Both the position numbers and the translations under genes were made by a program. 64,000 nt of DNA from Gemmataceae bacterium. Its GTDB lineage: Bacteria; Planctomycetota; Planctomycetia; Gemmatales; Gemmataceae. Under the pieces are notes generated by a model, which made no database searches, was not told where the DNA came from, and saw only the letters and a program-made list of their open reading frames with translations. Shown here piece by piece: positions 1 through 64,000 of the stretch (positions within the stretch are counted from its first letter, which is position 1; every line of letters starts with the position of its first letter). The stretch is from assembly GCA_901538445.1 (NCBI GenBank), contig LR594584.1, positions 4,309,006 through 4,373,005 of the forward strand, read 5' to 3'.

Positions 1-321
1 CTTGATGGCGACGGCCTGCTCGGGGGTGCTCGTCACGTCGTACCACACCACCGTGACCACGTAGTCCCCCGGGGGGGCGCCGTCGTTCTCGCCGAACGTG
101 CTGAGCTTCACCACGCCCGCCTCGTCCACCTTGCCGGTCGGCCGCGGGGCGGCGGGGTCGGTGTTGCCGACCGGGTGCAGCACGACGGTGGCCCCGGCGG
201 CCGGCTGCTTCTGACTGAGCACCTGGAACTCGGCAGGGTAGGTGCGGTCGGCACGGGAACACCCGACCGAGCCGAGCAGGGCGACGCCCGCGAGGGCGGG
301 AAAAAGGTGGCGGCGGATCAT
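1..321 (-). CDS. Putative secreted lipoprotein, C-terminus cut off by window edge
   Basis: An open frame runs on the minus strand from ATG at 319-321 to base 1 without a stop, so only the first 107 residues are visible. The N-terminus (MIRRHLFPALAGVALLGS then VGC) is a type II signal peptide with a lipobox ending in Cys, so an exported, lipid-anchored protein is expected. The visible mature part contains a GATVVLHPVG segment and a later GDYVVTVVWYD strand, which resembles the carboxypeptidase-regulatory-like beta-sandwich common in small planctomycete lipoproteins. A GAGGTG ribosome site lies 7 bases before the ATG. Function unknown; the similarity is by pattern only. Confidence 0.7.
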   Translation of the reverse strand, partial: MIRRHLFPALAGVALLGSVGCSRADRTYPAEFQVLSQKQPAAGATVVLHPVGNTDPAAPRPTGKVDEAGVVKLSTFGENDGAPPGDYVVTVVWYDVTSTPEQAVAIK

Positions 322-1010
322 CTCTGCACCTCTTGAGGCGGGGCGTGCGGTCCCGTATGGACGCGCGGCCCCGGCACACGCCGCGCTGCGGGAGCGCGAC
401 GGAGTAAGCACGGCACGGCGACGGGCCGGCCAGCGGGTTAAGGGCGAACGAGGCGTGAGAGAGGGAGTCGCTCGACGTCCCGGTGAGGAGAGCCGGGGGG
501 CGGTGTCGGCGGTCCGAGAGAGAAAGGCGATCCGCGAGGCGCCCCGATGAGGAGTCGGGGTCCGGGGGCGACGGTGAGGAGCCGTCGTGCCCCGGTGTTA
601 TATATGACTATATCGATTTACTTGATCAAGATGCTTCAGTCTGTTTCGTGGATTTGGTGCTCGCGGGATCGCGAACTTTGTCAACTCCGAGAACCCACAG
701 GTTGTGAAAATCGCGATGTGCAAGGAAAAGTGGAAATTCTCGCGGCGGATTTTCCTCGGAATTGTTTCTTACACTCCGAGTTGATTGGTTGAACGGCCCC
801 TCTTCAGGTTCCTCACGTGATTCGAGTTGCGGAATCACCAAGCTACTGAGTCGTCATTTCGCTCGCGTGGTGCGAGCACGTCGCGCGAAATACCCACCTT
901 GGCTGTCGCAATTGCAACCCGCGAAACCCGGTTTATCATCGTCAGCGTCGCAACGAACTCCTCACCGGCCGGCCACCGGCCGCCTGACCTAACACGAACA
1001 GGAGAAGACC
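322..1010. other. Long intergenic region between divergent genes
   Basis: About 690 bases separate the lipoprotein (minus) from the Cys/Met-rich gene (plus). The 590-800 stretch is clearly AT-richer than the surroundings (TATATATGACTATATCGAT near 600). The reading frames crossing this region show no recognisable protein pattern. It probably holds promoters for both flanking genes; one promoter-like site is listed separately. Confidence 0.5.
912..939 (+). promoter_or_regulatory. Predicted sigma70-type promoter of the Cys/Met-rich gene
   Basis: TTGCAA at 912-917 and TATCAT at 934-939 are separated by 16 bases. This gives a leader of roughly 65 bases before the ATG at 1011, which has an AGGAG ribosome site at 1000-1004. 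Predicted from consensus only. Confidence 0.4.
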
Positions 1011-1463
1011 ATGGTGACCGCGATGATGAACCCGATGTCCGCCGCCAGCACCACCACCCCGAGCACCGGCATGGGCATGCCGATGCCGGCCATGGGGCCG
1101 AACATGGTCATGGTGCCCCGCTGCAAGATGAAGATGGAGAAGTGCGCGGGCGGCATGAAGATCACCTGCACCTGCACCGACCCGGCCGCCTGCGCTATGA
1201 TGCAGAACCTCTGCAAGATGATGGCCGGCGGGATGGTGTCGTGCTGCTGCATGATGAACGGCATGATGGTGTGCTGCTGCAACCTGACGATGGGCATGTG
1301 CAAGTGCGAGATGACCGCCGACGGGTGCTGCGTCACCTGCACGAGCGGCGACGCCGAGTGCTGCAAGATGATCCAGTGCTGCTGCGACTGCATGACGGCC
1401 TGCATGGCGGCCGGCTGCACCTGCTGCATGACGATGGGCGGCACCCCGGTGTGCTGCTGCTGA
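1011..1463 (+). CDS. Cysteine- and methionine-rich small protein, putative metal-binding
   Basis: A 150-residue protein in which I count 30 Cys and 30 Met, about 40% of all residues. Cys occur as CCC and CC runs and as CxC and CxxC pairs; Met occur as MM pairs and in the Gly/Pro-spaced N-terminal stretch MGMPMPAMGPNMVMV. The first 37 residues hold no Cys, and the chain ends in VCCC. There is no clear signal peptide or membrane segment. Soft thiolate and thioether ligands at this density suggest a metallothionein-like or Cu(I)/Ag(I)-sequestering role, but that is inference from composition. It is not a recognised metallothionein by motif. It is monocistronic: own promoter-like site, AGGAG ribosome site 7 bases before ATG, strong terminator 54 bases after the stop. 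An Rrf2-type regulator follows on the same strand. Confidence 0.85.
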   Translation: MVTAMMNPMSAASTTTPSTGMGMPMPAMGPNMVMVPRCKMKMEKCAGGMKITCTCTDPAACAMMQNLCKMMAGGMVSCCCMMNGMMVCCCNLTMGMCKCEMTADGCCVTCTSGDAECCKMIQCCCDCMTACMAAGCTCCMTMGGTPVCCC

Positions 1464-1516
1464 GCAACACGGACCGAGCGACGCGGCCCGTTTCTCTCCC
1501 GGAGACGCGACACCTC

Positions 1517-1550
1517 GACCGACCCGCCGACCTTCGGCGGGTCGGTCTCG
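1517..1550 (+). terminator. Intrinsic terminator after the Cys/Met-rich gene
   Basis: A perfect 14-bp stem (left arm 1517-1530, right arm 1534-1547, 3-base loop) is followed by TCGTTTGT. The strong stem and the position 54 bases after the stop codon support a rho-independent terminator, though the T run is short. Confidence 0.75.
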
Positions 1551-1615
1551 TTTGTGGGGGAGGGCGCAGCAGCGTGTTCAAGAGAACCAAAACATCACTT
1601 TGTTAACTCGAAAAC

Positions 1616-1644
1616 TTGACATCATTCGTGTGAGGTGTTAAATC
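1616..1644 (+). promoter_or_regulatory. Predicted promoter of the Rrf2 regulator
   Basis: TTGACA (1616-1621), 17 bases, TAAATC (1639-1644): a near-consensus sigma70 promoter. TTAAC and GTTAA words lie on either side of the -35 to -10 region, which could be part of an operator for autoregulation; that part is speculative. Confidence 0.6.
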
Positions 1645-1702
1645 TGGAAACGTCGACTGCGTTGATCGAGATTCGCCCTGACGCCAGGACGCGAGGGGAG
1701 CC

Positions 1703-2167
1703 GTGAAACTGTCGCGCAAAGCGGATTACGCCCTGCGGGTGTTGTTCACGCTCGTCGATCGCCGCGGCGAAGGCCCAATTTCGATGACCGCGCTCGCGAA
1801 GCAGAACGATGTGCCGAAGCGGTTCCTCGAACACATCATGCTCGATTTGAAGTCACAGCGGTGGGTCGAGAGCACCCCCGGACGCACCGGCGGGTACGCT
1901 TTGGCTTGCTCACCGGACGACGTCACACTCGGTCAGGTCGTCCGCTTCTTCGACGGCGTCATCGCCCCGGTCGGGTGCGTGTCCGTCACCAACTTTGAAG
2001 GTTGCAGCCAGGCCGCAACCTGCCGATTCCGGCGCATTCTCCTGGACATCCGCAACCTCACCGCCGCCCACCTCGACAGCGCCACGCTCGCCCAGGTCGC
2101 CCGCAACCAACCTGTCGCGGAGCGCGAGGTTTACAGCCTCGAACTCATCGGCGGCGACGGGATCTAG
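1703..2167 (+). CDS. Rrf2-family transcriptional regulator
   Basis: 154 residues. The N-terminus (MKLSRKADYALRVLFTL) followed by a winged-helix segment with VPKRFLEHIM and GGYALA is diagnostic of the Rrf2 family (IscR, NsrR, CymR relatives). The sensor region holds three cysteines spaced C-x8-C-x5-C (GC at about residue 92, GC at about 101, TC at about 107). IscR and NsrR ligate an Fe-S cluster with three cysteines in this region, so an Fe-S or redox-sensing regulator is likely, but the spacing is not identical to IscR and the ligand is inferred. Length is normal for the family. It has its own near-consensus promoter and may regulate itself and nearby genes such as the Cys/Met-rich gene upstream. 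Confidence 0.88.
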   Translation: MKLSRKADYALRVLFTLVDRRGEGPISMTALAKQNDVPKRFLEHIMLDLKSQRWVESTPGRTGGYALACSPDDVTLGQVVRFFDGVIAPVGCVSVTNFEGCSQAATCRFRRILLDIRNLTAAHLDSATLAQVARNQPVAEREVYSLELIGGDGI

Positions 2168-2345
2168 AGCCGCCTTGTATCGCGGGCTGTGCCGGCCATA
2201 AACCCAGATAAGAGCTTTGCTTCGGCCGGCCCGACAAAAGTTCATCTGCAACTCGTTTCACTTGCACATTTCTCCGGCGTCTCCTCCTCCCGACCTCCGA
2301 CCTGACGAAGTGGCGCTTCCAAGTTGAATATGCCCCGCCGCATGG

Positions 2346-2374
2346 TTGACCTGCGACACCAAGCAGAATAGATT
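2346..2374 (+). promoter_or_regulatory. Predicted promoter of the small gene at 2588
   Basis: TTGACC (2346-2351), 17 bases, TAGATT (2369-2374). If used, it gives an mRNA leader of about 200 bases before the ATG at 2588. Confidence 0.35.
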
Positions 2375-2459
2375 ACCATTGTGATGAAAATTGTCGCCTA
2401 TCTTGCGAACCTCCCCGAATCGTGAGGCCGCTTGCGTCTTCCGCTCGCACCGCAGCAAA

Positions 2460-2587
2460 CCGGGTGAAGGAGAGAGCACCCGGCGCGTGGCAGGGGCACT
2501 TCGGTGCCTCAGCCCCGGACCCTGTTGAGGAGCAGGAACCGGGCGGTGCGAGCGGGTTTACCCTCCCACCTCTGCTGGAGAGCAACA
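2460..2587 (+). promoter_or_regulatory. Structured mRNA leader with GGA-bearing loops
   Basis: The leader holds a perfect 7-bp hairpin (arms 2460-2466 and 2477-2483) with loop AAGGAGAGAG, a UUCG-capped hairpin (2493-2499 / 2504-2510), and a weak hairpin (2521-2524 / 2533-2536) whose loop carries GAGGAG. The ribosome site itself is GGAGAG just before the start codon. Repeated GGA in loops plus GGA at the ribosome site is the layout of CsrA-regulated leaders, and csrA is encoded at 32663-33061. No known riboswitch family was recognised. Confidence 0.35.
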
Positions 2588-2779
2588 ATGGTTGCCCGCG
2601 TGACCCCAGCCCATACCCGACTCACCCCGTCCGAGGCAGAGGCGCTCGTCGCCCGGCTCACCCGCGTCGCCTACGACGTGGCGCTGCGGCACACCCCAGA
2701 CCGGCCGTTCACCGACCTCGAACTCAGCCTGTGGCGGGCGCTCCGCTCGGCCGTGCTGGAGCCCGCTCCCGCCCGCTGA
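2588..2779 (+). CDS. Small hypothetical protein (63 aa)
   Basis: The ATG at 2588 with GGAGAG about 6 bases upstream was preferred over an in-frame upstream start at 2504, because the upstream part falls inside the structured leader. The product has a plausible helical segment (LTPSEAEALVARLTRVAYDVAL) and a C-terminal LELSLWRALRSAV helix, with no Cys, signal peptide or membrane span. It resembles short helical proteins of unknown role. It faces the remnant gene on the other strand, ending 4 bases from its stop. Confidence 0.5.
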   Translation: MVARVTPAHTRLTPSEAEALVARLTRVAYDVALRHTPDRPFTDLELSLWRALRSAVLEPAPAR

Positions 2780-2783
2780 GGGC

Positions 2784-3215
2784 TCACACCGCCGCCCGGC
2801 GCTCGCCGAGCGACCCAAGGAGCGTCTGCGCCACGCGCTGGGCCTGAACGCGGAGTTCGGGGACCGCGGTCCCGCCGCCGTCGCGGGCGCGGACCCGCGG
2901 TCCGACGGAAGACAGCGCCGGCGACACCTTCCCGCCCGATCCAACGAGTTCCTCGTTCGGGGCACCCTCGATCCCCAGCCGGAGCGGGTCCGGCCGGGCC
3001 AGCCCCTTGCGTAACAGCCCTTCGAGCCGCGCGTCACCGGCCGATCGCACTTCGGTCGCCGGTCCGGTGCAGTTCAGAACCGCCCCACTGAAACGCGCGC
3101 AACGCGGTCCACCCACCGCGGGGGCGGAACTCACCTCCACGGCGGCGTGGAACTTTCGGTTCGTCCGCTCCCGGGGCCAGTGGAACGCGTCCCGCGGGTC
3201 ACAGTCGTCTCGACC
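2784..3215 (-). pseudogene. C-terminal remnant of a FAD/NAD(P)-binding protein
   Basis: The minus-strand frame encodes a C-terminal fragment only. NCTGPATE, then GLARPDPLRLGIEG, then VSPALSSVGPR, then TAVPELRVQAQRVAQTLL follows the order seen at the end of FAD-NAD(P)-binding proteins of the NAD_binding_9 type (NCTGP, RPDPLGLG, GP..G..WE.TAVPE.R.QA). The Rossmann N-terminal two-thirds are absent: the frame is closed by TGA at 3216-3218. There is no plausible start with a ribosome site. I read it as a 5'-truncated pseudogene. The family call rests on remembered motif order and would need a profile search. Confidence 0.55.
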
Positions 3216-3309
3216 TCAATGCCCTACAGGTCTGACCAGGCGCTGATCGAGCGAGTCGAGTCGCCAAAGCCGGTGCGACGGGGGGACAAATGATCCCCAG
3301 AAAGCGACA

Positions 3310-3335
3310 CAACCCCTAGCAATAGCTAGGGGTTG
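3310..3335 (-). terminator. Intrinsic terminator of tRNA-Ala
   Basis: A perfect 11-bp inverted repeat (3310-3320 / 3325-3335, loop of 4) lies 5 bases past the tRNA 3' end. On the minus strand it is followed by TGTCGCTTTCTGG. Confidence 0.75.
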
Positions 3336-3340
3336 CGATG

Positions 3341-3413
3341 TGGAGCGAAGGAGATTCGAACTCCTGGCCTCTTCGTTGCGAACGAAGCGCTCTACCAACT
3401 GAGCTACCGCCCC
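3341..3413 (-). tRNA. tRNA-Ala, anticodon CGC
   Basis: A full 73-base cloverleaf on the minus strand: GGGGCGG acceptor arm, AGCTC...GAGC D-arm, anticodon stem CTTCG/CGAAG with loop TTCGCAA (anticodon CGC), T-arm AGGAG-TTCGAAT-CTCCT and discriminator A. The acceptor stem contains the G3:U70 pair that defines alanine identity. CCA is not encoded (CAT follows the discriminator). Confidence 0.95.
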
Positions 3414-3504
3414 GGTGTGATCATGATAAGGGGCCGGCGGCCGCGGGCAAGGGGAAGTTCGGGGCGACCCGGGTGCGCCGCCCCGAACGGCCCGCGGGCC
3501 GCGG

Positions 3505-4605
3505 TCAGAAGTTCGTGCGGGCGCGGCGCAGCTTGTCGTGGTACAACCGCACCCGGTCGTCGTCCTGCTGGCTCTTGAACACCTCGACGAGCCGGCACAT
3601 CGCCTTGAACACCTCGTCCTTGTCCGCACTGTACACGGTCTCGACCCAGAGGAACGCCCACATCGCGTCCCGGGGCTTCGGGGGTGCCGCGGTCAGGTAG
3701 ATCTCGCCGAGCATGCTGAACGCAACGGCCCGAACGGCCGGGTCCTTCGTCGCGGCGATCACCGCCTCGATCGGCTTCACCCCGGTGAGCGAGTCGCCCC
3801 CAGCGATCGCCTTTGCCGCCGCCTCGTACACCGTTAACTTCTCCTTGGCCGCCCCGGCCGGGGCGGTCTTGAGCAGGTCGGCCGCGGCGACCTGCGCCGC
3901 GGCGGCCCCGGTCCGGGTCCGGATCTGCGCGTCGATCTCCTGCATCTGTGCTTCCAGCAGTAGGTCGGCCGGGAGCCCCGAGTCCTTCTTGGCCATCTGC
4001 TTCCAGGTCCGGGCCACGTCGTTGAACTTGTTCATCTCGGCGTAGATCCGGGCGGCGGCCCGGGTCGCGTACCACACCTCGTACCCGGTCTTGTAGTCGT
4101 TGACGAACCCGGTCCAGTTGTCGGCGGCCTCGGCCCCGAGCTTCGACCAGTCCTCGTCGTAGGCGGTTTCGTCGGCGATCCGGCTGGCCATGAGCGAGAG
4201 CTTGAAGTCGAGGTACTTCTTGGACCCCGCGGGGGCGGCCCCGGCCTTCTTCTTCAGGTCCACGTACCCGAGCCGGGCCGCGGCGTAGTCGGCCTTCGTC
4301 TTCTTGTCCTCGAGGCCCACGAGCCGCAGCACCTCGCCCCGGTCCACCCCCGCCATCTCGCCCGGCACCACCTTGACCACGTCCGACGGGGAGACGACGG
4401 CCAGCGTCTTCTTGTCCGGCCCGACGACCTGCAGCCCGGCCGGGGCGAACACGAGCGTGCCCTCGTAGTTCTTGATCGACCCGTCCTTCTTGTCGCGGAC
4501 CGAGATCTTGTCCGGGGCGGTCACCGGCTGCCGCCCATCGACCGCCTCGACGAACAGTGTAATGCCGGCGAGAACGACGAGGCCGCGTGCCACCTGCCGA
4601 ATCAT
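3505..4605 (-). CDS. Secreted helical-repeat protein, hypothetical
   Basis: 366 residues with an N-terminal signal peptide (MIRQVARGLVVLAGITLFVEAV, cleavage probably after VDG). A short beta-rich part follows (residues about 35-85, with VFAPAGLQVVGPDKK), then long amphipathic helices rich in Ala, Lys and Asp that look like TPR-type solenoids. No catalytic motif was seen. The signal peptide and the upstream DNA are near-duplicates of those of the gene at 4642-5514. It is the last of three minus-strand genes transcribed in the same direction. It is probably a periplasmic scaffold or binding protein of a lineage-specific family; function unknown. Confidence 0.7.
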   Translation of the reverse strand: MIRQVARGLVVLAGITLFVEAVDGRQPVTAPDKISVRDKKDGSIKNYEGTLVFAPAGLQVVGPDKKTLAVVSPSDVVKVVPGEMAGVDRGEVLRLVGLEDKKTKADYAAARLGYVDLKKKAGAAPAGSKKYLDFKLSLMASRIADETAYDEDWSKLGAEAADNWTGFVNDYKTGYEVWYATRAAARIYAEMNKFNDVARTWKQMAKKDSGLPADLLLEAQMQEIDAQIRTRTGAAAAQVAAADLLKTAPAGAAKEKLTVYEAAAKAIAGGDSLTGVKPIEAVIAATKDPAVRAVAFSMLGEIYLTAAPPKPRDAMWAFLWVETVYSADKDEVFKAMCRLVEVFKSQQDDDRVRLYHDKLRRARTNF

Positions 4606-4641
4606 TGGAGCGTTCCTTGGATGAGAGAGTCGGAACTCGGG

Positions 4642-5514
4642 TTAACGGTATGTTGCCATCTTTCGACAAAGGGGCCAAGCCCCTCGAACGACTTTTCGCG
4701 GGCTGGTGTGTGCCGGGCACTGCGGGGCGGGCGCAACGAACCCCGTGTCGCACGCGCCGGGGACCGCCGCCCCCGCCCCGCTCGCCGGGGGCGGGTCGCT
4801 CGTCGGAGGCCGCTCGAGGAAGAACCGGCCGCCGGCCTTCTGGTACGCGGCCTTCAATTCCGGGTGCGCGTCGAGGAGGTCACAGTACCGGGTCCACACC
4901 TCGGGGGCGATGACCTCGGTCCCGACCTTGATCGGGACCATCTTGTCCGCGGCGTTGGGAACCTGCTTGACCTCGTTGAACTTGTGGATGTTCTCGACGT
5001 TGAAGATGTTGGTCCCTACCTTCTCGAAACTGGCGGCCAGTTTCGCTGGGTTCTTGATGAGCGCTTCGTTGGCGGTCACGAGCACCCGCTGGATCTCGAA
5101 GTAGGAATCGAAGAACGCGCTCTTGAGCTGTTTCACCTTTTCTGGCGGCGTATCGGGGGTGATCGGTTTGAGCCCGCTCTGGGCGAACTGGAACAGGGTC
5201 GTCCACTCTCTGAGCGCGTTGCCCCACTCGGCGGTCGCAGCCTTCTGATCCATCAACGTCGCGGCCCTGGCTTCGTAGAGCCTGGCCAGTTCCTTGCGGA
5301 ACTCGGCGTTGCGGAAGGCTGGCCCCGGTTTGTCGCTCGTGCCGACCGCGTCTCTCAAGAGTTTCCCGGCCTCATCGAACTTCCCGTCTTCGCGGAGAGC
5401 CCGGGCAACGCCGAGCTGTGCGGGATCGGCGGCCGGCTGTTGGCCGGCCACGGGTTCGACGAACAGCCTCAGGCCGCCGAGAACGACGAGGCCGCGTGCC
5501 ACCTGCGGGATCAT
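4642..5514 (-). CDS. Secreted protein, apparent chimera of its two neighbours
   Basis: 290 residues from ATG 5512-5514. The signal peptide (MIPQVARGLVVLGGLRLFVEP) closely matches the gene at 3505-4605, and the sequence just upstream also matches. From about residue 60 to 235 it matches the C-terminal 180 residues of the large protein at 5667-9254 (shared runs include EWTTLFQFAQ, FFDSYFEIQRVLVTAN, FEKVGTNIFNVEN, PEVWTRYCDLLD). The last 50 residues are Pro/Ala/Cys-rich and look like read-through into non-coding DNA. The shared module is well conserved, so it is probably a functional domain. Whether this chimera is expressed is unknown. Confidence 0.6.
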   Translation of the reverse strand: MIPQVARGLVVLGGLRLFVEPVAGQQPAADPAQLGVARALREDGKFDEAGKLLRDAVGTSDKPGPAFRNAEFRKELARLYEARAATLMDQKAATAEWGNALREWTTLFQFAQSGLKPITPDTPPEKVKQLKSAFFDSYFEIQRVLVTANEALIKNPAKLAASFEKVGTNIFNVENIHKFNEVKQVPNAADKMVPIKVGTEVIAPEVWTRYCDLLDAHPELKAAYQKAGGRFFLERPPTSDPPPASGAGAAVPGACDTGFVAPAPQCPAHTSPRKVVRGAWPLCRKMATYR

Positions 5515-5626
5515 CGGAGTGTTCCTCAGATGGGGGTGTCGAATCTCGGGTCCGGGCAGGTCGTCAACGTTCCGCGAACGGCGAACACCTGAAACACCCT
5601 CTCGCGAACCGATGTGTTCCAAACGC

Positions 5627-5654
5627 CGCGGTGCGGGGCCGCCCCCGCACCGCG
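5627..5654 (-). terminator. Terminator-like hairpin after the large repeat protein
   Basis: A perfect 12-bp GC-rich inverted repeat (5627-5638 / 5643-5654, loop of 4) lies 13 bases past the stop at 5667. On the minus strand it is followed by GCGTTTGG, a poor T tract. Confidence 0.5.
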
Positions 5655-5666
5655 AGCCGCCGAGCA

Positions 5667-8600
5667 TCACTCGTCCTTCGGCCGCTCCAGGAAGAACTTG
5701 CCGCCGGCCTTCTGGTACGCGGCCTTCAGCTTCGGGTTCTTGTCGAGCAGGTCACAGTACCGGGTCCACACCTCGGGGGTGATGACCTCGGTCCCGGCCT
5801 TGATCGGGACCTTCTTCCCGTCCTCGGCCGTGATCTGCTTGACGTCGTTGAACTTGTGCAGGTTCTCGACGTTGAAAATGTTCGTGCCCACCTTCTCGAA
5901 ACTCGCGTCGAGCTTCGCGGGATCCTTGATCAGCGACTGGTTGGCGGTCACGAGCACCCGCTGGATCTCGAAGTAGGAGTCGAAGAACGTGCTCTTGAGC
6001 TTCATCACCACTTCCGGCGGGGTGTCCGGCTTGATCTGCTTGAGCCCGTTCTGGGCGAACTGGAACAGGGTCGTCCACTCCTTGAGCGCCTTGCCCCACT
6101 CGTCGGTCGCCGGCTTGCCCGTCAGGGTCGCGGCCTTGCCCTCCAGGACCGTACCGAGTTCCTTGCGGAAATCGAGGCTGCTGTAGGCGTACCCCTGCTT
6201 GTCATTGGTGCCGATGGCTTCCGTCAGGAGCTTCTCGGCCTCGGGGAACTTGGCCCACCCGCGGTACGCCTTGGCGATGCCGAGCTGGGCGTAGCGGTAC
6301 GTCCCGATCTGCTTGCTGACCTGCGCGCGGAACTCGGCGGGGTAGTCGTCGATCTTCCGCTTGGCCCAGTCCGGGATGGGCTTGCCCTCGAGGCTCGGCG
6401 GCGGCACCTTCTGGAACGCCTCGACCGCCTTGCCCCACTCGCCGATGGTGGAGAGCGTGTCGCCCAGGAACAGGAGGGTCGCGGGGGACAGTTCCTTGAC
6501 GCTGGTGAACTCACTCAGGAGCAGGGTCAGCCCGGCCCCGAGGTCGCCCGCCTCCTTGACCTTCCCGTCCTTCTTCAGGGTCTTCAACTGGGACGACAGC
6601 TCCTGGGCCATCAGCATGAGCGCCTGGAGGTTGGTCTCGACCCCGCCGCCGGCGGCCTTGAGGGTCTCGAGCATCTTGGCCGCCTCCTCCTTCTTCCCCT
6701 GGAGGCAGCGGACCTTGAACCCGATCATGACGATGTCGCGGCGGACCTTGTCGATCCCCGACGCGAGCCCCGCGATCTGGGCCTTCTGCTTGCCGACCGC
6801 CTCGGAGTCGCCCGCGTCGCCGTTGGTGTCGGTCCACTTCTTCATCCGCTCGTCGAACAGCGGCCTGGAGATCTCCGCGGAGGCCGCGGTGATGATCCCC
6901 GCGGCGGCGTCGAACTTCCCGTCGTCGACGAGGCTCTTGGCCCGCAGGTACATGGCCCGGGTGTGCAGGTCGTTGGCCTGGAACGAGAACTCCATCCCGT
7001 CGGTGGTCAGCTTCTTGTCCTTGTCCTGGCACGCGCTGAACGCCGGGATCGCGGCGACCAGCTCGTCGGCCACGCCGAGCGCCCGGTCGTACCCGGGGGC
7101 GGTCTTCTCGGTCTCGTCGTCGGCGCGGTTCTGGGTCAGGTACAGGAACGCGAGCCGGAGCCGGCACGCGACCCACCCCTGCACGTCCTCCTTGCTGGCC
7201 GTCGGCGACGGCTTGGCGACCTTCGACAGGTCGGTGATGGCCTGCCGGTAGATCGCCTTCTTCTTCTCCTTGGGGAGCTCGCCCTCTTTCTCCTTCGGGT
7301 TGATCAGGGCGCTGGCGAGCGCCCCCTCGAACTGCCGGGCGGCCAGCAGGGCCGAGTACCCGGAGCGGATCTTGGTGACGGCCTGGAACGCCTGGTCGAG
7401 CTTGCCCTCGTCGCGGAGGAGGAACGCGAGCCGGTGCCGGGCGCTGTCGGTCGCGGAGTCGTTCGGGAACTTCTGGTCGAGGAGCCGCGCGACCTCGATG
7501 GCCCGCTCGCGGTCCGACCGGGTCGCGGCCGCGGCCGCGGCGTTGATCTCCTCGGCCTTCTCGGGCTGGGCCGCCACGACCCGCTGGGCGTCGCGGCCGA
7601 TCTTGCCCATCGAGATGGAGTACCCGTTGAGGGCCATCAGCCCGGCGAGGGCCGCCTTGCCGCCGGTGGTCCGGCTGGTGCGGGCGATGTGCTCGCCCAG
7701 GACCGCGGCCTGGTGCGGCATGTCCGAGTTCGTGTAGAAGTACACGAGCCGGATCAGGTTGTCGGTCACGTCGGCCGGGTTGTCCCGCTCGGTCGCCAGC
7801 TCGCGGGCGCGCTCCAGCAGCGCGACCACGCGGACCTTGCGGTCCCTGGCGTCGTCCTCGATGCGGCGGACGTTCCCGAGGGCCCGGAGCCCGGCCCAGA
7901 ACGGCATGTCCTCGGCCGCCTCGCGGAGCTCGGCCGCCCCGGCCAGCACCTTCTCCATGTCGTTGAGCTTGGCCATCTGGATGAGCGCGGCCATCTGGGC
8001 CGCCTCGAAGTTCGCGTACTCACTGGCCGGCTTGTCGGCCTCGCCGAGCAGCCGGCGGACGACGAACATGCGGTTCTTGGCCGACCGGTCGGTGTAGTCG
8101 TGGTCCGACTGGCTCAGCCCGCGGTACAGCTTCTCGGCCGCCTCGAACTGGGTCTTCACGCTGTCCGGGAGCTTGCCCCCGGGGTTCTTCAGGATGGTGA
8201 TGGTGCCCTGCCGCTGGAGGGCGAACGCGAGGTAGTACCGGGCGGCGATCACCTCGGCCGGGGGCTTCTGCGTGTTGCCGTACCGGAACAGCCAGCTCTT
8301 GAGCTGCTGCTCGACGGCCCCGAGCTTGGTCGGGTTGTTCTCCCCGAGGGCGTCGAGGTACTCGCGGCGGATCTGGAAGAACCGGGCGAGCCGCTTGCCC
8401 TCCTCGGCCTCGGCCCGCGGGGCCGCGAGGATCGCGGCGAACTCGGTCTTGGCGTCGTTGGGCTTGGCCTGGTCGGCGAGCACCTCGGCCATCCACGCCC
8501 TCGCGATCCACACGGTGCGGCTGGTCGGCGGCCCCTTCGCGAGGTCCTCGAACTTCTTCCGGGACGCCTCCAGGAACTTGTCCCGCTCCACGACCCCGCT

Positions 8601-9254
8601 GGCCCCCGTGGTGAGGGACGTCTCGGACAGGTAGTACTCGTTGATGGCGGCCGCGAGGTCGGCGTCGAACGTCTCGCGGGTGAGCGCGGCGCGGGCCGGG
8701 TCGGTCGCGGGGAGCGAGTCGAGCCGGGCCTTCATCTTGGTGGCGGCCTCGGCGAACCGCTTGGACGCGAGGAGGAACAGGGGCCGGGCCTTGGCCATCT
8801 CGGCCTTCTGCTTCTGGATCGCCGCGTCGTACCCCGCGTCGTCCCGCGCGGGGACGTCCATCCGCCGGGCGCGGTTGAGTTGCGCCTTCGCCTCGACCGA
8901 CGTGAGCCGGGCCAGGGCCATGGACGCCTCGGCCGCCCGGGGGTGGCTCGCGGCCGTGGACAGGAAGTTGTCGAACGCGACCTTGGCCTCGTTCACCATG
9001 CTGGTCCGGGTGCCCTCGTCGGGCTCCTCCTCGGACGCCTCCAGCAGGCACTTGGCGCGCTCCAGGGGCAGCACCTGCTTGTCCGCGGTGTTGAGCCTGG
9101 GCTCGACCTCGCGCAGGTACTCGAGGGCGAGGTCGGCGAGGCCGGCCTCGCGGATGCCGCCGACCAGGTCGAGCGGCGAGGGGGGCTGGGCCGCGGCCGG
9201 GGCGGCCGTGCCGAGAAGGATGAGGGCGGCGGCGGTCCACGGACGGGACGACAT
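5667..9254 (-). CDS. Large secreted TPR-like repeat protein
   Basis: 1,195 residues, signal peptide MSSRPWTAAALILLGTAAPAAA with cleavage near AQP. Almost the whole mature chain is predicted helical, with recurring TPR-like pairs (for example AEASMALARL, AKAYRGWAKFPEAEKLLTEAIG, ALGNVRRIEDDAR). This suggests a periplasmic solenoid scaffold similar in concept to planctomycete TPR proteins annotated as hypothetical. The C-terminal 180 residues form a distinct conserved module, with a TPPE/FFDSYFEIQ stretch and ending ERPKDE, that is duplicated in the next gene downstream. No enzymatic motif was seen. It probably shares direction, though not necessarily transcript, with the two genes below it. Confidence 0.75.
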   Translation of the reverse strand: MSSRPWTAAALILLGTAAPAAAQPPSPLDLVGGIREAGLADLALEYLREVEPRLNTADKQVLPLERAKCLLEASEEEPDEGTRTSMVNEAKVAFDNFLSTAASHPRAAEASMALARLTSVEAKAQLNRARRMDVPARDDAGYDAAIQKQKAEMAKARPLFLLASKRFAEAATKMKARLDSLPATDPARAALTRETFDADLAAAINEYYLSETSLTTGASGVVERDKFLEASRKKFEDLAKGPPTSRTVWIARAWMAEVLADQAKPNDAKTEFAAILAAPRAEAEEGKRLARFFQIRREYLDALGENNPTKLGAVEQQLKSWLFRYGNTQKPPAEVIAARYYLAFALQRQGTITILKNPGGKLPDSVKTQFEAAEKLYRGLSQSDHDYTDRSAKNRMFVVRRLLGEADKPASEYANFEAAQMAALIQMAKLNDMEKVLAGAAELREAAEDMPFWAGLRALGNVRRIEDDARDRKVRVVALLERARELATERDNPADVTDNLIRLVYFYTNSDMPHQAAVLGEHIARTSRTTGGKAALAGLMALNGYSISMGKIGRDAQRVVAAQPEKAEEINAAAAAATRSDRERAIEVARLLDQKFPNDSATDSARHRLAFLLRDEGKLDQAFQAVTKIRSGYSALLAARQFEGALASALINPKEKEGELPKEKKKAIYRQAITDLSKVAKPSPTASKEDVQGWVACRLRLAFLYLTQNRADDETEKTAPGYDRALGVADELVAAIPAFSACQDKDKKLTTDGMEFSFQANDLHTRAMYLRAKSLVDDGKFDAAAGIITAASAEISRPLFDERMKKWTDTNGDAGDSEAVGKQKAQIAGLASGIDKVRRDIVMIGFKVRCLQGKKEEAAKMLETLKAAGGGVETNLQALMLMAQELSSQLKTLKKDGKVKEAGDLGAGLTLLLSEFTSVKELSPATLLFLGDTLSTIGEWGKAVEAFQKVPPPSLEGKPIPDWAKRKIDDYPAEFRAQVSKQIGTYRYAQLGIAKAYRGWAKFPEAEKLLTEAIGTNDKQGYAYSSLDFRKELGTVLEGKAATLTGKPATDEWGKALKEWTTLFQFAQNGLKQIKPDTPPEVVMKLKSTFFDSYFEIQRVLVTANQSLIKDPAKLDASFEKVGTNIFNVENLHKFNDVKQITAEDGKKVPIKAGTEVITPEVWTRYCDLLDKNPKLKAAYQKAGGKFFLERPKDE

Positions 9255-9479
9255 GATGATGCTCCCGGGGCGACGAGGGGAATCGAATCGGAACGGTGAC
9301 GGGCACCGAGTGGTTCGACGGTCGGGTCGGCTAATGGGTTCCAGCTTATGATTCTGACCGGGCGATCCGGGCCGTCAAGGGGGTACGTGAGCGATGGCCG
9401 CCGGAATGTTGTGGCGGAGCAAGAAGGGCACGGCCCGCTGTTGGAATTGTGAGCAGAGCGGCCGTGTACAGAAAGCAGA

Positions 9480-9507
9480 CGGCGTGCGACCCAAAGGCCG
9501 CACGCCG
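9480..9507 (-). terminator. Terminator-like hairpin after the gene at 9550
   Basis: A 9-bp inverted repeat (9480-9488 / 9499-9507, loop of 10) is followed on the minus strand by TCTGCTTTCTG, 43 bases past the stop codon. Confidence 0.55.
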
Positions 9508-9549
9508 CCCGGTGCGCGACGCGCGTGGACCGCGTGTCGGTTCGCTCGG

Positions 9550-10452
9550 TCACTTCTTCGGCTGGGGGACGTTCTTCTTGATGACGTAGTCCTTGCCGGG
9601 GCCGTCGAGCCACTTGAGGAACGCGTCCTTCTGGACCGCGCCGTAGTCGATCGGCGGCGCGCCCGGGGCGTTCGCGATCACCGGCTCGACCCACCCGTCC
9701 TTCTCCGTCAGCCCCAGCGACTGGAACGCCTGGAGCGGGCTCGGGGGAGCGTCGTAGCGGCGGTTGTTGGTCGCCCAGTCGCCCTCGCCTAGCGCCTTGA
9801 GGAGGACCTTGCTCTCGTCGGCGCTGATCGCGGCCTGATCGACCTCGCCGCCCAGGACCGGGTAGTTCCGGTACTTCATCACGATCGCGGTCGCGGCCTC
9901 GGCGCGGGCCTCGGGCTTGTCGGCCTTCAGCGCCTTCGCCGGGTCGGCCAGAACCGCCGCCACGGCCTTCACCGACGCCAGCGCGTCCTTCGACTCTTCG
10001 CCCTTGAGGTCCACCGGGAGGACGTTCCCGGGAATGACGTGGAAGTCGGCGGTCGGGTGCTTCACGAGGAACAGGATCAACTCCTGCCCCTCCTTCAGTT
10101 GGAAGCCGAACCGGCCGCCGCCGCGGACCGGGCGGCCGCCCCCGTTCGGGTCGGCCTTCGGCGGCGGGACCACGCCGACCCGGATCTCCTTCACCTTGTC
10201 GGCCCCGATCAGGCCGGTCTCGACCTTGATCGTGGCGACCTGGTAGCCGACCTTGTCCTCGGCCCCGGCGTACGGGGACGCGGCCTGAACCAGGTTCTTC
10301 TCGAACCCGACGACCTTGCCGACGACGACGGTGTCGGCCATGATCGCCCGCTGCGCCGGGGGCAGCGGCGCGGCGACCTTGCGTGCGGCCGCGGACGCGG
10401 GAACGACGACAGCAACGACGGCCACGGCCGCCGCGACGGAAGCGAATCGCAT
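9550..10452 (-). CDS. Secreted hypothetical protein, paralogue 1 of a tandem pair
   Basis: 300 residues; signal peptide MRFASVAAAVAVVAVVVPASA. The mature part opens with a beta-rich domain (ADTVVVGKVVGFEKN, GYQVATIKVETGLIGAD, EGQELILFLVKHPTADFHVIPG). This resembles the OB-like or CHRD-type small secreted domains in which metal-sensitive TIMP-like proteins recur, but I cannot name a family. A helical part follows (ALKADKPEARAEAATAIVMKYR), then a conserved end (GAVQKDAFLKWLDGPGKDYV). It shares most of its sequence with the next gene upstream, including long identical stretches in the second half. Role unknown. Confidence 0.7.
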   Translation of the reverse strand: MRFASVAAAVAVVAVVVPASAAARKVAAPLPPAQRAIMADTVVVGKVVGFEKNLVQAASPYAGAEDKVGYQVATIKVETGLIGADKVKEIRVGVVPPPKADPNGGGRPVRGGGRFGFQLKEGQELILFLVKHPTADFHVIPGNVLPVDLKGEESKDALASVKAVAAVLADPAKALKADKPEARAEAATAIVMKYRNYPVLGGEVDQAAISADESKVLLKALGEGDWATNNRRYDAPPSPLQAFQSLGLTEKDGWVEPVIANAPGAPPIDYGAVQKDAFLKWLDGPGKDYVIKKNVPQPKK

Positions 10453-10525
10453 GTATGCCTCAGTGGAAAGTCAATGAATGAATGGGACGCGGGCGTAACG
10501 TTCGGGACGTTCGGAGAGGTGGCGC

Positions 10526-10555
10526 GGCGGGGCGGCCGCTCGCGGCCGCCCCGCC
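10526..10555 (-). terminator. GC-rich hairpin between the tandem paralogues
   Basis: A perfect 14-bp inverted repeat with a 2-base centre (10526-10539 / 10542-10555) lies 16 bases after the stop of the upstream paralogue. There is no T tract, so it may act as a processing or stability element rather than a true terminator. Confidence 0.45.
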
Positions 10556-10570
10556 TTCGCAAAGTGCGAG

Positions 10571-11488
10571 TCACTTCATCGGCTTGGGGGCGAGCTTCTT
10601 GATGACGTAGTCCTTGCCGGGGCCGTCGAGCCACTTGAGGAACGCGTCCTTCTGGACCGCGCCGTAGTCGATCGGCGGCGCGCCCGGGGCACCCACGATC
10701 ACCGGCTCGACCCACCCGTCCTTCGGCGTCAGCCCCAGCGACTGGAACGCCTGGAGCGGGCTCGGCGGGGCGTCGAACCGCCGGTTCGTCATGCTCCAGT
10801 CGCCCTCGCCCAGCGCCTTCAGAAGGGCCTTGCTCTCGTCGGCCGCGATCGGCGCCTGATCGACCTCGCCGCCCAGGGCCGGGTACGCGCGGTACTTCAT
10901 CACGATCGCGGTCGCGGCCTCGGCGCGGGCCTCGGGCTTGTCGGCCTTCAGCGCCTTCGCCGGGTCGGCCAGCACCGCCGCGACGCTCTTCACCGCCTCC
11001 AGGTCCTTCTTGGCCTGCTCGCCCTTCATGTCGATCGGGAGCGCCATCCCCGGGATGACGTAGAAGTCGGCGGTCGGGTGCTTCACGAGGAACAGAATCA
11101 GCTCCTGGCCCTCCTTGAGATCGACGCCGAACCGGTTCCGGGGGCCGCCGATCCGCGGGAGCTTCGGGTTCGCGTTCGGATCCACCTTGGGCGGGAGGAC
11201 CGTGCCGACCTTGATCTCCTTGAACTTCTCGGCCCCGACGAGGCCGGTCTCGACCTTCACCGTGGCGACCTGGTACGCGACCTTGTCCTTGGCCCCGGCG
11301 TACGGCGACGCGGCCTGGACCGGCTCCTTCGCGAACCCGACGACCTTACCGACGATCACGACGTCGGCCGAGATCGCCCGGCCCCCGGGCGGGCTGGGGG
11401 CGATCATCAGGCCGGCGGCCGGCGCGCTGGTGCCGGCAATGGCGATCAGGGCTGCGAGGGGAACCGCGACGCGCGGGAACGTCCGCAT
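10571..11488 (-). CDS. Secreted hypothetical protein, paralogue 2 of a tandem pair
   Basis: 305 residues from ATG 11486-11488, which has GGAGG 5 bases upstream; a longer frame reaching 11812 lacks such a site. Signal peptide MRTFPRVAVPLAALIAIAGTSAPA. The domain order is the same as in the neighbour at 9550-10452. The blocks VQAASPYAG, ELILFLVKHPTADF, PEARAEAATAIVMKYR and KDAFLKWLDGPGKDYVIKK are shared almost exactly, so this is a tandem duplication. The main differences are the Pro/Gly linker (PKVDPNANPKLPRIGGPRN against a Gly-rich version) and the signal peptide. Confidence 0.75.
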   Translation of the reverse strand: MRTFPRVAVPLAALIAIAGTSAPAAGLMIAPSPPGGRAISADVVIVGKVVGFAKEPVQAASPYAGAKDKVAYQVATVKVETGLVGAEKFKEIKVGTVLPPKVDPNANPKLPRIGGPRNRFGVDLKEGQELILFLVKHPTADFYVIPGMALPIDMKGEQAKKDLEAVKSVAAVLADPAKALKADKPEARAEAATAIVMKYRAYPALGGEVDQAPIAADESKALLKALGEGDWSMTNRRFDAPPSPLQAFQSLGLTPKDGWVEPVIVGAPGAPPIDYGAVQKDAFLKWLDGPGKDYVIKKLAPKPMK

Positions 11489-11756
11489 GAAAACCTCCAG
11501 ATGAACAACAGTTGTAATGTCGGGAGAAGTATCGGCGGGCTCCGATCCACCTATGACGAGGCCCAGGCCCGGACGGATGGGACGCGGACCGGATTTTCGC
11601 GGAGGCGAACCGGGACGGGGTGAGGGCGGGGGCGAGAAAATGTCGCACCACCGGCGAACCGATTGTCGCCGGATTAAACTTGAGTCTGATCGCACCCACG
11701 TGGCGCACGGTCTTGCCGTCCGGTGGCCTCCCCGCACCACCGGACGTTTCGTGCGA

Positions 11757-11841
11757 AATTCGGAGTGCGGACTTCGGAACGCGGACTCCCGCACCCTGGT
11801 CCTGGCTTCCATTCCGAGTTCCGCACTCGGCGTTCCGAATT
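11757..11841. repeat. Imperfect inverted repeat of GGAATGCGG-like words
   Basis: Both arms are built from words such as AATTCGGAGTGCGGA and TTCCGCACTCGGCGTTCCGAA in opposite orientation. It lies directly after the stop of fumC and could end its transcript. The word-like composition suggests a dispersed intergenic repeat. Confidence 0.5.
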
Positions 11842-11845
11842 ATTG

Positions 11846-13381
11846 TCAATCGGTCCCGGGGCCGCACATCTTCTCGGGCCGCACGATCTGGTCGAACTTT
11901 TCGCCGGTGAGCACGCCGGTGCCGTCCTTCAGGGGCGGGGCGAGTTTCACGGCCTCCTCGCGGAGCGTGGTGCCGTTGTGGTGCGCGGTCTTGGCGATCT
12001 TCGCGGCCGCGTCGTACCCGATGTGCCGGTTCAGCGCCGTTACGAGCATGAGCGACTCGTTGAGAATGCGGCCGATCGCCTTGCGATTGGCCTCGATCCC
12101 GGGCCGCACCTTTCCGCCCGCCTTCGGCTTCACCCTCGTGTGATCGACCTCCAACAGGCCGGTGTCGTGGTCGATGTAGTACTCGAGGGCCTCGTAGTCC
12201 GTTTCGGGCATGTCGGCGGCGCAGTGCTCGCGGAAGCTGCGGCAGGCGTCGGTGAGCAACCGGACCGAGTGCAGGAAGTTGTGGATCAGCACCGGCTTGA
12301 ACACGTTCAGCTCGAAGTTGCCCAGCGACGCCGCGATGCCGACCGCGGCGTCGTTGGCCATCACCTGTACGCACACGCTCGTCATCGCCTCGGACTGCGT
12401 CGGGTTCACCTTGCCGGGCATGATCGACGACCCGGGCTCGTTCTCGGGGATGGTGAGTTCGCCGAGGCCGCACCGCGGGCCGGACGCCAGCCAGCGGACG
12501 TCGTTGGCGATCTTCATGAGGCTGGTCGCGAGCGTCTTGAGCGCCCCGGACGCGAACGCGAGCGGCTCGTGCCCCGCGAGGGCCTGGAACTTGTTCGGGG
12601 CGGTCACGAACGGCAGCCCGGTCAGTTCCGCGATCTTCTTCGCGACGCGCTCGGCGAACTCCCGGGGCGCGTTCAGGCCGGTGCCGACCGCCGTGCCCCC
12701 GAGCGCCAGTTCGTGCAGCATCGGCAGCGCCGCCCGCACCGCCGCGATGCCGTAGTTCAGTTGGGCGACGTACCCGCTGAACTCCTGGCCGAGCGTGAGC
12801 GGGACCGCGTCCATGAGGTGGGTGCGGCCGATCTTTACGATGTCGGCGAACTCCTTCGCCTTGGCCTCGAACGTGTCGCGGAGCGCCGCCACGCTGGGGA
12901 GGAGGTGGTGGGTGATCTCCTCGACCGCGGCGATGTGCATCGCGGTCGGGAACGTGTCGTTCGACGACTGCGACATGTTCACGTCGTCGTTCGGGTGGAC
13001 CGGCTTCTTCGAGCCCATCGCGCCGCCGGCGAGTTCGATCGCCCGGTTCGAGATGACCTCGTTGACGTTCATGTTCGACTGCGTGCCGCTGCCGGTCTGC
13101 CACACCCGCAGCGGGAAGTGGTCGTTCAACTTGCCGCTGATGACCTCGTCGGCCGCCCGGCTGATGAGCTCTGCCTTGTCGGCGGCGAGTTGCCCCAGGT
13201 CGCGGTTGACCAGCGCGGCGGCCTTCTTGAGCGTGCCGAAGGCCCGCAGGATGGCCCGCGGCATCGTGTCGGCCCCGATGGCGAAGTGGGTGAGCGAGCG
13301 GGCGGTCTGCGCGCCGTAGTAGCGGTCCGCGGGGACGCGGATCGGCCCCATGCTGTCGGTTTCGGTGCGGTACTCGGGCAT
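11846..13381 (-). CDS. fumC: Class II fumarate hydratase with an internal insertion
   Basis: 511 residues against about 460-470 for most FumC. It catalyses fumarate to L-malate in the TCA cycle. Family features: [26 protein letters not shown] at the start, the substrate-binding [14 protein letters not shown] and [17 protein letters not shown] segments, and the signature [15 protein letters not shown]. Start chosen at ATG 13379-13381, where family homology begins; the frame is open further upstream but enters the IS element. The extra length is a stretch of about 36 residues (391-426, beginning [12 protein letters not shown] and ending AGGKVR) placed just before GIEANRKAI, in a region that is continuous in ordinary FumC. 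All catalytic motifs are intact, so activity is expected. Confidence 0.95.
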
Positions 13382-13436
13382 CGGTACGCTCGCGCTTGGG
13401 AGTGGGGGAACGGGCGGGTATTGTAAGAGGGGGCTA

Positions 13437-14654
13437 GTGGTCCACCACATTTCATTTGGCATTCCGTAAGGTCTCCTCCACCCTTGGAGGAGATCTCGTG
13501 TCACGGAAGCCCAAGCATGTCGTCCGCCTGACCACCGACGAACGCCAACGGCTCGTCCGGCTGGTCCGAACGGGTACGCACCCGGCCCGCGTCCTCACTC
13601 ACGCCCAGGTCCTGCTCAAGGCCGACGCCGATGGGCCTGGCTTGGGCGACGAAGCAATTGCAACGGCCCTCGGCTGTGGTGTCCGGACCGTCGCCCGCAT
13701 CCGCAAGGCATTTGCAGAGGGCGGGTTGGATGCGGCCGTGCATCGGAAGAAACCGACCGGGCGACGATACCGGAAGCTGGACGGCGAACAGGAAGCCCGA
13801 CTCGTTGCCCTGGCGTGCTCCCCAGCCCCGGACGGTCGTGGGCGGTGGACATTGCAACTGTTGGCCGACCGCCTCGTCGAGCTGCGGGTGGTGGATGCCG
13901 TCTCCGACGAGACGGTTCGGCGGACGCTGAAAAAAACGACATCAAGCCGTGGCTCAAGCAGCAGTGGGTGATCCCGCCGAAGGCCAACGCCGCGTTCGTG
14001 GCGAACATGGAAGACGTGCTGGCCGTGTACCACCGGCCGCCCGACGACACCCGCCCCGTGGTGTGCGTCGACGAGGGTGGTAAGCAACTCATCGGAGACA
14101 CTCGGGAGCCACTGCCGATCCGCCCCGGCTCCGTGGCGAAGGTCGATCACGAGTACGTCCGGGCTGGTGTGGTCAACCTATTCCTGGCGTTCGAGCCTCT
14201 GGCCGGGCGGCGGCACGTGGAGGTCACGGAGCGAAAGACGAGCGTGGACTTCGCCCGCTTCGTCCGACGGTTGGTGGATGAGCAGTACCCGGACGCCGAG
14301 AAGGTGGTGCTGGTGCTGGACAACTTATCCACCCACACACCGGCCTCGCTCTACCAGGCATTCGAGGCGGCTGAGGCCCGGCGGTTGTGCGAGCGGTTGG
14401 AGTGGCACTACACGCCCAAACACGGGTCGTGGCTGAACGTGGCCGAGTGCGAGCTGAGTGTTCTGGCCCGGCAGTGTCTGGATCGCCGCATCCCCGACAT
14501 GGAAACCTTGAGGCGAGAGGTGGCTTCCTGGGAGCGGGATCGCAATGCTGCCGCTGTCGCAGCCGATTGGCAGTTCACGACGACCGACGCAAGAACGAGG
14601 CTGAAACGGCTCTACCCGGTGATCGAAACAGACAAATCAGCCGTGGTGAACCAC
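13437..14654 (+). mobile_element. IS630-family insertion sequence, apparently complete
   Basis: A 1,218-bp element bounded by TA at 13435-13436 and 14655-14656, as expected for IS630/Tc1/mariner TA target duplication. The ends are inverted: left GTGGTCCACCAC, right (reverse complement) GTGGTTCACCAC, each followed further in by an ATTTG-containing word. Inside is one transposase in two overlapping frames. The left end is 55 bp upstream of the fumC start codon and the transposase is transcribed away from fumC. Confidence 0.88.
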
Positions 14655-14657
14655 TAG
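13498..14657 (+). CDS. IS630-type transposase, two frames joined by a probable -1 frameshift
   Basis: The start is GTG 13498 with GGAGGAG 5 bases upstream. Frame 1 (to the TGA at 13969-13971) encodes a helix-turn-helix N-terminus ([24 protein letters not shown] and [11 protein letters not shown]). Frame 2, one base back, continues from the same point ([14 protein letters not shown]) to 14657 and carries the DDE catalytic domain: [21 protein letters not shown] and the terminal acidic motif in [14 protein letters not shown]. The join lies in a run of seven A (13930-13936), a classic slippery site, so a programmed -1 shift is likely and the element may be active. The stop TAG at 14655-14657 overlaps the TA target duplication. 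Confidence 0.88.
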
Positions 14658-15206
14658 TGAAAGCCCACGCGGCCGGCACGCGGTGGCACTCCACTTTCCC
14701 GCACTCACGCCGGTCCTTCTGGCGCCGCTCTCGCCCGTGCTCCCGTGCCCCGCAACGCCGGGCTCGGCCACGATCCGGTCTCGGTAGTTCTGGCGGAGCC
14801 AGCGACCCGGCTCGATTCGTCGACTTTTCTGTTCAACGGACCTGGCATCCTCCCACCGCCGGGCACAGGATGGAGAGTTGGAATTGGCCGGCGCAGTATC
14901 TTTCTTCTGGCGAGTCGCGGTTTGGTTCTGGAGAGTTGGGCTTGGTTCTGGAGAGTTTCGGGTCTTTCTGGAGAGTTCGGGCTGGTTCTGGAGAGTTTTG
15001 GTTGGTTCTGGAGACCCCACCCCCCACTTCCCCCAGAACCATTTTTCACCCCACCCCCCCGCAAAACCCGTGGCCCGCGCGAGCGAGCGCGTGAATCCTT
15101 TCTCGTCCACCCCCATCTCACCGGGAAAGGGCGTGTCCCGTGCGGACACGCGGCGGACTCGGCGGTATCGTGAACGGTGCCCGTCCGATCCCGCCGCGAG
15201 GGCCGC
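14658..15206. other. Intergenic region holding a tandem repeat array
   Basis: About 550 bases between the IS element and the sigma factor gene. No frame gives a recognisable protein. The central part is the 20-bp repeat array listed separately. It is followed by a strongly C-biased stretch (15013-15063) and a probable promoter region just ahead of the sigma factor. Confidence 0.5.
14904..15024. repeat. 20-bp tandem repeat array, copy 1
   Basis: A leader unit (CTTCTGGCGAGTCGCGGTTTG, starting 14904) is followed by units starting at 14925, 14945, 14965, 14985 and 15005, each exactly 20 bp with consensus GTTCTGGAGAGTTNNGGNTN; the last is truncated after GTTCTGGAGA. The unit length is not a multiple of three, so it is unlikely to be coding. 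A nearly identical leader and units occur at 63917-64000. Confidence 0.9.
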
Positions 15207-15773
15207 ATGTTCGATCCGCCGCCCGACAAGCTCACCCCCGAGTTGGTGTTCCACGAGTACGCGCCGCGCATCTACAACATCGCCCGCCGGATGCTCGGCA
15301 ACGACGCGGACGCCGAGGACGTGACGCAGGACGTGCTGCTCCAAGTAGTTCGGAAGCTCGACACGTTTCGTGGCGACAGCCAGATCGCGACGTGGCTGCA
15401 CCGCGTGACCGTGAACGCGGCCCTCGCCCACCGGCAGAAGCGGGCGAACCGCCAGAAGCACGAGGCGCACGAGACCGACGACGAGTTGCTCGGCTCGGGC
15501 GGCCCGGTCACGCCCGGCCGGAAGTGGGACGTCGGCCCGGAGGAGACCGCCCTCGCGGCGGAGCAGGCGGCGGTCATCGAGCGCGCGATCGCGGAACTCC
15601 CCGAACCGTTCCGCGACGTGTACGTGCTGGCCGACGTGGAGGGGCTGCCGAACGCCGAGATCGGCGACATGCTGGGCCTGTCGCTGGCGGCCGTGAAGAG
15701 CCGGCTCCACCGGGCCCGGCTCCGGATGCGCGACCTGCTGGCACCGCACTTCGAGGGGAAGGTGACGCCGTGA
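15207..15773 (+). CDS. ECF-type RNA polymerase sigma factor
   Basis: 188 residues from ATG 15207; an in-frame GTG at 15177 is possible, but the family match begins at the ATG. Region 2 is clear (YAPRIYNIARRMLGNDADAEDVTQDV, then FRGDSQIATWLHRVTVNAAL), and region 4 has ELPEPFRDVYVLADVEGLPNAEIG with the helix-turn-helix LGLSLAAVKSRLHRAR. The linker (residues about 85-115, Gly/Pro-rich) is of ordinary length. The stop overlaps the start of the next gene by 4 bases (GTGA), the usual arrangement for a sigma factor and its anti-sigma partner. The signal is unknown. Confidence 0.93.
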   Translation: MFDPPPDKLTPELVFHEYAPRIYNIARRMLGNDADAEDVTQDVLLQVVRKLDTFRGDSQIATWLHRVTVNAALAHRQKRANRQKHEAHETDDELLGSGGPVTPGRKWDVGPEETALAAEQAAVIERAIAELPEPFRDVYVLADVEGLPNAEIGDMLGLSLAAVKSRLHRARLRMRDLLAPHFEGKVTP

Positions 15774-16015
15774 CCTGCGAAGAACTCCACCAGATGCTGC
15801 ACGACTACGTCGGCGGCGCGCTTGTCGTCGAGACCCGGACCACGGTCGAGGTCCACATCAGCGGGTGCGAGCACTGCGGGGTGCTGGTCCACTCGTACAC
15901 CCACACGGTGCGGGTCGGGCGGGCGCTGCCGCGGTGCGGGCTGCCCCCGGCGTTCGAGGCCCGGCTCCGGGCGGTGCTCGAACCCGAACTGAGGGGCGAG
16001 AAGCCGGCGGGGTGA
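15770..16015 (+). CDS. Putative zinc-finger anti-sigma factor
   Basis: 81 residues from GTG 15770, translationally coupled to the sigma factor (4-base overlap). It begins MTCEELHQMLHDYVGG and has HISGCEHCGVLVHSYTHTV, which gives the H-x3-C-x2-C of the zf-HC2/ZAS anti-sigma domain. The chain ends soon after this domain with no transmembrane segment, so it would be a soluble anti-sigma factor, probably acting on the sigma factor by direct binding and perhaps redox-controlled through the zinc site. Confidence 0.85.
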   Translation: MTCEELHQMLHDYVGGALVVETRTTVEVHISGCEHCGVLVHSYTHTVRVGRALPRCGLPPAFEARLRAVLEPELRGEKPAG

Positions 16016-16031
16016 CCGAACGGGTGTCTTT

Positions 16032-16061
16032 CCCTGGGACCGCGGGCGTCCCGCCCGCTCC
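16032..16061. repeat. Palindromic repeat family A, left arm at RAYT gene
   Basis: CCCTGGGACCGCGGGCGTC followed by CCGCCCGC forms a REP-like hairpin 15 bases ahead of the RAYT gene. Its reverse complement occurs at the end of that gene (16713-16739), and a full palindrome made from the same words lies at 34966-35037. Confidence 0.8.
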
Positions 16062-16076
16062 ACGCGAGGTGAACCC

Positions 16077-16742
16077 GTGCCCACGGAGGACGCCCCTTTG
16101 CCGGAGCCGAACGGGCAACGGTCGCCGCGCGGGTGGCACAGTCGCGGCTACCTGCCGCACTTTGACGGCGGCCGCGAGTGCCCGCAAGCAGTCACCTTCC
16201 GACTCGCGGACTCGGTCCCTGTGACGGTCGTCGATGCGTGGATTTCGGAGTTAAAAAGTCACCCAAGCCAGAAACGCGAAACGGAACTACGGAAGCGGAT
16301 CGAAGCGTTCCTTGACGCGGGGTACGGAGGATGCCATCTGCGATCCCCACACATCGCAACCTTAGTTGAGGACGCCCTTCTCTTCTTCGACGGACCGCGT
16401 TACCACTTGCACGCCTGGGTTGTAATGCCCAACCACGTTCACGCCCTTTTCACACCCGCTCTCGGCTGGAATCTTTCTGACATCGTCGGAAGTTGGAAGT
16501 CGTTCACCTCCAAGGAGGTGAACAAACTATTGGGGCGCACGGGAAAGTTCTGGCAGGAAGACTACTTCGATCGCTTCATTCGCGACGAGGAGCACTTTGG
16601 AACGGTTGTGAACTACATCGAGGCCAACCCGGTCAAAGCGAGGCTTTGCGACAAGCCCGAGCAGTGGCGCTTCGGAAGTGCCTGCCGACGCACTTCAAAT
16701 GCGGACGTGGATGCGGGCGAGACGCCCGCGGTCCCAGGGTAA
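16077..16742 (+). CDS. REP-associated tyrosine transposase (RAYT, IS200-like)
   Basis: 221 residues. Motifs: RYHLHAWVVMPNHVHALF, which holds the HUH-type H-x-H pair; WKSFTSKEVNKLLGRTGKFW; then the catalytic Tyr region WQEDYFDRFIRDEEHFGTVVNYIEANPVKARLC. These are the marks of Y1 transposases linked to REP sequences. The start is GTG 16077; the first 60 residues are poorly conserved and a later start is possible. The C-terminus (DAGETPAVPG) is encoded by a family A repeat arm, so gene and repeat overlap. Bracketing by REP arms and the presence of further copies elsewhere in the window fit its role of mobilising family A repeats. Confidence 0.88.
   Translation: MPTEDAPLPEPNGQRSPRGWHSRGYLPHFDGGRECPQAVTFRLADSVPVTVVDAWISELKSHPSQKRETELRKRIEAFLDAGYGGCHLRSPHIATLVEDALLFFDGPRYHLHAWVVMPNHVHALFTPALGWNLSDIVGSWKSFTSKEVNKLLGRTGKFWQEDYFDRFIRDEEHFGTVVNYIEANPVKARLCDKPEQWRFGSACRRTSNADVDAGETPAVPG
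16713..16739. repeat. Palindromic repeat family A, right arm inside RAYT gene end
   Basis: GCGGGCGAGACGCCCGCG followed by GTCCCAGGG is the reverse complement of the left arm at 16032-16061. It supplies the last nine codons of the transposase. Confidence 0.8.
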
Positions 16743-16861
16743 GACCCGAGTTCTTGGCCGCCATCCGGCGAGCAACCCCCGTCGGCGCGTCCAGTTCCGA
16801 GTAGGGACACCCCGGGCCGTACCGCCCTCACAGGCCACGCGAGCCGTGCGGGCGGTCCGTA

Positions 16862-16890
16862 TTGACCCAGTTTTCCCACCTTCTTAGAGT
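16862..16890 (+). promoter_or_regulatory. Predicted secA promoter
   Basis: TTGACC (16862-16867), 17 bases, TAGAGT (16885-16890), 66 bases ahead of the secA start codon. Confidence 0.45.
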
Positions 16891-16956
16891 GAACGTCTTG
16901 ACCCGGAGCGGCCGGAGGTGCTTCTGCGCACCGGGTTATCGGCAGGAGGACGGATC

Positions 16957-19900
16957 ATGGCGACCGCGACCCAGGTGGCGAAGACGAACATGGAGTCCGG
17001 GTTCTTCGAGAAGCTCGGCGACAGGTTCAACGGCTTCGTCGAGGGGTGCGTCGGCCTCCTCTCCCGCATGATGGGCGGGTCGGCCGACGAGCGCACGGCC
17101 AAGTCCCTCGGGTTCTACCGGCCCAAGGGCGCGCAGGTCCACACCGTCACGCCCGGGTCCGTGCTCCACAAGATCAACGCGCTCGAAGACAAGATGAAGG
17201 CGCTCTCGGACGACGAGCTGAAGGCCCAGACCGCCCGGTTCCGCGAGCGGCTCAACAAGGGCGAGACGCTCGACCAACTGCTCCCCGAGGCGTTCGCCGC
17301 GTGCCGCGAGGCCGGCCGCCGCACCAAGGGGATGCGGCACTACGACACGCAGATGGTCGGCGGGGCCATCCTCCACGGGTACGGGACCGGCCGCGGGGCG
17401 ATCGCCGAGATGGTGACCGGCGAGGGCAAGACCCTCGTCGCCACCCTCCCGGCGTACCTGAACGCGATCACCGGCCAGGGGGTCCACGTCGTCACCGTCA
17501 ACGACTACCTCGCCCGCCGCGACTGCGAGTGGATGCTCCCCATCTACAACGCGCTGGGCGTGTCGGCCGCGTTCATCCAGTCGGACATCGACCCGGAGCG
17601 CCGCCGGGCCGCCTACGAGTGCGACATCACCTACGGCACCAGCAGCGAGTTCGGGTTCGACTACCTCCGCGACAACATGAAGACGGCGCGGTTCGACGAC
17701 GAGAGCTTCCACCCGTACTACCGGCAGGTGCAGCGGAGCCACCACTACGCGATCATCGACGAGGTGGACAACATCCTCATCGACGAGGCCCGGACCCCCC
17801 TCATCATCAGTGGCCCGGCGTTCTCCGACGCCAAGCGGTTCGCCGAGGCCGACAAGGTCGCTCGCGCGCTCACCGAATTGGAGCGGAAGGCCCGCAAGGA
17901 CCTGGTCGCACAGGGTACGCGGGTGAAGGCCACCGGCACCGAGGGCGACAACCTCACCACGCTCGGGCCGATCGACCCGGCCCGCGTGGACCCGGCCGAC
18001 CCGCCGCCCAAGGGGGTGTACTTCGAGATCAAGGAGAAGGAGCGGACCTGCCACCTGACCGACGCGGGGGTCCGCGAGGCCGAGAAGCTCGCCGGCGTCG
18101 AGAGCTTCTACACAGCCGGCAACATGGAGTGGCCGCACCTCATCGACAACGCGCTGAAGGCGCACCACCTGTACCACCGCGACCGCGACTACATGATCGA
18201 CCGCGACGCGCGGGAGAACAACGAACTCAGCATCGTCATCATCGACAGCCACACCGGCCGCGCGATGTACGGCCGCCAGTGGTCCGACGGGCTGCACCAG
18301 GCGGTCGAGGCCAAGCACATCAAGGACGGCGTGCAGATCAAGCAAGAAACGCAGACGATGGCCACGGTCACGCTGCAGAACTTCTTCAAGCTGTACCAGA
18401 AGCTCGGCGGCATGACCGGGACGGCGAAGACCGAGGAAGCCGAGTTCTGGAAGATCTACAAGCTCGACGTGGTCCGCGTCCCGACCAACAAGCCGATGCT
18501 CCGCATCGAGCACCGCGACCTTGTGTACCGCACCGACAAGGAGAAGTGGGACGCGGTGCTCAACGAGGTCGAGGAGACGCACAAGAGCGGCCGGCCGGTG
18601 CTCATCGGCACCAAGGACGTGGACAAGAGCGAGAAGCTCTCGGGGATGCTCAAGCGCCGCGGGATCAAGCACGAGCTGCTCAACGCGAAGCCCGAGAACG
18701 TCGGCCGCGAGGCCGAGATCGTCGCGCAGGCCGGCCGCATCAGCGCCGTCACCATTAGCACGAACATGGCCGGCCGGGGCACCGACATCATCCTCGGCGG
18801 CAACCCCGAGACCCTCGCGTGGGCGCGGCTCAAGCAGCTCAAGGACGCCGACGGCCGCCCGCTGTACCCGACCCGGCTCGAGGTGCCCAACGACGTGTGG
18901 ACCAAGACGGTCTCCGAGATCGAGACCAAGGAGAAGATGAAGGAGGAGGGCCGGCGGGTCGCCGAGATGGGCGGGCTCCACATCGTCGGCACCGAGCGGC
19001 ACGACAGCCGCCGCATCGACAACCAGCTCCGCGGCCGGGCCGGCCGCCAGGGCGACCCCGGCTCGTCGCGGTTCTACCTGTCGCTGCAAGACGACCTCAT
19101 GCGGATGTTCGCCGGCGAGTGGGTGAGCGGCGTCCTCACCCGGCTCGGCATGCAGGAGGGCGAGGCCATCGAGTCCGGGATGGTCACCCGCCGCATCGAG
19201 AAGGCCCAGAAGAAGGTCGAGGAGTGGCACTTCGAGAGCCGCAAGAGCTTGCTCGAAGAGGACGAGGTGATGGACCACCAGCGGAAGCGGATCTACCGCG
19301 CCCGCCAGGACGTCCTCGACGGGAAGAACCCGCGGGCCGAGATCCTCGGGATGATCAAGGGCCAGGTGGCGAAGGTCGCCGACAAGTTCCTCGACACCGA
19401 CTACGGCCCGGCCAGCTTCGCCGAGTTCGCCGGGAACCGCCTCGGGATGCCGTTCGACGCCCGCGACTTCCGCGGCGGGTACGACGACGCCAGCAAGGGG
19501 GCCGTCGAGAAGGCCGTCAACGAGGTGCCGACCAAGATCCAGGAACTCGTCGAGGCCAGCCTGAACCCCGACGAGGACCCCAAGGACTGGTCGTGGAGCG
19601 AGCTGTGCCGGGCGGTGAACGCCAAGTACGGGTTCAAGTTCACCGAGAAGGAACTCAAGAAGATCGACCCGGACAAGATCACCGAGTACCTGGTCGCCAA
19701 GGGGGTCGCGGCCATGAAGGCCGTGGACCTCGCCGAGGGCGCGCGGTACCTCACCCCCACCTACGGGGCCGAGGCGCTGGCCGACTGGATGCGGCAGAAG
19801 TTCGGCGTGAAGCTCACGGTCGAGGAGATCGCGAGCCGGTCCGGTGCGGCCCTGCACGAGTACCTCTACCAGAAGATCCGGCTCGCGTACCGCGAGAAGG

Positions 19901-20880
19901 ACGTCGAGTTCCCGGTCCGCGTGGCGATGCAGAACTTCATGGCCGACAAGGCCGTGCAGGGCGGCGGCCAGCGGTACGACCGCGACGGGCTCTACAAGTG
20001 GGCCGCCCAGCGGCTCGGCACCGTGCTGGCGCTGAAGACCGGCGGGCCGGACGCGCTGGCCGGCGAGTCCGGGTTCTTCGCGGCCGCGTTCAAGGCCGTC
20101 GAGGCCGAGGGGTTCACCGAGGAGTTCGTCCGCACCGAGCCCCGGAGCAAGCTCCGCGAGAAACTCCTGGAGATCGCCCCCAAGGCGGTGCCGACCGCCG
20201 ACCTCGACGAGGTCGCCGCGAAGGTGACCGAGGTGTTCAGCGGCGCGAGGGTCGCCGAGGCCGAGGACGCCAAGGAACTGGCCGAGTGGGCGAAAGCGGA
20301 ACTCGGGCTGATCCTCGACCCGGCCAAGCTCACCGGGATGACCGCCGAGGCGGCCCGCGACACGCTCCTGAACGCCTACGACAAGAAGTACCGGCCCGAG
20401 ATGCACTCGGTCGAGCGGGCGCTGGTGCTGGAGCAACTCGACAGCGCCTGGAAGTCGCACCTGCTGGTGATGGACAACCTGAAGTCCGGGGCGCGGCTCG
20501 CCGGGTACGCGCAGGAGGACTACAAGATCGTCTTCAAGCGCGAGGGCATGAAGGAGTTCGACGCGATGTGGGCGGGCATCCGCGACCGCATCACCGAGTC
20601 CGTGTTCCGCATGGAAGAGATGGGCGACGAGGAGGCCCAGGCCGCGCTCTGGGCCGGGGCCCGCGAGTCGCACGCCGCGGCGCTGTCGGCCGTGCAGGCC
20701 CGGCAGGCCCAGGAGAGCGCCGCCCAGATGCAGACGAACGCCGGGGGCGGGGGCGAGGTCAAGAAGGTCGAGCCGATCCGCAACGTCGGTGCCCGCGTCG
20801 GCCGCAACGACCCGTGCCACTGCGGCAGCGGGAAGAAGTACAAGAACTGCCACATGAAGATGGAGGCCGGCAAGAAGTGA
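16957..20880 (+). CDS. secA: Preprotein translocase ATPase SecA, enlarged form
   Basis: 1,307 residues (E. coli SecA has 901). It drives protein export through SecYEG. Start ATG 16957 with AGGAGG 8 bases upstream. Motifs: Walker A in EMVTGEGKT, Walker [57 protein letters not shown] and [17 protein letters not shown]. The C-terminal zinc-binding tail is complete ([15 protein letters not shown]). The size increase comes from about 40 extra N-terminal residues and a long helical stretch between roughly residues 790 and 1145, where the family normally has about 100 residues. That stretch contains three weakly similar segments ([51 protein letters not shown]). Transcribed alone. Confidence 0.97.
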
Positions 20881-20947
20881 CGCGCAGCCGGACCCCGGAA
20901 CCCCGGTGGTACGGGCGTCGGGTCTGGACCACCAATCCCGAGCCGCA

Positions 20948-21637
20948 ATGCCCACCCTCCGCTCCGACGTGCGGGCCGTGTTCTTTGACGCGGTCGGCAC
21001 GCTGATCTTCCCGAACCCGTCGGCGCTGGTCGTGTACGCCGACGTGGCCCGCGGCGTCGGGCTAGACCTCCCGCCCGACGAGGTGCGGCGGCGGTTCCTC
21101 GCGGCCTATCGCACCCAGGAGAACGCCGACCGCGCCGCGGGGTGGGCCACGTCCGAGGAGCGCGAGCGCACCCGGTGGCACGCGATCGTGTGCGAGACCC
21201 TCGCCGGTGTGCCCGACCCGGACGCGTGCTTCGACGCGCTGTACGACCACTTCGCGAAGCCGGCCGCGTGGACCGTCAACCCGCACGCCGCACCCACGAT
21301 TAACCACCTCGTTGACCGCGGCGTCGTTGTCGGCCTCGGGTCGAACTACGACGCGCGGCTGCACTCGGTGCTGGACGGGTTCCCGGAACTGGCCCCGCTC
21401 CGCGACCGCACGGTGGTGAGTGCCGCGGTCGGGTTCCGCAAGCCGGCGGCCGAGTTCTTCGCCGAGGTGGTGCGCCTTTCCGGGTGCGACGCGCGGCAGG
21501 TCGCGTTCGTGGGCGACGACGTGGAGAACGACTTCGACGGCGCTCGAGCCGCCGGGCTCGACGCGGTCCTGTTGGCCCCCCGCGGGAACCCCGATGCGAG
21601 GCGCGTCATCGGCGAGTTGCGTGAGCTCGTAGGGTGA
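20948..21637 (+). CDS. HAD-superfamily hydrolase
   Basis: 229 residues from ATG 20948. Motif I is FFDAVGTL, with the nucleophile Asp kept but Ala-Val replacing the usual x-Asp of DxDGT. Motif II is GLGSNYD, motif III lies in SAAVGFRKPAAEFF (Lys), and motif IV is FVGDDVENDFDGARAAG. The DAVGT form is known in the HDHD3 branch, where the second Asp (general acid) is lost, so phosphatase activity may be reduced or the substrate different. The cap (residues about 15-100) is the helical C1 type. Lies 67 bases after secA on the same strand; the substrate is unknown. Confidence 0.88.
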   Translation: MPTLRSDVRAVFFDAVGTLIFPNPSALVVYADVARGVGLDLPPDEVRRRFLAAYRTQENADRAAGWATSEERERTRWHAIVCETLAGVPDPDACFDALYDHFAKPAAWTVNPHAAPTINHLVDRGVVVGLGSNYDARLHSVLDGFPELAPLRDRTVVSAAVGFRKPAAEFFAEVVRLSGCDARQVAFVGDDVENDFDGARAAGLDAVLLAPRGNPDARRVIGELRELVG

Positions 21638-21640
21638 GGT

Positions 21641-22576
21641 CTACGCCTCGAAGCCCGGGAGTGCCGGTTGCACGGTCCGGCGACACGCCAACGGCGCGCT
21701 GGGCGACACCGACCGCGGGGCGGTGCGGTTGAGTGCGTCAGGGCGGCGGAGGAGCGGGACGCTCTTCGCGGCGGTGTCCTGCCGGGCCGTGATGACCTCG
21801 CTCCGCGGGTTCAGCAGCGCGAGCGCCGCCCGGCCGCTCGCCGAGGCCAGTTCCGGCCGGTTGCAGTCGCGGCTCAGGTGCAACTGCACGAGGTGGCCCG
21901 GGAACCCGTCGCCGGACTTCAGCGCGATTGCCCGCGTCACCTCCGCGGCCTGGTCGTTCGACAGGTGCCCGCGGTCCCCGAGGACGCGCTCGACGAGGTG
22001 CCGCGGCCGCTTGCTCAGCCGCTCGAGTTTCAGGTCGTGGTTGTACTCCAGGGCGAGCACGTCCACCCCCGCGAACGCCTCGATCAACTCGTGCGACGCG
22101 CACCCGAGGTCCGAGGCGTAGCCGACGGACCACGCGAGGTGGCCGGCGTCGTGCGCGTCGACGCGGAACGCGAACGTCGGGTCCGAGTCGTGCGACACGC
22201 GGACCGGGGTGACGCGCACTCCGGGGAAGAAGTCGTGCGGGTGGGCGTCCTGATAGGCGTGGGCCAACCCGGCCCGGTCGAGCGCCTCGAACGACGGCGA
22301 CGCGGCCGCGAGGTGGTCGAAGTGGGCCGGGTGCGCCCACAGCGGGATCTTCCGGCTCCGCAGGTCCGCGAGCGTCAGGTCCTTCCAGTGATCGGTGTGC
22401 GTGTGGGTGAGGACGACCGCGTGGACCGAATCCCACGAGGCCGAGACCTCGGCGAGCCGGGCCGTGAGCGCCTTCGGGTGCAGTCCGCAGTCGATCAGCA
22501 GGCCGAACCCGTTGGCCTCCAGCAGCGCGGCGTTCCCGCTGCTCCCGCTCGCCAGAACTGTGAACCGACCGGTCAT
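21641..22576 (-). CDS. Metallo-beta-lactamase-fold hydrolase (YycJ-like)
   Basis: 311 residues from ATG 22574-22576. It opens MTGRFTVLASGSSGNAALLE, as in the YycJ/WalJ branch, followed by the metal motif VVLTHTHTDHWKDL (HxHxDH) and later metal ligands in VSHDSDPTF, GYASDLG and LEYNHD. It ends with HLSRDCNRPELA, the YycJ-type C-terminal signature. The C-terminal 50 residues are Arg/Pro-rich and not conserved. Likely a nuclease or phosphodiesterase of the MBL fold. Convergent with the HAD gene (stops 3 bases apart). Confidence 0.87.
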   Translation of the reverse strand: MTGRFTVLASGSSGNAALLEANGFGLLIDCGLHPKALTARLAEVSASWDSVHAVVLTHTHTDHWKDLTLADLRSRKIPLWAHPAHFDHLAAASPSFEALDRAGLAHAYQDAHPHDFFPGVRVTPVRVSHDSDPTFAFRVDAHDAGHLAWSVGYASDLGCASHELIEAFAGVDVLALEYNHDLKLERLSKRPRHLVERVLGDRGHLSNDQAAEVTRAIALKSGDGFPGHLVQLHLSRDCNRPELASASGRAALALLNPRSEVITARQDTAAKSVPLLRRPDALNRTAPRSVSPSAPLACRRTVQPALPGFEA

Positions 22577-22678
22577 GTGATACGGGTTCCCACGGGGGTG
22601 AGGGCGCGGGTTGTGGCACGTCTGGGAATAAGTTGTAACCGCACACCGACCTTGAAAAAAGCACGGTAGCGGCGGAGT

Positions 22679-22747
22679 CGAGCCGGGAGCATCAGCGACC
22701 GGAGTGGGTTGCTTCACGCTGCTCCGGTCGCTGACGCTCCCGGCTCG
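22679..22747. repeat. Palindromic repeat family B, full element
   Basis: CGAGCCGGGAGCATCAGCGA... (left, 22679-22704) and its inverse ...CTGACGCTCCCGGCTCG (right, 22722-22747) form a 26-bp stem with one mismatch. It sits between the MBL gene start region and the reductase stop. Confidence 0.9.
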
Positions 22748-22763
22748 CCAATAGCCAATCGCA

Positions 22764-23759
22764 TCACCGCGTCCCGATCTTCAGCAGCACCTTGCCGCCC
22801 TTGCCCGGGGCCGCGGCGTGCTCGACGGCCTTCTTCACCTCTTCGAGGGGGTACGTCGCGGCGAACGTCGATTGCAGCACGCCGTCCCGCATCAGCGCCC
22901 GCACCTGCTTAAACAGCTTCAGCATCGTCAGCGCGCCCTCCCGCTTGGCCCATGCCCCCAGCCAGAACCCTTCGACCGTCACCGCGTTCGACAAAAGGAA
23001 CCGCGGGTGGACCGTGAGCGGGTCGTCCGACAGCGAGCCGTACAGCAGGCACCGCCCGCCCTGCCCCAGCGACGCAATCACCTCGGAGGCGGTCTTGCCG
23101 CCGACGGGGTCGATCGCGAACCGCACCCCCGTTGGAACGGCCGCCTTCACCTGCTCGGGGAGCGGCCCGTCGGACTCGACGAGCACCGCGTCGGCCCCGA
23201 TCGCCTTGAGTTCGGCGACCTGCTCGCGGCGGCGGACCACGTTGAGCGTGCGGAACCCGCGGAGCTTGCCGAGCCGGACGATCATTTTCCCGAGTTCGCC
23301 CCCGGCCGCGGACTGGAGGAGCCAGTCGCCGGGTTGGAGGTCGAGTACGGCCCCGGTCATGACGAGCGCCGTGGCCGGGTTCACGAAGAACGTCGCGGCC
23401 TGGTCGTCGCTCAGGTCGTCTGGCACCGGAACCACCTGCCGGGCCTTGGTGACCGTGTACTCGGCCCAGTTGCCGACGCGGTCGTTGATGACGGCGACCC
23501 GCTTCCCCTTGCGGAGCCACCCGAGGAGCCCGCCGCCGGTCCCCTCGACCACGCCGACGCCCTCGAACCCCGGCGTCGCGGGGAGCTTCGGGGTCAGCCC
23601 GTACCGCCCGGCGACGTACATGAGGTCCGACGGGTTCACCGGGCTCGCGAGCATCCGCACGAGCACCTCGCCGCGGGCCGGTTGCGGGGCCGGCACGTCG
23701 TCCTGGAGCTTGAGCACGTCGGCCGGCGGCCCGGTCTGCTCGAACACGACTCGCTTCAC
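22764..23759 (-). CDS. Zinc-independent medium-chain reductase (quinone / enoyl reductase-like)
   Basis: 331 residues. It starts MKRVVFEQTGPPADVLKLQDD; the N-terminal GroES-like part has EVLVRMLASPVNPSDLMYVAGRYG and PATPGFEGVGVV. The Rossmann part has FFVNPATALVMTGAVLDLQPGDWLLQSAAGGELGKMI and the NADPH-side VVRRREQVAELKAIGADAVL. The catalytic-zinc ligands of alcohol dehydrogenases are absent. This arrangement matches mitochondrial trans-2-enoyl reductase (MECR/ETR1) and quinone oxidoreductases; the exact substrate cannot be read from sequence. Start at ATG 23757-23759. Confidence 0.87.
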   Translation of the reverse strand: MKRVVFEQTGPPADVLKLQDDVPAPQPARGEVLVRMLASPVNPSDLMYVAGRYGLTPKLPATPGFEGVGVVEGTGGGLLGWLRKGKRVAVINDRVGNWAEYTVTKARQVVPVPDDLSDDQAATFFVNPATALVMTGAVLDLQPGDWLLQSAAGGELGKMIVRLGKLRGFRTLNVVRRREQVAELKAIGADAVLVESDGPLPEQVKAAVPTGVRFAIDPVGGKTASEVIASLGQGGRCLLYGSLSDDPLTVHPRFLLSNAVTVEGFWLGAWAKREGALTMLKLFKQVRALMRDGVLQSTFAATYPLEEVKKAVEHAAAPGKGGKVLLKIGTR

Positions 23760-23869
23760 GGGAGACCTCGGATCGGGGTGGTGCGGCGGCGGACGCCGTT
23801 GTTGATTATGGGAACCGCTCCGTAATGTGAACCGGGGGCACCCGGTCGAAATCCTGGCGGGCAGACGCG

Positions 23870-25333
23870 ATGGGCTTCTTGGACTTCGTCACCCGGTTCG
23901 GGTCGGACATCGCCGGGTCGCTGGTGGTGCTCGACGTGCTCGTGGTCGGGGGCACCCTGGTGTGGGTGCTCCAGACCAAGCGGGAGACCATGTCGGCGAT
24001 CGCGTGGAGCCTGACCGTGCTCCTGGTCCCGTTCCTCGGGGCGCTGCTGTTCTTCCTGTTCGGGTCACAGTACATCGAGCGGCCGCTGCGCCGGAAGCAG
24101 AAGAAGCGGTCGGCGTACCAGCGGCTCGACCACGGGGGGGAGGGCCACGCCGCGACCGCCGCGCCCGGGGGCGGCGTGCCCGAGCGGTGGGACACCCTGG
24201 CCCGGCTCGGGCACCACGGCGACGGGTTCCCGGTCACCGGGGGCAACGCCGTCGCCCTGTACCACGACGGGCACCCGGCCTACGACGCGATGCTGGCCGC
24301 GATCAAGGGCGCCGAGCGGCACGTCCACGTACAGTTCTTCATCTTCGGGAACGACGCCTCCGGGCACCGGTTCATGGACGCGCTGTGCGACTGCGCCCGG
24401 CGGAAGGTCGAGGTCCGGTTCCTGTACGACTCGATCGGCAGCTACAACATTTCGTCCCGGTTGCTCAAGCAACTCGCCGCCGCGGGCGGGCGGGCGGCCG
24501 CGTTCCTCCCCATGTTCAGCCCGATGCACCGGCTCCGGGTGAACCTGCGGAACCACCGCAAGATCCTCGTCGTGGACGGGCGGGTGGGGTTCACCGGCGG
24601 GCTCAACGTCGGGGACGAGTACCTGGGCGGCGACCCGGCGCTCGGCCCGTGGCGGGACACGCACCTGCGGCTCGAGGGGCCGGCCGTCCACGGGCTCCAG
24701 CGGGTGTTCCTGGAGGACTGGTTCTTCGCCACGGAAGAAGCCCCGCACGGGGCGCGGTACTTCCCCAAGCCGGCGTCCCCCGGGAAGTCGCTGGTGCAGG
24801 TGGTCCACTCCGGCCCGGACTCGGCGTACAAGGCGATCCGCGAGACGTACTTCGCCGGCATCCTGAACGCCCGCAAGCGGGCCTGGGTCGCCAGCCCGTA
24901 CTTCGTGCCGGACGCGGGCATCCTGGACGCGATGAAGCTGGCCGCCCGCTCGGGCGTGGACGTGCGGTACCTCGGCCTGTTCCGGCCCGACAAGTGGATC
25001 CCGTTCCTGGCGGCGCGGTTCTACTGGGCCGACCTGCTCGCCGCGGGGGTGAAGGTGTACCAGTACGCGCCGGGGATGATGCACGCGAAGTACGTTCTGG
25101 TGGACGGCGAGTGGGCGTCGATCGGCAGCGCGAACGCGGACAACCGCAGCCTGCTGCTGAACTTCGAAGCGAACTGCCAGTTCTTCGACCCGGCGGTCGT
25201 CGCGGAGATGGAGCAGGCGTTCCTGAAGGACCTGGAAGTGTCGGTGCGGCTCGACCCGGCCGTGTACGCGGCCCGGCCGCTCTTCGGCCGCCTCGCCGAG
25301 AACGCGGCCCGGCTGTTCTCGCCGATCCTCTAA
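23870..25333 (+). CDS. cls: Cardiolipin synthase (phospholipase D family)
   Basis: 487 residues. Two N-terminal membrane spans (IAGSLVVLDVLVVGGTLVWVL, then SLTVLLVPFLGALLFFLFG) and two HKD phosphodiesterase motifs: NHRKILVVDGRVGFTGGLN near residue 228 and MHAKYVLVDGEWASIGSAN near 404. It joins two phosphatidylglycerols to cardiolipin and glycerol at the inner membrane. Length and order are those of ClsA-type enzymes. The segment between the spans and first domain is Gly/Arg-rich and variable. Monocistronic, convergent with the GGDEF gene across a family C palindrome. Confidence 0.93.
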   Translation: MGFLDFVTRFGSDIAGSLVVLDVLVVGGTLVWVLQTKRETMSAIAWSLTVLLVPFLGALLFFLFGSQYIERPLRRKQKKRSAYQRLDHGGEGHAATAAPGGGVPERWDTLARLGHHGDGFPVTGGNAVALYHDGHPAYDAMLAAIKGAERHVHVQFFIFGNDASGHRFMDALCDCARRKVEVRFLYDSIGSYNISSRLLKQLAAAGGRAAAFLPMFSPMHRLRVNLRNHRKILVVDGRVGFTGGLNVGDEYLGGDPALGPWRDTHLRLEGPAVHGLQRVFLEDWFFATEEAPHGARYFPKPASPGKSLVQVVHSGPDSAYKAIRETYFAGILNARKRAWVASPYFVPDAGILDAMKLAARSGVDVRYLGLFRPDKWIPFLAARFYWADLLAAGVKVYQYAPGMMHAKYVLVDGEWASIGSANADNRSLLLNFEANCQFFDPAVVAEMEQAFLKDLEVSVRLDPAVYAARPLFGRLAENAARLFSPIL

Positions 25334-25413
25334 TCAGTTCAAAGTTGGGAAGTTCAAGGCTCAAAGATGAAGACGACGGCCACGCAGGGAGCCTGTGGAG
25401 TTGCTCCGAAACC

Positions 25414-25476
25414 GGGCGAACCCTGAGCGCCAGCGAGGGTGTGCGTCACCCCCTCGCTGGCGCTCAGGGTTCGCCC
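25414..25476. repeat. Palindromic repeat family C, full element
   Basis: GGGCGAACCCTGAGCGCCAG... and its inverse ...CTGGCGCTCAGGGTTCGCCC form a long stem, placed between the convergent cls and GGDEF genes. Confidence 0.9.
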
Positions 25477-25483
25477 TGGCAGA

Positions 25484-26398
25484 CTATCCGACCACCCGGT
25501 CGCGGCCGCCCCGCTTGGCGGTGTAGAGGTTCTCGTCGGCCTGCCGGAGCAGGTTCGCGGAGGTCATGCCGAGGTCGCCGGACGTGGCCGCGACGCCGAT
25601 GCTGATGGTCAGGTTGATCGGGTTCGCCTCGAACCGGAACTGGTGCGCGGCCACGGCGGCGCGGATCCGCTCGGCCACCGCGACGGCCTCGTCCCGGCTC
25701 GCCTCGACGAGGACGATCGCGAACTCCTCCCCGCCGTACCGGGCGAACAGGTCTTCCTTGCGCATCGTGGTGCGGACCACGTCGGCCAGTTCCCGCAGCA
25801 CGAAGTCCCCGCACAGGTGACCGAACGTGTCGTTGATCGACTTGAACCGGTCGATGTCGATCATCAGCACCGACAGGGGCCGGTTGTGCCGCTGGGACCG
25901 CACCACTTCGCGGTCCAGGAACTCGGTCAGGTACCGCTGGTTGTGGATCTGCGTGAGCCCGTCGAGGATCGTGAGCCGGTAGATCTCCTCGTGGTACTCG
26001 GCCTCGATGTTGCCGCCCGCGAGGTACCGGTAGATACAGTTGCCGACCCGGAGGTAGTCGCCGTCCTGGAGGAGCCAGGCGGTTTCGAGCTGGCGGTCGT
26101 TGACGAACGTGCCGTTGGTGCTCTGCTGGTCGTGGACGAAGTACCCCTCGGCTGTCGGCTCGATCCGCGCGTGCCGCCGGGAGACGGAGTGGTCCTGGAG
26201 GCGGATGTCGCAGTCCTCGCCCCGGCCCAGCATCAGCGAGCGTTCGGACAGGGGGTACCGGCACCCCATGCTCGGGCCGGTCGGGTAGATGTGAACCAGG
26301 CACGCCTCCCGGGCGATCTCGGAGAGGAGGCGCTTGGGCGAGGTGATCCAGGTTTGAGTGAGCTTCTCGACCATGTGCCCGCCCGGGTGCTGTGCCAT
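25484..26398 (-). CDS. FHA-domain diguanylate cyclase (GGDEF)
   Basis: 304 residues from ATG 26396-26398; a second Met 8 codons on is also possible. An FHA domain (residues about 30-115: LMLGRGEDCDIRLQDHSVSRRHARI, then STNGTFVND) is followed by a GGDEF domain (DGLTQIHNQRYL, LMIDIDRFKSINDTFGH, ARYGGEEFAIVL). The catalytic GGEEF is intact, and RKED five residues earlier forms an RxxD inhibitory site, so active c-di-GMP synthesis with product inhibition is expected. The FHA part should bind phosphothreonine peptides, linking Ser/Thr kinase signalling to c-di-GMP. No membrane span. Confidence 0.93.
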   Translation of the reverse strand: MAQHPGGHMVEKLTQTWITSPKRLLSEIAREACLVHIYPTGPSMGCRYPLSERSLMLGRGEDCDIRLQDHSVSRRHARIEPTAEGYFVHDQQSTNGTFVNDRQLETAWLLQDGDYLRVGNCIYRYLAGGNIEAEYHEEIYRLTILDGLTQIHNQRYLTEFLDREVVRSQRHNRPLSVLMIDIDRFKSINDTFGHLCGDFVLRELADVVRTTMRKEDLFARYGGEEFAIVLVEASRDEAVAVAERIRAAVAAHQFRFEANPINLTISIGVAATSGDLGMTSANLLRQADENLYTAKRGGRDRVVG

Positions 26399-26618
26399 GA
26401 AGGTCGCCGGCTCTCTCCCTACCCCCACACGCTAGTTTAGGTTACGAAACCCGGGCGGGACAACAGGCGGGCTTGCGGGGGCTGGGCGCTCTTCCGCCGC
26501 CGGGGTAAAACTTAGAACCGGTGCGAGCCTCACGACCCGGACCGGCCGGTCCGGTCCGTTCCGCCCGCTGTTAGACGGTGTCCTCTGTGCGTCGGTTCCG
26601 CCTTTCGGTCCCGGGACC

Positions 26619-28340
26619 TCACGGCCGCACGACGCCTCCGGCCGGGGCGACGATCCCACTGATCTTCGCACGGGGCTTGACCAGGTCCACCAAAATCGGC
26701 TCCCGGGTCACCACTTCCTTGACGTTGCCGGCCGCGTCGCGGGCCGCCACCTTCAGGTACACCCGCGGGGGCAGACCGGCCGGCACCCGCCACGCGAACT
26801 GGCCGGTGTTCGGGAGCCGGCGGGCCGCCACGGGCTGGCCGGCGGTGGTCTGCGCCAGTTCCGCGGCCGCGGCCGGCTGCCACGGGCCGGTCGGCTTGTC
26901 GCTCCACTCGATCGTGATCGGGTCCTCGCCGAAGTTCTTGTCGGCCGCCTTCCACTGGACCACCAGCGTGTCCGGGCTCGTCGGGTCGCCGGTCGGCGAG
27001 AACAGGTCGAGGGTCGGGGCGGTGACGTCCACGACGACCCGCAGGTCCGGGGCGTCGCCGCCGACCGGCTCCCGCTCGCTCAGCCCGGCCCCGCTCACGG
27101 GCACCACGCGGAACCCGTAGTTCCCCTCGGGGAGCGGGTTGTTCGGCACGCTCAGGTTCACCCGCACGGTCGCCTGCTTGCCGTCGTGCTGGCTCCACTT
27201 CATCCAGGTGCGGCCGTCGTCCCGGGTGACCCACAGGTCGAGCCGGCTGATGCCCGACGGCCCGCGGGACTCGACCTCGTACCCCATGTCGAACGCGAGG
27301 TAGTTCAGGTACTGCGCCCGGCTCACCTCGACCGTCGGTGCGGCGGCGGCGGTCCCGGCGGTCCACACGGCGACCGGCACCGGCCCGCCCGCGGGCACCC
27401 CGCCCGTCGGCGAGGCCGGGACGACCGGTTGTCGCGGGTCCACGGTCGGCAGCGCGGTCGGGCCGGCGGCGACCTGGGCGGGCGGCGGCTGCGGGGTCAC
27501 CGGGGCGGTCTGTGCCACGGGGGCCGGCGTGGGCGTCGGCACGGGGGCCGGTGGGGTCGGGGTCGGCGGCGCGGCCGGGGCCACCGGGCCGGCGGACACG
27601 ACCGGGTTGAAGTCCGGTGCCGGCACCTGGGCCGTGCCGCCGCTCGCGGGGGACACCGGGCCGGTCCCGGTCGGGGCCGCGGGGCCGGTCATCGGCGACG
27701 ACAGGGCCGTCGTCGCGGCGGCCGGGCCGCCGATGTCGCGGGTCGCCTCGGTCTTGTTCCCGGCGATGTCCTGCACCGTCACCCGAACGGTGACCGCGCC
27801 GGGCCCGGCCGGGAACCGCACCCCGCTCCTCGAGCTCGCCGGGAGCGTTACCTCCTGCCAGTACCCCTCGCCGCTCGCCGGGCGGAAGTGGACCTGGGTC
27901 TTGGAGTCGTCGGGGTTCTTGTCGTCCACGAACCACTCGACGACCACGTCGTCGCCGTTCTTGCGGCCGTTGGTGAACTGCACCCGCGGCTGGACGGTGT
28001 CCACGAGCACCTTCAGGTCCGGCGGGGTGTTGATGAGGTTCGCCGGGAGGTTCTTGCCCTGGAGGTCCTCCTCCTGCATGGTGAACCAGTACAGGCCGTC
28101 CTCCTTTGCCATGAAGGTGAACTTGTCGCGGTCCGGGGGCACGGCGGCCTCCTGGTACCACGTGTTCTCGCCGTTGCGGGCGACGAACAGCTTCATCTGC
28201 CGAATCGTCTTCCGGTCCCGCTCGTACTTGATCGGGAGGTCGATCTTCCGGGAGTTGAGCGGGAAGTAGTCCGGGCCTGGGGCCGCGGCCGGGGGCTGCC
28301 CCAGGGTGGCCCCGACGAGGGCGACGACGGCGATGTTCAT
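26619..28340 (-). CDS. Secreted protein with Pro-rich linker and Ig-like segments
   Basis: 573 residues; a short signal peptide (MNIAVVALVGATLGQPPAAA). The N-terminal part has beta-rich segments (KIDLPIKYERDRKTIRQMKLFVARNGENTWYQE; VTVRVTVQDIAGNKTEATRDI). A long Pro/Ala/Thr/Gly linker follows (about residues 200-330, with PTPTPPAPVPTPTPAP), then a second beta-rich half with ISRLDLWVTRDDGRTW, DITAPTLDLF-like and VYLKVAARDAAGNVKEVVT. The VQDIAGN and ARDAAGN motifs are typical of bacterial Ig-like or fibronectin-type strands. No catalytic motif. Probably an extracytoplasmic structural or adhesion protein specific to this lineage. Confidence 0.7.
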   Translation of the reverse strand: MNIAVVALVGATLGQPPAAAPGPDYFPLNSRKIDLPIKYERDRKTIRQMKLFVARNGENTWYQEAAVPPDRDKFTFMAKEDGLYWFTMQEEDLQGKNLPANLINTPPDLKVLVDTVQPRVQFTNGRKNGDDVVVEWFVDDKNPDDSKTQVHFRPASGEGYWQEVTLPASSRSGVRFPAGPGAVTVRVTVQDIAGNKTEATRDIGGPAAATTALSSPMTGPAAPTGTGPVSPASGGTAQVPAPDFNPVVSAGPVAPAAPPTPTPPAPVPTPTPAPVAQTAPVTPQPPPAQVAAGPTALPTVDPRQPVVPASPTGGVPAGGPVPVAVWTAGTAAAAPTVEVSRAQYLNYLAFDMGYEVESRGPSGISRLDLWVTRDDGRTWMKWSQHDGKQATVRVNLSVPNNPLPEGNYGFRVVPVSGAGLSEREPVGGDAPDLRVVVDVTAPTLDLFSPTGDPTSPDTLVVQWKAADKNFGEDPITIEWSDKPTGPWQPAAAAELAQTTAGQPVAARRLPNTGQFAWRVPAGLPPRVYLKVAARDAAGNVKEVVTREPILVDLVKPRAKISGIVAPAGGVVRP

Positions 28341-28441
28341 GACCCGATCCCCGGGATGGCGCGGAAGACAATCTGTATCACCTGTATCGGCCGTTCCGGT
28401 TGCGGAATTGAGCCGGCCGCGGTGAATTACTCAAGTCGCCG

Positions 28442-28470
28442 CTCCGGTTGCTGACGCTCCCGGCTCGCCG
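28442..28470. repeat. Palindromic repeat family B, single arm
   Basis: CTCCGGTTGCTGACGCTCCC followed by GGCTCGCCG: one arm only, 23 bases before the small membrane protein start. The other arm is absent. Confidence 0.8.
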
Positions 28471-28493
28471 CGAACCCCAGGAGCCACTCGCCC

Positions 28494-28937
28494 ATGACGC
28501 CGCCGACGTTCTACTCGCCCGCCTGGATGACCGCCGCCCTCCTCACCGCCGGGGTGTACAACCTGGCGTGGGGCACCTGGACCGTGCTGTTCCCGACCCT
28601 CTCGTTCGCGTACTCGGGGATGCAGCAGCCCGACAAGCCGCTGCTCTACCCGCAGTTGTGGCAGGGGATCGGCATGATTGTCGGCGTCTACGGCATCGCG
28701 TACATCCTCGCGGCCCGCGACCCGGTGGCGCACTGGGAGATCGTGTTCGTCGGGTTCCTCGGGAAGGTGTTCGGGCCGATCGGGCTCGCGTTCGGGGTCT
28801 TGACGGGCGAGTCGCGACCCGAAGCGCTCGCCACGATCGTTCCCAACGACCTGATCTGGTGGGTGCCGTTCGCACTGATCCTGCGCCACGCCTACCGCGT
28901 CCACCGCACCCCGAGACCGGCAGTTGGCGACCCTTGA
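28494..28937 (+). CDS. Small integral membrane protein
   Basis: 147 residues with four likely membrane spans (around MTAALLTAGVYNLAWGTWTV, GIGMIVGVYGIAYILAA, VFVGFLGKVFGPIGLAFGVL and LIWWVPFALILRHAY). CAGGAG lies 10 bases before the ATG. A Trp/Asn/Gly-rich first span and a Pro-Asn-Asp before the last are the only distinctive points. No family recognised. The last codons run into a family C repeat arm. Flanked on both sides by repeats, so its transcript is probably monocistronic. Confidence 0.7.
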   Translation: MTPPTFYSPAWMTAALLTAGVYNLAWGTWTVLFPTLSFAYSGMQQPDKPLLYPQLWQGIGMIVGVYGIAYILAARDPVAHWEIVFVGFLGKVFGPIGLAFGVLTGESRPEALATIVPNDLIWWVPFALILRHAYRVHRTPRPAVGDP

Positions 28938-29024
28938 GCGCCAGCGAGGGGGTGCGCCGAGACGAGGAACTCCGGTCGCTGACGCTCCCGGCTCGCCACG
29001 GTCGCGGGCGCTCAGGGTTCGCCC
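28931..29024. repeat. Family C palindrome interrupted by a family B arm
   Basis: CCTTGAGCGCCAGCGAGGGG (family C left arm) is separated from GCGCTCAGGGTTCGCCC (family C right arm, ending 29024) by a complete family B arm at 28970-28997 (CTCCGGTCGCTGACGCTCCC then GGCTCGCC). This nested order suggests that B inserted into C. Confidence 0.8.
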
Positions 29025-29226
29025 GGCCACTCCCCCGAGCAGCGGGTCTCGCGCCCGCTCGCTCCGCCCGTCACCCGACAAGCTGCGCAAGGTGTGCCGG
29101 CTTTATCGGCGCGTGCGGTGGTTCCGCATTCCACCTCCGGGCATTCAACCTCTCCAGGCCCTCCAGTCGGTGCCGATGGTTCCGGCAGTCCCCTCGGTGG
29201 GACCGTACTTGCCGGAGGTGCCGATC

Positions 29227-30753
29227 ATGAGGCGAATCGCCGCGTTCCTGTTGCTCGCCGGGCTGTCGCAGATCCCCCTGTGGGCCGGCGACTACTTCAT
29301 GCCGGGCCGGTCCCTGTACCCGACGTACCACGAGACCCCGCCCCCCGCCCCGGTCGTGGTCAGCGAGGTTCGGGTCGAACCGCTCGCCCCGGTCCCGACC
29401 CTGACGCCCGCGAAGGCGGTCAAGCCCGCCCCGAAGAAAACCACGCCGAAGAGCGAACCGGTCGCGGTCAAGCCGGCGGCGACCGTGGGGGTCGCGGAGG
29501 CGGTCGTCGTTGTCCCGGCATCGGGCACGGCCCCGGTCGTGACCCCGGTGTACGGCAAGACGGTCGGGGTCGAACTGCTCCCGCCGACGGGCATGGGGCG
29601 CGCCGTCAGCGCGACCCCGCCGGCGGGCACGCCGCTCGTTTCGGTGACCGCGGAGAAGCCCGCGGCCGTTCGTGGAGCGAGGCCGGCGACCGTCGCGAGT
29701 GCCACCACTGAGGCGATCGTTCCCGTTCCGGTGCCGATCCCCGGGATGGTCGCCACGCGGACGGAGTACGCCCTTCCGAACGCGCCGTTCGCGGCCCCGG
29801 CCAGCGTCGTCTCGATCCAGGCGGTGCATGAGATGCAGAGTGCGTCGCCCGTCAAGGCGACGAAAAAGGGCAGCGCGAAGGCCCCGACCGAGACGCTCGT
29901 CCCCGTGGCCGTGACGCTGCCGGGAACGACGATCACCCGGACGGAGTACGTCGCCGTGAAGACGCCGTTCGCGGCCCCGGCGAGTGTCCCGGTGATCCCG
30001 GTGGCCGCGGCCGCACCCGCAACCCCGCTGGCCCGGGTATTCGCCCCGACCCGTCCGGTCGTGCCCGTCCAGTACATCGCCCCGGCCCCGACCCCGGTCC
30101 CGACCGGTGCCGCCCCGGCGGCCGCACCCGTGTACACCGGCGGCGAGTGCCCGTCGTGCGGCCGGAGCGGCTCGTGCGACTCGGGCGGCATGTTCAGCGG
30201 CCGGTTGCGGTCGTGGTTCCTGTTCCAGCCGACCACCCGCAACGCACTCCCGCGGCTCCAACCGACGCCGTACACCGGGCCGGTCCTCGCGTGGCGGTGC
30301 GACGGCAACTGCCCCCCGGGCTCGTACTGGGGCGGGTGCAACACGCCCGGCCACTGTAGCGGGGCGGGGTGCGGGGCCGCGGGCGGGTGCGCAACCGGAA
30401 CCTGCGCCTCGGGCACGTGCGGCGGGGCGCGGGCCGCGGTCGCCGGGGCGACGTGCGGCCTTGGCGGCCGACTCGGTCTCGGGCTCGGTGGGTCATGCAA
30501 GACCGGTTGCACCCCGGCGGACGACGACGCCATCGCCGGGCACCGCTTCGCGAACGGCGGCACACAGCCGGTGTGGGGCACCGCCCCGGTCGCCGGACCG
30601 GTGACGACCACGAGTTACAAGCCGGCCGCGGCCCGCACGATGGACGCGCCGAGCCAGTTCTACAAGCCGTCTTACGGGACCGACGCGGCCCCCGCCGCGG
30701 GCGTGGCCCCCACGGGCGGGAACGTGCTGGCCCGGCCGTTCACGCGGCCGTAA
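29227..30753 (+). CDS. Secreted Ala/Pro/Val-rich protein with Cys-rich region
   Basis: 508 residues from ATG 29227. Signal peptide MRRIAAFLLLAGLSQIPLWAG. The middle contains two copies of a segment (residues about 160-200 and 220-260) of the form TE.(I/L)VPV.V..PG...TRTEY followed by PFAAPASV. From residue about 305 a Gly/Cys-rich region begins (CPSCGRSGSCDSGGMF; CDGNCPPGSYWGGC; CATGTCASGTCGG), with about 17 cysteines by eye, which could form disulfides outside the cytoplasm. A similar CDGxC-WGGCNTPGHC pattern is known to me only from hypothetical planctomycete proteins. No enzyme signature. Confidence 0.65.
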   Translation: MRRIAAFLLLAGLSQIPLWAGDYFMPGRSLYPTYHETPPPAPVVVSEVRVEPLAPVPTLTPAKAVKPAPKKTTPKSEPVAVKPAATVGVAEAVVVVPASGTAPVVTPVYGKTVGVELLPPTGMGRAVSATPPAGTPLVSVTAEKPAAVRGARPATVASATTEAIVPVPVPIPGMVATRTEYALPNAPFAAPASVVSIQAVHEMQSASPVKATKKGSAKAPTETLVPVAVTLPGTTITRTEYVAVKTPFAAPASVPVIPVAAAAPATPLARVFAPTRPVVPVQYIAPAPTPVPTGAAPAAAPVYTGGECPSCGRSGSCDSGGMFSGRLRSWFLFQPTTRNALPRLQPTPYTGPVLAWRCDGNCPPGSYWGGCNTPGHCSGAGCGAAGGCATGTCASGTCGGARAAVAGATCGLGGRLGLGLGGSCKTGCTPADDDAIAGHRFANGGTQPVWGTAPVAGPVTTTSYKPAAARTMDAPSQFYKPSYGTDAAPAAGVAPTGGNVLARPFTRP

Positions 30754-30834
30754 TGGACGCGGTGACCCGTTACCGTTGTGTCCGTAGCCGGCCACTGTGA
30801 GGCACGGCCGGGACGGAAGACGGGAATACCAAAT

Positions 30835-30946
30835 CGGGCACGGGCACGGGCACGCACGCGGGCACGGATCAAACCCAAAGCACACCACTGCCCGGTGCTT
30901 TCCCCGGTCTTCTCCGTGCCCGTGCCCCAGCCCGTGCCCGTGCCCG
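30835..30946. repeat. Inverted repeat built from GGGCAC hexamers
   Basis: The left arm (30835-30868: CGGGCACGGGCACGGGC and on) and the right arm (30913-30946) are inverted copies over 34 bases with a few mismatches and a 44-base centre. Each arm is itself a tandem hexamer array. Lies between convergent genes. Confidence 0.75.
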
Positions 30947-31019
30947 ACAAGCAACGAATGACGCGGGCCGGCGATCTCCATCGCCGGCCCGCGTCGTGGG
31001 GTTCACCCTCCGGGTGACT

Positions 31020-31463
31020 TCACTGTTTCGGGTTCGCCCGCACCGGGGTCGCGCCGGCCTTGGGCGTCAGTGCGGCCCCTTCGATCCCGGGGGCGGCCGA
31101 CGGCGGCGCGAACGGAACGCCCGGCCGGGGGATGTTGTCGCTCGGGGCGGGGAACGGGAGTTCGTCGGGCCGCGGGGCCACGCCGGCCGGCGGCGGGTAC
31201 GTCGGGGCCGGGAGGACCATCCCGCCCGGGGGAGAGTTACTCGGCGGGCACGGCACCGGCTGCCCGGTAATCGCGTCGTAGCACCCCTCACTGAGCCGGG
31301 CACCCGACCCACTCGTGAGCATGCACGGCGGCTCGCCGCGCTGCTGGGGCTGGTTCGAGGTCAGGGTGCCGCTGCGGCTCGCACAGTTGTTGTGCCGGCA
31401 ACTGGTGGCCGAGACCGACAGGACCCCCACGAGCAGGGCGGACAGGTGACGCGATCGCGGCAT
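31020..31463 (-). CDS. Small Pro-rich lipoprotein
   Basis: 147 residues from ATG 31461-31463; upstream in-frame codons lack a ribosome site. Signal peptide MPRSRHLSALLVGVLSVSATS with Cys directly after (lipobox SATSC). The mature part has four further Cys within about 50 residues (HNNC, PPCM, EGCYD, VPCPP) and then a Pro/Gly/Ala-rich tail (LPAPTYPPPAGVAP). The Cys could form disulfides. Role unknown; probably an outer-surface lipoprotein. Confidence 0.65.
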   Translation of the reverse strand: MPRSRHLSALLVGVLSVSATSCRHNNCASRSGTLTSNQPQQRGEPPCMLTSGSGARLSEGCYDAITGQPVPCPPSNSPPGGMVLPAPTYPPPAGVAPRPDELPFPAPSDNIPRPGVPFAPPSAAPGIEGAALTPKAGATPVRANPKQ

Positions 31464-31676
31464 TGGGAACCCTCGCGAGCCGCCCCGACTCAAATCGTCG
31501 GGACCGGACTTGAGGCAATTCTTACCGATTGCCGGCGGCAAGCAATTCTTGGCGTTGCACAAAAGCGCCGGTCGCCCCACGTTCCGCACGCCCGACCCTC
31601 ACCGCTCGCACCCCGCCGAGAACCCGACCACCTTCGCCGACCGGAACAGCTTACCGGACCGGAAGAGTCCAAGAAC

Positions 31677-31754
31677 CAGACGCCCGCGGCGGCAGAGGAC
31701 AGGGGTCAGCAAGCAGCGGATCTGTCCACTGTCCTCTGCCGCCGAAGGCGTCTG
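31677..31754. repeat. Long inverted repeat, probable terminator
   Basis: CAGACGCCCGCGGCGGCAGA... (31677-31702) pairs with ...TCTGCCGCCGAAGGCGTCTG (31729-31754): 26-bp arms with two mismatches and a 26-base centre, 20 bases past the stop of the YHS protein gene. Confidence 0.8.
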
Positions 31755-31773
31755 CCGCTGGAGGCGGCCGGTC

Positions 31774-32481
31774 CTACGGCTTCTTCGCGGCCGCGGCGGC
31801 CTCCTTCAGGAACTTCTCGGGGTCGTCCTTGAAGGCGTCGCGGCACCCGGTGCAGCACACCCAGTAGTCCTTGCCCTTGTACGTCACCTTCATCGTGCCG
31901 ACGCCGCCGCTCACGATGCACTCCGGCCCCTTCGCGACCTCCGCGAACGGCACCCCCTCCTTCGTCGCCCCGATCTGCCACTGCTTGGTGAACGCGACCG
32001 CGGACGCCGCCGGCCGCGCCTCCAACCGCACGAGGTGCCGGTTGTGGTGCAGGAGCGTGACCACGAGCCGCTGGTCCTCGCCGGCCGGGTCGGTGCGGTC
32101 GAGCGTCAACACCTTGTCCTTGAGTGTCCCGGCGAACGTGGCAGTCGTCTTGGCGGGCGTGGTCAACTTCAAGGTGTAGCGGGCCTCGTCCTTCGTGGGC
32201 GTGTACCGCAACTCGCCGCTGGTGTAGTGCTTGCCCTTCTCAACGGCGAGGGCGAGCCAGGCGTCGTCACCTTTGAACTGCCAGCTCCAGGCGTCGGTCT
32301 CGGTCCAGACGCCGGCCGCGCGCTCCTCCTTGGTCCCTTCCGGCGCACCAGACCCCTTCCAGGAGCCGACGAGCACGTTGAACGGCTGGAGCGCGTCCTT
32401 GGCGGTGGCGGGCTTCGGGGGCAACTTGGGTTCGTCGGCGGCGGGGAGGGTGAGGGTGAGGAGCAAGAGCGCGGCGTGCAT
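31774..32481 (-). CDS. Secreted protein with C-terminal YHS/TRASH-like metal-binding domain
   Basis: 235 residues from ATG 32479-32481 (GAGGTG 6 bases upstream; a GTG three codons earlier would overlap that site). Signal peptide MHAALLLLTLTLPAA. The N-terminal two-thirds form a beta-rich domain (FNVLVGSWKGSGAPEGT, then WSWQFKGDDAWLALAVEKGKH), a lipocalin-like pattern. The C-terminus (ECIVSGGVGTMKVTYKGKDYWVCCTGCRDAFKDDPEKFL) matches the YHS/TRASH-type fold with its Cys ligands, seen in metal-handling proteins. Metal binding is inferred; the metal is unknown. Confidence 0.75.
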   Translation of the reverse strand: MHAALLLLTLTLPAADEPKLPPKPATAKDALQPFNVLVGSWKGSGAPEGTKEERAAGVWTETDAWSWQFKGDDAWLALAVEKGKHYTSGELRYTPTKDEARYTLKLTTPAKTTATFAGTLKDKVLTLDRTDPAGEDQRLVVTLLHHNRHLVRLEARPAASAVAFTKQWQIGATKEGVPFAEVAKGPECIVSGGVGTMKVTYKGKDYWVCCTGCRDAFKDDPEKFLKEAAAAAKKP

Positions 32482-32662
32482 GTGCGGCACCTCGGGAAGT
32501 GTGGAGTCCCGGTTGGTTCTCCGGAAAGACGACGCGGCTGGCCACCGGATTCAAACAGTGGGTGGGAGAAATAACGTGCGGGGCGGGCGGACGGCGCAAA
32601 ATCAAGCGGCGGCCAAAGTGGGCCGCCGCGTAGAAAGAGGGCGTCGAACCGGACAATCGGAG

Positions 32663-33061
32663 TTAGCGCGACTTGCGTGGGGCGCGGAAGCTGCTCAACC
32701 GCGCACCGGAGGACGAACCGACCGGTGTCGTGACCGAACCCGGGGCCGGGACGGCCACAGGTTCCGGCAGGTCGGGGAGCTGCTCCGCGACGCGGTTCGG
32801 GAGAACCTTCGTATCGGCGGAGGCGTTCACGAGCGTCGGGTGGTCGCCGGCCTCCACGTCCGTCTGGGCTGAGACGGCCGCGAACACGTCGGACGCCTGC
32901 TCGTTCAGGATGCGGGCGTGGATCTCCGCGCGGTCCACACGGACCGACGGGGGAGCCTCGACCCCGATCTTGACACGGCCCGGGCCGATGTTCACGACGG
33001 TGATCTTGATGCCGTTGCCGATGACAATCGATTCGCCAGCGCGCCGAGTGAGAACCAGCAT
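32663..33061 (-). CDS. csrA: Carbon storage regulator CsrA with long C-terminal extension
   Basis: 132 residues. The first 55 are a complete CsrA fold: MLVLTRRAGESIVIGNGIKI, VVNIGPGRVKIGVEAP and VRVDRAEIHARI, including the RNA-contacting start and the conserved Arg of VxRxEI. CsrA usually has about 60-75 residues; here about 75 more follow, low in complexity, Pro/Ser/Val-rich and ending in a basic SSFRAPRKSR. CsrA binds GGA motifs in mRNA leaders to block or stabilise translation. Own transcript; GGAGGGAC precedes the ATG. Confidence 0.94.
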   Translation of the reverse strand: MLVLTRRAGESIVIGNGIKITVVNIGPGRVKIGVEAPPSVRVDRAEIHARILNEQASDVFAAVSAQTDVEAGDHPTLVNASADTKVLPNRVAEQLPDLPEPVAVPAPGSVTTPVGSSSGARLSSFRAPRKSR

Positions 33062-33646
33062 GGAGATGTCCCTCCTGGATGAGGCCGGTGTTTCGGGCGG
33101 GGAGTGGCCCTGCCGGCTGTCCTATTAGAAGATCCTACGACACTAATTGGGGAATCTTTCGGGAGGTTCCATTTTCCCTCAAGTCACCCCTTACCCACAG
33201 ACGATACCCAGCTTCAGAGTGTTCGCAAAACTCAGTAGCGTATTTTGTGGGCCCCCTCGCGGCTACCGCCAGTCGAGAGTTGAGAAATTCTTTGCAAACT
33301 CCGCGCCGAGAGCCATTTCAAAGCCTTTTTTCGCGCCGAAGCAGAATTTCATACCCGGAGACTCGTAGATTCCTCACGTTTACTGTTTTTCCCGGCTCAC
33401 CGGCTGTGCCAGGATCATGCACTTGTTCGGAATTGGCACATCGGGTATCTCCCGGCATGTAGACGTGATGAGAACAGCGCTGCGCGGGTCGGTGAACCAG
33501 CCCGCGACACCACACGATGTCCCGACAGGGGCGGGAGATGGTGTGTCGGGAGTTGGCGAACGTGGACAGAACCTGACAGTTTGGCAGCCGGCTGTGCGTC
33601 GGCGGCGGCCCGATTGTTCGCGGACCCCGCTTCTTGAGGGTTGGGC
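33062..33646. other. AT-richer intergenic region between divergent csrA and GT87-like gene
   Basis: About 585 bases. The part from 33140 to 33440 is visibly lower in G+C than its surroundings. No frame gives a recognisable protein. It probably carries the csrA promoter and leader and the promoter of the plus-strand gene. I see no clear terminator or known RNA. Confidence 0.45.
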
Positions 33647-34960
33647 ATGGCGGCTCCCTTGCTCGGTGCCGGTCTTCGTGTGCGGATCGGGAACTGGCTA
33701 CCCATCGTCGAGGGGCTCCTGACACCGCGGCGGCTGCTCGCGGCGTTCGCGGTGCTCGTGGTCCTGTTCTCCAGCCTCCCGATCAGCCACTCGCTGCGTC
33801 CCAACGGGCACCCCAAGGACTACCCCCTCTGGTACGAGACCGGCCAGAAGGTGATCCGCGGCGAGCAGCTCTACCCGCCCGGGGAGGTGTTCCCGTTCAT
33901 GTACCCGCCGATCGCGGCGGTGCTCCTCGCACCGCTCAGCGCGCTCGGCCCGGTCGCGATGGTCGTGGCGCTGACGGCGATCAACTCGCTCGTGTGGCTC
34001 GGGTGCGCGTTCCTCTCGGCGTACCTCCTCACGGGACGGGCGCTCGGCCGGCACCCGCTGCTCTACTTGGTCCCGGTGTGCTGCTCGGCCCCGTTCGCGT
34101 TCGATACGTACCACCTCGGGCAGGTGAACCTGCTGCTGTTGTTCGTGATGCTCGGGGCGTTCGCGTGCCTGCGGGCGGGCCGCGAGTGGGGGGCCGGGGC
34201 GCTGGTGGCACTGGCCGTCGGCATCAAGGCGTTCCCGCTCATGGCGGCGGGCTACCTCGTGTACCGCCGGCACTGGGTCGCGTGCGCGTCGCTGGTCGTG
34301 TCCCTGGGGGTGCTGTTCGTCGCGGTGCCGTTCGCGGTCCGCGGCCCGAATCAGGGGGCCGAGGACCTCAAGGTGTGGGCCGGGGGGATGCTGTTCAAGT
34401 ACGACAACGGGTCGATCGGGCAGCGAACCGGCCGGGCGTACAGTTGGAAGAACCAGTCGCTCGTCGGGATGGCGAACCGGCTGCTCCAGCACAAGTCGGC
34501 CGACGAGGACACGACCCGGAACTTCTACGTGAACGTGGCGGACCTCGACTTCCGCGCGACGACCGCGGTCATCGTCGGGGTCGCGCTGGCGATCTGCCTC
34601 TTCTACATCGGCGTGATGCCGCGGCACGCGCACCGCACCCCGGAGTCAAACGCGATCGAGTTCGGGATGCTGCTCCTGATGATCCTTTTGTTCTCGCCGT
34701 ACTCGTTCGGGTACTTCTTCGTGTGGCTCCTGTACCCGTTTGCGGTGCTCGTCCACCGGTGGCAGAAGGCCCCGCCCGGGTCGGCCGACAGGCGGCGGCT
34801 CGCGACGGTGTTCGCCGTGTGCGTCGCGCTACCGGCGCTCACGCTGGTCCACCAGCGCACCGCCGAGGCCTACGGCAACTTCTTCTTCACGACGCTGATC
34901 CTGCTCGGCACCCTCGGCTGGCAGCTCAACAAGCTGAAGCACGCCGCACGGGCCGTGTAG
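33647..34960 (+). CDS. GT87-like (DUF2029) polytopic membrane glycosyltransferase
   Basis: 437 residues from ATG 33647; a TTG two codons earlier is less likely. About ten membrane spans. After span 1, an exposed loop carries DYPLWYETGQKVIRGEQLYPPGEVFPFMYPPIAAVLLAPL; the Y-P-x-x-x-x-F-x-Y-PP pattern is typical of the DUF2029/GT87 family of polyprenyl-phosphate mannosyltransferases. Also FDTYHLGQVNLLLLFVMLG. It probably adds mannose-type sugars on the outer face of the membrane. Monocistronic, ending at a family A palindrome. Confidence 0.82.
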   Translation: MAAPLLGAGLRVRIGNWLPIVEGLLTPRRLLAAFAVLVVLFSSLPISHSLRPNGHPKDYPLWYETGQKVIRGEQLYPPGEVFPFMYPPIAAVLLAPLSALGPVAMVVALTAINSLVWLGCAFLSAYLLTGRALGRHPLLYLVPVCCSAPFAFDTYHLGQVNLLLLFVMLGAFACLRAGREWGAGALVALAVGIKAFPLMAAGYLVYRRHWVACASLVVSLGVLFVAVPFAVRGPNQGAEDLKVWAGGMLFKYDNGSIGQRTGRAYSWKNQSLVGMANRLLQHKSADEDTTRNFYVNVADLDFRATTAVIVGVALAICLFYIGVMPRHAHRTPESNAIEFGMLLLMILLFSPYSFGYFFVWLLYPFAVLVHRWQKAPPGSADRRRLATVFAVCVALPALTLVHQRTAEAYGNFFFTTLILLGTLGWQLNKLKHAARAV

Positions 34961-34965
34961 GTCTT

Positions 34966-35037
34966 CCCTGGGACCGCGGGCGTCTCGCCCGCTGCGAGGC
35001 ACCGCAGAAGAGCGGGCGAGACGCCCGCGGTCCCAGG
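34966..35037. repeat. Palindromic repeat family A, full element
   Basis: CCCTGGGACCGCGGGCGTCT... and its inverse ...AGACGCCCGCGGTCCCAGG, with a short centre. Same words as the arms around the RAYT gene at 16077-16742. Placed between convergent genes, 5 bases after one stop and 12 before the other, so it may end both transcripts. Confidence 0.92.
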
Positions 35038-35048
35038 AGAACAACGCC

Positions 35049-35918
35049 TCACGCCCCGACGGCTTCGCTCAGGAACCCGCGGAGGACGCCGAGGTTCACC
35101 GGGTCCATGTCGGTGCCGTCGTCGGCTTCTTTCGGCGTTTCGAGCACCATCGGCAGGTCGCGGAACCGCGGGTCGGTGACGAGCCGGCGGAAGAACTCGA
35201 TGCCGATCTGCCCCAGCCCGAGCCCCGCGTGCCGGTCCACGCGGCTGCCGAGCCCCGGCACGCTATCGTTGACGTGGAACAGCTTCAGGTGCTCGAACCC
35301 AACCACGTCGCCGAACAGGCCGAACGTCTCCTCGTACTGCTTCGGCGTACCGATCGGGTAGCCCGCGGCGAAGATGTGGCACGTGTCGAGGCACACGCCG
35401 AGCCAGCTCGCGTCTTTCACGCCGCCGAGGATGCGTTGGAGGTGCTCGAACGGGCCGCCCAGGCACGTCCCCGAGCCCGCGGTCGTCTCGACCAGCAGTT
35501 TCACCTTGAACCCCTTGCAGCGCTTGCGGACCGCGTCGAGCCCGGCGGCGACGCGCTTCAGCCCGGCGGCCTCGCCGCTGCCGTTGTGCGCGCCGGGGTG
35601 CGACACGAGGTAGCTCAGGCCGAGTTGCTCGGCACGTTCGAGTTCGATCACGAGCGCGTCGATCGACTTCTGGAACGCCGCGTCGTCGGGGCTGGCGAGG
35701 TTGATGAGGTACGAGTCGTGGGCGGTCGGGTAGCGCAGGCCGGCGGCCTTTACGGCCCGCTTGAACTGCGCCGCGTCGGCCGGGTCGATCGGCTTGGCGG
35801 CCCACGAGTTCGGGCTCTTGGTGAAGATCTGCAGCGCCGTGCAGCCGAGCTTCGTGGCGGCCGCAACCGCGTTAGACACCCCGCCCGCGATGGACAGGTG
35901 AGCGCCGAGGAACGGCAT
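35049..35918 (-). CDS. nfo: Endonuclease IV (AP endonuclease)
   Basis: 289 residues from ATG 35916-35918, where family similarity starts. It removes abasic and oxidised sites during base excision repair using three metal ions. Motifs: MPFLGAHLSIAGGVSNAV, ALQIFTKSPNSW, YLVSHPGAHNGSG, LLVETTAGSGTCLGG, GVCLDTCHIFAAGYPI, LFHVNDSVPGLGSRVDRHAGLGLGQIG. All metal-ligand His, Glu and Asp segments expected in the family are present, and length is normal. Confidence 0.95.
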   Translation of the reverse strand: MPFLGAHLSIAGGVSNAVAAATKLGCTALQIFTKSPNSWAAKPIDPADAAQFKRAVKAAGLRYPTAHDSYLINLASPDDAAFQKSIDALVIELERAEQLGLSYLVSHPGAHNGSGEAAGLKRVAAGLDAVRKRCKGFKVKLLVETTAGSGTCLGGPFEHLQRILGGVKDASWLGVCLDTCHIFAAGYPIGTPKQYEETFGLFGDVVGFEHLKLFHVNDSVPGLGSRVDRHAGLGLGQIGIEFFRRLVTDPRFRDLPMVLETPKEADDGTDMDPVNLGVLRGFLSEAVGA

Positions 35919-36019
35919 CGTGAACCTCCGTGGGGTGCCGGGCGTCACTACGCGGTGCATTCTGCCAGGACCGGCCGCGGAACGCATCGCCAGTTGCCCG
36001 AGGGGTGGCTGTCGACGCG

Positions 36020-36084
36020 GGGCGAACCCTGAGCGCCAGCGAGGGGGTGCGCCTCACCCCCTCGCTGGCGCTCAGGGTTCGCCC
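36020..36084. repeat. Palindromic repeat family C, full element
   Basis: GGGCGAACCCTGAGCGCCAG... and ...CTGGCGCTCAGGGTTCGCCC. It lies between nfo and the cimA promoter region, so here it separates divergent genes. Confidence 0.9.
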
Positions 36085-36105
36085 AAACCCGCACGCGTCT
36101 CCGGG

Positions 36106-36133
36106 TTGCCGAACGCAGAGCCCGCCGTAAGAT
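36106..36133 (+). promoter_or_regulatory. Predicted cimA promoter
   Basis: TTGCCG (36106-36111), 16 bases, TAAGAT (36128-36133): two weak hexamers, about 220 bases ahead of the cimA start. Confidence 0.35.
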
Positions 36134-36161
36134 TCTCGAGAGCCGCACGCAGGGATTAGTT

Positions 36162-36254
36162 GTGAACCCGCCCGCCGCAAAATCGCCGATCCGCACCACG
36201 ATTCCCACGGCGCAGGGAGTGCGCGCCGCCGTCGCGGCGGTTACCAGCGGGTGA
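36162..36254 (+). CDS. Candidate 30-residue leader peptide upstream of cimA
   Basis: GTG at 36162 with AGGGA 8 bases upstream opens a frame ending at TGA 36252-36254. It contains two Ile, three internal Val and four Thr codons; the middle reads SPIRTTIPTAQGV and the end VRAAVAAVTSG. A terminator follows 40 bases later, and cimA follows that. This is the layout of an amino-acid attenuator for isoleucine-pathway genes. No homologue was compared, so the peptide is a hypothesis. Confidence 0.35.
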   Translation: MNPPAAKSPIRTTIPTAQGVRAAVAAVTSG

Positions 36255-36293
36255 TCGGGGGCGCAAGGTAACGTGACACCTGGCCAACCCCGG

Positions 36294-36314
36294 AGCCCCG
36301 CTTCGGGGTTTTTT
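36294..36314 (+). terminator. Intrinsic terminator in the cimA leader (possible attenuator)
   Basis: CCCCG-CTT-CGGGG followed by six T (36309-36314), only 37 bases before the cimA ATG. A textbook rho-independent terminator in front of a gene suggests conditional read-through or the end of a short leader RNA. Confidence 0.75.
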
Positions 36315-36351
36315 CGTGCCCACTCCCAAACTCTCCACCGGACGAGATGCG

Positions 36352-37920
36352 ATGAGCCGCGTTTTCATCTACGACACCACCCTCCGCGACGGCAGCCAGG
36401 GCGAGGGCGTGAACTTCTCCCTTCAAGACAAGCTCCTCCTCACCCGCCGGCTCGACGAACTCGGCGTCGACTACGTCGAGGGCGGGTACCCGCTGTCGAA
36501 CCCCAAGGACTTCGAGTACTTCCGGGCGGTCCGCGACCTGCCGCTGAAGCATGCGAAGGTGTGCGCGTTCGGTATGACGCGGCGCAAGCACAGCCCGCCC
36601 GAAACCGACACGTGCCTGAAGGCGCTGCTCGACGCGCAGACGCCGGTGGTCACCATCGTGGGCAAGACGTGGGACTTCCACGTCACGAACGTGCTGGGCA
36701 CCACGCTCGACGAGAACCTGAAGATGATCGCCGACTCGGTCGGCTACTGCCGGTCGCAAGGGCGCGAGGTGTTCTACGACGCCGAGCACTTCTTCGACGG
36801 CTACCGGGCCAACCCCGACTACGCACTGCAAACGCTGAAGGCCGCCGCGGACGCTGGGGCGAGCGTCGCGATCCTGTGCGACACGAACGGCGGCACGATG
36901 CCCGAGCGCGTCAACGAAGTCGTGCAGGCGGCCCGCGCCGCGGTGCCGTGCGAGATCGGCATCCACTGCCACAACGACTGCGAGCTGGCGGTCGCGAACT
37001 CGCTCGCGGCCGTCCGCGGCGGCGCGACCCAGGTGCAGGGCACGATGAACGGGATCGGCGAGCGGTGCGGGAACGTGGACCTCGTGAGCGTGATCGCCAA
37101 CCTGGCGCTCAAGTACGGGTACGAGGTGCTGCGGCCGGACAGCCTCGGGCGGCTCACCGAGGCGTCGCGGTACGTCTACGAGCTGGCGAACATGAACTTC
37201 CGCCCCGGGCAGCCGTTCGTGGGCCAGAGCGCGTTCGCGCACAAGGGCGGGATGCACACGCACGCGGTCGCCAAGGACCCGACGACCTACGAGCACATCC
37301 GCCCGGAGCAGGTCGGCAACGAGCGCCGCATCCTGGTGTCGGAGCTGTCGGGGCAGTCCACGATCCTGACGAAGACGACGAAGTACCAGGTGAGCCACGA
37401 CAAGGCGCTGATGGGGAAGATCCTGAACACCGTGCAGGACCTGGAGAACGCCGGGTACGAGTTCGAGGCGGCCGAGGCGTCGTTCGACATCCTGGTGAAG
37501 AAGGCGGCCGGGCTGTACAAGCCGTGGTTCGAGCGGGTCGCGTACCGGGCCAACATCGAGGCCGGGGCCGACGGCGCGGCGACCACCGAGGCGTCGGTGA
37601 AGGTGCGGGTGGGCGGGAGCGTCGAGCACACGGTGAGCGAGGGGGACGGCCCGGTGAACGCGCTCGACGGCGCGCTCCGCAAGGCACTGGTCCCGTTCTT
37701 CCCGCGGCTCGAAGAGATGAAGCTGGCCGACTACAAGGTGCGTGTCGTGAACGCCCGCGAGGGCACCGCCGCCCGGGTGCGGGTGGTGATCGAGTCCCGC
37801 GACGCGACCGACGTGTGGGGCACCGTCGGCGTGAGCGAGAACATCGTCGAGGCAAGCTGGCTCGCACTGGTGGACGCGCTTGAGTACAAACTCTTCAAGG
37901 ACGAGGAGGCCCGCGGCTGA
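36352..37920 (+). CDS. cimA: Citramalate synthase
   Basis: 522 residues from ATG 36352; an in-frame GTG at 36316 is too close to the terminator. Enzyme of the threonine-independent isoleucine route: pyruvate plus acetyl-CoA to (R)-citramalate. Motifs: FIYDTTLRDGSQGEGVNFS (metal Asp and catalytic Arg), DYVEGGYPLSNPKDFE, YDAEHFFDGYRAN, LCDTNGGTMP, IGIHCHNDCELAVANS and GTMNGIGERCGNVDL. YDAEHFFDGY and the ENDCE-type stretch separate CimA from 2-isopropylmalate synthase. The C-terminal LeuA-type allosteric domain is present (VNALDGALRKAL, YKVRVVN), so isoleucine feedback is likely. Followed closely by the Uma2 gene. Confidence 0.93.
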   Translation: MSRVFIYDTTLRDGSQGEGVNFSLQDKLLLTRRLDELGVDYVEGGYPLSNPKDFEYFRAVRDLPLKHAKVCAFGMTRRKHSPPETDTCLKALLDAQTPVVTIVGKTWDFHVTNVLGTTLDENLKMIADSVGYCRSQGREVFYDAEHFFDGYRANPDYALQTLKAAADAGASVAILCDTNGGTMPERVNEVVQAARAAVPCEIGIHCHNDCELAVANSLAAVRGGATQVQGTMNGIGERCGNVDLVSVIANLALKYGYEVLRPDSLGRLTEASRYVYELANMNFRPGQPFVGQSAFAHKGGMHTHAVAKDPTTYEHIRPEQVGNERRILVSELSGQSTILTKTTKYQVSHDKALMGKILNTVQDLENAGYEFEAAEASFDILVKKAAGLYKPWFERVAYRANIEAGADGAATTEASVKVRVGGSVEHTVSEGDGPVNALDGALRKALVPFFPRLEEMKLADYKVRVVNAREGTAARVRVVIESRDATDVWGTVGVSENIVEASWLALVDALEYKLFKDEEARG

Positions 37921-37936
37921 CCCCGCGGGAATCGCG

Positions 37937-38800
37937 ATGGGATCCGATGCGCCCCAACTGCTGTCACGCGCACCGCTCGCGCCGGTCGGCGACCCGTACT
38001 TCTACGGGTGGCGCATGGTCCCGCGTTGGGACGGTGCGGGGAACAACCACTGGGAGAAAGTGCCGCTCACGGCCTGGGACGTTTTGCACCCCGAAGAGGA
38101 CGACTTCATCGTGCAAACCGACGCCCACGACGACGACTGCCACTACCTGAAGGGAGCCTTGAAGGAAGTGCTCGCGGGGCGTCCGGGCGTCAACGTCTTT
38201 TCCGACCTCCGCGTCGACTGGCAGGTGCCGCAACTGAGCGTTCACGGGCCGGACATCGTCGTCTTCGAGGGGGCGAAGTCGCGCTGGGTCCGCGAGCGCG
38301 GCACGTTTCCCGTCAAGGACATGGGGGCACGACCACTGTTGGTGATTGAAATCGTGTCGCCGAACACCCGGGACATCGACACCGTTTCCAAGGTGATCGA
38401 GTACCACCGCGCCGGCGTCCCGGTCTACATTCTCGTTCACCGCGACGAGAGCGGCGGGGCGCCCGCGGTCCACACGGAAGCCTACCGGTTCGAACCGGCG
38501 GGGTACGTCCCGATCCCGGACGACCCGCGCGGCGTGTGGGTCGAGTCGGTCGGGCTCTGGGTCCGTGGACACGGCGACCGCATCGCGTGCTTCGACGCGC
38601 ACGGGGTCCGTATTCCCGAGCGCCCCGAGCTGACCCGCGAACGGAACGAACTGCGGGTCCGCGCCGAGGCCGAGAAGGCCCGCGCCGAGCAGGAGAAGCA
38701 ACGCGCCGACGCCGAGAAGGCCCGCGCCGACGAGGCCGCCCGCAAGCTCGCCGAACTGGAAGCCGAGTTGAAGCGGCTCCGCGGCGGCGATTCGAACTGA
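37937..38800 (+). CDS. Uma2-family endonuclease (DUF820) with coiled-coil tail
   Basis: 287 residues from ATG 37937, 16 bases after cimA. The PD-(D/E)xK core reads GPDIVVFEG...RPLLVIEIVSPNTRDIDTVSKVIEYHRAGVPVYILV, matching the Uma2 pattern D...E.K/S..Y...GV..Y. The last 80 residues form a charged coiled coil rich in EKARAEQEKQRADAEKARAD repeats, common in Gemmata Uma2 proteins. Such genes are present in many copies in planctomycetes and cyanobacteria and their role is not settled. Confidence 0.88.
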   Translation: MGSDAPQLLSRAPLAPVGDPYFYGWRMVPRWDGAGNNHWEKVPLTAWDVLHPEEDDFIVQTDAHDDDCHYLKGALKEVLAGRPGVNVFSDLRVDWQVPQLSVHGPDIVVFEGAKSRWVRERGTFPVKDMGARPLLVIEIVSPNTRDIDTVSKVIEYHRAGVPVYILVHRDESGGAPAVHTEAYRFEPAGYVPIPDDPRGVWVESVGLWVRGHGDRIACFDAHGVRIPERPELTRERNELRVRAEAEKARAEQEKQRADAEKARADEAARKLAELEAELKRLRGGDSN

Positions 38801-38824
38801 CCACCACCAACCCGATCGATACAC

Positions 38825-41800
38825 ATGGCGACCGAACTTCCGAAGGCGTACGACCCGAAGGCCGCGCAGGAGAAGTGGCTCACCTTCTGGGAGCAGAAGG
38901 GCTACTTCCACTCCGAGCCGGACCCGGCGAAGAAGCCGTACACGATCGTCATCCCGCCGCCGAACGTGACCGGCGCGCTGCACATGGGGCACGCCCTCAA
39001 CAACACCTTGCAGGACGTCCTCATCCGGTGGCGGCGGATGCAGGGGTACAACGCGCTGTGGATGCCCGGCACCGACCACGCCGGCATCGCCACGCAGGCG
39101 GTGGTGGAGCGGCAGCTCCTCCAGCAAGAGAAGAAGACCCGCCACGACCTCGGCCGCGACGAACTCGTGAAGCGCATCTGGCAGTGGAAGGACCAGTACG
39201 AGGCCCGCATCCTCGGCCAGCTCCGCGAGATCGGCGCGAGCTGCGACTGGAAGCGCACGCGGTTCACGCTCGACCCCGTTTGTGCGCGGGCCGTGCGCGA
39301 GACCTTCTTCAAGATGTTCCGCGACGGGTACATCTACCGCGGCAAGCGGCTCGTGAACTGGGACACGCACCTCCAGACCAGCGTGGCCGACGACGAGACC
39401 GACACGGTGCCGACCAAGAGCGGGTTCTGGACGTTCAAGTATCAAGTTCTTGGCGAGCCGGGAGCGTCAGCGACCGGAGACCCGGTGTTCATCTCATTCA
39501 GCACCACCCGGCCCGAGACGATGCTCGGCGACACCGCCGTGTGCGTCCACCCGAGCGACGAGCGGTACAAGGCGCTCGTTGGCAAGCTCGTGCTCCAACC
39601 GCACACCGGCCGCAAGATCCCGATCATCGCCGACGGCCAGCTCGCCGACCCCGAACTCGGCACCGGGTGCGTGAAGGTGACGCCGGCGCACGACCCGAAC
39701 GACTACGCCTGTTGGGTGCGCCACCCCGAGATCGGGATCATCAACATCCTGAACCCGGACGGCACGATCAACGACGCCGGCGGCGAGTACAAGGGGCTCG
39801 ACCGGTACAAGGCCCGCGAGGCCGTGACCAAGAAGATGGAGGAACTCGGGCTCTACGTGGGCAAGGAAGACCGCGAGGTGCCGCTGAAGATCAGCGACCG
39901 GAGCAAGACGCCGATCGAGCCCTACCTCTCGGACCAGTGGTTCGTGAAGATGGCTGATCGCACCGACGGCAAGCCCGGCCTCGCGCAGATGGCGATGGAC
40001 GCGGTGACCGGCGGCCGCGTGAAGTTCTTCCCGGAGCGGTACGCCGACGGCTACCTCGCGTGGCTCGGCGAGAAGCGCGACTGGTGCATCTCGCGGCAAC
40101 TGTGGTGGGGCCACCGCATCGCCGTGTGGAGCCGCACGTTCGCCGACCAGAAGACGTTCGAGGACACGCTCGCCCTGGAAGCGGGGACATGGGCGTCGCT
40201 CCCGCACGTGGCCTGGACAACGCAGGACGACACGCGGACCGTCCACATCTGTCTGGCCCACGACGACCAAGACCTGATCGCGGCGCTCACGGCCGACGGG
40301 TTCGCGCAGTCCGACGACGTGCTCGACACGTGGTTCTCGTCGGCGCTGTGGCCGCACAGCACGCTCGGCTGGCCCGGCCCGACGCTGCCCGAAACGAACC
40401 CGCAGCGTAAAGCGCCGGACTGGGACGCCCTGCGCTCCTACTACCCCACCAGCACGCTCGTGACGAGCCGCGACATCATCTCGCTGTGGGTGGCGCGGAT
40501 GGTGATCACCGGGCTTTACAACGTGGGCAACATTCCGTTCAGTGACGTCTACATCCACCCGCAGATGCAAGACGCCTTCGGCAACCGGATGAGCAAGACG
40601 ACCGGAAACGGCATCGACCCGCTCGACATCGTGGACCGGTACGGAGCCGACGCGCTGCGGTATCAGATGGTGGCGCTGGCCGGCGACACCCAGGACAGCC
40701 GGATGCCGGTGTCGAACGTGTGCCCCCACTGTGACACCCTCGTGCCGATTAAGCAGGAGCACCTGAGCGGGCGGACCAAGAAGCTCGTGTGCCCGAACTG
40801 CAAGAAACCGTTCCGACCCGGGGGGCCGTGGACGAGCGAAGACCCCGAACTCATCACCGCGAAGCAGGCATCGGACCGGTTCGACCAGGGCCGCAACTTC
40901 GCGAACAAGATGTGGAACGCGACGCGGTTCATGCTCATGAACCTCGACGGGTACACCCCCGGCCCGGTCGACGTGGCAACGCTGCCGACCGAGGACCGCT
41001 GGCTCCTGTCGCGGCTCGCGACCACCACGAAGGCCGTGACCGCGGCGCTCGAGGCGTACCGGTTCAGTGACGTGGCGCGGCTGGTGTACGACTTCGTGTG
41101 GAGTGAGTTCTGCGACTGGTACATCGAGATGTCGAAAGGCCGGCTGAAGGCCCCCGCGACCCGAGCACCCGCTCAGCGGGTGCTCACCGGCGTGCTCGAC
41201 GGCATCCTGCGGCTCGTGCAGCCGGTGATGCCGTTCGTGGCCGAGTCGCTGTGGCACGCGCTCGGCGAGGTAGCACCGGAACGCGGCCTACCGACGCCGG
41301 CGAAGGCCGAGGAGAGCGTGGCCATCGCGAAATGGCCGACGTACCCCGATGCGTGGATCGACGCGCCCGTGGAAGCGCGCTTCGCCCGCATGCAAGACCT
41401 GGTGCGGAGCGTTCGCGAGGTCCGGAACCGCTACCAGGTGGACGACAAGACGAAGCTCGACGTGACCGTGAAGTGCGCCGACGCCGTGGCCGCCGACTTC
41501 AACGCGCTGGCGGCGTTCATCGGGCCGCTCGCGGGGATCGCGACCCTCACCGCGGGGCCGAACGTGGCGAAGCCGAAGCAGGCCGGCGGCATCGTGCGGC
41601 CCGAGTTCGAGGCGTACGTGTCGCTGGTCGGCCTGATCGACCCGGCCGCCGAGATCAAGCGGCTGGAGAAGCAGATGGCCGACAAGCGCAAGACGCTCGA
41701 CGGCACGAGGGCGAAGCTCTCGAACGAGAAGTTCGTGTCGGCCGCGCCGCCCGAGGTGGTGCAGCAGCAGCGCGAGCTCGTCGCCGACCTCGAGAAGCAG

Positions 41801-41845
41801 CTCGCCGCGCTGGAGGAGAACCTCAAGGACTTGCAAACGGCGTGA
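38825..41845 (+). CDS. valS: Valyl-tRNA synthetase with zinc-ribbon insertion
   Basis: 1,006 residues. HIGH motif as PPPNVTGALHMGHALNN near residue 50, ERS-like FWTFKYQV before the editing domain, STTRPETMLGD, and the KMSKS equivalent NRMSKTTGNGIDPLDIVDRYGADALR near 590. Two oddities: a family B repeat arm encodes about nine residues (EPGASATG near 210) at the entry to the editing domain, and an insertion after the KMSKS loop carries CPHC (633-636) and CPNC (656-659), a likely zinc ribbon not found in ordinary ValRS. The anticodon-binding part (FVWSEFCDWYIEMSKGRL) and the C-terminal coiled coil are intact. It charges tRNA-Val with valine. Confidence 0.96.
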   Translation: MATELPKAYDPKAAQEKWLTFWEQKGYFHSEPDPAKKPYTIVIPPPNVTGALHMGHALNNTLQDVLIRWRRMQGYNALWMPGTDHAGIATQAVVERQLLQQEKKTRHDLGRDELVKRIWQWKDQYEARILGQLREIGASCDWKRTRFTLDPVCARAVRETFFKMFRDGYIYRGKRLVNWDTHLQTSVADDETDTVPTKSGFWTFKYQVLGEPGASATGDPVFISFSTTRPETMLGDTAVCVHPSDERYKALVGKLVLQPHTGRKIPIIADGQLADPELGTGCVKVTPAHDPNDYACWVRHPEIGIINILNPDGTINDAGGEYKGLDRYKAREAVTKKMEELGLYVGKEDREVPLKISDRSKTPIEPYLSDQWFVKMADRTDGKPGLAQMAMDAVTGGRVKFFPERYADGYLAWLGEKRDWCISRQLWWGHRIAVWSRTFADQKTFEDTLALEAGTWASLPHVAWTTQDDTRTVHICLAHDDQDLIAALTADGFAQSDDVLDTWFSSALWPHSTLGWPGPTLPETNPQRKAPDWDALRSYYPTSTLVTSRDIISLWVARMVITGLYNVGNIPFSDVYIHPQMQDAFGNRMSKTTGNGIDPLDIVDRYGADALRYQMVALAGDTQDSRMPVSNVCPHCDTLVPIKQEHLSGRTKKLVCPNCKKPFRPGGPWTSEDPELITAKQASDRFDQGRNFANKMWNATRFMLMNLDGYTPGPVDVATLPTEDRWLLSRLATTTKAVTAALEAYRFSDVARLVYDFVWSEFCDWYIEMSKGRLKAPATRAPAQRVLTGVLDGILRLVQPVMPFVAESLWHALGEVAPERGLPTPAKAEESVAIAKWPTYPDAWIDAPVEARFARMQDLVRSVREVRNRYQVDDKTKLDVTVKCADAVAADFNALAAFIGPLAGIATLTAGPNVAKPKQAGGIVRPEFEAYVSLVGLIDPAAEIKRLEKQMADKRKTLDGTRAKLSNEKFVSAAPPEVVQQQRELVADLEKQLAALEENLKDLQTA
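39452..39479 (+). repeat. Family B repeat arm inside the valS coding sequence
   Basis: GGCGAGCCGGGAGCGTCAGC followed by GACCGGAG, identical in pattern to the intergenic family B arms at 22679-22747 and 41853-41916. It is read in frame as GEPGASATG between FWTFKYQVL and DPVFISFSTTRPETML. Confidence 0.9.
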
Positions 41846-41852
41846 AGTTTGG

Positions 41853-41916
41853 GGCGAGCCGGGAGCGTGAGCGACCGGGGCAACGTTGCTCCGGTCGCTC
41901 ACGCTCCCGGCTCGCC
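41853..41916. repeat. Palindromic repeat family B, full element
   Basis: GGCGAGCCGGGAGCGTGAGC... (41853-41880) and inverse (41889-41916), 28-bp arms with one mismatch. Sits between the convergent stops of valS and truB (7 and 2 bases away). Confidence 0.92.
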
Positions 41917-41918
41917 CG

Positions 41919-42791
41919 TCAGGCAGGGAACACAATCTCCGGAACGAACTCGTACTGTGAGTTGCTGTAGGTCGTGCCGATGGCGACGAGTTCGCCCCGC
42001 GCGTCGAGTGCCGCGAATCCCCCCCGCGTGTACCCCAGTTTCTCGTCAATCGTGACACGCTGCCCGTGTCGGATCCGCCGGACCAGTTCGTCGTCCAACT
42101 TTGCCCGAGGGAGCCCCGTCACCGCCTCCGCCATCGGCAACATCTTTATGCTCACCGGGTCGGCATCGAGGGACACGCCCTGCTCCGCTGTGAACAGTCC
42201 CACGCGCGTGCGGCGGAGCGTCTGGACGAGGCCGCCGACGCCGATTTTTGCGCCCACGTCGCGGGCGATCGAGCGGATGTACGTCCCCTTCCCGCAATCG
42301 ACCTCGACGTCCGCGAATGGCCACTCGTAGCGCAGCAAGCGGATCGCATCGATGCGCACGGTGCGTGCGGCGAGGTCGAACTCGCGGCCCTGGCGCACCA
42401 GAGCGTGAGCGCGGCGGCCGTCCACCTTCAGCGCCGAAACGGCCGGCGGCACCTGCTCGATCGTGCCGACGAACGAGGCGAGCGCCGCTTCGAGTTGCTC
42501 GCGGGTCGGCGGCACCGCGTCCGGCGTCTCGGTCACCTCGCCGTCGGCGTCACCGGACGTGCTGGTCGCACCGAGGCGGAAGCGGGAAGTGTAGCTCTTC
42601 CCCATCGCCTGGACGTAGTCCGCGAGGCGCGTCGCGGCCCCGATGCACACGACGAGAACACCCGTCGCGAGCGGGTCGAGCGTGCCGGTGTGGCCGATCT
42701 TCGTCTTCCGCGGGAACCACTTCTGCACCCGGTTCACCGCGTCCCGCGAGGTCATCCCGCCGGGCTTGTCGATCACGAGCAGGCCGTTCAT
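41919..42791 (-). CDS. truB: tRNA pseudouridine(55) synthase
   Basis: 290 residues. It converts U55 in the T-loop of tRNAs to pseudouridine. MNGLLVIDKPGGMTSRDAVNRV, then KIGHTGTLDPLATGVLVV with the catalytic Asp, SYTSRFRLGATSTSGDADGEV, YEWPFADVEVDCGKGTYIRSIARDVG. The C-terminal part (LDDELVRRIRHGQRV) is the PUA-like end of the bacterial type. Normal length. The GNAT gene lies 42 bases upstream on the same strand, so they may share a transcript. Confidence 0.95.
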   Translation of the reverse strand: MNGLLVIDKPGGMTSRDAVNRVQKWFPRKTKIGHTGTLDPLATGVLVVCIGAATRLADYVQAMGKSYTSRFRLGATSTSGDADGEVTETPDAVPPTREQLEAALASFVGTIEQVPPAVSALKVDGRRAHALVRQGREFDLAARTVRIDAIRLLRYEWPFADVEVDCGKGTYIRSIARDVGAKIGVGGLVQTLRRTRVGLFTAEQGVSLDADPVSIKMLPMAEAVTGLPRAKLDDELVRRIRHGQRVTIDEKLGYTRGGFAALDARGELVAIGTTYSNSQYEFVPEIVFPA

Positions 42792-42832
42792 GAGTGCGGA
42801 CCCGTGGCGAGCCGCGGGCTAAATAGGAAGGG

Positions 42833-43270
42833 TTACGCGTTCGGGTCGTCGGTCAGCGCAATGGACACCACGACCAGGTCGGTGCGTTCGCGCCCGCCGA
42901 CACGTTTCCAGAACGCCATCCCGTCGGCGTTCCCGGTCGTCACCCAGAAGTTCACCTTGTCAATCCCCTCGGCCTTGAGCGCCGCGAGGCAGTGTTCGAC
43001 CAACCGGCGGCCGGTGCCCTGCTTGCGGAGCGCCGGCGACACCGCGAGGTGGTGCAGGTACCCGCGGCGGCCGTCGTGCCCCGCGAGGCACGCGCCCGCG
43101 AGTTCGCCGGCCGCGGTCAGCGCCACGAAGCTGCACCCGGGGTTGCGCCGGAGGTAGCGCGCGAGGGCCGGCGGGCTGTCCGCGCCGCGGAGGCACATTC
43201 CCTCGACCACTTGCCACAGTGCGAGCGCCGCCGGTATGTCAGCCTCCACCATCGGCCGGAGCGTGACCAT
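42833..43270 (-). CDS. GNAT-family N-acetyltransferase
   Basis: 145 residues from ATG 43268-43270. GNAT landmarks: MVTLRPMVEADIPAALALW at the start, FVALTAAGELAGACLAGHDGRRGYLHHLAVSPALRKQGTGRRLVEHCLAAL (motif A with the acetyl-CoA Q/RxxGxG/A loop, here RKQGTG) and KVNFWVTTGNADGMAFWKRVGG. The substrate is unknown. Start codons of this gene and the diverging kinase gene are 21 bases apart. Confidence 0.88.
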   Translation of the reverse strand: MVTLRPMVEADIPAALALWQVVEGMCLRGADSPPALARYLRRNPGCSFVALTAAGELAGACLAGHDGRRGYLHHLAVSPALRKQGTGRRLVEHCLAALKAEGIDKVNFWVTTGNADGMAFWKRVGGRERTDLVVVSIALTDDPNA

Positions 43271-43291
43271 CACCGCAACCCCGAGAGACCC

Positions 43292-44218
43292 ATGCCCGCC
43301 GCCACGTGTGTGATTTACAACCCGGCGGCCGGCCGCGGGAGGGCCGAAAGGCTGCTCGCCGAGGTCCGCGCCGCCCACGGCGGTGAGATCGAACTCCGAG
43401 CGTCGCGCGAGCCGGGTCACGCGGTCGCGTTGGGGCGCGACGCGGCGACCGAGGGGTTCGCGAGGGTCGTCGCGGCCGGCGGCGACGGCACCGTTCACGA
43501 GGTCGCCAACGGCGTCTTGCAGAGCGACCGCCGCGACACCGTGTTCGGCGTGTGGCCCATCGGGTCTGCCAACGACTACGCCTACTCGCTCGGAATGGAC
43601 GTGTGGTGGAAGCGCCGCGGCGAGCGGCTCCCGACCGAGGTGATGGAAGTCGATGTCGGGCGCGTCACCGCCGGCGGCCGCGAGCGGTTCGTGTTGTGCT
43701 GCCTGGGCGTCGGGTTTAACGGCATGGTGACCGTCGAGGCCCGCAAGACGCAGTGGCTCGCCGGGATGCCGCTGTACGCCCTCGCGTTTCTCAAGGCGAT
43801 GGTGCGGCACTTCGCGACGCCGACGATGACCGTGCGGTTCGACGGCCGCGAAGTCGTCACACCCACGCTCGCGCTCTCAGTCTTGAACGCACAGCGGGAG
43901 GGCAACTTCCCGCTGCGGCCGGCGGCACGGCTCGACGACGGCGCGTTCGACTACATGCACGCCACCCGGCTCCGCCGCGGCCACCTGCTCCGCTACCTGC
44001 CCGCGATGGCCACGGGCCGCTTGCCCGAGAACCACCGGCTCATCACGCTCGGCCGCGCGAGCCGGATCGCGGTCCGCAGCGGAGTTCCGCTGTGCGTCCA
44101 CGCCGACGGCGAGTTCGTGTGCGTCCCCGAGGAGGGCGTCACCGAGATCGCGCTCGACGTCGTCCCGCGGCGGCTCCGGGTCGAGGTGTTCCCGCCCGCG
44201 CGGTACGGCGCACGGTGA
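43292..44218 (+). CDS. Diacylglycerol / lipid kinase family protein
   Basis: 308 residues from ATG 43292. The DAGK catalytic domain has VIYNPAAGRGRAERL at the start, VVAAGGDGTVHEVANGV (nucleotide-binding GGDGT) and VWPIGSANDYAYSLGM (usually GTGNDFA). The C-terminal beta-sandwich has LNAQREGNFPLRPAARLDDG. The GSAND in place of GTGND is a conservative change. It probably phosphorylates a lipid alcohol such as diacylglycerol. The 3' end is partly duplicated at 46309-46547. Confidence 0.88.
   Translation: MPAATCVIYNPAAGRGRAERLLAEVRAAHGGEIELRASREPGHAVALGRDAATEGFARVVAAGGDGTVHEVANGVLQSDRRDTVFGVWPIGSANDYAYSLGMDVWWKRRGERLPTEVMEVDVGRVTAGGRERFVLCCLGVGFNGMVTVEARKTQWLAGMPLYALAFLKAMVRHFATPTMTVRFDGREVVTPTLALSVLNAQREGNFPLRPAARLDDGAFDYMHATRLRRGHLLRYLPAMATGRLPENHRLITLGRASRIAVRSGVPLCVHADGEFVCVPEEGVTEIALDVVPRRLRVEVFPPARYGAR
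43972..44214 (+). repeat. Direct repeat, original copy (3' end of the kinase gene)
   Basis: About 240 bases, from CCGCCGCGGCCACCTGCTCC to GGTACGGCGCACG, highly similar to 46309-46547 in the same orientation, with the membrane-protein gene in between. Confidence 0.85.
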
Positions 44219-44248
44219 ACCGCTCAGCGGCCGCCGCGGCACCTGCGG

Positions 44249-46003
44249 TCACTCGCGCGGGATCTTGCCGTACTCGACGGCCTTGACGTCGAACCGGCAC
44301 CCCTCCCGGCCCATTATGAGTTCGCCCGAGGTGATCGGGCCGTCGACCCAGAACATCCTCGATTGTTCTCCCACACGCAGCCATAGTTTCAAGACGTCCC
44401 GCTTCCGCTCCCCAGTGCGCGGGTCGGTCCACGCGAACACCAGCGGCTCCCAACTGGACACCACCCGCGGGGCGAACGTCACGCGAACGAACGACACCTC
44501 TCGCTCCCCACCCAGGTCCACCCGGTACCGGTCATAGGCGACGCGGTTCTCGACGACTAACCCGTCGGGACCGAACGCCGCGGGCGTACCGGGACGTTCA
44601 CCGGGGGCCGGGGCTGGCACGTCGCGGACGATCCAGAACCTTTGCCGCCAGAGCGCCATCCAACCCTCGGGCGGACCGGCCCAGAAATGCACGTGTCGAG
44701 ACGCCAGCACGTCCAAGGGCATGCCGGTCCGCACGTCGTCCGTGATGCGTTTGTAGTGCGCCAGGAAGTGCTCGCCCTGCCCCGCACCATGGCGCCCATT
44801 CCCCGGGAGCACGAACGCCCCGAAGAGCACGACGAGGACCGCGACCGGCCAGGGGCTCCACCGGGCGTACCGGGCGAGGGCCAGTAGCGGCAGCGCGGCA
44901 CCGACGGCAGTGAGCGTCGTGTACCGGGACGCGACTCCGTTGCCCCGCCCGTATCCGATGCTGAGTGCGAACAGCCACACCCCAATTAAGAGTACGACGA
45001 GCCCCAACGCGACGGTGCGTTCCTCCCGGTGCCGCACTGCGACCCGGAACAAGGCGACCCCAGTCGCGAGTTGCGCGGCCACAACCGCGACACCGGCGAT
45101 CGTGAGCGGGATCCACCGGGCGATGCCCACACCGAACCCGATCCCAGTCACCTCAAGCACCGCACGCACGCGACGGGAAAGTTCCACGGAGTTTGCGCGC
45201 ACGAGCCCCCACGCCTCCACACGGGCGGCAGCGGCGGCCAGAACCTCTGGCAGGGAGTACACGGACCACCCCAGATAGGCCCCCACCGCCGCGACCACCG
45301 CCACCGCCGCCCACCGCCTCACCGGGTCTCCGCTCGCCCGCCACGCCTGCCACGTGACCCACGCCCCAATAGCTGGCACGAACAACAGGCCGAGCCACCC
45401 GCCCGGCGCGACCGCCAGCAGGCACGCCGCACCCCGAACCGCGGAACGCCCCGGCGACGCATTCGCCGACCCTGCGACGACGAACGCAAACAGTCCCAGC
45501 GCAAACACCGTGATCGTGAAGACCACTTGGTACCCCAAGAGCAGATTTTCCGTGTGGGCCGGGTGCAGGAACAGGAGCGGGAATGCGGCGTCGGCCAAGA
45601 CCGTGCGGCCTCGGAGTCGGCGGGCCGCCAGCACCAGCACCGCTGCGGTGCCCGCGAGCATGCCCACCGTGAAGCACATCCCAGACCGGTAGTCGTGACC
45701 AGACAGGGTCATGAGGCATAGGTACACGGCGCGCCCGAGCGGGAACATGTGCTCTCCCTGCCACTCCCCGAGCCACCGGACCTGCTCCCCGAACGGAGCC
45801 GAGCACATGTGAACGAACTCCCACTCGTCGGTGAACGGGAGGTTGTAACCGTACTGGGCGACGAACGCCCCGGTCCACCACACCGCGGCGGCCCACAAAC
45901 TCCACACCGCGACCGGCTGCCAGTACGCGGCCAGTTGTTGGAGGGCGCTCGCCGGGGGTACGGTCATTCGCGGGAGCGCAGCGGCAACGGAGGTCGTTTT
46001 CAT
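44249..46003 (-). CDS. Polytopic membrane protein, possible GT-C glycosyltransferase
   Basis: 584 residues from ATG 46001-46003. About ten to twelve membrane spans between residues 25 and 420, then a C-terminal soluble part of about 160 residues (LVVENRVAYDRYRVDLGG, VRVTFAPRVVSSWEPLVFAWTD, then GELIMGREGCRFDVKAVEYG) that looks beta-rich. The loop after span 1 has YNLPFTDEWEFVHM, an acidic D-E pair in the position typical of GT-C glycosyltransferases. No closer family recognised. It lies between two copies of a 240-bp direct repeat and has no same-strand neighbour. Confidence 0.65.
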   Translation of the reverse strand: MKTTSVAAALPRMTVPPASALQQLAAYWQPVAVWSLWAAAVWWTGAFVAQYGYNLPFTDEWEFVHMCSAPFGEQVRWLGEWQGEHMFPLGRAVYLCLMTLSGHDYRSGMCFTVGMLAGTAAVLVLAARRLRGRTVLADAAFPLLFLHPAHTENLLLGYQVVFTITVFALGLFAFVVAGSANASPGRSAVRGAACLLAVAPGGWLGLLFVPAIGAWVTWQAWRASGDPVRRWAAVAVVAAVGAYLGWSVYSLPEVLAAAAARVEAWGLVRANSVELSRRVRAVLEVTGIGFGVGIARWIPLTIAGVAVVAAQLATGVALFRVAVRHREERTVALGLVVLLIGVWLFALSIGYGRGNGVASRYTTLTAVGAALPLLALARYARWSPWPVAVLVVLFGAFVLPGNGRHGAGQGEHFLAHYKRITDDVRTGMPLDVLASRHVHFWAGPPEGWMALWRQRFWIVRDVPAPAPGERPGTPAAFGPDGLVVENRVAYDRYRVDLGGEREVSFVRVTFAPRVVSSWEPLVFAWTDPRTGERKRDVLKLWLRVGEQSRMFWVDGPITSGELIMGREGCRFDVKAVEYGKIPRE

Positions 46004-46308
46004 ATCGGCCACAATGTAGGAGTCGGTGTCGCGTGAACGCAGGAGCGAGCGATGCGAGGCGCCGTCGTACCAAGCGGCGGTCACCCGCACAACTCCAACT
46101 TGCCCAGCCCCCGCAAGCGATCCAGGGCCATACGTGTGTCGCCCGAGGATACCGGGGTGCGATCCAACACGGGCCCATCGCCTCCGTTGTCTCCGCGACC
46201 ATCCTGCCCGCCTGCACACTCCAGGGAACCTTCAGCCCCTCAGCAGGGTGGAAACCGCGAGTCCGTGGCCGGCCGCCGCTACCGCCCGAAGGTGCGCTCC
46301 GCCCCGTG

Positions 46309-46568
46309 CCGCCGCGGCCACCTGCTCCTTTCTCCCGGCCATGGCCACGGGCCGGCTCCCCGAGAACCACCGACTCATCACGCACGGCCGCGCGAGCCGG
46401 ATCGCGGTCCGCAGCGCGTCCCCGCTGTGCGTCCACGCCGACGGCGAGTTCGTGTGCGTCCCCGAAGAGGGCGTCGCCGAGATCGCGCTCGACGTCGTCC
46501 CGCGCAGGCTCCGGGTCGAGGTGTTCGCGCCCGCGCGGTACGGCGCACGAGGGGCCGGTCCCGGGTAA
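46309..46568 (+). pseudogene. Duplicated 3' fragment of the diacylglycerol-kinase gene
   Basis: From 46309 to 46547 the DNA repeats the last 240 bases of the gene at 43292-44218, in frame: MATGRLPENHRLITHGRASR and CVHADGEFVCVPEEGVAEI match with few changes. The original stop codon is missing, so the frame runs on to 46566-46568. There is no catalytic domain and no independent function is expected. Confidence 0.85.
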
Positions 46569-46652
46569 GGTCGCCGGACCAAACGGTGTGTCTGATCGGG
46601 GTGGGCACCGGGGTTCTGGTCGGATGTCCCCACCCCTCGCGGAGTGCGCACC

Positions 46653-48041
46653 GTGCGATGCCTGCTGTTCGGCGTGTTCTCGATCCTCGCCGCGGCCCCC
46701 ACGGCCGGTGCCGCGGACCCGGCCCCCAAACCCAACATCGTCGTCATCCTCGCGGACGACATCGGCTGGGCCGACCTCGGGTGCTTCGGCCAGAAGACGC
46801 TCGCGACCCCGAACCTGGACCGGATGGCGAAGGAGGGGATGCGGCTCACCCAGTTCTACGCGGGCGGGGCCACCGGCGGCCCGTCGCGGCGCGTCATGCT
46901 CACGGGCCGGCACGGGGGCCGGGCGGCCACCCCGGACCAGCCGACGGTGGCGTCGCTGCTGAAGAAGGAGGGGTACGCGACGGCGTGCGTGGGGCAGTGG
47001 GGGCTGGGGCCGGTGGGCAAGCTCACCGCGCCCAACGACGCGGGGTTCGACCACTTCTTCGGGGCGCTCAACGCGCCGCACGCCAACAACCCGTACCCGG
47101 AGTTCCTCGTCCGCAACGGCAAGGTCGTGCCGCTGAAGAACGAGGCCGCCGCGGAGTGGAAGAAGTGGCAGGACCCGGCGCTGCCGGACGGCGGCCGGGG
47201 CGTGGCGGCGAAGAAGGGCAACTACGCCCCCGCCCTGCTCCTCGACGACGCCCTCGGGTTCGTCCGCGAGCACCGGAAGGGGCCGTTTTTCCTCTACCTG
47301 CCCCTCACGGTCCCGCACGCCAACGCCGCGGCCGGCGAGAACGGGCTGGAGGTGCCGGACCCCGGCGAGTTCGCCGCGAAGGACTGGCCGGCCGCCGAGA
47401 AGGGGTTCGCCGCCCAGGTGCGGGCAATGGACCGGGACGTCGGCCGGGTGCTCGACCTGCTCAGGGAACTCAAGATCGACAGGGACACGCTGGTGCTGTT
47501 CGCGTCCGACAACGGGCCGCACACCGAGTGCGGGCACAAGCCCGAGTTCTTCCAGTCCACGGGCAAGATGCGCGGCACGAAGGGGGAACTGTTCGAGGGG
47601 AGCATCCGGGTGCCGGCGGTCGCGTGGTGGCCGGGCACGGTCGCCCCGGGCACCGAGAACAACCTCCAGTGGTACGCCGGCGACCTGCCGGCGACCGCGG
47701 CCGAACTGGCCGGGGTGCCTACGCCCGCCGGGCTGGACAGCGACAGCCTCGTCCCGATGCTCAAGGGCCGCGAGGAGAAGGACCAGTGGAAGCGGAAGAG
47801 CCCGCTGTACTGGGAGACCTCCGAGGGGCCGACGGCCCAGGCGGTCCGGTTCGGCAAGTGGAAGGCGATCCGCTCGCCGGTCGGCACCGGGGAACTCGTG
47901 CTCTACGACATGTCGAACGACACCGCGGAGAAGCGGGACTACTCGAAGCGCCGCCCGGACCTGGCGAAGCACGCCCTCAATCTGCTCGACAAGAACCGCG
48001 CGCCGGACCCGAACCGGAAGGGGCCGGAGCCGGCGAAGTAA
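46653..48041 (+). CDS. Sulfatase-family protein lacking the formylglycine-precursor residue
   Basis: 462 residues from GTG 46653, which has GGAG 8 bases upstream; GTG 46644 is the alternative. Signal peptide MRCLLFGVFSILAAAPTAGA. The alkaline-phosphatase-like sulfatase fold is clear: NIVVILADDIGWADLGCFGQ, TPNLDRMAKEGMRLTQFYAGG, then GGPSRRVMLTGRHGG, VGQWGLG, LFASDNGPH, RGTKGELFEGSIRVP. The catalytic C/S-x-P-x-R reads GGPSR, so the Cys or Ser that becomes formylglycine is Gly75 (codon GGC, 46875-46877). Metal-site residues (DD, DNGPH) remain. It is probably inactive as a sulfatase unless it has another role. Confidence 0.9.
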   Translation: MRCLLFGVFSILAAAPTAGAADPAPKPNIVVILADDIGWADLGCFGQKTLATPNLDRMAKEGMRLTQFYAGGATGGPSRRVMLTGRHGGRAATPDQPTVASLLKKEGYATACVGQWGLGPVGKLTAPNDAGFDHFFGALNAPHANNPYPEFLVRNGKVVPLKNEAAAEWKKWQDPALPDGGRGVAAKKGNYAPALLLDDALGFVREHRKGPFFLYLPLTVPHANAAAGENGLEVPDPGEFAAKDWPAAEKGFAAQVRAMDRDVGRVLDLLRELKIDRDTLVLFASDNGPHTECGHKPEFFQSTGKMRGTKGELFEGSIRVPAVAWWPGTVAPGTENNLQWYAGDLPATAAELAGVPTPAGLDSDSLVPMLKGREEKDQWKRKSPLYWETSEGPTAQAVRFGKWKAIRSPVGTGELVLYDMSNDTAEKRDYSKRRPDLAKHALNLLDKNRAPDPNRKGPEPAK

Positions 48042-48142
48042 CCGGGCGGGCGCGTGGAACCGCGCTCCCCGGCGGGGACTAGAATGGGAGCGACGCGACC
48101 GGCCCGGCGCGCCCCCGCCCCGCACACGCTCGTGGACCACAC

Positions 48143-48754
48143 ATGCCGACCGCCAGACGCCGGATGATCGTCGGGATCAGCGGGGCGACCGGCGTCATCT
48201 ACGGCGTGCGCCTTCTCGAAGCGCTCCGCCGCCTCGACATCGAGACCCACCTCGTCGTGAGCAAGGCCGGGGACCAGACCCGGGCCTACGAGACGGACCT
48301 GTCGGCCGCCCAGTTACGGGCGCTCGCCGACGTGGCCTATCGGCCCGGGGACGTCGGGGCGGCCATCGCGAGCGGGTCGTTCCGCACGATGGGCATGGTG
48401 GTCGCCCCGTGCTCGATCCGCACCCTGAGCGAGATCGCCACCGGGGTGACCGGGACTCTCCTGTCCCGCGCCGCCGACGTGTGCCTCAAGGAGCGGCGGC
48501 GGTTGGTGCTGATGATCCGGGAGACCCCGCTCCACGCCGGCCACCTGAAGAGTATGCTCGCGGTGACCGAGGCCGGCGGCGTCATCGCCCCGCCGGTCCC
48601 GGCGTTCTACATCCGGCCGCAGACGCTCGAAGACGTGGTCGACCACACCGTCGCCCGGGTGCTCGACCTGTTCGACCTCGAGGTGCCGTCCGCGACCCGC
48701 TGGGGCGAGCCGCCCGCCCACCACACCGGGGCCGCGGCCGAAGGCCGCGAGTGA
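48143..48754 (+). CDS. ubiX: Flavin prenyltransferase UbiX
   Basis: 203 residues. It makes prenylated FMN, the cofactor of UbiD-type decarboxylases. It has RMIVGISGATGVIYGVRLLEAL (FMN site), THLVVSKAGDQT, SGSFRTMGMVVAPCSIRTLSEIATGVTGTLLSRAADVCLKERRRLVLMIRETPLH (hallmark) and LKSMLAVTEAGGVIAPPVPAFYIRP. Slightly longer than E. coli UbiX (189) because of a C-terminal tail. No ubiD is seen in this window. Confidence 0.95.
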   Translation: MPTARRRMIVGISGATGVIYGVRLLEALRRLDIETHLVVSKAGDQTRAYETDLSAAQLRALADVAYRPGDVGAAIASGSFRTMGMVVAPCSIRTLSEIATGVTGTLLSRAADVCLKERRRLVLMIRETPLHAGHLKSMLAVTEAGGVIAPPVPAFYIRPQTLEDVVDHTVARVLDLFDLEVPSATRWGEPPAHHTGAAAEGRE

Positions 48755-49149
48755 CCGAACCGGTACAGTCCCCCCGCCCCGCGGCCGGCATCTTCGAGGC
48801 CCGCCGCGGGGCCACCCACGAAGATTCGCGACCCGACCGGGCAGAAGAGTGCCCGCTCACGCGCACCGCCGGTGCCGCGGGCGAGACCGGAACTGACGGC
48901 GGGGATGGGTGCGTCGCCCGCCCGCCGAAATGCTCGAACGGGATGCCGACCAAGTGGACACGAGCCGGTTCGACAGGCCAGGACACAGGTGAGCGTCGGT
49001 GGGCCGGCGGCGGCCGCCTCGTTGTGATGGCTCGCGGCACACGAATTGCCATTTGTGCTTCCCCGACGCTTAGGTCGGAACACCTCAACAGGTGCCCATA
49101 GATGTGATTGGCCGCGACCGCTGATCCGGCTGGGTAAACGGAGACCGCC
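48755..49149. other. Intergenic region upstream of the response regulator
   Basis: About 395 bases with no frame that looks like a conserved protein. The last 100 bases are AT-richer and probably hold the response-regulator promoter. No repeat of families A to C was seen here. Confidence 0.45.
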
Positions 49150-49599
49150 GTGGACGCTCCCCCTCCGACCGCGAGTGACGCAGAGAGTGCCCCGGCCGTC
49201 CGCGTCCTGTGCGTGGACGACAACCCGGACGTCGCGGACTCGGAGGTGATGCTCCTGCAGTTGACGGGGTTCGAGGCGCGGGCGTGCTACGACGGCCCGG
49301 CGGCCCTCGCCGCGGTCACCGAGTTCCGGCCGGCGGCGTGCCTGATCGACCTGAACATGCCGGGAATGGACGGCGACGAGGTGGCGGCGCGCATCCGGGC
49401 GCTCCCAACGGGCCGGGAGGTGGTGCTGGTCGCGGTGACCGCCATGGGGGACGACGCGGCGCGGGACCGGATGACCCGCGCCGGGTTCCAGCTCGTCCTC
49501 ACCAAGCCAGTCGATCCCCACGACCTCCTCCGGGTGCTCGACGAGATCGGGTGGGCGTGGGCCGGTGTCGCCCGAAGCGACCCGGCCCAACACGGGTGA
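49150..49599 (+). CDS. Single-domain response regulator (receiver only)
   Basis: 149 residues from GTG 49150 with GGAGA about 6 bases upstream. One CheY-like receiver: VRVLCVDDNPDVAD (acidic pair), CLIDLNMPGMDGDE (phospho-acceptor Asp in LID), VVAVTAMGDD (Thr switch) and LVLTKPVDPHDLL (Lys). There is no output domain, so it probably acts through protein contacts in a phosphorelay or controls a partner kinase or motility element. No histidine kinase is adjacent. Confidence 0.92.
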   Translation: MDAPPPTASDAESAPAVRVLCVDDNPDVADSEVMLLQLTGFEARACYDGPAALAAVTEFRPAACLIDLNMPGMDGDEVAARIRALPTGREVVLVAVTAMGDDAARDRMTRAGFQLVLTKPVDPHDLLRVLDEIGWAWAGVARSDPAQHG

Positions 49600-49637
49600 C
49601 CTGTTCCGGGGAGGGCGGCCGCTGGAACCGGCTCCAG

Positions 49638-51026
49638 TCACTTCTTCGCATCAATGCGGTACAGCGAATCGACGCTGCGGACGAACAGGGCACCGTCGGC
49701 CGCCGCGGGGGTGGCCCAGTACGTGTCGGCGTCGAGCTTGTTGACGCGGATGACCTCGAACTCGTCGCCGGCCTTCAGCACGTGCGTCGCGCCGGTCGCG
49801 TCGAGGCAGAACACCTGACCGTCGGCCCCCCACGGGGACGCCCAGAACGCGCCCGCACCGGGGATCCGCTCGCTCTTGTACGCGGCCTTCCCTGTCTTCG
49901 CGTCGAAGCAACTCACCAGCCCGCCGTTGCGCTCCAGCACGTACACGCGGCCGTCATACACCAGCGGCGACGCGGCCCCCGGCCACGCCCGCGGCGCGGC
50001 CCAGGCGACCCCGTCGCTGGCGGTCTCGCCCGCCTTCGGGGTGACATCGCCGGTCGCCCCGGCCTTTACGGCGAAGAGGGTGCCGGCGGCGCGGCCCACG
50101 CCTGCACCGCCCCCGCCGCCCTTCCCGCCCTGTCCGACGCCGACGTAGAGCCGCTCGGCGTCCCCCACCGGCGACGCCGAGCACTGCCCGCCGCCGACGT
50201 CCAGCTCCCACACGACCTTGCCCCCGGACGGGTCGTACCCGCGGATCTTCCGCCCCCCCACGGCGACGATGTCGGTGCGGTCCTTCGTCTTTCACACGAA
50301 CGGCGTGCTCCACCCGGACCGCTCGGCCCGGTCGGTGCGCCACAGTTCCTTGCCCGTCTTCTTGTCGAGCGCGACGAGGAACGACTTCTCCTCGTTGTCG
50401 CACTGGACGACGAGCCGGTCGCCGTCCAGCACCGGGGAACTGGCGGTGCCCCACCCGGCCTGCATCGGGTACGAGCCGAGGTCCTTGGACCACACCAGCT
50501 TCCCGTCGAGGTCGTAGCAGTACAGCCCGGTCATCCCGAAGTACGCGTACACCCGCTCGCCGTCGGTGACCGGGGTCTCGGTGGCGTAGGTGTTGCTCCC
50601 GTGCGTCGGGATGGTGGGGACCGCCTCCTTCGCCACCTTCTCCCACAGCGGCTTGCCGGTCGCGCGGTCGAGGCACACGACCTTGAACTGGTACATTGCC
50701 TTGGGGGCACCCTTGCCCCCGCCGAACCCGCCCTTCCCCCCGCCGAACCCGCCACCGCCTCCCTGGGGCTTCGGCTGGCCGGGGGACACCGCGGTGGTGA
50801 CGATCACCTTGTCCCCGACGACGATGGGGCACGACCAGGCGACGCCGGGCACCGCCACCTTCCACGCGACGTTCTTGCCCTTCCCCCACTCGACCGGCGG
50901 CCGCGCGTCGGTGAACACGCCGGTGCCGCCCGGCCCCCGGAACTGCGGCGAGTCCCCGGCCGGGCCGGTCTGGGCGAAGAGCGGGAGCAGCACGGCGAGT
51001 GCGAGCAGCGGTCGGAATCGTCGCAT
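49638..51026 (-). pseudogene. PQQ-like beta-propeller protein interrupted by an in-frame TGA
   Basis: The frame from ATG 51024-51026 to the stop at 49638 has 462 codons, broken only by TGA at 50292-50294 (codon 245). Before it: signal peptide MRRFRPLLALAVLLPLFAQT, then QFRGPGGTGVFTD, CLDRATGKPLWEK, VYAYFGMTGLYCYDLDGKLVWSKDLG and RAERSGWSTPFV. After it the same frame continues KTKDRTDIVAVGGRKIRGYDPSGGK and TYWATPAAADGALFVRS. A Trp would be expected at the TGA (STPFVW-K), so it is a TGG-to-TGA nonsense change or a sequencing error. These proteins are secreted propellers of unknown ligand. Confidence 0.8.
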
Positions 51027-51185
51027 GGGACACCCGGGATCAGAAGGGCGCGGCTCCGGACATCAAGCACGCTGATCGTAGTGCCGGCGGCATGAAATCG
51101 GGATGAGTGCCGCGCGCCTCGCGGCCGCATACCTTGAGGGAGCCGCACCCGTGCGCCCCGCCGGACGGCACACCGGGGAGGTGCG

Positions 51186-51809
51186 ATGCTGTTCCTGGCC
51201 GTCACGCGGTTCCTCCTGGTCGCCGCCGCGGCAGCCGCTTGCTCTTTGCTGGCCGAGCGGTACGGGACACTCGCCGCGGGGCTCATCTGGGCCGCGGCCG
51301 CCGCGTGCGCGTGCGGGGCCGGGACCGCGCTGCTCGCGACCAGCGCGGTCGGCCGCGTCACGTGGCGGAACCGGGTCGCCGGGTATCTGATCCCGTGGGG
51401 GTGGCGGCTGAACCGGGGCCGGTTGTGGCCCGTGCCGATCATCTCGTGGGTCGTGTGGGTGGCGATCGGTGCCGCGGCGCTCGTGCTCCGCCCCGGCCCC
51501 GCGGCCGAAGAGCCCCCAGGGCTCGGCGTTCGCGTCGCGCTGTTCGCGGCGTGGGTCGCCGACGCGGCGGCGCTGCTGTACGTGGCGGGGACAATCCGCC
51601 AGGCCACACCGGGGGGCCGCGTGCGGTCCCTGTGGGACCTCGCGGCGGTGATCGCCCTGGTGCTCGCGGTGAGCGTGGGCCTCTACCTCGGTGGCCTGGC
51701 GACGGCGGCGCTGGTCGTGGGTGGCGGGCCGCCCGCCGTGCTCGGCGGGTGCGCGGCGGTGTTCGTGCTGCTCGTCGCGACCCTCGGCCGCAACGCCCGC
51801 TGGAACTGA
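51186..51809 (+). CDS. Small polytopic membrane protein
   Basis: 207 residues from ATG 51186, GGGGAGG 6 bases upstream. Five or six likely spans (LAVTRFLLVAAAAAACSLLA, AAGLIWAAAAACACGAGTAL, VPIISWVVWVAIGAAALVL, VALFAAWVADAAALLYVAG, LAAVIALVLAVSVGLYLGG, then VLGGCAAVFVLLVATL). A short basic loop (RVTWRNRVAGYLIPWGWRLNRGR) follows the second span. No family recognised. Confidence 0.65.
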   Translation: MLFLAVTRFLLVAAAAAACSLLAERYGTLAAGLIWAAAAACACGAGTALLATSAVGRVTWRNRVAGYLIPWGWRLNRGRLWPVPIISWVVWVAIGAAALVLRPGPAAEEPPGLGVRVALFAAWVADAAALLYVAGTIRQATPGGRVRSLWDLAAVIALVLAVSVGLYLGGLATAALVVGGGPPAVLGGCAAVFVLLVATLGRNARWN

Positions 51810-51834
51810 CCGCCGCCCCCGGCCCGGCGGCCGG

Positions 51835-52551
51835 TCACTTCAGCATCTTCTGCAACTCCTCGTCGATCGCGTCGGCCCAGATGCCGTACCCCTTCTCGGA
51901 CAGGTGCAGCGCGTCGGGCATCACGTCGGCCGGCAGGGTGCCGTCGGCCGCCAGGAACTTCTTGCCGATGTCGAGGTAGACGACCGCCTTTCCGTCGGCG
52001 AGCTTCGCGATCGCGGCGTTCGTCTCGGTGATCTTCTTGCGCATCGCGGTGTCGGCGGCCTTGTCGCGGGGGAAGATGCCGAGCAGCAGGACCCTCGCGT
52101 CCGGGGCCTTCTTGCGGACCGCCTCGACGACCGCCCCGACCCCCTTCGCCACGTCCGCGGCCGAGTCGCCGGCGAGCCCGAAGTTGTTCGTGCCGATCAT
52201 GAGCACGACCGCCTTCGGCTTGACGCCGTCGAGCACCCCGTCGTTGAGGCGGTACAGCACCTCGCGGGTGGTGTCGCCGCCGATGCCGTAGTTCGCCGCG
52301 TTCAGCGGGTCGTACTTCTTCTTCCACACCGGCGCGCCGGCCCCGCCCCAGCCCTGGGTGATCGAGTCGCCGAGGAACGCGACGTCCACGCCGCCCTTCT
52401 TGGTGCGGGCGAGGTGGTCGGCGTGCAGCTTCTTCCACGTGGCCACGGACATCCAGCTGTACTCCTGGGTCCGCGGGGCGGGGTCCCACGCGGCCGGCTT
52501 GGCCGGGGCCTGGGCGAGGGCGAGGACCGAGGCGGCGATGAGTGCGTGCAT
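51835..52551 (-). CDS. SGNH/GDSL-family hydrolase, secreted
   Basis: 238 residues from ATG 52549-52551. Signal peptide MHALIAASVLALAQAPAKPA. SGNH blocks: VDVAFLGDSITQGWGG (Ser nucleophile), NYGIGGDTTREVLYRL (Gly), VVLMIGTNNFGLAGDS (Asn) and MPDALHLSEKGYGIW (Asp-x-x-His). This order matches the PAF-acetylhydrolase-like branch of secreted planctomycete esterases. It probably removes acyl or acetyl groups from carbohydrates. Convergent with the membrane protein gene, divergent from the sialidase-like gene. Confidence 0.92.
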   Translation of the reverse strand: MHALIAASVLALAQAPAKPAAWDPAPRTQEYSWMSVATWKKLHADHLARTKKGGVDVAFLGDSITQGWGGAGAPVWKKKYDPLNAANYGIGGDTTREVLYRLNDGVLDGVKPKAVVLMIGTNNFGLAGDSAADVAKGVGAVVEAVRKKAPDARVLLLGIFPRDKAADTAMRKKITETNAAIAKLADGKAVVYLDIGKKFLAADGTLPADVMPDALHLSEKGYGIWADAIDEELQKMLK

Positions 52552-52706
52552 GAGAAGTCTCGGGGGGAGCGGGCGAAACGGGGCCGGTCCCGGTTGTGGT
52601 ACGGAAGGGCCGGGGCGTTTGCAGTGGCTGCGGCCGGGCCCGCTCCGGACCCCTCGACGCGGCACGGTCCGGGTGCGATGATGTCCGCACTCCCGGAGGT
52701 CCGTTC

Positions 52707-55250
52707 ATGACCCGCTTCCTCCTGCTCGCCGCCGCGCTTGGGTCACCCGCCCCGTGCGCGGCACCGGCCGCGGACGAGCCGCCCGCCCGCGTCCCCCGTG
52801 CGGTCCTCGACCTGGCCCTGGAGCCGGTCCCGCCGAACACCGCGCCCGGCAAACAGTACACCGCGGCCGAACTCGACTACGCGATGGTCATCGGCATCGA
52901 CCGCACCCCGAAGGGGCGGCTGTGGGCGGCGTGGGTCGCGGGCGGCGACAGCGAGAAGGGGCTGTTCGTCGCGGCGTCCAGCGACGACGACGGGGCGACG
53001 TGGACCGAGCCGCGGCTCGTCATCGACCCGAAGGACGCCCCGACCGGGCTCGCCCGGCGGGCGCTGGTCGGGAACTTCTGGACCGACCCGACCGGCCGGC
53101 TGTGGCTCTTCTACGACCAGTCGATGGGCTACTTCGACGGCCGGGCCGGCGTGTGGGCGGTCACCTGCGACGACCCGGACGCCGAGCGGCCCGTGTGGTC
53201 CGCGCCGCGCCGCATCTGGCACGGCGCGACGCTCAACAAGCCCACGGTGCTGAAGGACGGCGACTGGCTCCTGCCGGTGTCGCTGTGGACCCGGAACAAG
53301 ATCGGCCCGGCGGCGCTCCGCGAGGAGTTCCGCGACCTCGACGACCTCCGCATGGCGAACGTGCTCGCGTCGCCGGACAAGGGGAAGACGTGGGAGCGCC
53401 GCGGCGGCGTCAAGGTGCCCGACTCGGACTTCGACGAGCACACCGTGGTCGAACTGAGCGACGGCCGCCTGTGGATGCTCGCTCGCACCACCCGCGGCCT
53501 CGCCGAGAGCTTCTCGTCCGACAAGGGCGCGACGTGGACCGAGGCGAAGTCGTCGGCCCTCAAGCACACGAACTCGCGGGTGTTCCTCCGGAAGCTGGCG
53601 TCCGGGAAGTTGCTGCTGGTGAAGCACGGCAAGATCGACGAGCGGACCCCGAAGCGGTCGCACCTCACGGCGTTCCTGTCGGACGACGACGGCAAGACGT
53701 GGAAGGGCGGGCTCGTGATCGACGAGCGGGAGGGCGTCTCGTACCCGGACGGGTTCCAGGCCCCGGACGGTTCCATCAGCGTCATCTACGACCACAACCG
53801 GGCGAAGGACCGCGAGATCCTGCTCACCCGCTTCACGGAGGACGACGTGCTCGCGGGCAAGTTCGCCTCGCCGCGCGCCAGGGCCCGGGTGATGGTCCAT
53901 AAGGCGCTCGGGGTGAACCGCTCGCAGCAGGCCGCGGCGGACGCGAAGCAGGACCGCACGACCGTGATCTACGACGGCAAGAAGCCGAACAGCATGGTCT
54001 GCGACACGACGCTGCGGGAACTCCCCGACGGCTCGTGGGCGCTGTTCTTCCTGGCGGGCGGGGACAAGGAGCCGTCGCCGGAGAACTACACCGCCGTGTC
54101 GCGCAGCACCGACGGCGGCAAGACGTGGAGCGAGGCGAAGCCGCTCGACGTCGGCTTCCCCCGCGAGGGCAACACGATCGGCCAGGGGCCGACGGAGGTG
54201 CTGGTGGTCGGGAAGCGCACGACGCTGTTCTTCTCGACGCACGCGAAGCACTGGTCGGCGCAGTGGCGGTCGTGGGTGATGCACTCGGACGACAGCGGCA
54301 GGACGTGGACGAGGCCCGAGCCGCTCCCGGGGCGGCTCAAGGACCGCACGTTCGTCCGCCCGCACCTCGTCGCCCGCGACGGCCGCATTCTGTTGCCGTT
54401 CCAGCACTACGTCGGGCCGGACGCGGACAAGGAGAAGCCGCCGCTCGACCGGGCGTTCACCAACCCGCGCCTCGGGGTGCTCATCAGCGGCGACGGCGGC
54501 AAGACCTGGACCGAGCACGGGAACGTGAAGCTCACCGACGACGACCGGTACTTCGGGTGGGCCGAGCCGACCATCGCCGAGGCGGCCGACGGGCGGATCG
54601 TGATGCTGATCCGCGCCGACAAGCTGGGCGGCGTGCTGTACGCGGCCGAGTCGAAGGACGGCGGCAAGACGTGGCCGGACCTCGCGGTCAAGACCGACAT
54701 CCCGAACCCGGGGTCGAAGGCGACGCTGTTTCAACTCGACAAGGACGCGGTGGCCCTGCTCCACAACCCGAACCCGGCCCACCGCAGCCCGCTCGCACTG
54801 TGGGTCAGCTTCGACGGGATGAAGACGTGGCCGTACCGCCGCGTGCTGGTGCCGGAGTCGAGCGACGGGCCGAAGGGCCGGATCAACTACCCCGACGGGT
54901 TCGTGAGCGCGGACCGGCAGTGGCTCCACTTCGCCTACGACGACAACCGCCACCGTGCGGTCTTCTACTCGGCGAAGCTCCCCACCCAACCCCAGCCACC
55001 GAAGCCGAAGGACGACCCGCCCCTTGTGCCGCCGCCGGTGAGCACCGGACCCGGGGTGTCGTACTCGGACGGCGTGGGGGCCGCGGACGGTACGGTCCAC
55101 CTCGTCTACGACTTCGAGCGGACGAACGCGAAGCAGATCCTGATGGCGACGTTCACCGAGGCCTTGTCGGCCGCGGGCAAGCCCGCGGCCGACAAGGCCC
55201 GGCTGCGGGTCGTCGTGAACCAGGCGACCGGCGAGCGCAAGGGGAACTAG
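52707..55250 (+). CDS. Secreted sialidase-like (BNR/Asp-box) protein with two propellers
   Basis: 847 residues from ATG 52707; GGAGG 6 bases upstream. Signal peptide MTRFLLLAAALGSPAPCAAPA. At least seven Asp-box motifs (SSDDDGATW, SSDKGATW, SDDDGKTW, STDGGKTW, SDDSGRTW, SGDGGKTW, SKDGGKTW). They fall into two halves (about 45-400 and 450-830), each closed by the same sequence type (SYPDGFQAPDGSISVIYD and later SYSDGVGAADGTVHLVYD, each followed by a strand ending in R/T-F-T-E). It probably binds or cleaves acidic glycans; catalytic residues of true sialidases were not traced. Confidence 0.88.
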   Translation: MTRFLLLAAALGSPAPCAAPAADEPPARVPRAVLDLALEPVPPNTAPGKQYTAAELDYAMVIGIDRTPKGRLWAAWVAGGDSEKGLFVAASSDDDGATWTEPRLVIDPKDAPTGLARRALVGNFWTDPTGRLWLFYDQSMGYFDGRAGVWAVTCDDPDAERPVWSAPRRIWHGATLNKPTVLKDGDWLLPVSLWTRNKIGPAALREEFRDLDDLRMANVLASPDKGKTWERRGGVKVPDSDFDEHTVVELSDGRLWMLARTTRGLAESFSSDKGATWTEAKSSALKHTNSRVFLRKLASGKLLLVKHGKIDERTPKRSHLTAFLSDDDGKTWKGGLVIDEREGVSYPDGFQAPDGSISVIYDHNRAKDREILLTRFTEDDVLAGKFASPRARARVMVHKALGVNRSQQAAADAKQDRTTVIYDGKKPNSMVCDTTLRELPDGSWALFFLAGGDKEPSPENYTAVSRSTDGGKTWSEAKPLDVGFPREGNTIGQGPTEVLVVGKRTTLFFSTHAKHWSAQWRSWVMHSDDSGRTWTRPEPLPGRLKDRTFVRPHLVARDGRILLPFQHYVGPDADKEKPPLDRAFTNPRLGVLISGDGGKTWTEHGNVKLTDDDRYFGWAEPTIAEAADGRIVMLIRADKLGGVLYAAESKDGGKTWPDLAVKTDIPNPGSKATLFQLDKDAVALLHNPNPAHRSPLALWVSFDGMKTWPYRRVLVPESSDGPKGRINYPDGFVSADRQWLHFAYDDNRHRAVFYSAKLPTQPQPPKPKDDPPLVPPPVSTGPGVSYSDGVGAADGTVHLVYDFERTNAKQILMATFTEALSAAGKPAADKARLRVVVNQATGERKGN

Positions 55251-55458
55251 AGTCGGGTCGCCCGCCACCCCCGCCCGCACCACGCCGCGGCGTGCGAGAA
55301 TCTCGCGGTGGCACCCCGTGTCTGCCGCGAACGCGCCGCGGAGTTTGGAGGGGCGAGCAACGCCCCGAACGCGAACCCGACCGGCCCGCCGACCACGTTC
55401 TTCACCGACGCGCCCGCGGCCTCGAAGAACCGAGGGCCGCCCCACCACCGCGGCCGCG

Positions 55459-56442
55459 TCACCCCTGCACCCGCGGCGAGGGCATGAGCCACTCCGCCAG
55501 TTCCCGCGTCTCGCGGCCCACCGCGAACGTCTGCCCGTCGATCTGGGTCACGGGCACGATCCCGATCTTGCTGTTCGTCACGAACGCCTCGGTCGCGCCC
55601 GCCAGCGCGGCCCGCGGGACCACCTGTTCGCGGATCGGGACCGGCGCGTGGGCCAGAAGGTGCTGTCGCACGGTTCCCGGGAGCAGGTCGCCGTTCGCGG
55701 GCGGGGTCGCCCAGCCGTCCGCGAGTCGGACGAACAGGTTGGCGTGGGCCATCTCGAGCAAGTTGTCCCCGGCATCGACCATCAGGGCACCGTCGAACCC
55801 GGCGTCGTGCGCCTTCTGGTTGGCCGCGAGCCGCCCGCCGTACTGGAACGTCTTCCACACCCGGTACGGTTCGTCCCGGGGGGCGACGGTCGGGCACGTC
55901 CGGAGCCGCACCGCCGCCACCGGCGACGGGATCAACTGCGCGGTCATCCACACCACCCCGGGCCGCTTCGCCGCCGGCACCCCGGCCGTCACGTTCAGGC
56001 GGACCACCAGGTCGCACCCGGCGAGGGCGCGGGCGTACCGGGTGACCTCGGCGGCGTCGGGGATCCGGGCCGGGTCGACGCCGATGCCGAGGTCCGCCGC
56101 CGTGCGGAGCAACCGTTCGGTGTGGAGCGGCCACAGCCACGGCACGTGATCGACGGTCCGCGTGCTCTCCCAGATGCCCCGCCCGAACAGCAGGCCCTCG
56201 TCGGACGGGTCGATGTAGAAGTGCTCCCGGGGCACGATCCGGCCGTTCACCCACACCAGGGTGACGACCCGGACGAGTTCGTCGAGAACGTGAGCGGGGA
56301 GGTTCGGCGGCACGTCGAGCCCGTGCGCCTTGAGGACCGCAACGGGGTCCACGGCCGGGAGCGCGTTCGGAGCCAGCGTGCCGCCGTCGCTCGTGATCGG
56401 GGACCAGAGGTGCTGTCGCGAGTCCGACGGTTGTTGGGGCAT
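55459..56442 (-). CDS. Class IV aminotransferase (branched-chain aminotransferase / ADC lyase type)
   Basis: 327 residues from ATG 56440-56442. PLP fold-type IV pattern: VWVNGRIVPREHFYIDPSDEGLLFGRGIWESTRTVDH at the small-domain start, VWKTFQYGGRLAANQKAH with the PLP-lysine in VWKT, then DAGFDGALMVDAGDNLLEMAHANLFV and TEAFVTNSKIGIVPVTQIDGQTF. This is the order found in branched-chain aminotransferase, D-amino acid transaminase and aminodeoxychorismate lyase; the exact substrate cannot be settled by eye. An extra N-terminal stretch of about 50 residues precedes the family start. Confidence 0.88.
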   Translation of the reverse strand: MPQQPSDSRQHLWSPITSDGGTLAPNALPAVDPVAVLKAHGLDVPPNLPAHVLDELVRVVTLVWVNGRIVPREHFYIDPSDEGLLFGRGIWESTRTVDHVPWLWPLHTERLLRTAADLGIGVDPARIPDAAEVTRYARALAGCDLVVRLNVTAGVPAAKRPGVVWMTAQLIPSPVAAVRLRTCPTVAPRDEPYRVWKTFQYGGRLAANQKAHDAGFDGALMVDAGDNLLEMAHANLFVRLADGWATPPANGDLLPGTVRQHLLAHAPVPIREQVVPRAALAGATEAFVTNSKIGIVPVTQIDGQTFAVGRETRELAEWLMPSPRVQG

Positions 56443-57270
56443 GTGTGTTTCCGGCGCGTGCAAGAGGATCGGGGGGTGCGCTCGTACGGGGAGACTCGTC
56501 GAACAGCCGCGAGCGTCGCAAGGGAATGGTACTCCTGAATCGCAACGCTCAAGCAAAATCGCCGCTCGACAGGGATCCTCTTCCGGTGATCGAACTGATC
56601 TCCTCGGCTTTGAACAAACTCGCCCTGAGAACGAATTTTCGCCCCTCAACACAATCGCGATCAGTGACTCAATATTCAACTAATACCTAACTCAGTTCAC
56701 TTGAAACATGAATTTTATACTTTTTGCTAGATCTGAAATTTTCGCCCATATACTCATCACCACTCATTCATCAGCATAATTCTTTCGATCAAGCATCCAG
56801 GGCGCTCGCCACAAAGCACGTCCCAAGTGGGTTTTAGATGAAGTATTGCCGATCCTGGATCAGAATTTGTACTTTGTCGCTTAGTTGGCTAAGATGGAGA
56901 ATATTGGCCCTCTTACTTTACTAGTTGACTTTTCATCGGGGAGACGATCTGCTCTCCTCTATTATTGTGATCGAGATCGATTTGCTCTCAATGTCACACT
57001 TTTTTCTTTTTTCGTTGAGATCGCCTATGAACGCCTCGGGAGTGCCCCACACCTTCAGCTATTCTCCCCCCTCTCCGCTCCCGTTCGGCCTCCTCAAACT
57101 CCGCGGGTAGCTCCCGGAACCTCCGGATACCGAGCAACCACGCCTCGCTCGGCTCTCCCACGAACTCGCACGAGCGCCCCGCGGTCGCTCCCGGATCCTG
57201 CATTCTCACGCGGCGACGGCCGGCCATTACTCCTTGATTTTCCATTTATTATTCTGTCGAGAAAACAAAC
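56443..57270. other. AT-rich intergenic region upstream of the giant surface protein
   Basis: About 830 bases. From 56660 to 57060 base composition drops sharply compared with the rest of the window (ATGAATTTTATACTTTTTGC and CTCTATTATTGTGATCGAG are typical), with no convincing coding frame. It may be regulatory, a small RNA locus or recently acquired DNA. It precedes a gene of very high G+C, so the contrast is strong. Confidence 0.5.
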
Positions 57271-60200
57271 ATGCTTTGCCTGTTCAAGTGGCTCGCCCGA
57301 CTGCAGCGCCCCGCCCGGCCGATCGTGACGCGGCGGACGCCGGACAAGTTGGCTTTGCTCGTGGAACAACTCGAGTGCCGCGACACCCCGTCGGCGACGT
57401 TCACGGGAACGGTGTTTCAGGACTTCAACGCCAACGGGCGGATCGATAACGGGACCACGAACCAGACCGCGAACGCCGGGAACGCCATCAATGCGGCGTC
57501 CGGGAACGTGCGCGGGTCGCTGGACAACGTGCCGCTCGCCGGGGTCACGGTCACCGCGTACGACGCCACGAACACTGTCGTCGGGACGGCGACGTCCGCG
57601 GCCAACGGCACGTACACCCTGACGGTGCCGGACGGCGTCGCGCTGCGGGTGCAGTTCACCGTCCCCGCGTCCCTCACGGGCCAGGGGTACACGGTCTCCG
57701 CGCAGGGGGCCGACAACGGCACCACGGTGCAGTTCTTCTCGGCGCGGGCGAACGGGTCCTCGACGCCGCTGAACTTCACGGTCGTTCGCAACGGCGAGTT
57801 CAGCGTCGACAACCCGCTGATCATCACCGCGCAGTACCTGTTCGGGGACCAGGTGAGCGGGCCGGGCAAGGACCTCCCGGCGGTCCGCGGGAGCCTGTAC
57901 AACGCGGGCGCGGTGAACACCGGGGCCATCAACCTCGGCAGCACCGACGTACACCCGTCCCCGTACGACGCGCCGCTCAGCGGCGGCGCGACCGGAACCC
58001 CGACGCACACGTTCGAGACCCCCGCGGGCCAGGTCGGCACCATCTTCGGGCTCGCCTACAACCAGGCGAACAACGAGGTCTACGCGAGCGCGTACACCAA
58101 GCTCCACACCGGGTACGGGCCGACCGTCGGCGCGTTCAGCGGCAACGGCACGGTGTACACGATCGACCCGACGACCGGCACGGCGACGAAGTTCGTGAAC
58201 CTGAACGAGTTGTTCGGGGCCGGCACCGCGGGGGTCGACTTCCGCGCCGGGTACACCCCGGAGGGCACGTCCCAGAACGCCGGCACCTCGCAGTACTGGC
58301 GGGACAGCCTCCAGTCCGGGAGCTGGGACACGGTCGGCAAGACGTCGCTGGGCGGGATCGCGTACGACCCGGTGAACCAGAAGCTGTTCGTGATGAACCT
58401 GGCCGACCGCAAGCTGTACGTCATCCCGACCAACCTCGGGCGGCCGGTGGTCGCGGGCGACGTCACGAGCGTCTCGATCCCGTTCGACGCCCCATTCGCC
58501 ACGGGCGCGGGCGGGGACGACCTGCGGCCGTTCGCGGTCACGTACTACCGGGGGAAGATCTACGTCGGCATCGTGAACAGTGCGGAGAGCACCATCACCG
58601 GGGCCGACCCGGACGGCGACCCGACCAAGCTCCGGGCCTACGTGTACTCGTTCGACCCGGTCACGAACACGTTCAGCACCGACCCCGTGTTCATGACCGG
58701 CGACACGACCGGTGCCGACGGCGGCCTCGCGTACCCCCGGGATTTTTCCGCCCGGTTCGCGAACCCGGACGCCGGCCCGTCGGACTGGAAGCCCTGGACC
58801 CCGACGTTCCAGAACAACAGCACCCGTGGCCTGGTGTACGCCCAGCCGATGCTCAGCGGGATCTCGTTCGACGTGCGGGGCAACATGACCCTGGCGTTCC
58901 GCGACCGGGTCGGCGACCAGGGCGGCAACTTCACCCCGGCCAACGCGGCCAGCATCGGCACAAACTTTGAAACGTTCCCCGCGGGCGAACTGCTCCGCGC
59001 GGCCGGCGACCCCGCCAACGGGTGGACCCTGGAATCGGGCGGGCGGTCCGGCGGGCTGGGCGCGGGGCCGACCAACGGGAACTTCGGCCCCGGCACCGGC
59101 CCCGGCGCGCGGGGGTACTTCTACCACCAACAGGACTACGCGCCCCCGAGCGGCGGCCACGGGTACGTCACCAGCGGCAGCGTCACCCAGGTGCCGGGGT
59201 TCCCGGACCTCGTCGTCACGTCCTACGACCCGGTGCTGAACCGCGACTTCCAGACGGGCGGCCTCCGGTGGATGGACAACACCGCCACCGGGTCGCTGAC
59301 CAAGGCGTACTACCTGTACCTGCGGGACAACACCGCGACGGTCCAGAACTTCGGCAAGGCCTCGGGCATCGGCGGGGTGACGTACGCCACCCCGGCGGCC
59401 CCGGTCGAGATCGGCAACCGGGTGTGGCACGACGCCAACGGCAACGGCACCCAGGACGCCGGCGAGGCCCCGATCTCGGGCGTCACCGTCAAGCTGTTCG
59501 CACAGGGGGCCGACCCGGCAACGGCCACGCCCCTGGGGACCGCGGTCACCGACAGCAACGGGAACTACTACTTCTCGTCCGACCCCAACCGCACGGACAC
59601 GGCCAGCGCGGACTACGGCATCGCGGGCCTGACCCCGAACACCGACTACACCGTGGTCTTCGACACCGCGTCCGCGGCTCTCACCGGGATGGTCCTGACG
59701 TTCGCCAACGAGGGGGCCGACGACACGATCGACTCCGACGCGGTCCTGACCGGCGGGTTCGCGCGGGCCGACGTGACCACCGGCGGCCCCGGCAGCGCCG
59801 ACCACTCCGTAGACGCCGGGTTCTACACCCCGGTCCGGGTGGGCGACTTCGTGTGGGAGGACCTGAACGGCAACGGCCTCCAGGAGGACAACGAGCCCGG
59901 CATCGAGGGGGGCGTGACGCTGACCCTCACCGGGACCGACGGGGCCGGCAACGCGGTCTCCCTCGCGACCACCACCGACTCCACCGGCCGGTACCTGTTC
60001 GAGAACCTGGCCCCGGGCACGTACTCGGTCGAGGTCGACGGGACCAACTTCGACGCGGGCGCCCTCGAGGGCTACGCGGCCACCGCCCAGGACGCTGGGG
60101 CCGACGACTCCGACGACAGCGACGACCCCGACGGCACCGCCACCACCCCGGCGACCCTCGCCAGCGGCGAGGAAGACCTGACCCTCGACTTCGGGTACTA

Positions 60201-63042
60201 CCGGCCCGTCACCGTCGGCGACTTCGTGTGGAGCGACCTGGACGGGGACGGCATCCAGGACTCCGGCGAGCCCGGCATCGAGGGCGTGACGCTGACCCTC
60301 ACCGGGACCGACGGGGCCGGCAACCCGGTCTCCCTCACGGCCACCACCGACACCGACGGCAAGTACGAGTTCACCGCCCTGCCCCCGGGCGAGTACGCGG
60401 TCACCGTCGACGCCGACAACTTCACCGGCACCGGCGCGCTCCAGGGCTACCTCGCGTCCCCGACCGGCCAGGGCGGGGACGAGGCGCTCGACAGCAACGC
60501 GAGCCCCAGCGGCACCACCCCGCTCGCGCTCGAGAGCGGCGGCGGCGACCCCACCCTCGACTTCGGGTTCACCCCGACCGCCGACCTGAGCCTGACGAAG
60601 ACGGTCAACCGCCCGACCGCCGGCATCGGCACCCGGGTGGTCTTCACCGTCACGGTGCGGAACGACGGGGTGACCGACGCGACCGGCGTCACGGTCCTCG
60701 ACCAACTGCCGGGCGGGTTCACCTACGTGAGCGACACCGGGGCCGGCGCGTACGACAGCGGCACGGGGGTCTGGACCGTCGGCGGCCTCGCCGTCGGGGC
60801 GACCCGCACGCTCCAGATCACGGCGACCGTCGCCGCCCCGGGGCCGTACACGAACTTCGCCGAGGTCGCCACCTCGGACCAACCGGACATCGACTCCACC
60901 CCGGGGAACGGGCCGCAGGGCACCCCCGAGGACGACGAGGCGAGCGCGGAGGTCGCCCTCCCGTCGAGCATCGCCGGGGTCGTGTACGTGGACTCGAACC
61001 GGGACGGCGACCGCGACCCGGGCGAACCCGGCATCGCGGGGGTGCGGGTGACGCTCTTCGACGCGACCAGCGGGACCCAGGTCGCGACCACGACGACCGC
61101 GGCCAACGGGTCGTACCTGTTCACCGACCTGCCGGCCGGGACGTACCGCGTCGTCGAGACCCAGCCCGGGACCTACGCCGACGGGGCGGAGACCGTCGGG
61201 ACGTCGGGCGGCACGACCCCGTCCAACGACACGTTCACCGGGATCGTGCTGCCCGCGGACACGGCCGCGACCGGGTACAACTTCGGCGAGGTCCGCCCCG
61301 GGCTTAGCGGGACGGTGTTCCTCGACGCCGACAAGGACGGGCAACTGGACCCCGGTGAGAGCGGCATCCCGGGCGTGCGGGTCACCCTGCGGAACGCGGC
61401 CGGCACCGTGGTCGGGGTCCGAACCACCGACGCGAGCGGGAACTACGCGTTCCCGAACCTCGTCCCGGGCGTGTACACGGTCACCGAGACGCAACCGGCG
61501 GGCTACGGCAACCCGCCGTCCGGCCCGTTCGCCCCGAACGTGCGGCGGGTGCGGATCACCAACCAGTTCCTCACCGATCAGAACTTCGGGGACACCCCGG
61601 CCGGGCTCTCCGGGGTGGTGTACGAGGACGTGAACAACGACGGGCGGAAGCAGGGGGGCGAGGCCCCGATCGCCGGGGCGACGGTCACCCTGTTCCACGC
61701 CGTCACCGGGGCGCTCCTCCGGACCACCGCGACCGCGGCCGACGGGACGTACAGCTTCACCAACCTCACCGCCGGCCGGTACCGCATCGTCGAGACGCAA
61801 CCGGGCGGGTACGCCGACGGCCGGGACCGGGTGGGCACCGCGGGCGGGACGCTGGTCGCCCCGGACACGATCAACAACATCACCCTGCCGGCGGGCGTGC
61901 TCGGGCGGAACTACGACTTCGGCGAGCGGCCGGGCAACGGCGTGTCGGGCACCGTGTACCTGGACGACAACCAGGACTCGGTCTACCAGCCCGCCGCGGA
62001 CCGGCCGCTCGCGGGCGTCACGGTCACCCTCCGGGACGCGGGCGGGACGACCGTCGGCACCACCACGACGGCCGCCGACGGGACGTACTCGTTCACGAAC
62101 CTGCCCGCCGGCGACTACACGCTGACCGAGACCCAGCCGACCGGGCACGGGAGCAGCGAGATCCCGACCAACGTCCGCTCCGTGTCGATGCCGGCGGCCG
62201 GGTTCGTCACGAACCAGAACTTCGGCGACACCCTCGGGACGATCGCGGGCCGGGTGTACCGCGACTACAACCTGAACGGCACGTTCAACGGCACGGGGGC
62301 GAACCCGGACACGGGCATCGGCGGCATCACCGTCCGGCTCCGGGACTCGAACGGGACCGTGGTCCGGACGGCGACGACCGCGGCCAACGGGACGTACCGG
62401 TTCACCGACCTCACGCCGGACGCGTACACGGTCGAGGAGCAGCAACCGCCGCTGCCCACGACCCTGTTCAACGGGTTCTACGACGGGGCCGACAACCTCG
62501 GCTCCCTCAACGGGACGCGGCCCACCAAGAACACGATGGGGGTGACGCTGGGCATCGACCCGACGACGCAGCTCAGCCAGAACGGGGTGAACTACAACTT
62601 CGGGGAGCTGCCCCCGGCCGACCCGAACGGGTTCGTGTACGTGGACGCCAACCGCAACGGGGTCCGCGACGCGGGCGAGCGGGGGATCGCCGGGGTGGCG
62701 ATCACGATCAGCGGGACCGCGTTCGCCGGCTCCCCGTTCGCGCGGCCCATCACCGGGGCCGACGTGCCCGGCGGCAGCCTGACGGTGTTCACCAACGCGA
62801 ACGGGTTCTACGAGTTCAACCCGATCCCGCCGGGCGTGTACGCGATCCGCGAGACCCAACCGGCCGGGTTCCTGGACGGCCTGGAGTCGAACCGCGACCC
62901 GTCCGGCCCGGCCCCGACGGTCGGCAACGACGTGTTCTCGAACATCCTCCTGAACCCGTTCCCGGTCCGCGGGCCGTTCGACTTCGGGGAGTTCCTGCCG
63001 GCGGCCCCGTCGAAGCGCAACCTGCTCGGCAGCGCGATGTGA
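57271..63042 (+). CDS. Giant cell-surface protein with SdrD-like B repeats
   Basis: 1,923 residues. The N-terminus has a basic stretch, then LALLVEQLECRDTPSATFTG, the LE-x-R-x-x-P motif found near the start of many large planctomycete secreted proteins, presumably an export or sorting signal. Residues about 160-705 form a unique beta-rich domain (VYTIDPTTGTATKFVNLNE). From about residue 711 nine SdrD-like B domains follow (near 711, 856, 980, 1231, 1341, 1444, 1553, 1655, 1783), each with a D-x-N-x-D/N-G-x-x-D calcium loop (VWHDANGNGTQDAGE, VYVDSNRDGDRDPGE) and a GxYxFxxLxxGxYxVxE end. A tenth, related unit lies near 41. One DUF11-type repeat (ADLSLTKTVNRPTAGIGTRV) sits near 1103. Probably a calcium-stabilised adhesin or S-layer-associated fibre. 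Confidence 0.9.
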   Translation: MLCLFKWLARLQRPARPIVTRRTPDKLALLVEQLECRDTPSATFTGTVFQDFNANGRIDNGTTNQTANAGNAINAASGNVRGSLDNVPLAGVTVTAYDATNTVVGTATSAANGTYTLTVPDGVALRVQFTVPASLTGQGYTVSAQGADNGTTVQFFSARANGSSTPLNFTVVRNGEFSVDNPLIITAQYLFGDQVSGPGKDLPAVRGSLYNAGAVNTGAINLGSTDVHPSPYDAPLSGGATGTPTHTFETPAGQVGTIFGLAYNQANNEVYASAYTKLHTGYGPTVGAFSGNGTVYTIDPTTGTATKFVNLNELFGAGTAGVDFRAGYTPEGTSQNAGTSQYWRDSLQSGSWDTVGKTSLGGIAYDPVNQKLFVMNLADRKLYVIPTNLGRPVVAGDVTSVSIPFDAPFATGAGGDDLRPFAVTYYRGKIYVGIVNSAESTITGADPDGDPTKLRAYVYSFDPVTNTFSTDPVFMTGDTTGADGGLAYPRDFSARFANPDAGPSDWKPWTPTFQNNSTRGLVYAQPMLSGISFDVRGNMTLAFRDRVGDQGGNFTPANAASIGTNFETFPAGELLRAAGDPANGWTLESGGRSGGLGAGPTNGNFGPGTGPGARGYFYHQQDYAPPSGGHGYVTSGSVTQVPGFPDLVVTSYDPVLNRDFQTGGLRWMDNTATGSLTKAYYLYLRDNTATVQNFGKASGIGGVTYATPAAPVEIGNRVWHDANGNGTQDAGEAPISGVTVKLFAQGADPATATPLGTAVTDSNGNYYFSSDPNRTDTASADYGIAGLTPNTDYTVVFDTASAALTGMVLTFANEGADDTIDSDAVLTGGFARADVTTGGPGSADHSVDAGFYTPVRVGDFVWEDLNGNGLQEDNEPGIEGGVTLTLTGTDGAGNAVSLATTTDSTGRYLFENLAPGTYSVEVDGTNFDAGALEGYAATAQDAGADDSDDSDDPDGTATTPATLASGEEDLTLDFGYYRPVTVGDFVWSDLDGDGIQDSGEPGIEGVTLTLTGTDGAGNPVSLTATTDTDGKYEFTALPPGEYAVTVDADNFTGTGALQGYLASPTGQGGDEALDSNASPSGTTPLALESGGGDPTLDFGFTPTADLSLTKTVNRPTAGIGTRVVFTVTVRNDGVTDATGVTVLDQLPGGFTYVSDTGAGAYDSGTGVWTVGGLAVGATRTLQITATVAAPGPYTNFAEVATSDQPDIDSTPGNGPQGTPEDDEASAEVALPSSIAGVVYVDSNRDGDRDPGEPGIAGVRVTLFDATSGTQVATTTTAANGSYLFTDLPAGTYRVVETQPGTYADGAETVGTSGGTTPSNDTFTGIVLPADTAATGYNFGEVRPGLSGTVFLDADKDGQLDPGESGIPGVRVTLRNAAGTVVGVRTTDASGNYAFPNLVPGVYTVTETQPAGYGNPPSGPFAPNVRRVRITNQFLTDQNFGDTPAGLSGVVYEDVNNDGRKQGGEAPIAGATVTLFHAVTGALLRTTATAADGTYSFTNLTAGRYRIVETQPGGYADGRDRVGTAGGTLVAPDTINNITLPAGVLGRNYDFGERPGNGVSGTVYLDDNQDSVYQPAADRPLAGVTVTLRDAGGTTVGTTTTAADGTYSFTNLPAGDYTLTETQPTGHGSSEIPTNVRSVSMPAAGFVTNQNFGDTLGTIAGRVYRDYNLNGTFNGTGANPDTGIGGITVRLRDSNGTVVRTATTAANGTYRFTDLTPDAYTVEEQQPPLPTTLFNGFYDGADNLGSLNGTRPTKNTMGVTLGIDPTTQLSQNGVNYNFGELPPADPNGFVYVDANRNGVRDAGERGIAGVAITISGTAFAGSPFARPITGADVPGGSLTVFTNANGFYEFNPIPPGVYAIRETQPAGFLDGLESNRDPSGPAPTVGNDVFSNILLNPFPVRGPFDFGEFLPAAPSKRNLLGSAM

Positions 63043-63073
63043 CCCCGTCCCGCTCCGGGCGCCCACCGGCCGG

Positions 63074-63132
63074 ACGGCGGAGCCCGCGGGACCGGCTCCT
63101 GGTGGGGCCGGTCCCGCGGGCTCCGCCGTTTT
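63074..63132 (+). terminator. Intrinsic terminator of the giant surface protein gene
   Basis: A perfect 23-bp stem (63074-63096 / 63107-63129), loop of 10, followed by TTTT. Very strong, 32 bases after the stop. Confidence 0.85.
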
Positions 63133-63224
63133 CCGGCCCCCGGCGCGGTGCACCGCCGGCGGACCTGGACGGCGAGAAAATCCCGCACTACGTTACTCGG
63201 TTCCCCCCTGGAGGTTTGTCGACG

Positions 63225-63731
63225 ATGGCGAAGGCGAAGAGCAAGAAACCGGTGATCGAGGACGAGGACGAGCTCCCGGAACCCGAGCCCGTTCGGTCGG
63301 CCCCGGTGCGCCGCCCCGAGGCCGACCTGGTGCTCGATCTGGAAGGGTACGGCGGCGAGGTGGCCAGCGCGCTGATCGTGAACGGGCTCCGCGCGTACCT
63401 GTCGGTGGTGAACAAGGGCGTGAACGTGGTCGCCGCCAACCGGGCGCACACCGCGTTCGTGCCGGTGCGGGTCGAGGCGTGTGTCGCGGGGCTGGACGTG
63501 AAGCGGGACGAGGCCAAGGCGCTGGTCGACGGGCACGGCGTGCTCGCGTTCCTGCTCGACGACGGCGACGAGCGGGTGCGGTACTTCATCCCCGTGTCCG
63601 AGTACCTCGAAATGGCCGAGGACCGCGGCGAGAGCGGCCTGCGGCTCGAGATCGAGGAGCACGCGAAGTGGCTGGAGAAGTACAAGGGGCACCCGGGGGT
63701 CCGCCGCGCGTTCGCGCCGCTGCTCGGGTGA
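63225..63731 (+). CDS. Hypothetical protein with charged N-terminus
   Basis: 168 residues from ATG 63225, TGGAGG about 10 bases upstream. The first 35 residues are charged and low in complexity (MAKAKSKKPVIEDEDELPEPEP). The rest shows alternating strand and helix (VLDLEGYGGEVASALIVNGLR; VNVVAANRAHTAFVPVRVE; LAFLLDDGDERVRYFIPVSEYLEM). No signal peptide or membrane span. No family recognised. It follows a strong terminator, so it has its own promoter. Confidence 0.7.
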   Translation: MAKAKSKKPVIEDEDELPEPEPVRSAPVRRPEADLVLDLEGYGGEVASALIVNGLRAYLSVVNKGVNVVAANRAHTAFVPVRVEACVAGLDVKRDEAKALVDGHGVLAFLLDDGDERVRYFIPVSEYLEMAEDRGESGLRLEIEEHAKWLEKYKGHPGVRRAFAPLLG

Positions 63732-63764
63732 CCGTGTCACACGGTTTCAAGGACTGAACTGCCG

Positions 63765-63830
63765 GGTTCGGTGGCACAGGCCGCTGGCCTGTGTCGGCGA
63801 TCTCAGGCCAGAGGCCTGTACCACCGAACC
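63765..63830. repeat. Inverted repeat, 28-bp arms (ACAGGCC words)
   Basis: GGTTCGGTGGCACAGGCCGC... (63765 on) and ...GAGGCCTGTACCACCGAACC (to 63830) pair with two mismatches around a short centre. It is 34 bases after the stop of the preceding gene and could end its transcript; it may belong to another dispersed family. Confidence 0.85.
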
Positions 63831-63916
63831 ATCAGCCGGATTTTCTTTTTTGATGCGTATGACATGGGTTAGGACCGCGCCGGACGGTACTGTGGGTTTG
63901 CGGGGTTGACGCGGTC

Positions 63917-64000
63917 TTTCGTCTGGCGAGCCTCGGTTTGGTTCTGGAGAGTTGGGCTTGGTTCTGGAGAGTTTCGCGTCTTTCTGGAGAGTTTCGCGTC
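63917..64000. repeat. 20-bp tandem repeat array, copy 2, cut by window edge
   Basis: Leader CTTTCGTCTGGCGAGCCTCG then GTTTG, followed by units starting at 63941, 63961 and 63981, all exactly 20 bp (GTTCTGGAGAGTTGGGCTTG, GTTCTGGAGAGTTTCGCGTC, TTTCTGGAGAGTTTCGCGTC). The array continues past the window. Leader and first units match the array at 14904-15024 almost base for base. Confidence 0.92.

Follow-up and report, generated by a model that had tools for sequence, protein, structure and literature searches.

What use does a bacterium have for a protein in which two of every five residues carry sulfur? The question is raised by a gene in a 64,000-nucleotide stretch of a Gemmataceae genome (GenBank assembly GCA_901538445.1, contig LR594584.1), which as a whole we call the window. 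The gene runs from ATG to TGA at positions 1011-1463 of the plus strand, and its 150-residue product, referred to here as the CM protein for its Cys and Met, contains exactly 30 of each, a figure given in an earlier note and confirmed by direct count. This places 60 sulfur atoms in a chain of 15.5 kDa, or 12.4% sulfur by mass. For comparison we took 2,452 six-frame ORFs, each of 100 residues or more, from the window itself and from 40 stretches of 20 kb chosen at random in genomes that carry the family. The CM ORF with its 40% Cys+Met is the maximum of this set, which has a mean of 3.0% and a 99.9th percentile of 12.7%; every other ORF stays at or below 13.3%. The first 37 residues include 10 Met but no Cys, in line with the Met-rich, Cys-free N-terminal third described in the same note, and residues 1-32 form a disordered tail of Met, Gly, Pro, Ser and Thr, the Met being spaced as MxM and MxxM. 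The Cys occur in CxC, CC and CCC clusters. Tyr is absent from the protein, as are aromatic residues altogether.

Is this ORF a deliberately expressed gene, as had been proposed, or an artefact of the reading frame? A clear Shine-Dalgarno sequence, AGGAG, is seen by eye at 1000-1004 (plus strand), 6 nt before the ATG, and comparable sites precede most of the homologues; a sequence scan places an intrinsic terminator with a GC-rich 14-bp stem at 1517-1547 (plus strand). Both of these look real. The promoter that had been claimed along with them fares less well, as the weak sigma-70-like site TTGCAA-16-TATCAT at 912-939 (plus strand, some 70 bp ahead of the ATG) has 9 of 12 matches where 0.4 such sites are expected by chance, which is within chance. 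Because homologues are found in relatives and show a dN/dS of about 0.2-0.6 in the CM frame (from a codon comparison of Gemmataceae and near relatives), we regard the ORF as a protein and not as a reading-frame artefact. The homologues keep the Cys and Met load, which supports the proposal of deliberate expression, and the codon evidence indicates that the family is real and under purifying selection.

The family is patchy and wide. Homologues occur in 19 of 59 relatives, of which genome G058 is marginal (18 of the 59, without it, have a homologue of similar length). Of the 397 genomes searched for the class, 62 have one, not counting the marginal G058 and G226; in the rest of the phylum homologues are scarcer than in the class. 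Within the window's own genus, 5 other genomes have the gene and 13 lack it. When 84,980 species genomes were scanned, it turned up also in Verrucomicrobiota, Armatimonadota, Omnitrophota and Clostridium luticellarii, so that with Planctomycetota and a few clostridia the family spans at least five phyla; the search for homologues of like composition that had been suggested within Gemmataceae is thus answered well past that group. Six further genomes with intact or decayed copies are found among 226 of the clostridial order, and C. luticellarii alone has the gene among 348 genomes spread across the clostridial phylum; the clostridial copies form a restricted group, which is suggestive of an origin by transfer. 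One clostridium carries two tandem, near-identical Met-rich genes (locus L124, 4992-5456 and 5595-6059, plus strand) and, elsewhere in the same genome (L127, about 4375-4518), a C-terminal CM remnant beside the riboswitch-controlled partner gene, which is described below. No CM relatives were found among viral contigs, plasmids or PDB sequences. The window protein matches 0 Pfam and 0 NCBIfam families, and the comparison of 63 members with Pfam gives scattered weak matches alone (best E 0.083), metallothionein not among them; diverse members compared with NCBIfam have no match there either.

Does such a chain fold? The AlphaFold2 model of the window protein, built with 63 diverse alignment rows, has a block-mean pLDDT of 89-97 over residues 41-150 and a pTM of 0.71; residues 1-32 have a pLDDT below 50, and the predicted fold covers residues 38-150. 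The first repeat is predicted to consist of strands 39-45 and 48-54, helix 58-70 and strands 76-82 and 85-91, and the second of strands 96-102 and 105-111, helix 115-133 and strands 137-142 and 145-149, for a total of two helices and eight strands in two beta-beta-alpha-beta-beta repeats. Aligning the two halves with hhalign gives a probability of 97.9% and 44% identity over 50 columns, with an E-value of 3.5e-13 that is inflated by composition bias; the secondary structure agrees with a duplication. The fold, as modeled, is an internal duplication of a unit of about 50 residues. Neither Foldseek (best E 0.58) nor VIA-align (best Z 3.7) finds a convincing fold for the model in the PDB, a result that does not prove the fold to be new.

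The 63 members allow us to ask what has been held fixed. The number of Cys per chain varies from 15 to 35 and that of Met from 3 to 71, and their sum is 33-89 residues, or 21-48%, so the exceptional content is kept by the homologues while the ratio drifts. The extremes are L076 with 34 Cys and 3 Met and L183 with 18 Cys and 71 Met; L074 also has 3 Met, and still others combine 15 Cys with 55 Met. Within the folded core, chains with more Cys tend to have fewer Met (rho -0.71). The shared feature across members is the sulfur load, which counts for a role in holding sulfur. Met positions exchange mostly with Leu, Ile and Val, above the expectation from composition (L-M log-odds +2.4); judging from the alignment, Met seems to occupy hydrophobic positions that ordinary proteins give to these three residues, which low-Met relatives also have there. 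One would predict this pattern had the hydrophobic sites that tolerate Met been loaded with as much sulfur as possible. A column-by-column test does not support free exchange between Cys and Met: it is below the composition expectation (log-odds -2.3), and Cys columns are more fixed than Met columns, many of them being at least 90% Cys. Cys is thus under positional constraint and is not plain interchangeable bulk sulfur; a ligand or structural role fits it too, and we count both the conserved columns and the rare Cys-Met exchange against a store.

We turn our attention to the genes around the CM gene. In a survey of 64 CM loci, the surrounding six-frame ORFs were clustered and the key clusters identified; these comprise Rrf2 regulators, PALP enzymes nearest to cystathionine beta-synthase (CBS) and cysteine synthase (CysK), PLP enzymes nearest to cystathionine gamma-lyase and gamma-synthase (CSE/CGS), the DUF2292/OscA protein of sulfur starvation, cysteine dioxygenase and an amino-acid permease. 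To measure enrichment, genes within 5 kb of the CM gene at 88 loci were compared with those in 80 control units of 10 kb, drawn at random from ten of these genomes. Rrf2 genes are found at 32 of 88 loci against 0 of 80 controls (p 4e-11), CBS/CysK at 22 against 2 (p 1e-5), CSE/CGS at 9 against 0 (p 0.002) and DUF2292/OscA at 5 against 0 (p 0.04), where the shared ancestry of the CM loci makes these p-values overstate their independence; cysteine dioxygenase, at 6 of 88 against 1 of 80, is not significantly enriched. At least one sulfur marker lies within 5 kb at 46 of the 88 loci, and about half of the loci have none, which counts against a store. Because the gene arrangements differ among Gemmataceae, Isosphaeraceae, Verrucomicrobia and Omnitrophica, the association with sulfur genes must have arisen, or been kept, repeatedly. 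In the window itself, an Rrf2-family regulator gene with a GTG start lies downstream of the CM gene at 1703-2167 (plus strand), and its best equivalog match is CymR, below the cut-off. In Gemmata sp. IIL30 (locus L041) the CM gene, an Rrf2 gene and a CysK/CBS-like gene follow one another on a single strand. These findings link the CM gene to Cys and Met metabolism.

A further neighbour is a small gene that lies upstream of the CM gene and divergent from it, at a distance that is mostly 0.5-0.8 kb and reaches about 1.7 kb. This gene is present within 5 kb at 60 of 88 CM loci and in 0 of 80 controls. Its products, the partner proteins, are mostly of 66-84 residues with the motif FVxCP...IYRxAYEQA and usually end in Asn; in the AlphaFold model a single helix (residues 48-70) is confident and the ends on either side of it are poorly defined, and the members scanned have no family match in Pfam or NCBIfam. 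A profile search of the 397 genomes finds both genes in 55, CM alone in 7, the partner alone in 1 and neither in 334 (Fisher 2e-58). The two co-occur even in genomes G126 and G027, where they are on separate contigs. Among clostridia, all 7 genomes that carry a CM gene, whether intact or decayed, have the partner, and none of the 5 tested genomes that lack a CM gene has it; in G829 both genes are broken. The partner family is, as far as we have found, undescribed, and a nearly obligate companion of the CM gene. In the window's genome the partner gene lies on the minus strand at 4302910-4303161 of the contig (G000:C3, equal to 3911-4162 of L188), about 6 kb before the first base of the window. 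The ORF at 2504-2779 of the window, considered for this place, fails the partner profile.

How are the two genes controlled? In three of the five clostridial genomes with an intact CM gene, C. luticellarii and two others, an Rfam SAM riboswitch lies antisense to the gene, 218-253 bp past its stop codon; the other two genomes lack it. A near-perfect consensus promoter, TTGAC[AT]-N17-TATAAT, precedes each of the three aptamers by 16-17 nt, and the C. luticellarii riboswitch, the only one that we folded, has a terminator, with no convincing minus-strand gene after it. In the sense orientation, a SAM riboswitch is found 124-347 bp upstream of the partner gene in six of seven clostridial genomes, unlinked partners included. 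This evidence is limited to a small clostridial clade distant from the window's organism, and Rfam, run also on the surroundings of the window gene and on 22 loci from planctomycetes, Verrucomicrobia, armatimonads and omnitrophotes, gives no SAM riboswitch at any of them. There is a precedent in C. acetobutylicum, where antisense RNA is made from a convergent S-box when SAM is low, so that expression of ubiG-mccBA is confined to high SAM (PMC9943018; PMC2940859). In both cases a sulfur-related gene is closely followed by a convergent riboswitch that has a promoter of its own (PMC9943018), with the difference that the antisense target here is the CM gene and not enzymes that convert Met to Cys. 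As the survey in this published work counted 56 antisense cases among 8,039 SAM riboswitches, three at one small gene family are unlikely by chance. By analogy, we infer that in clostridia the CM protein would be made at high SAM and the partner at low SAM.

Opposite control, a near-obligate partner and neighbourhoods of Cys and Met genes are together best explained by storage and mobilisation, and we give a probability of about 0.55 to the CM protein being a store, or buffer, of sulfur amino acids. The fold would tolerate Met in place of almost all large hydrophobic residues and Cys at many other positions. The protein, probably cytoplasmic, would be synthesised when cysteine, methionine and SAM are plentiful and degraded in shortage, and the released Met could be converted to Cys, and back, by the products of the adjoining cystathionine beta-synthase and gamma-lyase genes, which would be accompanied by the often adjoining, CymR-like Rrf2 regulator. 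The partner, apparently regulated opposite to the CM gene in clostridia, may be the mobilising factor, for example an adaptor for proteolysis. Storage, turnover and the role of the partner are put forward here as a proposal. The complete scheme, a two-gene bank in which a Cys/Met-loaded reserve, evolved for this purpose, would be filled and emptied through opposite control of it and of a small, dedicated mobilising partner, by antisense and sense SAM riboswitches in clostridia and possibly by Rrf2 regulators in other phyla, we offer tentatively and at somewhat less than even odds.

The main rival, since the Cys positions are conserved, is the combined thiolate and thioether store for soft metals that the earlier note put forward: a folded, metallothionein-like protein whose thiolates and thioethers would bind clusters of Cu(I), Ag(I), Cd, Zn or Hg for storage or detoxification, with the nearby sulfur-amino-acid genes supplying Cys for its synthesis. 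The CxC, CC and CCC clusters, the MxM/MxxM tail and the near-invariant Cys columns would all suit such a protein, and Rrf2 regulators are often Fe-S sensors. By eye, a P-type-ATPase-like gene is seen near the CM gene in two sister clostridia, which also counts against a sulfur store; the L075 member, again by eye, has a cation-efflux-like gene at a distance of about 4.4 kb. The neighbourhood as a whole points elsewhere, to sulfur-amino-acid genes: when 115 further near neighbours were scanned with Pfam, the 25 commonest families included none for metal resistance. Whole lineages have Leu, Val or Ile in place of Met, down to the 3 Met of L074 and L076, and others have as few as 15 Cys; several columns are at least 90% Cys, as a conserved ligand set would have them, but the total per chain varies from 15 to 35. 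Control by a SAM riboswitch fits a metal protein badly. The metal reading is thus not supported and we consider it unlikely; a store of sulfur amino acids is more likely than a metal trap. Known metallothioneins (bacterial SmtA and MymT, eukaryotic MT) resemble the CM protein in being small and rich in CxC and CC, and the window protein has no aromatics; unlike them, it has 150 residues, a confidently predicted repeat fold, an equal load of Met with a Cys:Met ratio that drifts in the family, a context of sulfur-amino-acid genes and SAM riboswitches, and no match to a curated family model. Our search of the literature on metallothioneins in planctomycetes found nothing relevant. If the CM protein does bind metal, a folded metal store built on both Met and Cys would itself be new in kind.

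Two other roles for so much sulfur appear improbable to us. As a buffer for thiols, sulfane sulfur or redox state, the protein would carry persulfide on its many Cys or scavenge oxidants with them, and use Met as a sacrificial sink for oxidants; some loci have genes for cysteine dioxygenase, an FAD enzyme and rhodanese-like proteins, which would agree with this, but the dioxygenase association is not significant, and the clostridial forms, Met-rich with few Cys, come from anaerobes. A sensor, in which the 60 Cys and Met codons or the protein itself report the supply and act on Rrf2 or the partner, would account for the tight co-occurrence with the partner, the frequent Rrf2 genes and the conserved fold, but a sensor does not have to be loaded with sulfur to the maximum along its entire length, and the ratio of Met to Cys varies greatly among members.

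Turning back to the sulfur store, we compare it with other proteins rich in these residues. The copper storage protein Csp is a four-helix bundle with inward-facing Cys. It and the Met-rich copper proteins CueP, CopK and PcoE likewise have many Cys or Met per chain; the two helices and eight strands predicted for the CM protein are not such a bundle. In function there is a likeness to seed 2S albumins and delta-zein, Cys/Met-rich proteins that store sulfur amino acids (PMC4335288, PMC4227475). These are eukaryotic seed proteins, however, and none of their Pfam families matches the CM protein. The YTV cell-wall proteins of planctomycetes are Cys-rich and from the same phylum (PMC8567305), whereas the window protein, lacking Tyr, has no YTV motif, and the CM family reaches other phyla. 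We have found no described family, fold or function for the CM protein. Bacteria bank carbon, nitrogen (as cyanophycin), phosphate and elemental sulfur; a bacterial protein whose dedicated role is to bank cysteine and methionine is not known to us. A full-text literature search found no bacterial protein sulfur store, which is weak evidence, as most subscription journals were outside its scope. The family offers a fold for which we found no PDB match, an undescribed partner gene and new candidate targets of antisense riboswitches, and these ideas can be tested in the cultivable Limnoglobus roseus, Singulisphaera acidiphila and Clostridium luticellarii.

Several observations concern the sequence next to the CM genes. 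At four of five clostridial loci, ORFs with runs of Cys and Met (e.g. ..KCCMCCCE..) are found upstream on the plus strand (L123 2400-2681, L124 4491-4781, L099 92-184, L122 4560-4682); we count them in favour of the sulfur store, and they may be leader peptides for attenuation or additional proteins rich in sulfur. In L123 a transposase-like ORF sits between this ORF and the CM gene. The clostridial 5' leaders also contain, by eye, 2-6 tandem mini-hairpins of the type GCTGACTGGATAAACCAGAGGC (L099 240-350, L121 about 4870-4970, L122 4720-4980, L124 4800-4960), which do not match Rfam and are a possible unrecognised cis-regulatory RNA. In the window, the minus-strand ORF at 2783-3140 by the Rrf2 gene clusters with FAD-binding proteins of other CM loci, one of them fused to cysteine dioxygenase, and is possibly a decayed remnant; a tRNA gene (Rfam RF00005) follows at 3341-3413 on the minus strand. 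A DDE_5 transposase-like gene lies on the same strand as the CM gene and about 1.2-1.45 kb upstream at L042, L044, L046-L049, L056, L057 and L061, and about 2.2 kb upstream at L041; a position and orientation near constant at ten loci, mostly of Gemmataceae, is odd for a mobile element. Finally, an inverted repeat, ATCAAA-N4-TTTGAT, is seen in the CM promoter region of three Isosphaeraceae-type loci only (L092, L175 and L179); absent from the 0.8 Mb of controls, it is a candidate Rrf2 operator.

Follow-up and report, generated by a model that had tools for sequence, protein, structure and literature searches.

A gene in a 64,000-nucleotide stretch of a Gemmataceae genome (the whole stretch that was analysed, hereafter the window) encodes a sulfatase-fold protein in which Gly stands where the nucleophile Cys would be. 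We are highly confident that this protein has no catalytic activity of the S1 sulfatase type and that selection maintains it. The explanation that we favour, and consider probable, is that it is a clade-conserved pseudosulfatase derived from an S1_20-like carbohydrate sulfatase and most likely serves as a non-catalytic binding or structural protein. For a ligand-binding role specifically our expectation is more guarded and falls a little short of even. The S1 mechanism requires formylglycine, which cannot form without Cys or Ser, and because both the nucleophile and the active-site Lys are missing the protein is unable to act as an S1 sulfatase. The review PMC10154612 sets out that S1 sulfatases make formylglycine from Cys or Ser and that their catalytic acid is a conserved Lys or His.

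Results

The open reading frame spans 46644-48041 (plus strand, as are the coordinates of its residues below), is full-length with zero internal stops and encodes 465 aa from a GTG start. The first-pass annotation had begun the gene at 46653, which is a second GTG in the same frame; we take the frame from 46644. PF00884 matches residues 30-358 of the protein at 166 bits (cut-off 25), the C-terminal family SGSH_C is also matched, and the AlphaFold model has a sulfatase fold with a mean pLDDT of 93.3 and a Z of 46 to solved sulfatases. Residues 1-24 read by eye as a Sec-type signal sequence, and the protein is probably secreted. Only this signal-like sequence precedes the sulfatase domain, which starts at about residue 28, with no N-terminal membrane domain.

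We compared the clade, made up of the window gene and three same-genus orthologues, with 77 aligned homologues outside it in an 81-row alignment. Duplicates or same-region repeats (L031, L025, L075, L034, L016 and L029) were left out, as were L058 (N), L103 and L108 (in-frame stop), L123 (overlong), L112 (partial) and all rows not returned by a stricter search. The signature of the window protein is T77-G78-G79-P80-S81-R82, in agreement with the GGPSR initially reported in place of C/S-x-P-x-R. G78 (GGC, 46875..46877) lies at the nucleophile position in an intact sulfatase-fold frame. Gly is found there in 3/3 readable clade members and in 0/77 homologues outside the clade, a contrast beyond chance; all 77 have Cys, so that the Cys or Ser expected at this position of C/S-x-P/A-x-R in S1 sulfatases is absent from the window gene and two further orthologues. 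Ser, a known alternative precursor, occupies the nucleophile position in L121, L141 and L144, relatives from Bacteroidota that are not among the 77.

The metal ligands and the rest of the signature had been described as intact, and this holds for D38 D39 (46755..46760; invariant in the 77 homologues and in 3/3 readable clade members), D289 N290 (47508..47513) and P80 S81 R82 (46881..46889), all retained in the alignment. D38, D39, D289, N290, R82 and K313 are present in all readable clade members. It does not hold for the wider active site. Q118 (CAG, 46995..46997) stands at the invariant Lys of GKWG (K in 77/77; Q/Q/Q/R in the clade, R being in L033), and the active-site Lys of the S1 GKW motif is thus missing. 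N148 (AAC, 47085..47087) replaces the invariant His of HAHN (H in 77/77; N/N/N/R in the clade) and aligns with a His of the S1_20 structures 7ana and 7an1 that is probably the one recognizing O4 of galactose. Recognition of galactose O4 by a His is described for S1_20 in part of PMC10154612; the window protein has Asn and L033 has Arg in its place. H225 (47316..47318), an active-site His, is retained in the window protein but is Arg in one of the four clade members (L033). K313, the second active-site Lys, is also kept, with R314 next to it changed to Gly (47580..47585; Gly in 4/4 clade members, Arg in 71/77 homologues), and S320 (47601..47603) occupies a position that is Gly in all 77 homologues and Ser in three of the four clade members. 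In addition, about 15 residues including a near-invariant RGN are deleted at the junction 46931..46932, according to the alignments in the window gene only.

Among 42 columns that are invariant in the 77 homologues the clade differs at five (78, 118, 148, 225 and 320), with no metal ligand among them, and 37/42 are unchanged in every readable clade member. At the 71 columns that are 95% conserved, each clade member shows 6-9 departures, whereas the six nearest active genes show 0-1 and none of the 77 more than five. Three of the five changed columns fall in a set of nine presumed catalytic and metal positions (hypergeometric P = 0.057; P = 0.008 with the sugar-recognizing His added), a clustering that is only suggestive. 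Beyond that His, the positions are presumed equivalent to those that serve catalysis and metal binding in human arylsulfatase A. As a further candidate sign of inactivity we considered the Gly at the position where many sulfatases have the His of GKWH (GQWG here) and rejected it: the whole subfamily has Gly there, active members included, and the residue is therefore uninformative.

Searches covered 59 relatives and 95 family, 102 order, 397 class and 392 phylum genomes (the sets overlap). At E <= 1e-135 they returned close relatives in six genomes: G006, G011 and G014, which belong to the genus of the window and show 74-80% identity, G035 from another genus (67%), G324 (63%) and G458 (58%). 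A scan of GTDB genome contigs added further relatives in Verrucomicrobiota and Planctomycetota at 55-65%, and plasmid-borne relatives were found as short pieces only. Counting the window genome itself, 4/19 genomes searched in the genus carry the gene, and none of the four clade matches contains a stop codon. In a tree of 30 proteins the four same-genus genes form one clade with support of 100/100, the active gene of G035 is its sister (94/90), and the clade is not on longer end branches than the six nearest active relatives (0.12-0.25 for both). At E <= 1e-135 no genome of the 397 in the class set has more than a single match; the close subgroup is thus single copy, and there is hence no active in-paralogue for the window gene to pair with. 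Separately, the sulfatase frame of the nearest active relative, L076 in G035, is 1005 aa long, a single open frame fused to about 500 further residues from another region that look hydrolase-like by eye.

The first-pass annotation had offered two alternatives, a pseudo-enzyme or a freshly inactivated gene, and had noted that one change from TGC to GGC would explain the Gly. A fresh mutation, or a sequencing error in the window genome, has in its favour that these codons are a single base apart, but Gly occurs in three separate assemblies and is encoded by three different codons (GGC in the window gene, GGG in G006 and GGT in G014), which rules this reading out, and purifying selection is seen on the window branch as on each other end branch of the clade; we leave it practically no probability. 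Position 78 of G011 is unreadable, given that the contig begins about ten residues past it, and all three same-genus clade members that can be read share the Gly. The nearest relative with Cys, in G035, belongs to another genus and is 67% identical, so it is not the case that the close orthologues all have Cys. Nor does any single base change explain the state of the gene, since Lys, His and other conserved residues, invariant active-site positions among them, have also been lost. The shared Gly and the further catalytic losses bear out the pseudo-enzyme alternative.

The clade is under purifying selection. In a codon model of 439 codons from ten genes, omega is 0.0435 on the background branches (active relatives) and 0.091 in the clade, and lnL falls by 260 units, from -8659.9 to -8919.8, when clade omega is set to 1. 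For the individual end branches, omega = 1 is rejected by 17.7 lnL units (window gene), 7.8 (L035), 46.3 (L032) and 14.6 (L033). Each end branch carries much synonymous change (about 0.4-1.0) and clade GC3 is 0.94-0.98; with third positions this diverged and this GC-rich, the dS and omega values are rough. Amino acids are more conserved than third positions in every within-clade pair. As clade omega is twice the background value, constraint is relaxed about twofold, yet it is still strong.

This relaxation is one reason to consider slow decay, in which the ancestral loss of activity relaxed the constraint and the gene is becoming a pseudogene in each lineage. The presence of the gene in so few genomes of the genus is in keeping with such decay, as are the lineage-specific losses, the deletion of the RGN loop in the window gene and H225R in L033, which could be read as decay that is continuing. 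However, omega is 0.09 for the clade and no end branch comes anywhere near 1, the four frames are open without stops, and the 37 invariant columns are retained in every readable member. We therefore regard slow decay as unlikely, although it is the strongest of the alternatives to a conserved pseudosulfatase.

The closest solved structures, both by sequence and by fold, are 7ana/7anb and 7an1; by fold, 7anb (Z 46.3) and 7an1 (Z 45.4) are the best, over 404-406 residues. According to parts of PMC10154620, 7ana/7anb and 7an1/7oqd are BT1622 and BT1636, sulfatases of Bacteroides thetaiotaomicron from the SulfAtlas subfamily S1_20. The window protein shares with them the whole fold, the metal-binding Asp-Asp and Asp-Asn pairs, the signature Pro and Arg, and a GxW motif with Gly or Ala at the His position of GKWH. 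Unlike them, it is without the Cys/Ser nucleophile, the active-site Lys and the galactose-recognizing His, and the clade has Thr or Ser directly ahead of the missing Cys. Nearer still is an active sister group from Planctomycetota and Verrucomicrobiota (L076, identical with L034, and L077, L090, L078, L079, L080, L158 and L169), whose members match the window protein in tblastn at 54.9-65.0% identity; the model of L077 has the same fold, and the six members tested adjoin the clade in the tree. In contrast to the clade, all eight of these distinct outgroup genes of the subgroup have Cys, Lys and His.

Residue 77 raises the question of a new hydrolase or transferase in which the nucleophile has shifted from Cys78 to Thr/Ser77 with the metal retained. 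T77 (ACC, 46872..46874) is Val in 76/77 homologues and Thr/Ser/Thr in the three readable clade members, R82 and K313 persist along with the metal ligands, and Thr serves as nucleophile in LtaS, EptA and YejM/PbgA, which have the same broad fold and functions other than sulfate hydrolysis. These proteins are anchored in the membrane and carry Thr either at the nucleophile position or next to it, whereas the window protein has a plain signal sequence and G78, with its Thr one residue earlier. If the shift were real, a formylglycine sulfatase would have become an enzyme that depends on metal and Thr/Ser and attacks a different ester (for example a phosphate or surface-polymer ester), and the replacement of Lys118 and the sugar-recognizing His would be part of the switch. 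For Klebsiella YejM, the authors suggest in a portion of PMC7576196 that Thr301 may compensate for the lost nucleophile Thr302, a compensation of this kind. But the exchange of Val for Thr is mild, residue 77 in the AlphaFold model just precedes a helix that starts at 78 so that its side chain may point away, and Lys118 and His148 are gone. A shifted nucleophile thus seems to us quite improbable. Poorer still are the chances that some sulfatase activity persists with a metal-activated water standing in for formylglycine, which we judge very unlikely: the metal ligands, R82, H225 and K313 are retained, but the sugar His has gone along with the nucleophile and Lys118, and the S1 mechanism requires formylglycine.

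The genome (7.86 Mb in four contigs) contains 40 PF00884 matches, some of which are fragments. By our reading, seven of 42 readable rows are truncated copies from overlapping loci, leaving 35 genes, and three more matches are unreadable. Of these 35 readable sulfatase genes 34 have Cys and the window gene alone has Gly, so that no widespread loss of the nucleophile is seen in the genome. Eight PF03781 matches, two of them at 282-283 bits, are candidates for the formylglycine-generating enzyme and bear only on the other sulfatases of the genome; together with the 34/35 genes with Cys they indicate that sulfatase chemistry as such has not been lost.

Discussion

The evidence is best accounted for by a conserved pseudosulfatase. 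Its starting point was a single-copy S1_20-like sulfatase gene in a Planctomycetota/Verrucomicrobiota subgroup. The nucleophile Cys was lost in the ancestor of the four same-genus species (parallel loss is a formal alternative, and one of the four is unreadable at this position), and the active-site Lys and sugar-recognizing His were lost in the same clade. Since then, purifying selection has preserved the open reading frame together with the fold and the metal ligands. The protein is presumably exported, would fold around its metal and would have a non-catalytic function. Most likely its remodelled pocket binds a ligand, such as an anion, a glycan or a surface polymer, or it is a structural or partner protein at the cell surface. 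Binding of sulfated glycans, as originally proposed, is plausible only in part: R82, H225, K313 and the metal ligands remain at the sulfate site, but the galactose-recognizing His of S1_20 and the neighbouring Arg are lost, which makes the old substrate doubtful. A sulfatase can bind its substrate in the crystal even when the nucleophile has been changed, judging by the title of PDB entry 6psm (C77S with kappa-neocarrabiose).

Much work has been done on pseudoenzymes of the kinase family, while in open-licence papers we found no naturally conserved inactive S1 sulfatase or pseudosulfatase. A count of sulfatases in planctomycete genomes includes only genes with the active-site motif (PMC4807772), and another genome survey refers to bona fide FGly-sulfatases (PMC6388578). 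Pseudosulfatases may thus be under-reported rather than rare; motif-based counts omit them by design, and family searches alone would name them sulfatases. With a close active relative at 61-67% identity to the clade, the purpose of a dead sulfatase becomes directly testable.

In the window, the neighbours of the gene include a membrane protein without a Pfam match, a flavoprotein (UbiX-like by eye), a response regulator, a GDSL lipase and a BNR-repeat protein. In the 10-20 kb loci around the three orthologues and L076 we found none of the 12 other window genes tested, and with no neighbour common to the orthologues the context gives no pointer to a partner or ligand. The G014 orthologue (L157, 11176-18537) lies beside five sulfatase genes on the opposite strand, all with the nucleophile Cys; the window gene is solitary, with no such adjoining sulfatase genes. 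Just upstream of it, 46332-46560 is a 229-base, 90% identical copy of 43997-44225, the 3' end of a YegS-type lipid kinase gene (42992-44218). On the minus strand, a PQQ/BamB-type beta-propeller gene at 49638-51026 has one in-frame stop near 50292-50294, with both halves open in the same frame. Elsewhere in the genome, two sulfatase frames on different contigs, L164 (G000 C2:497500-500000) and L027 (around G000 C1:117978-119072), are identical over their last 100 residues.
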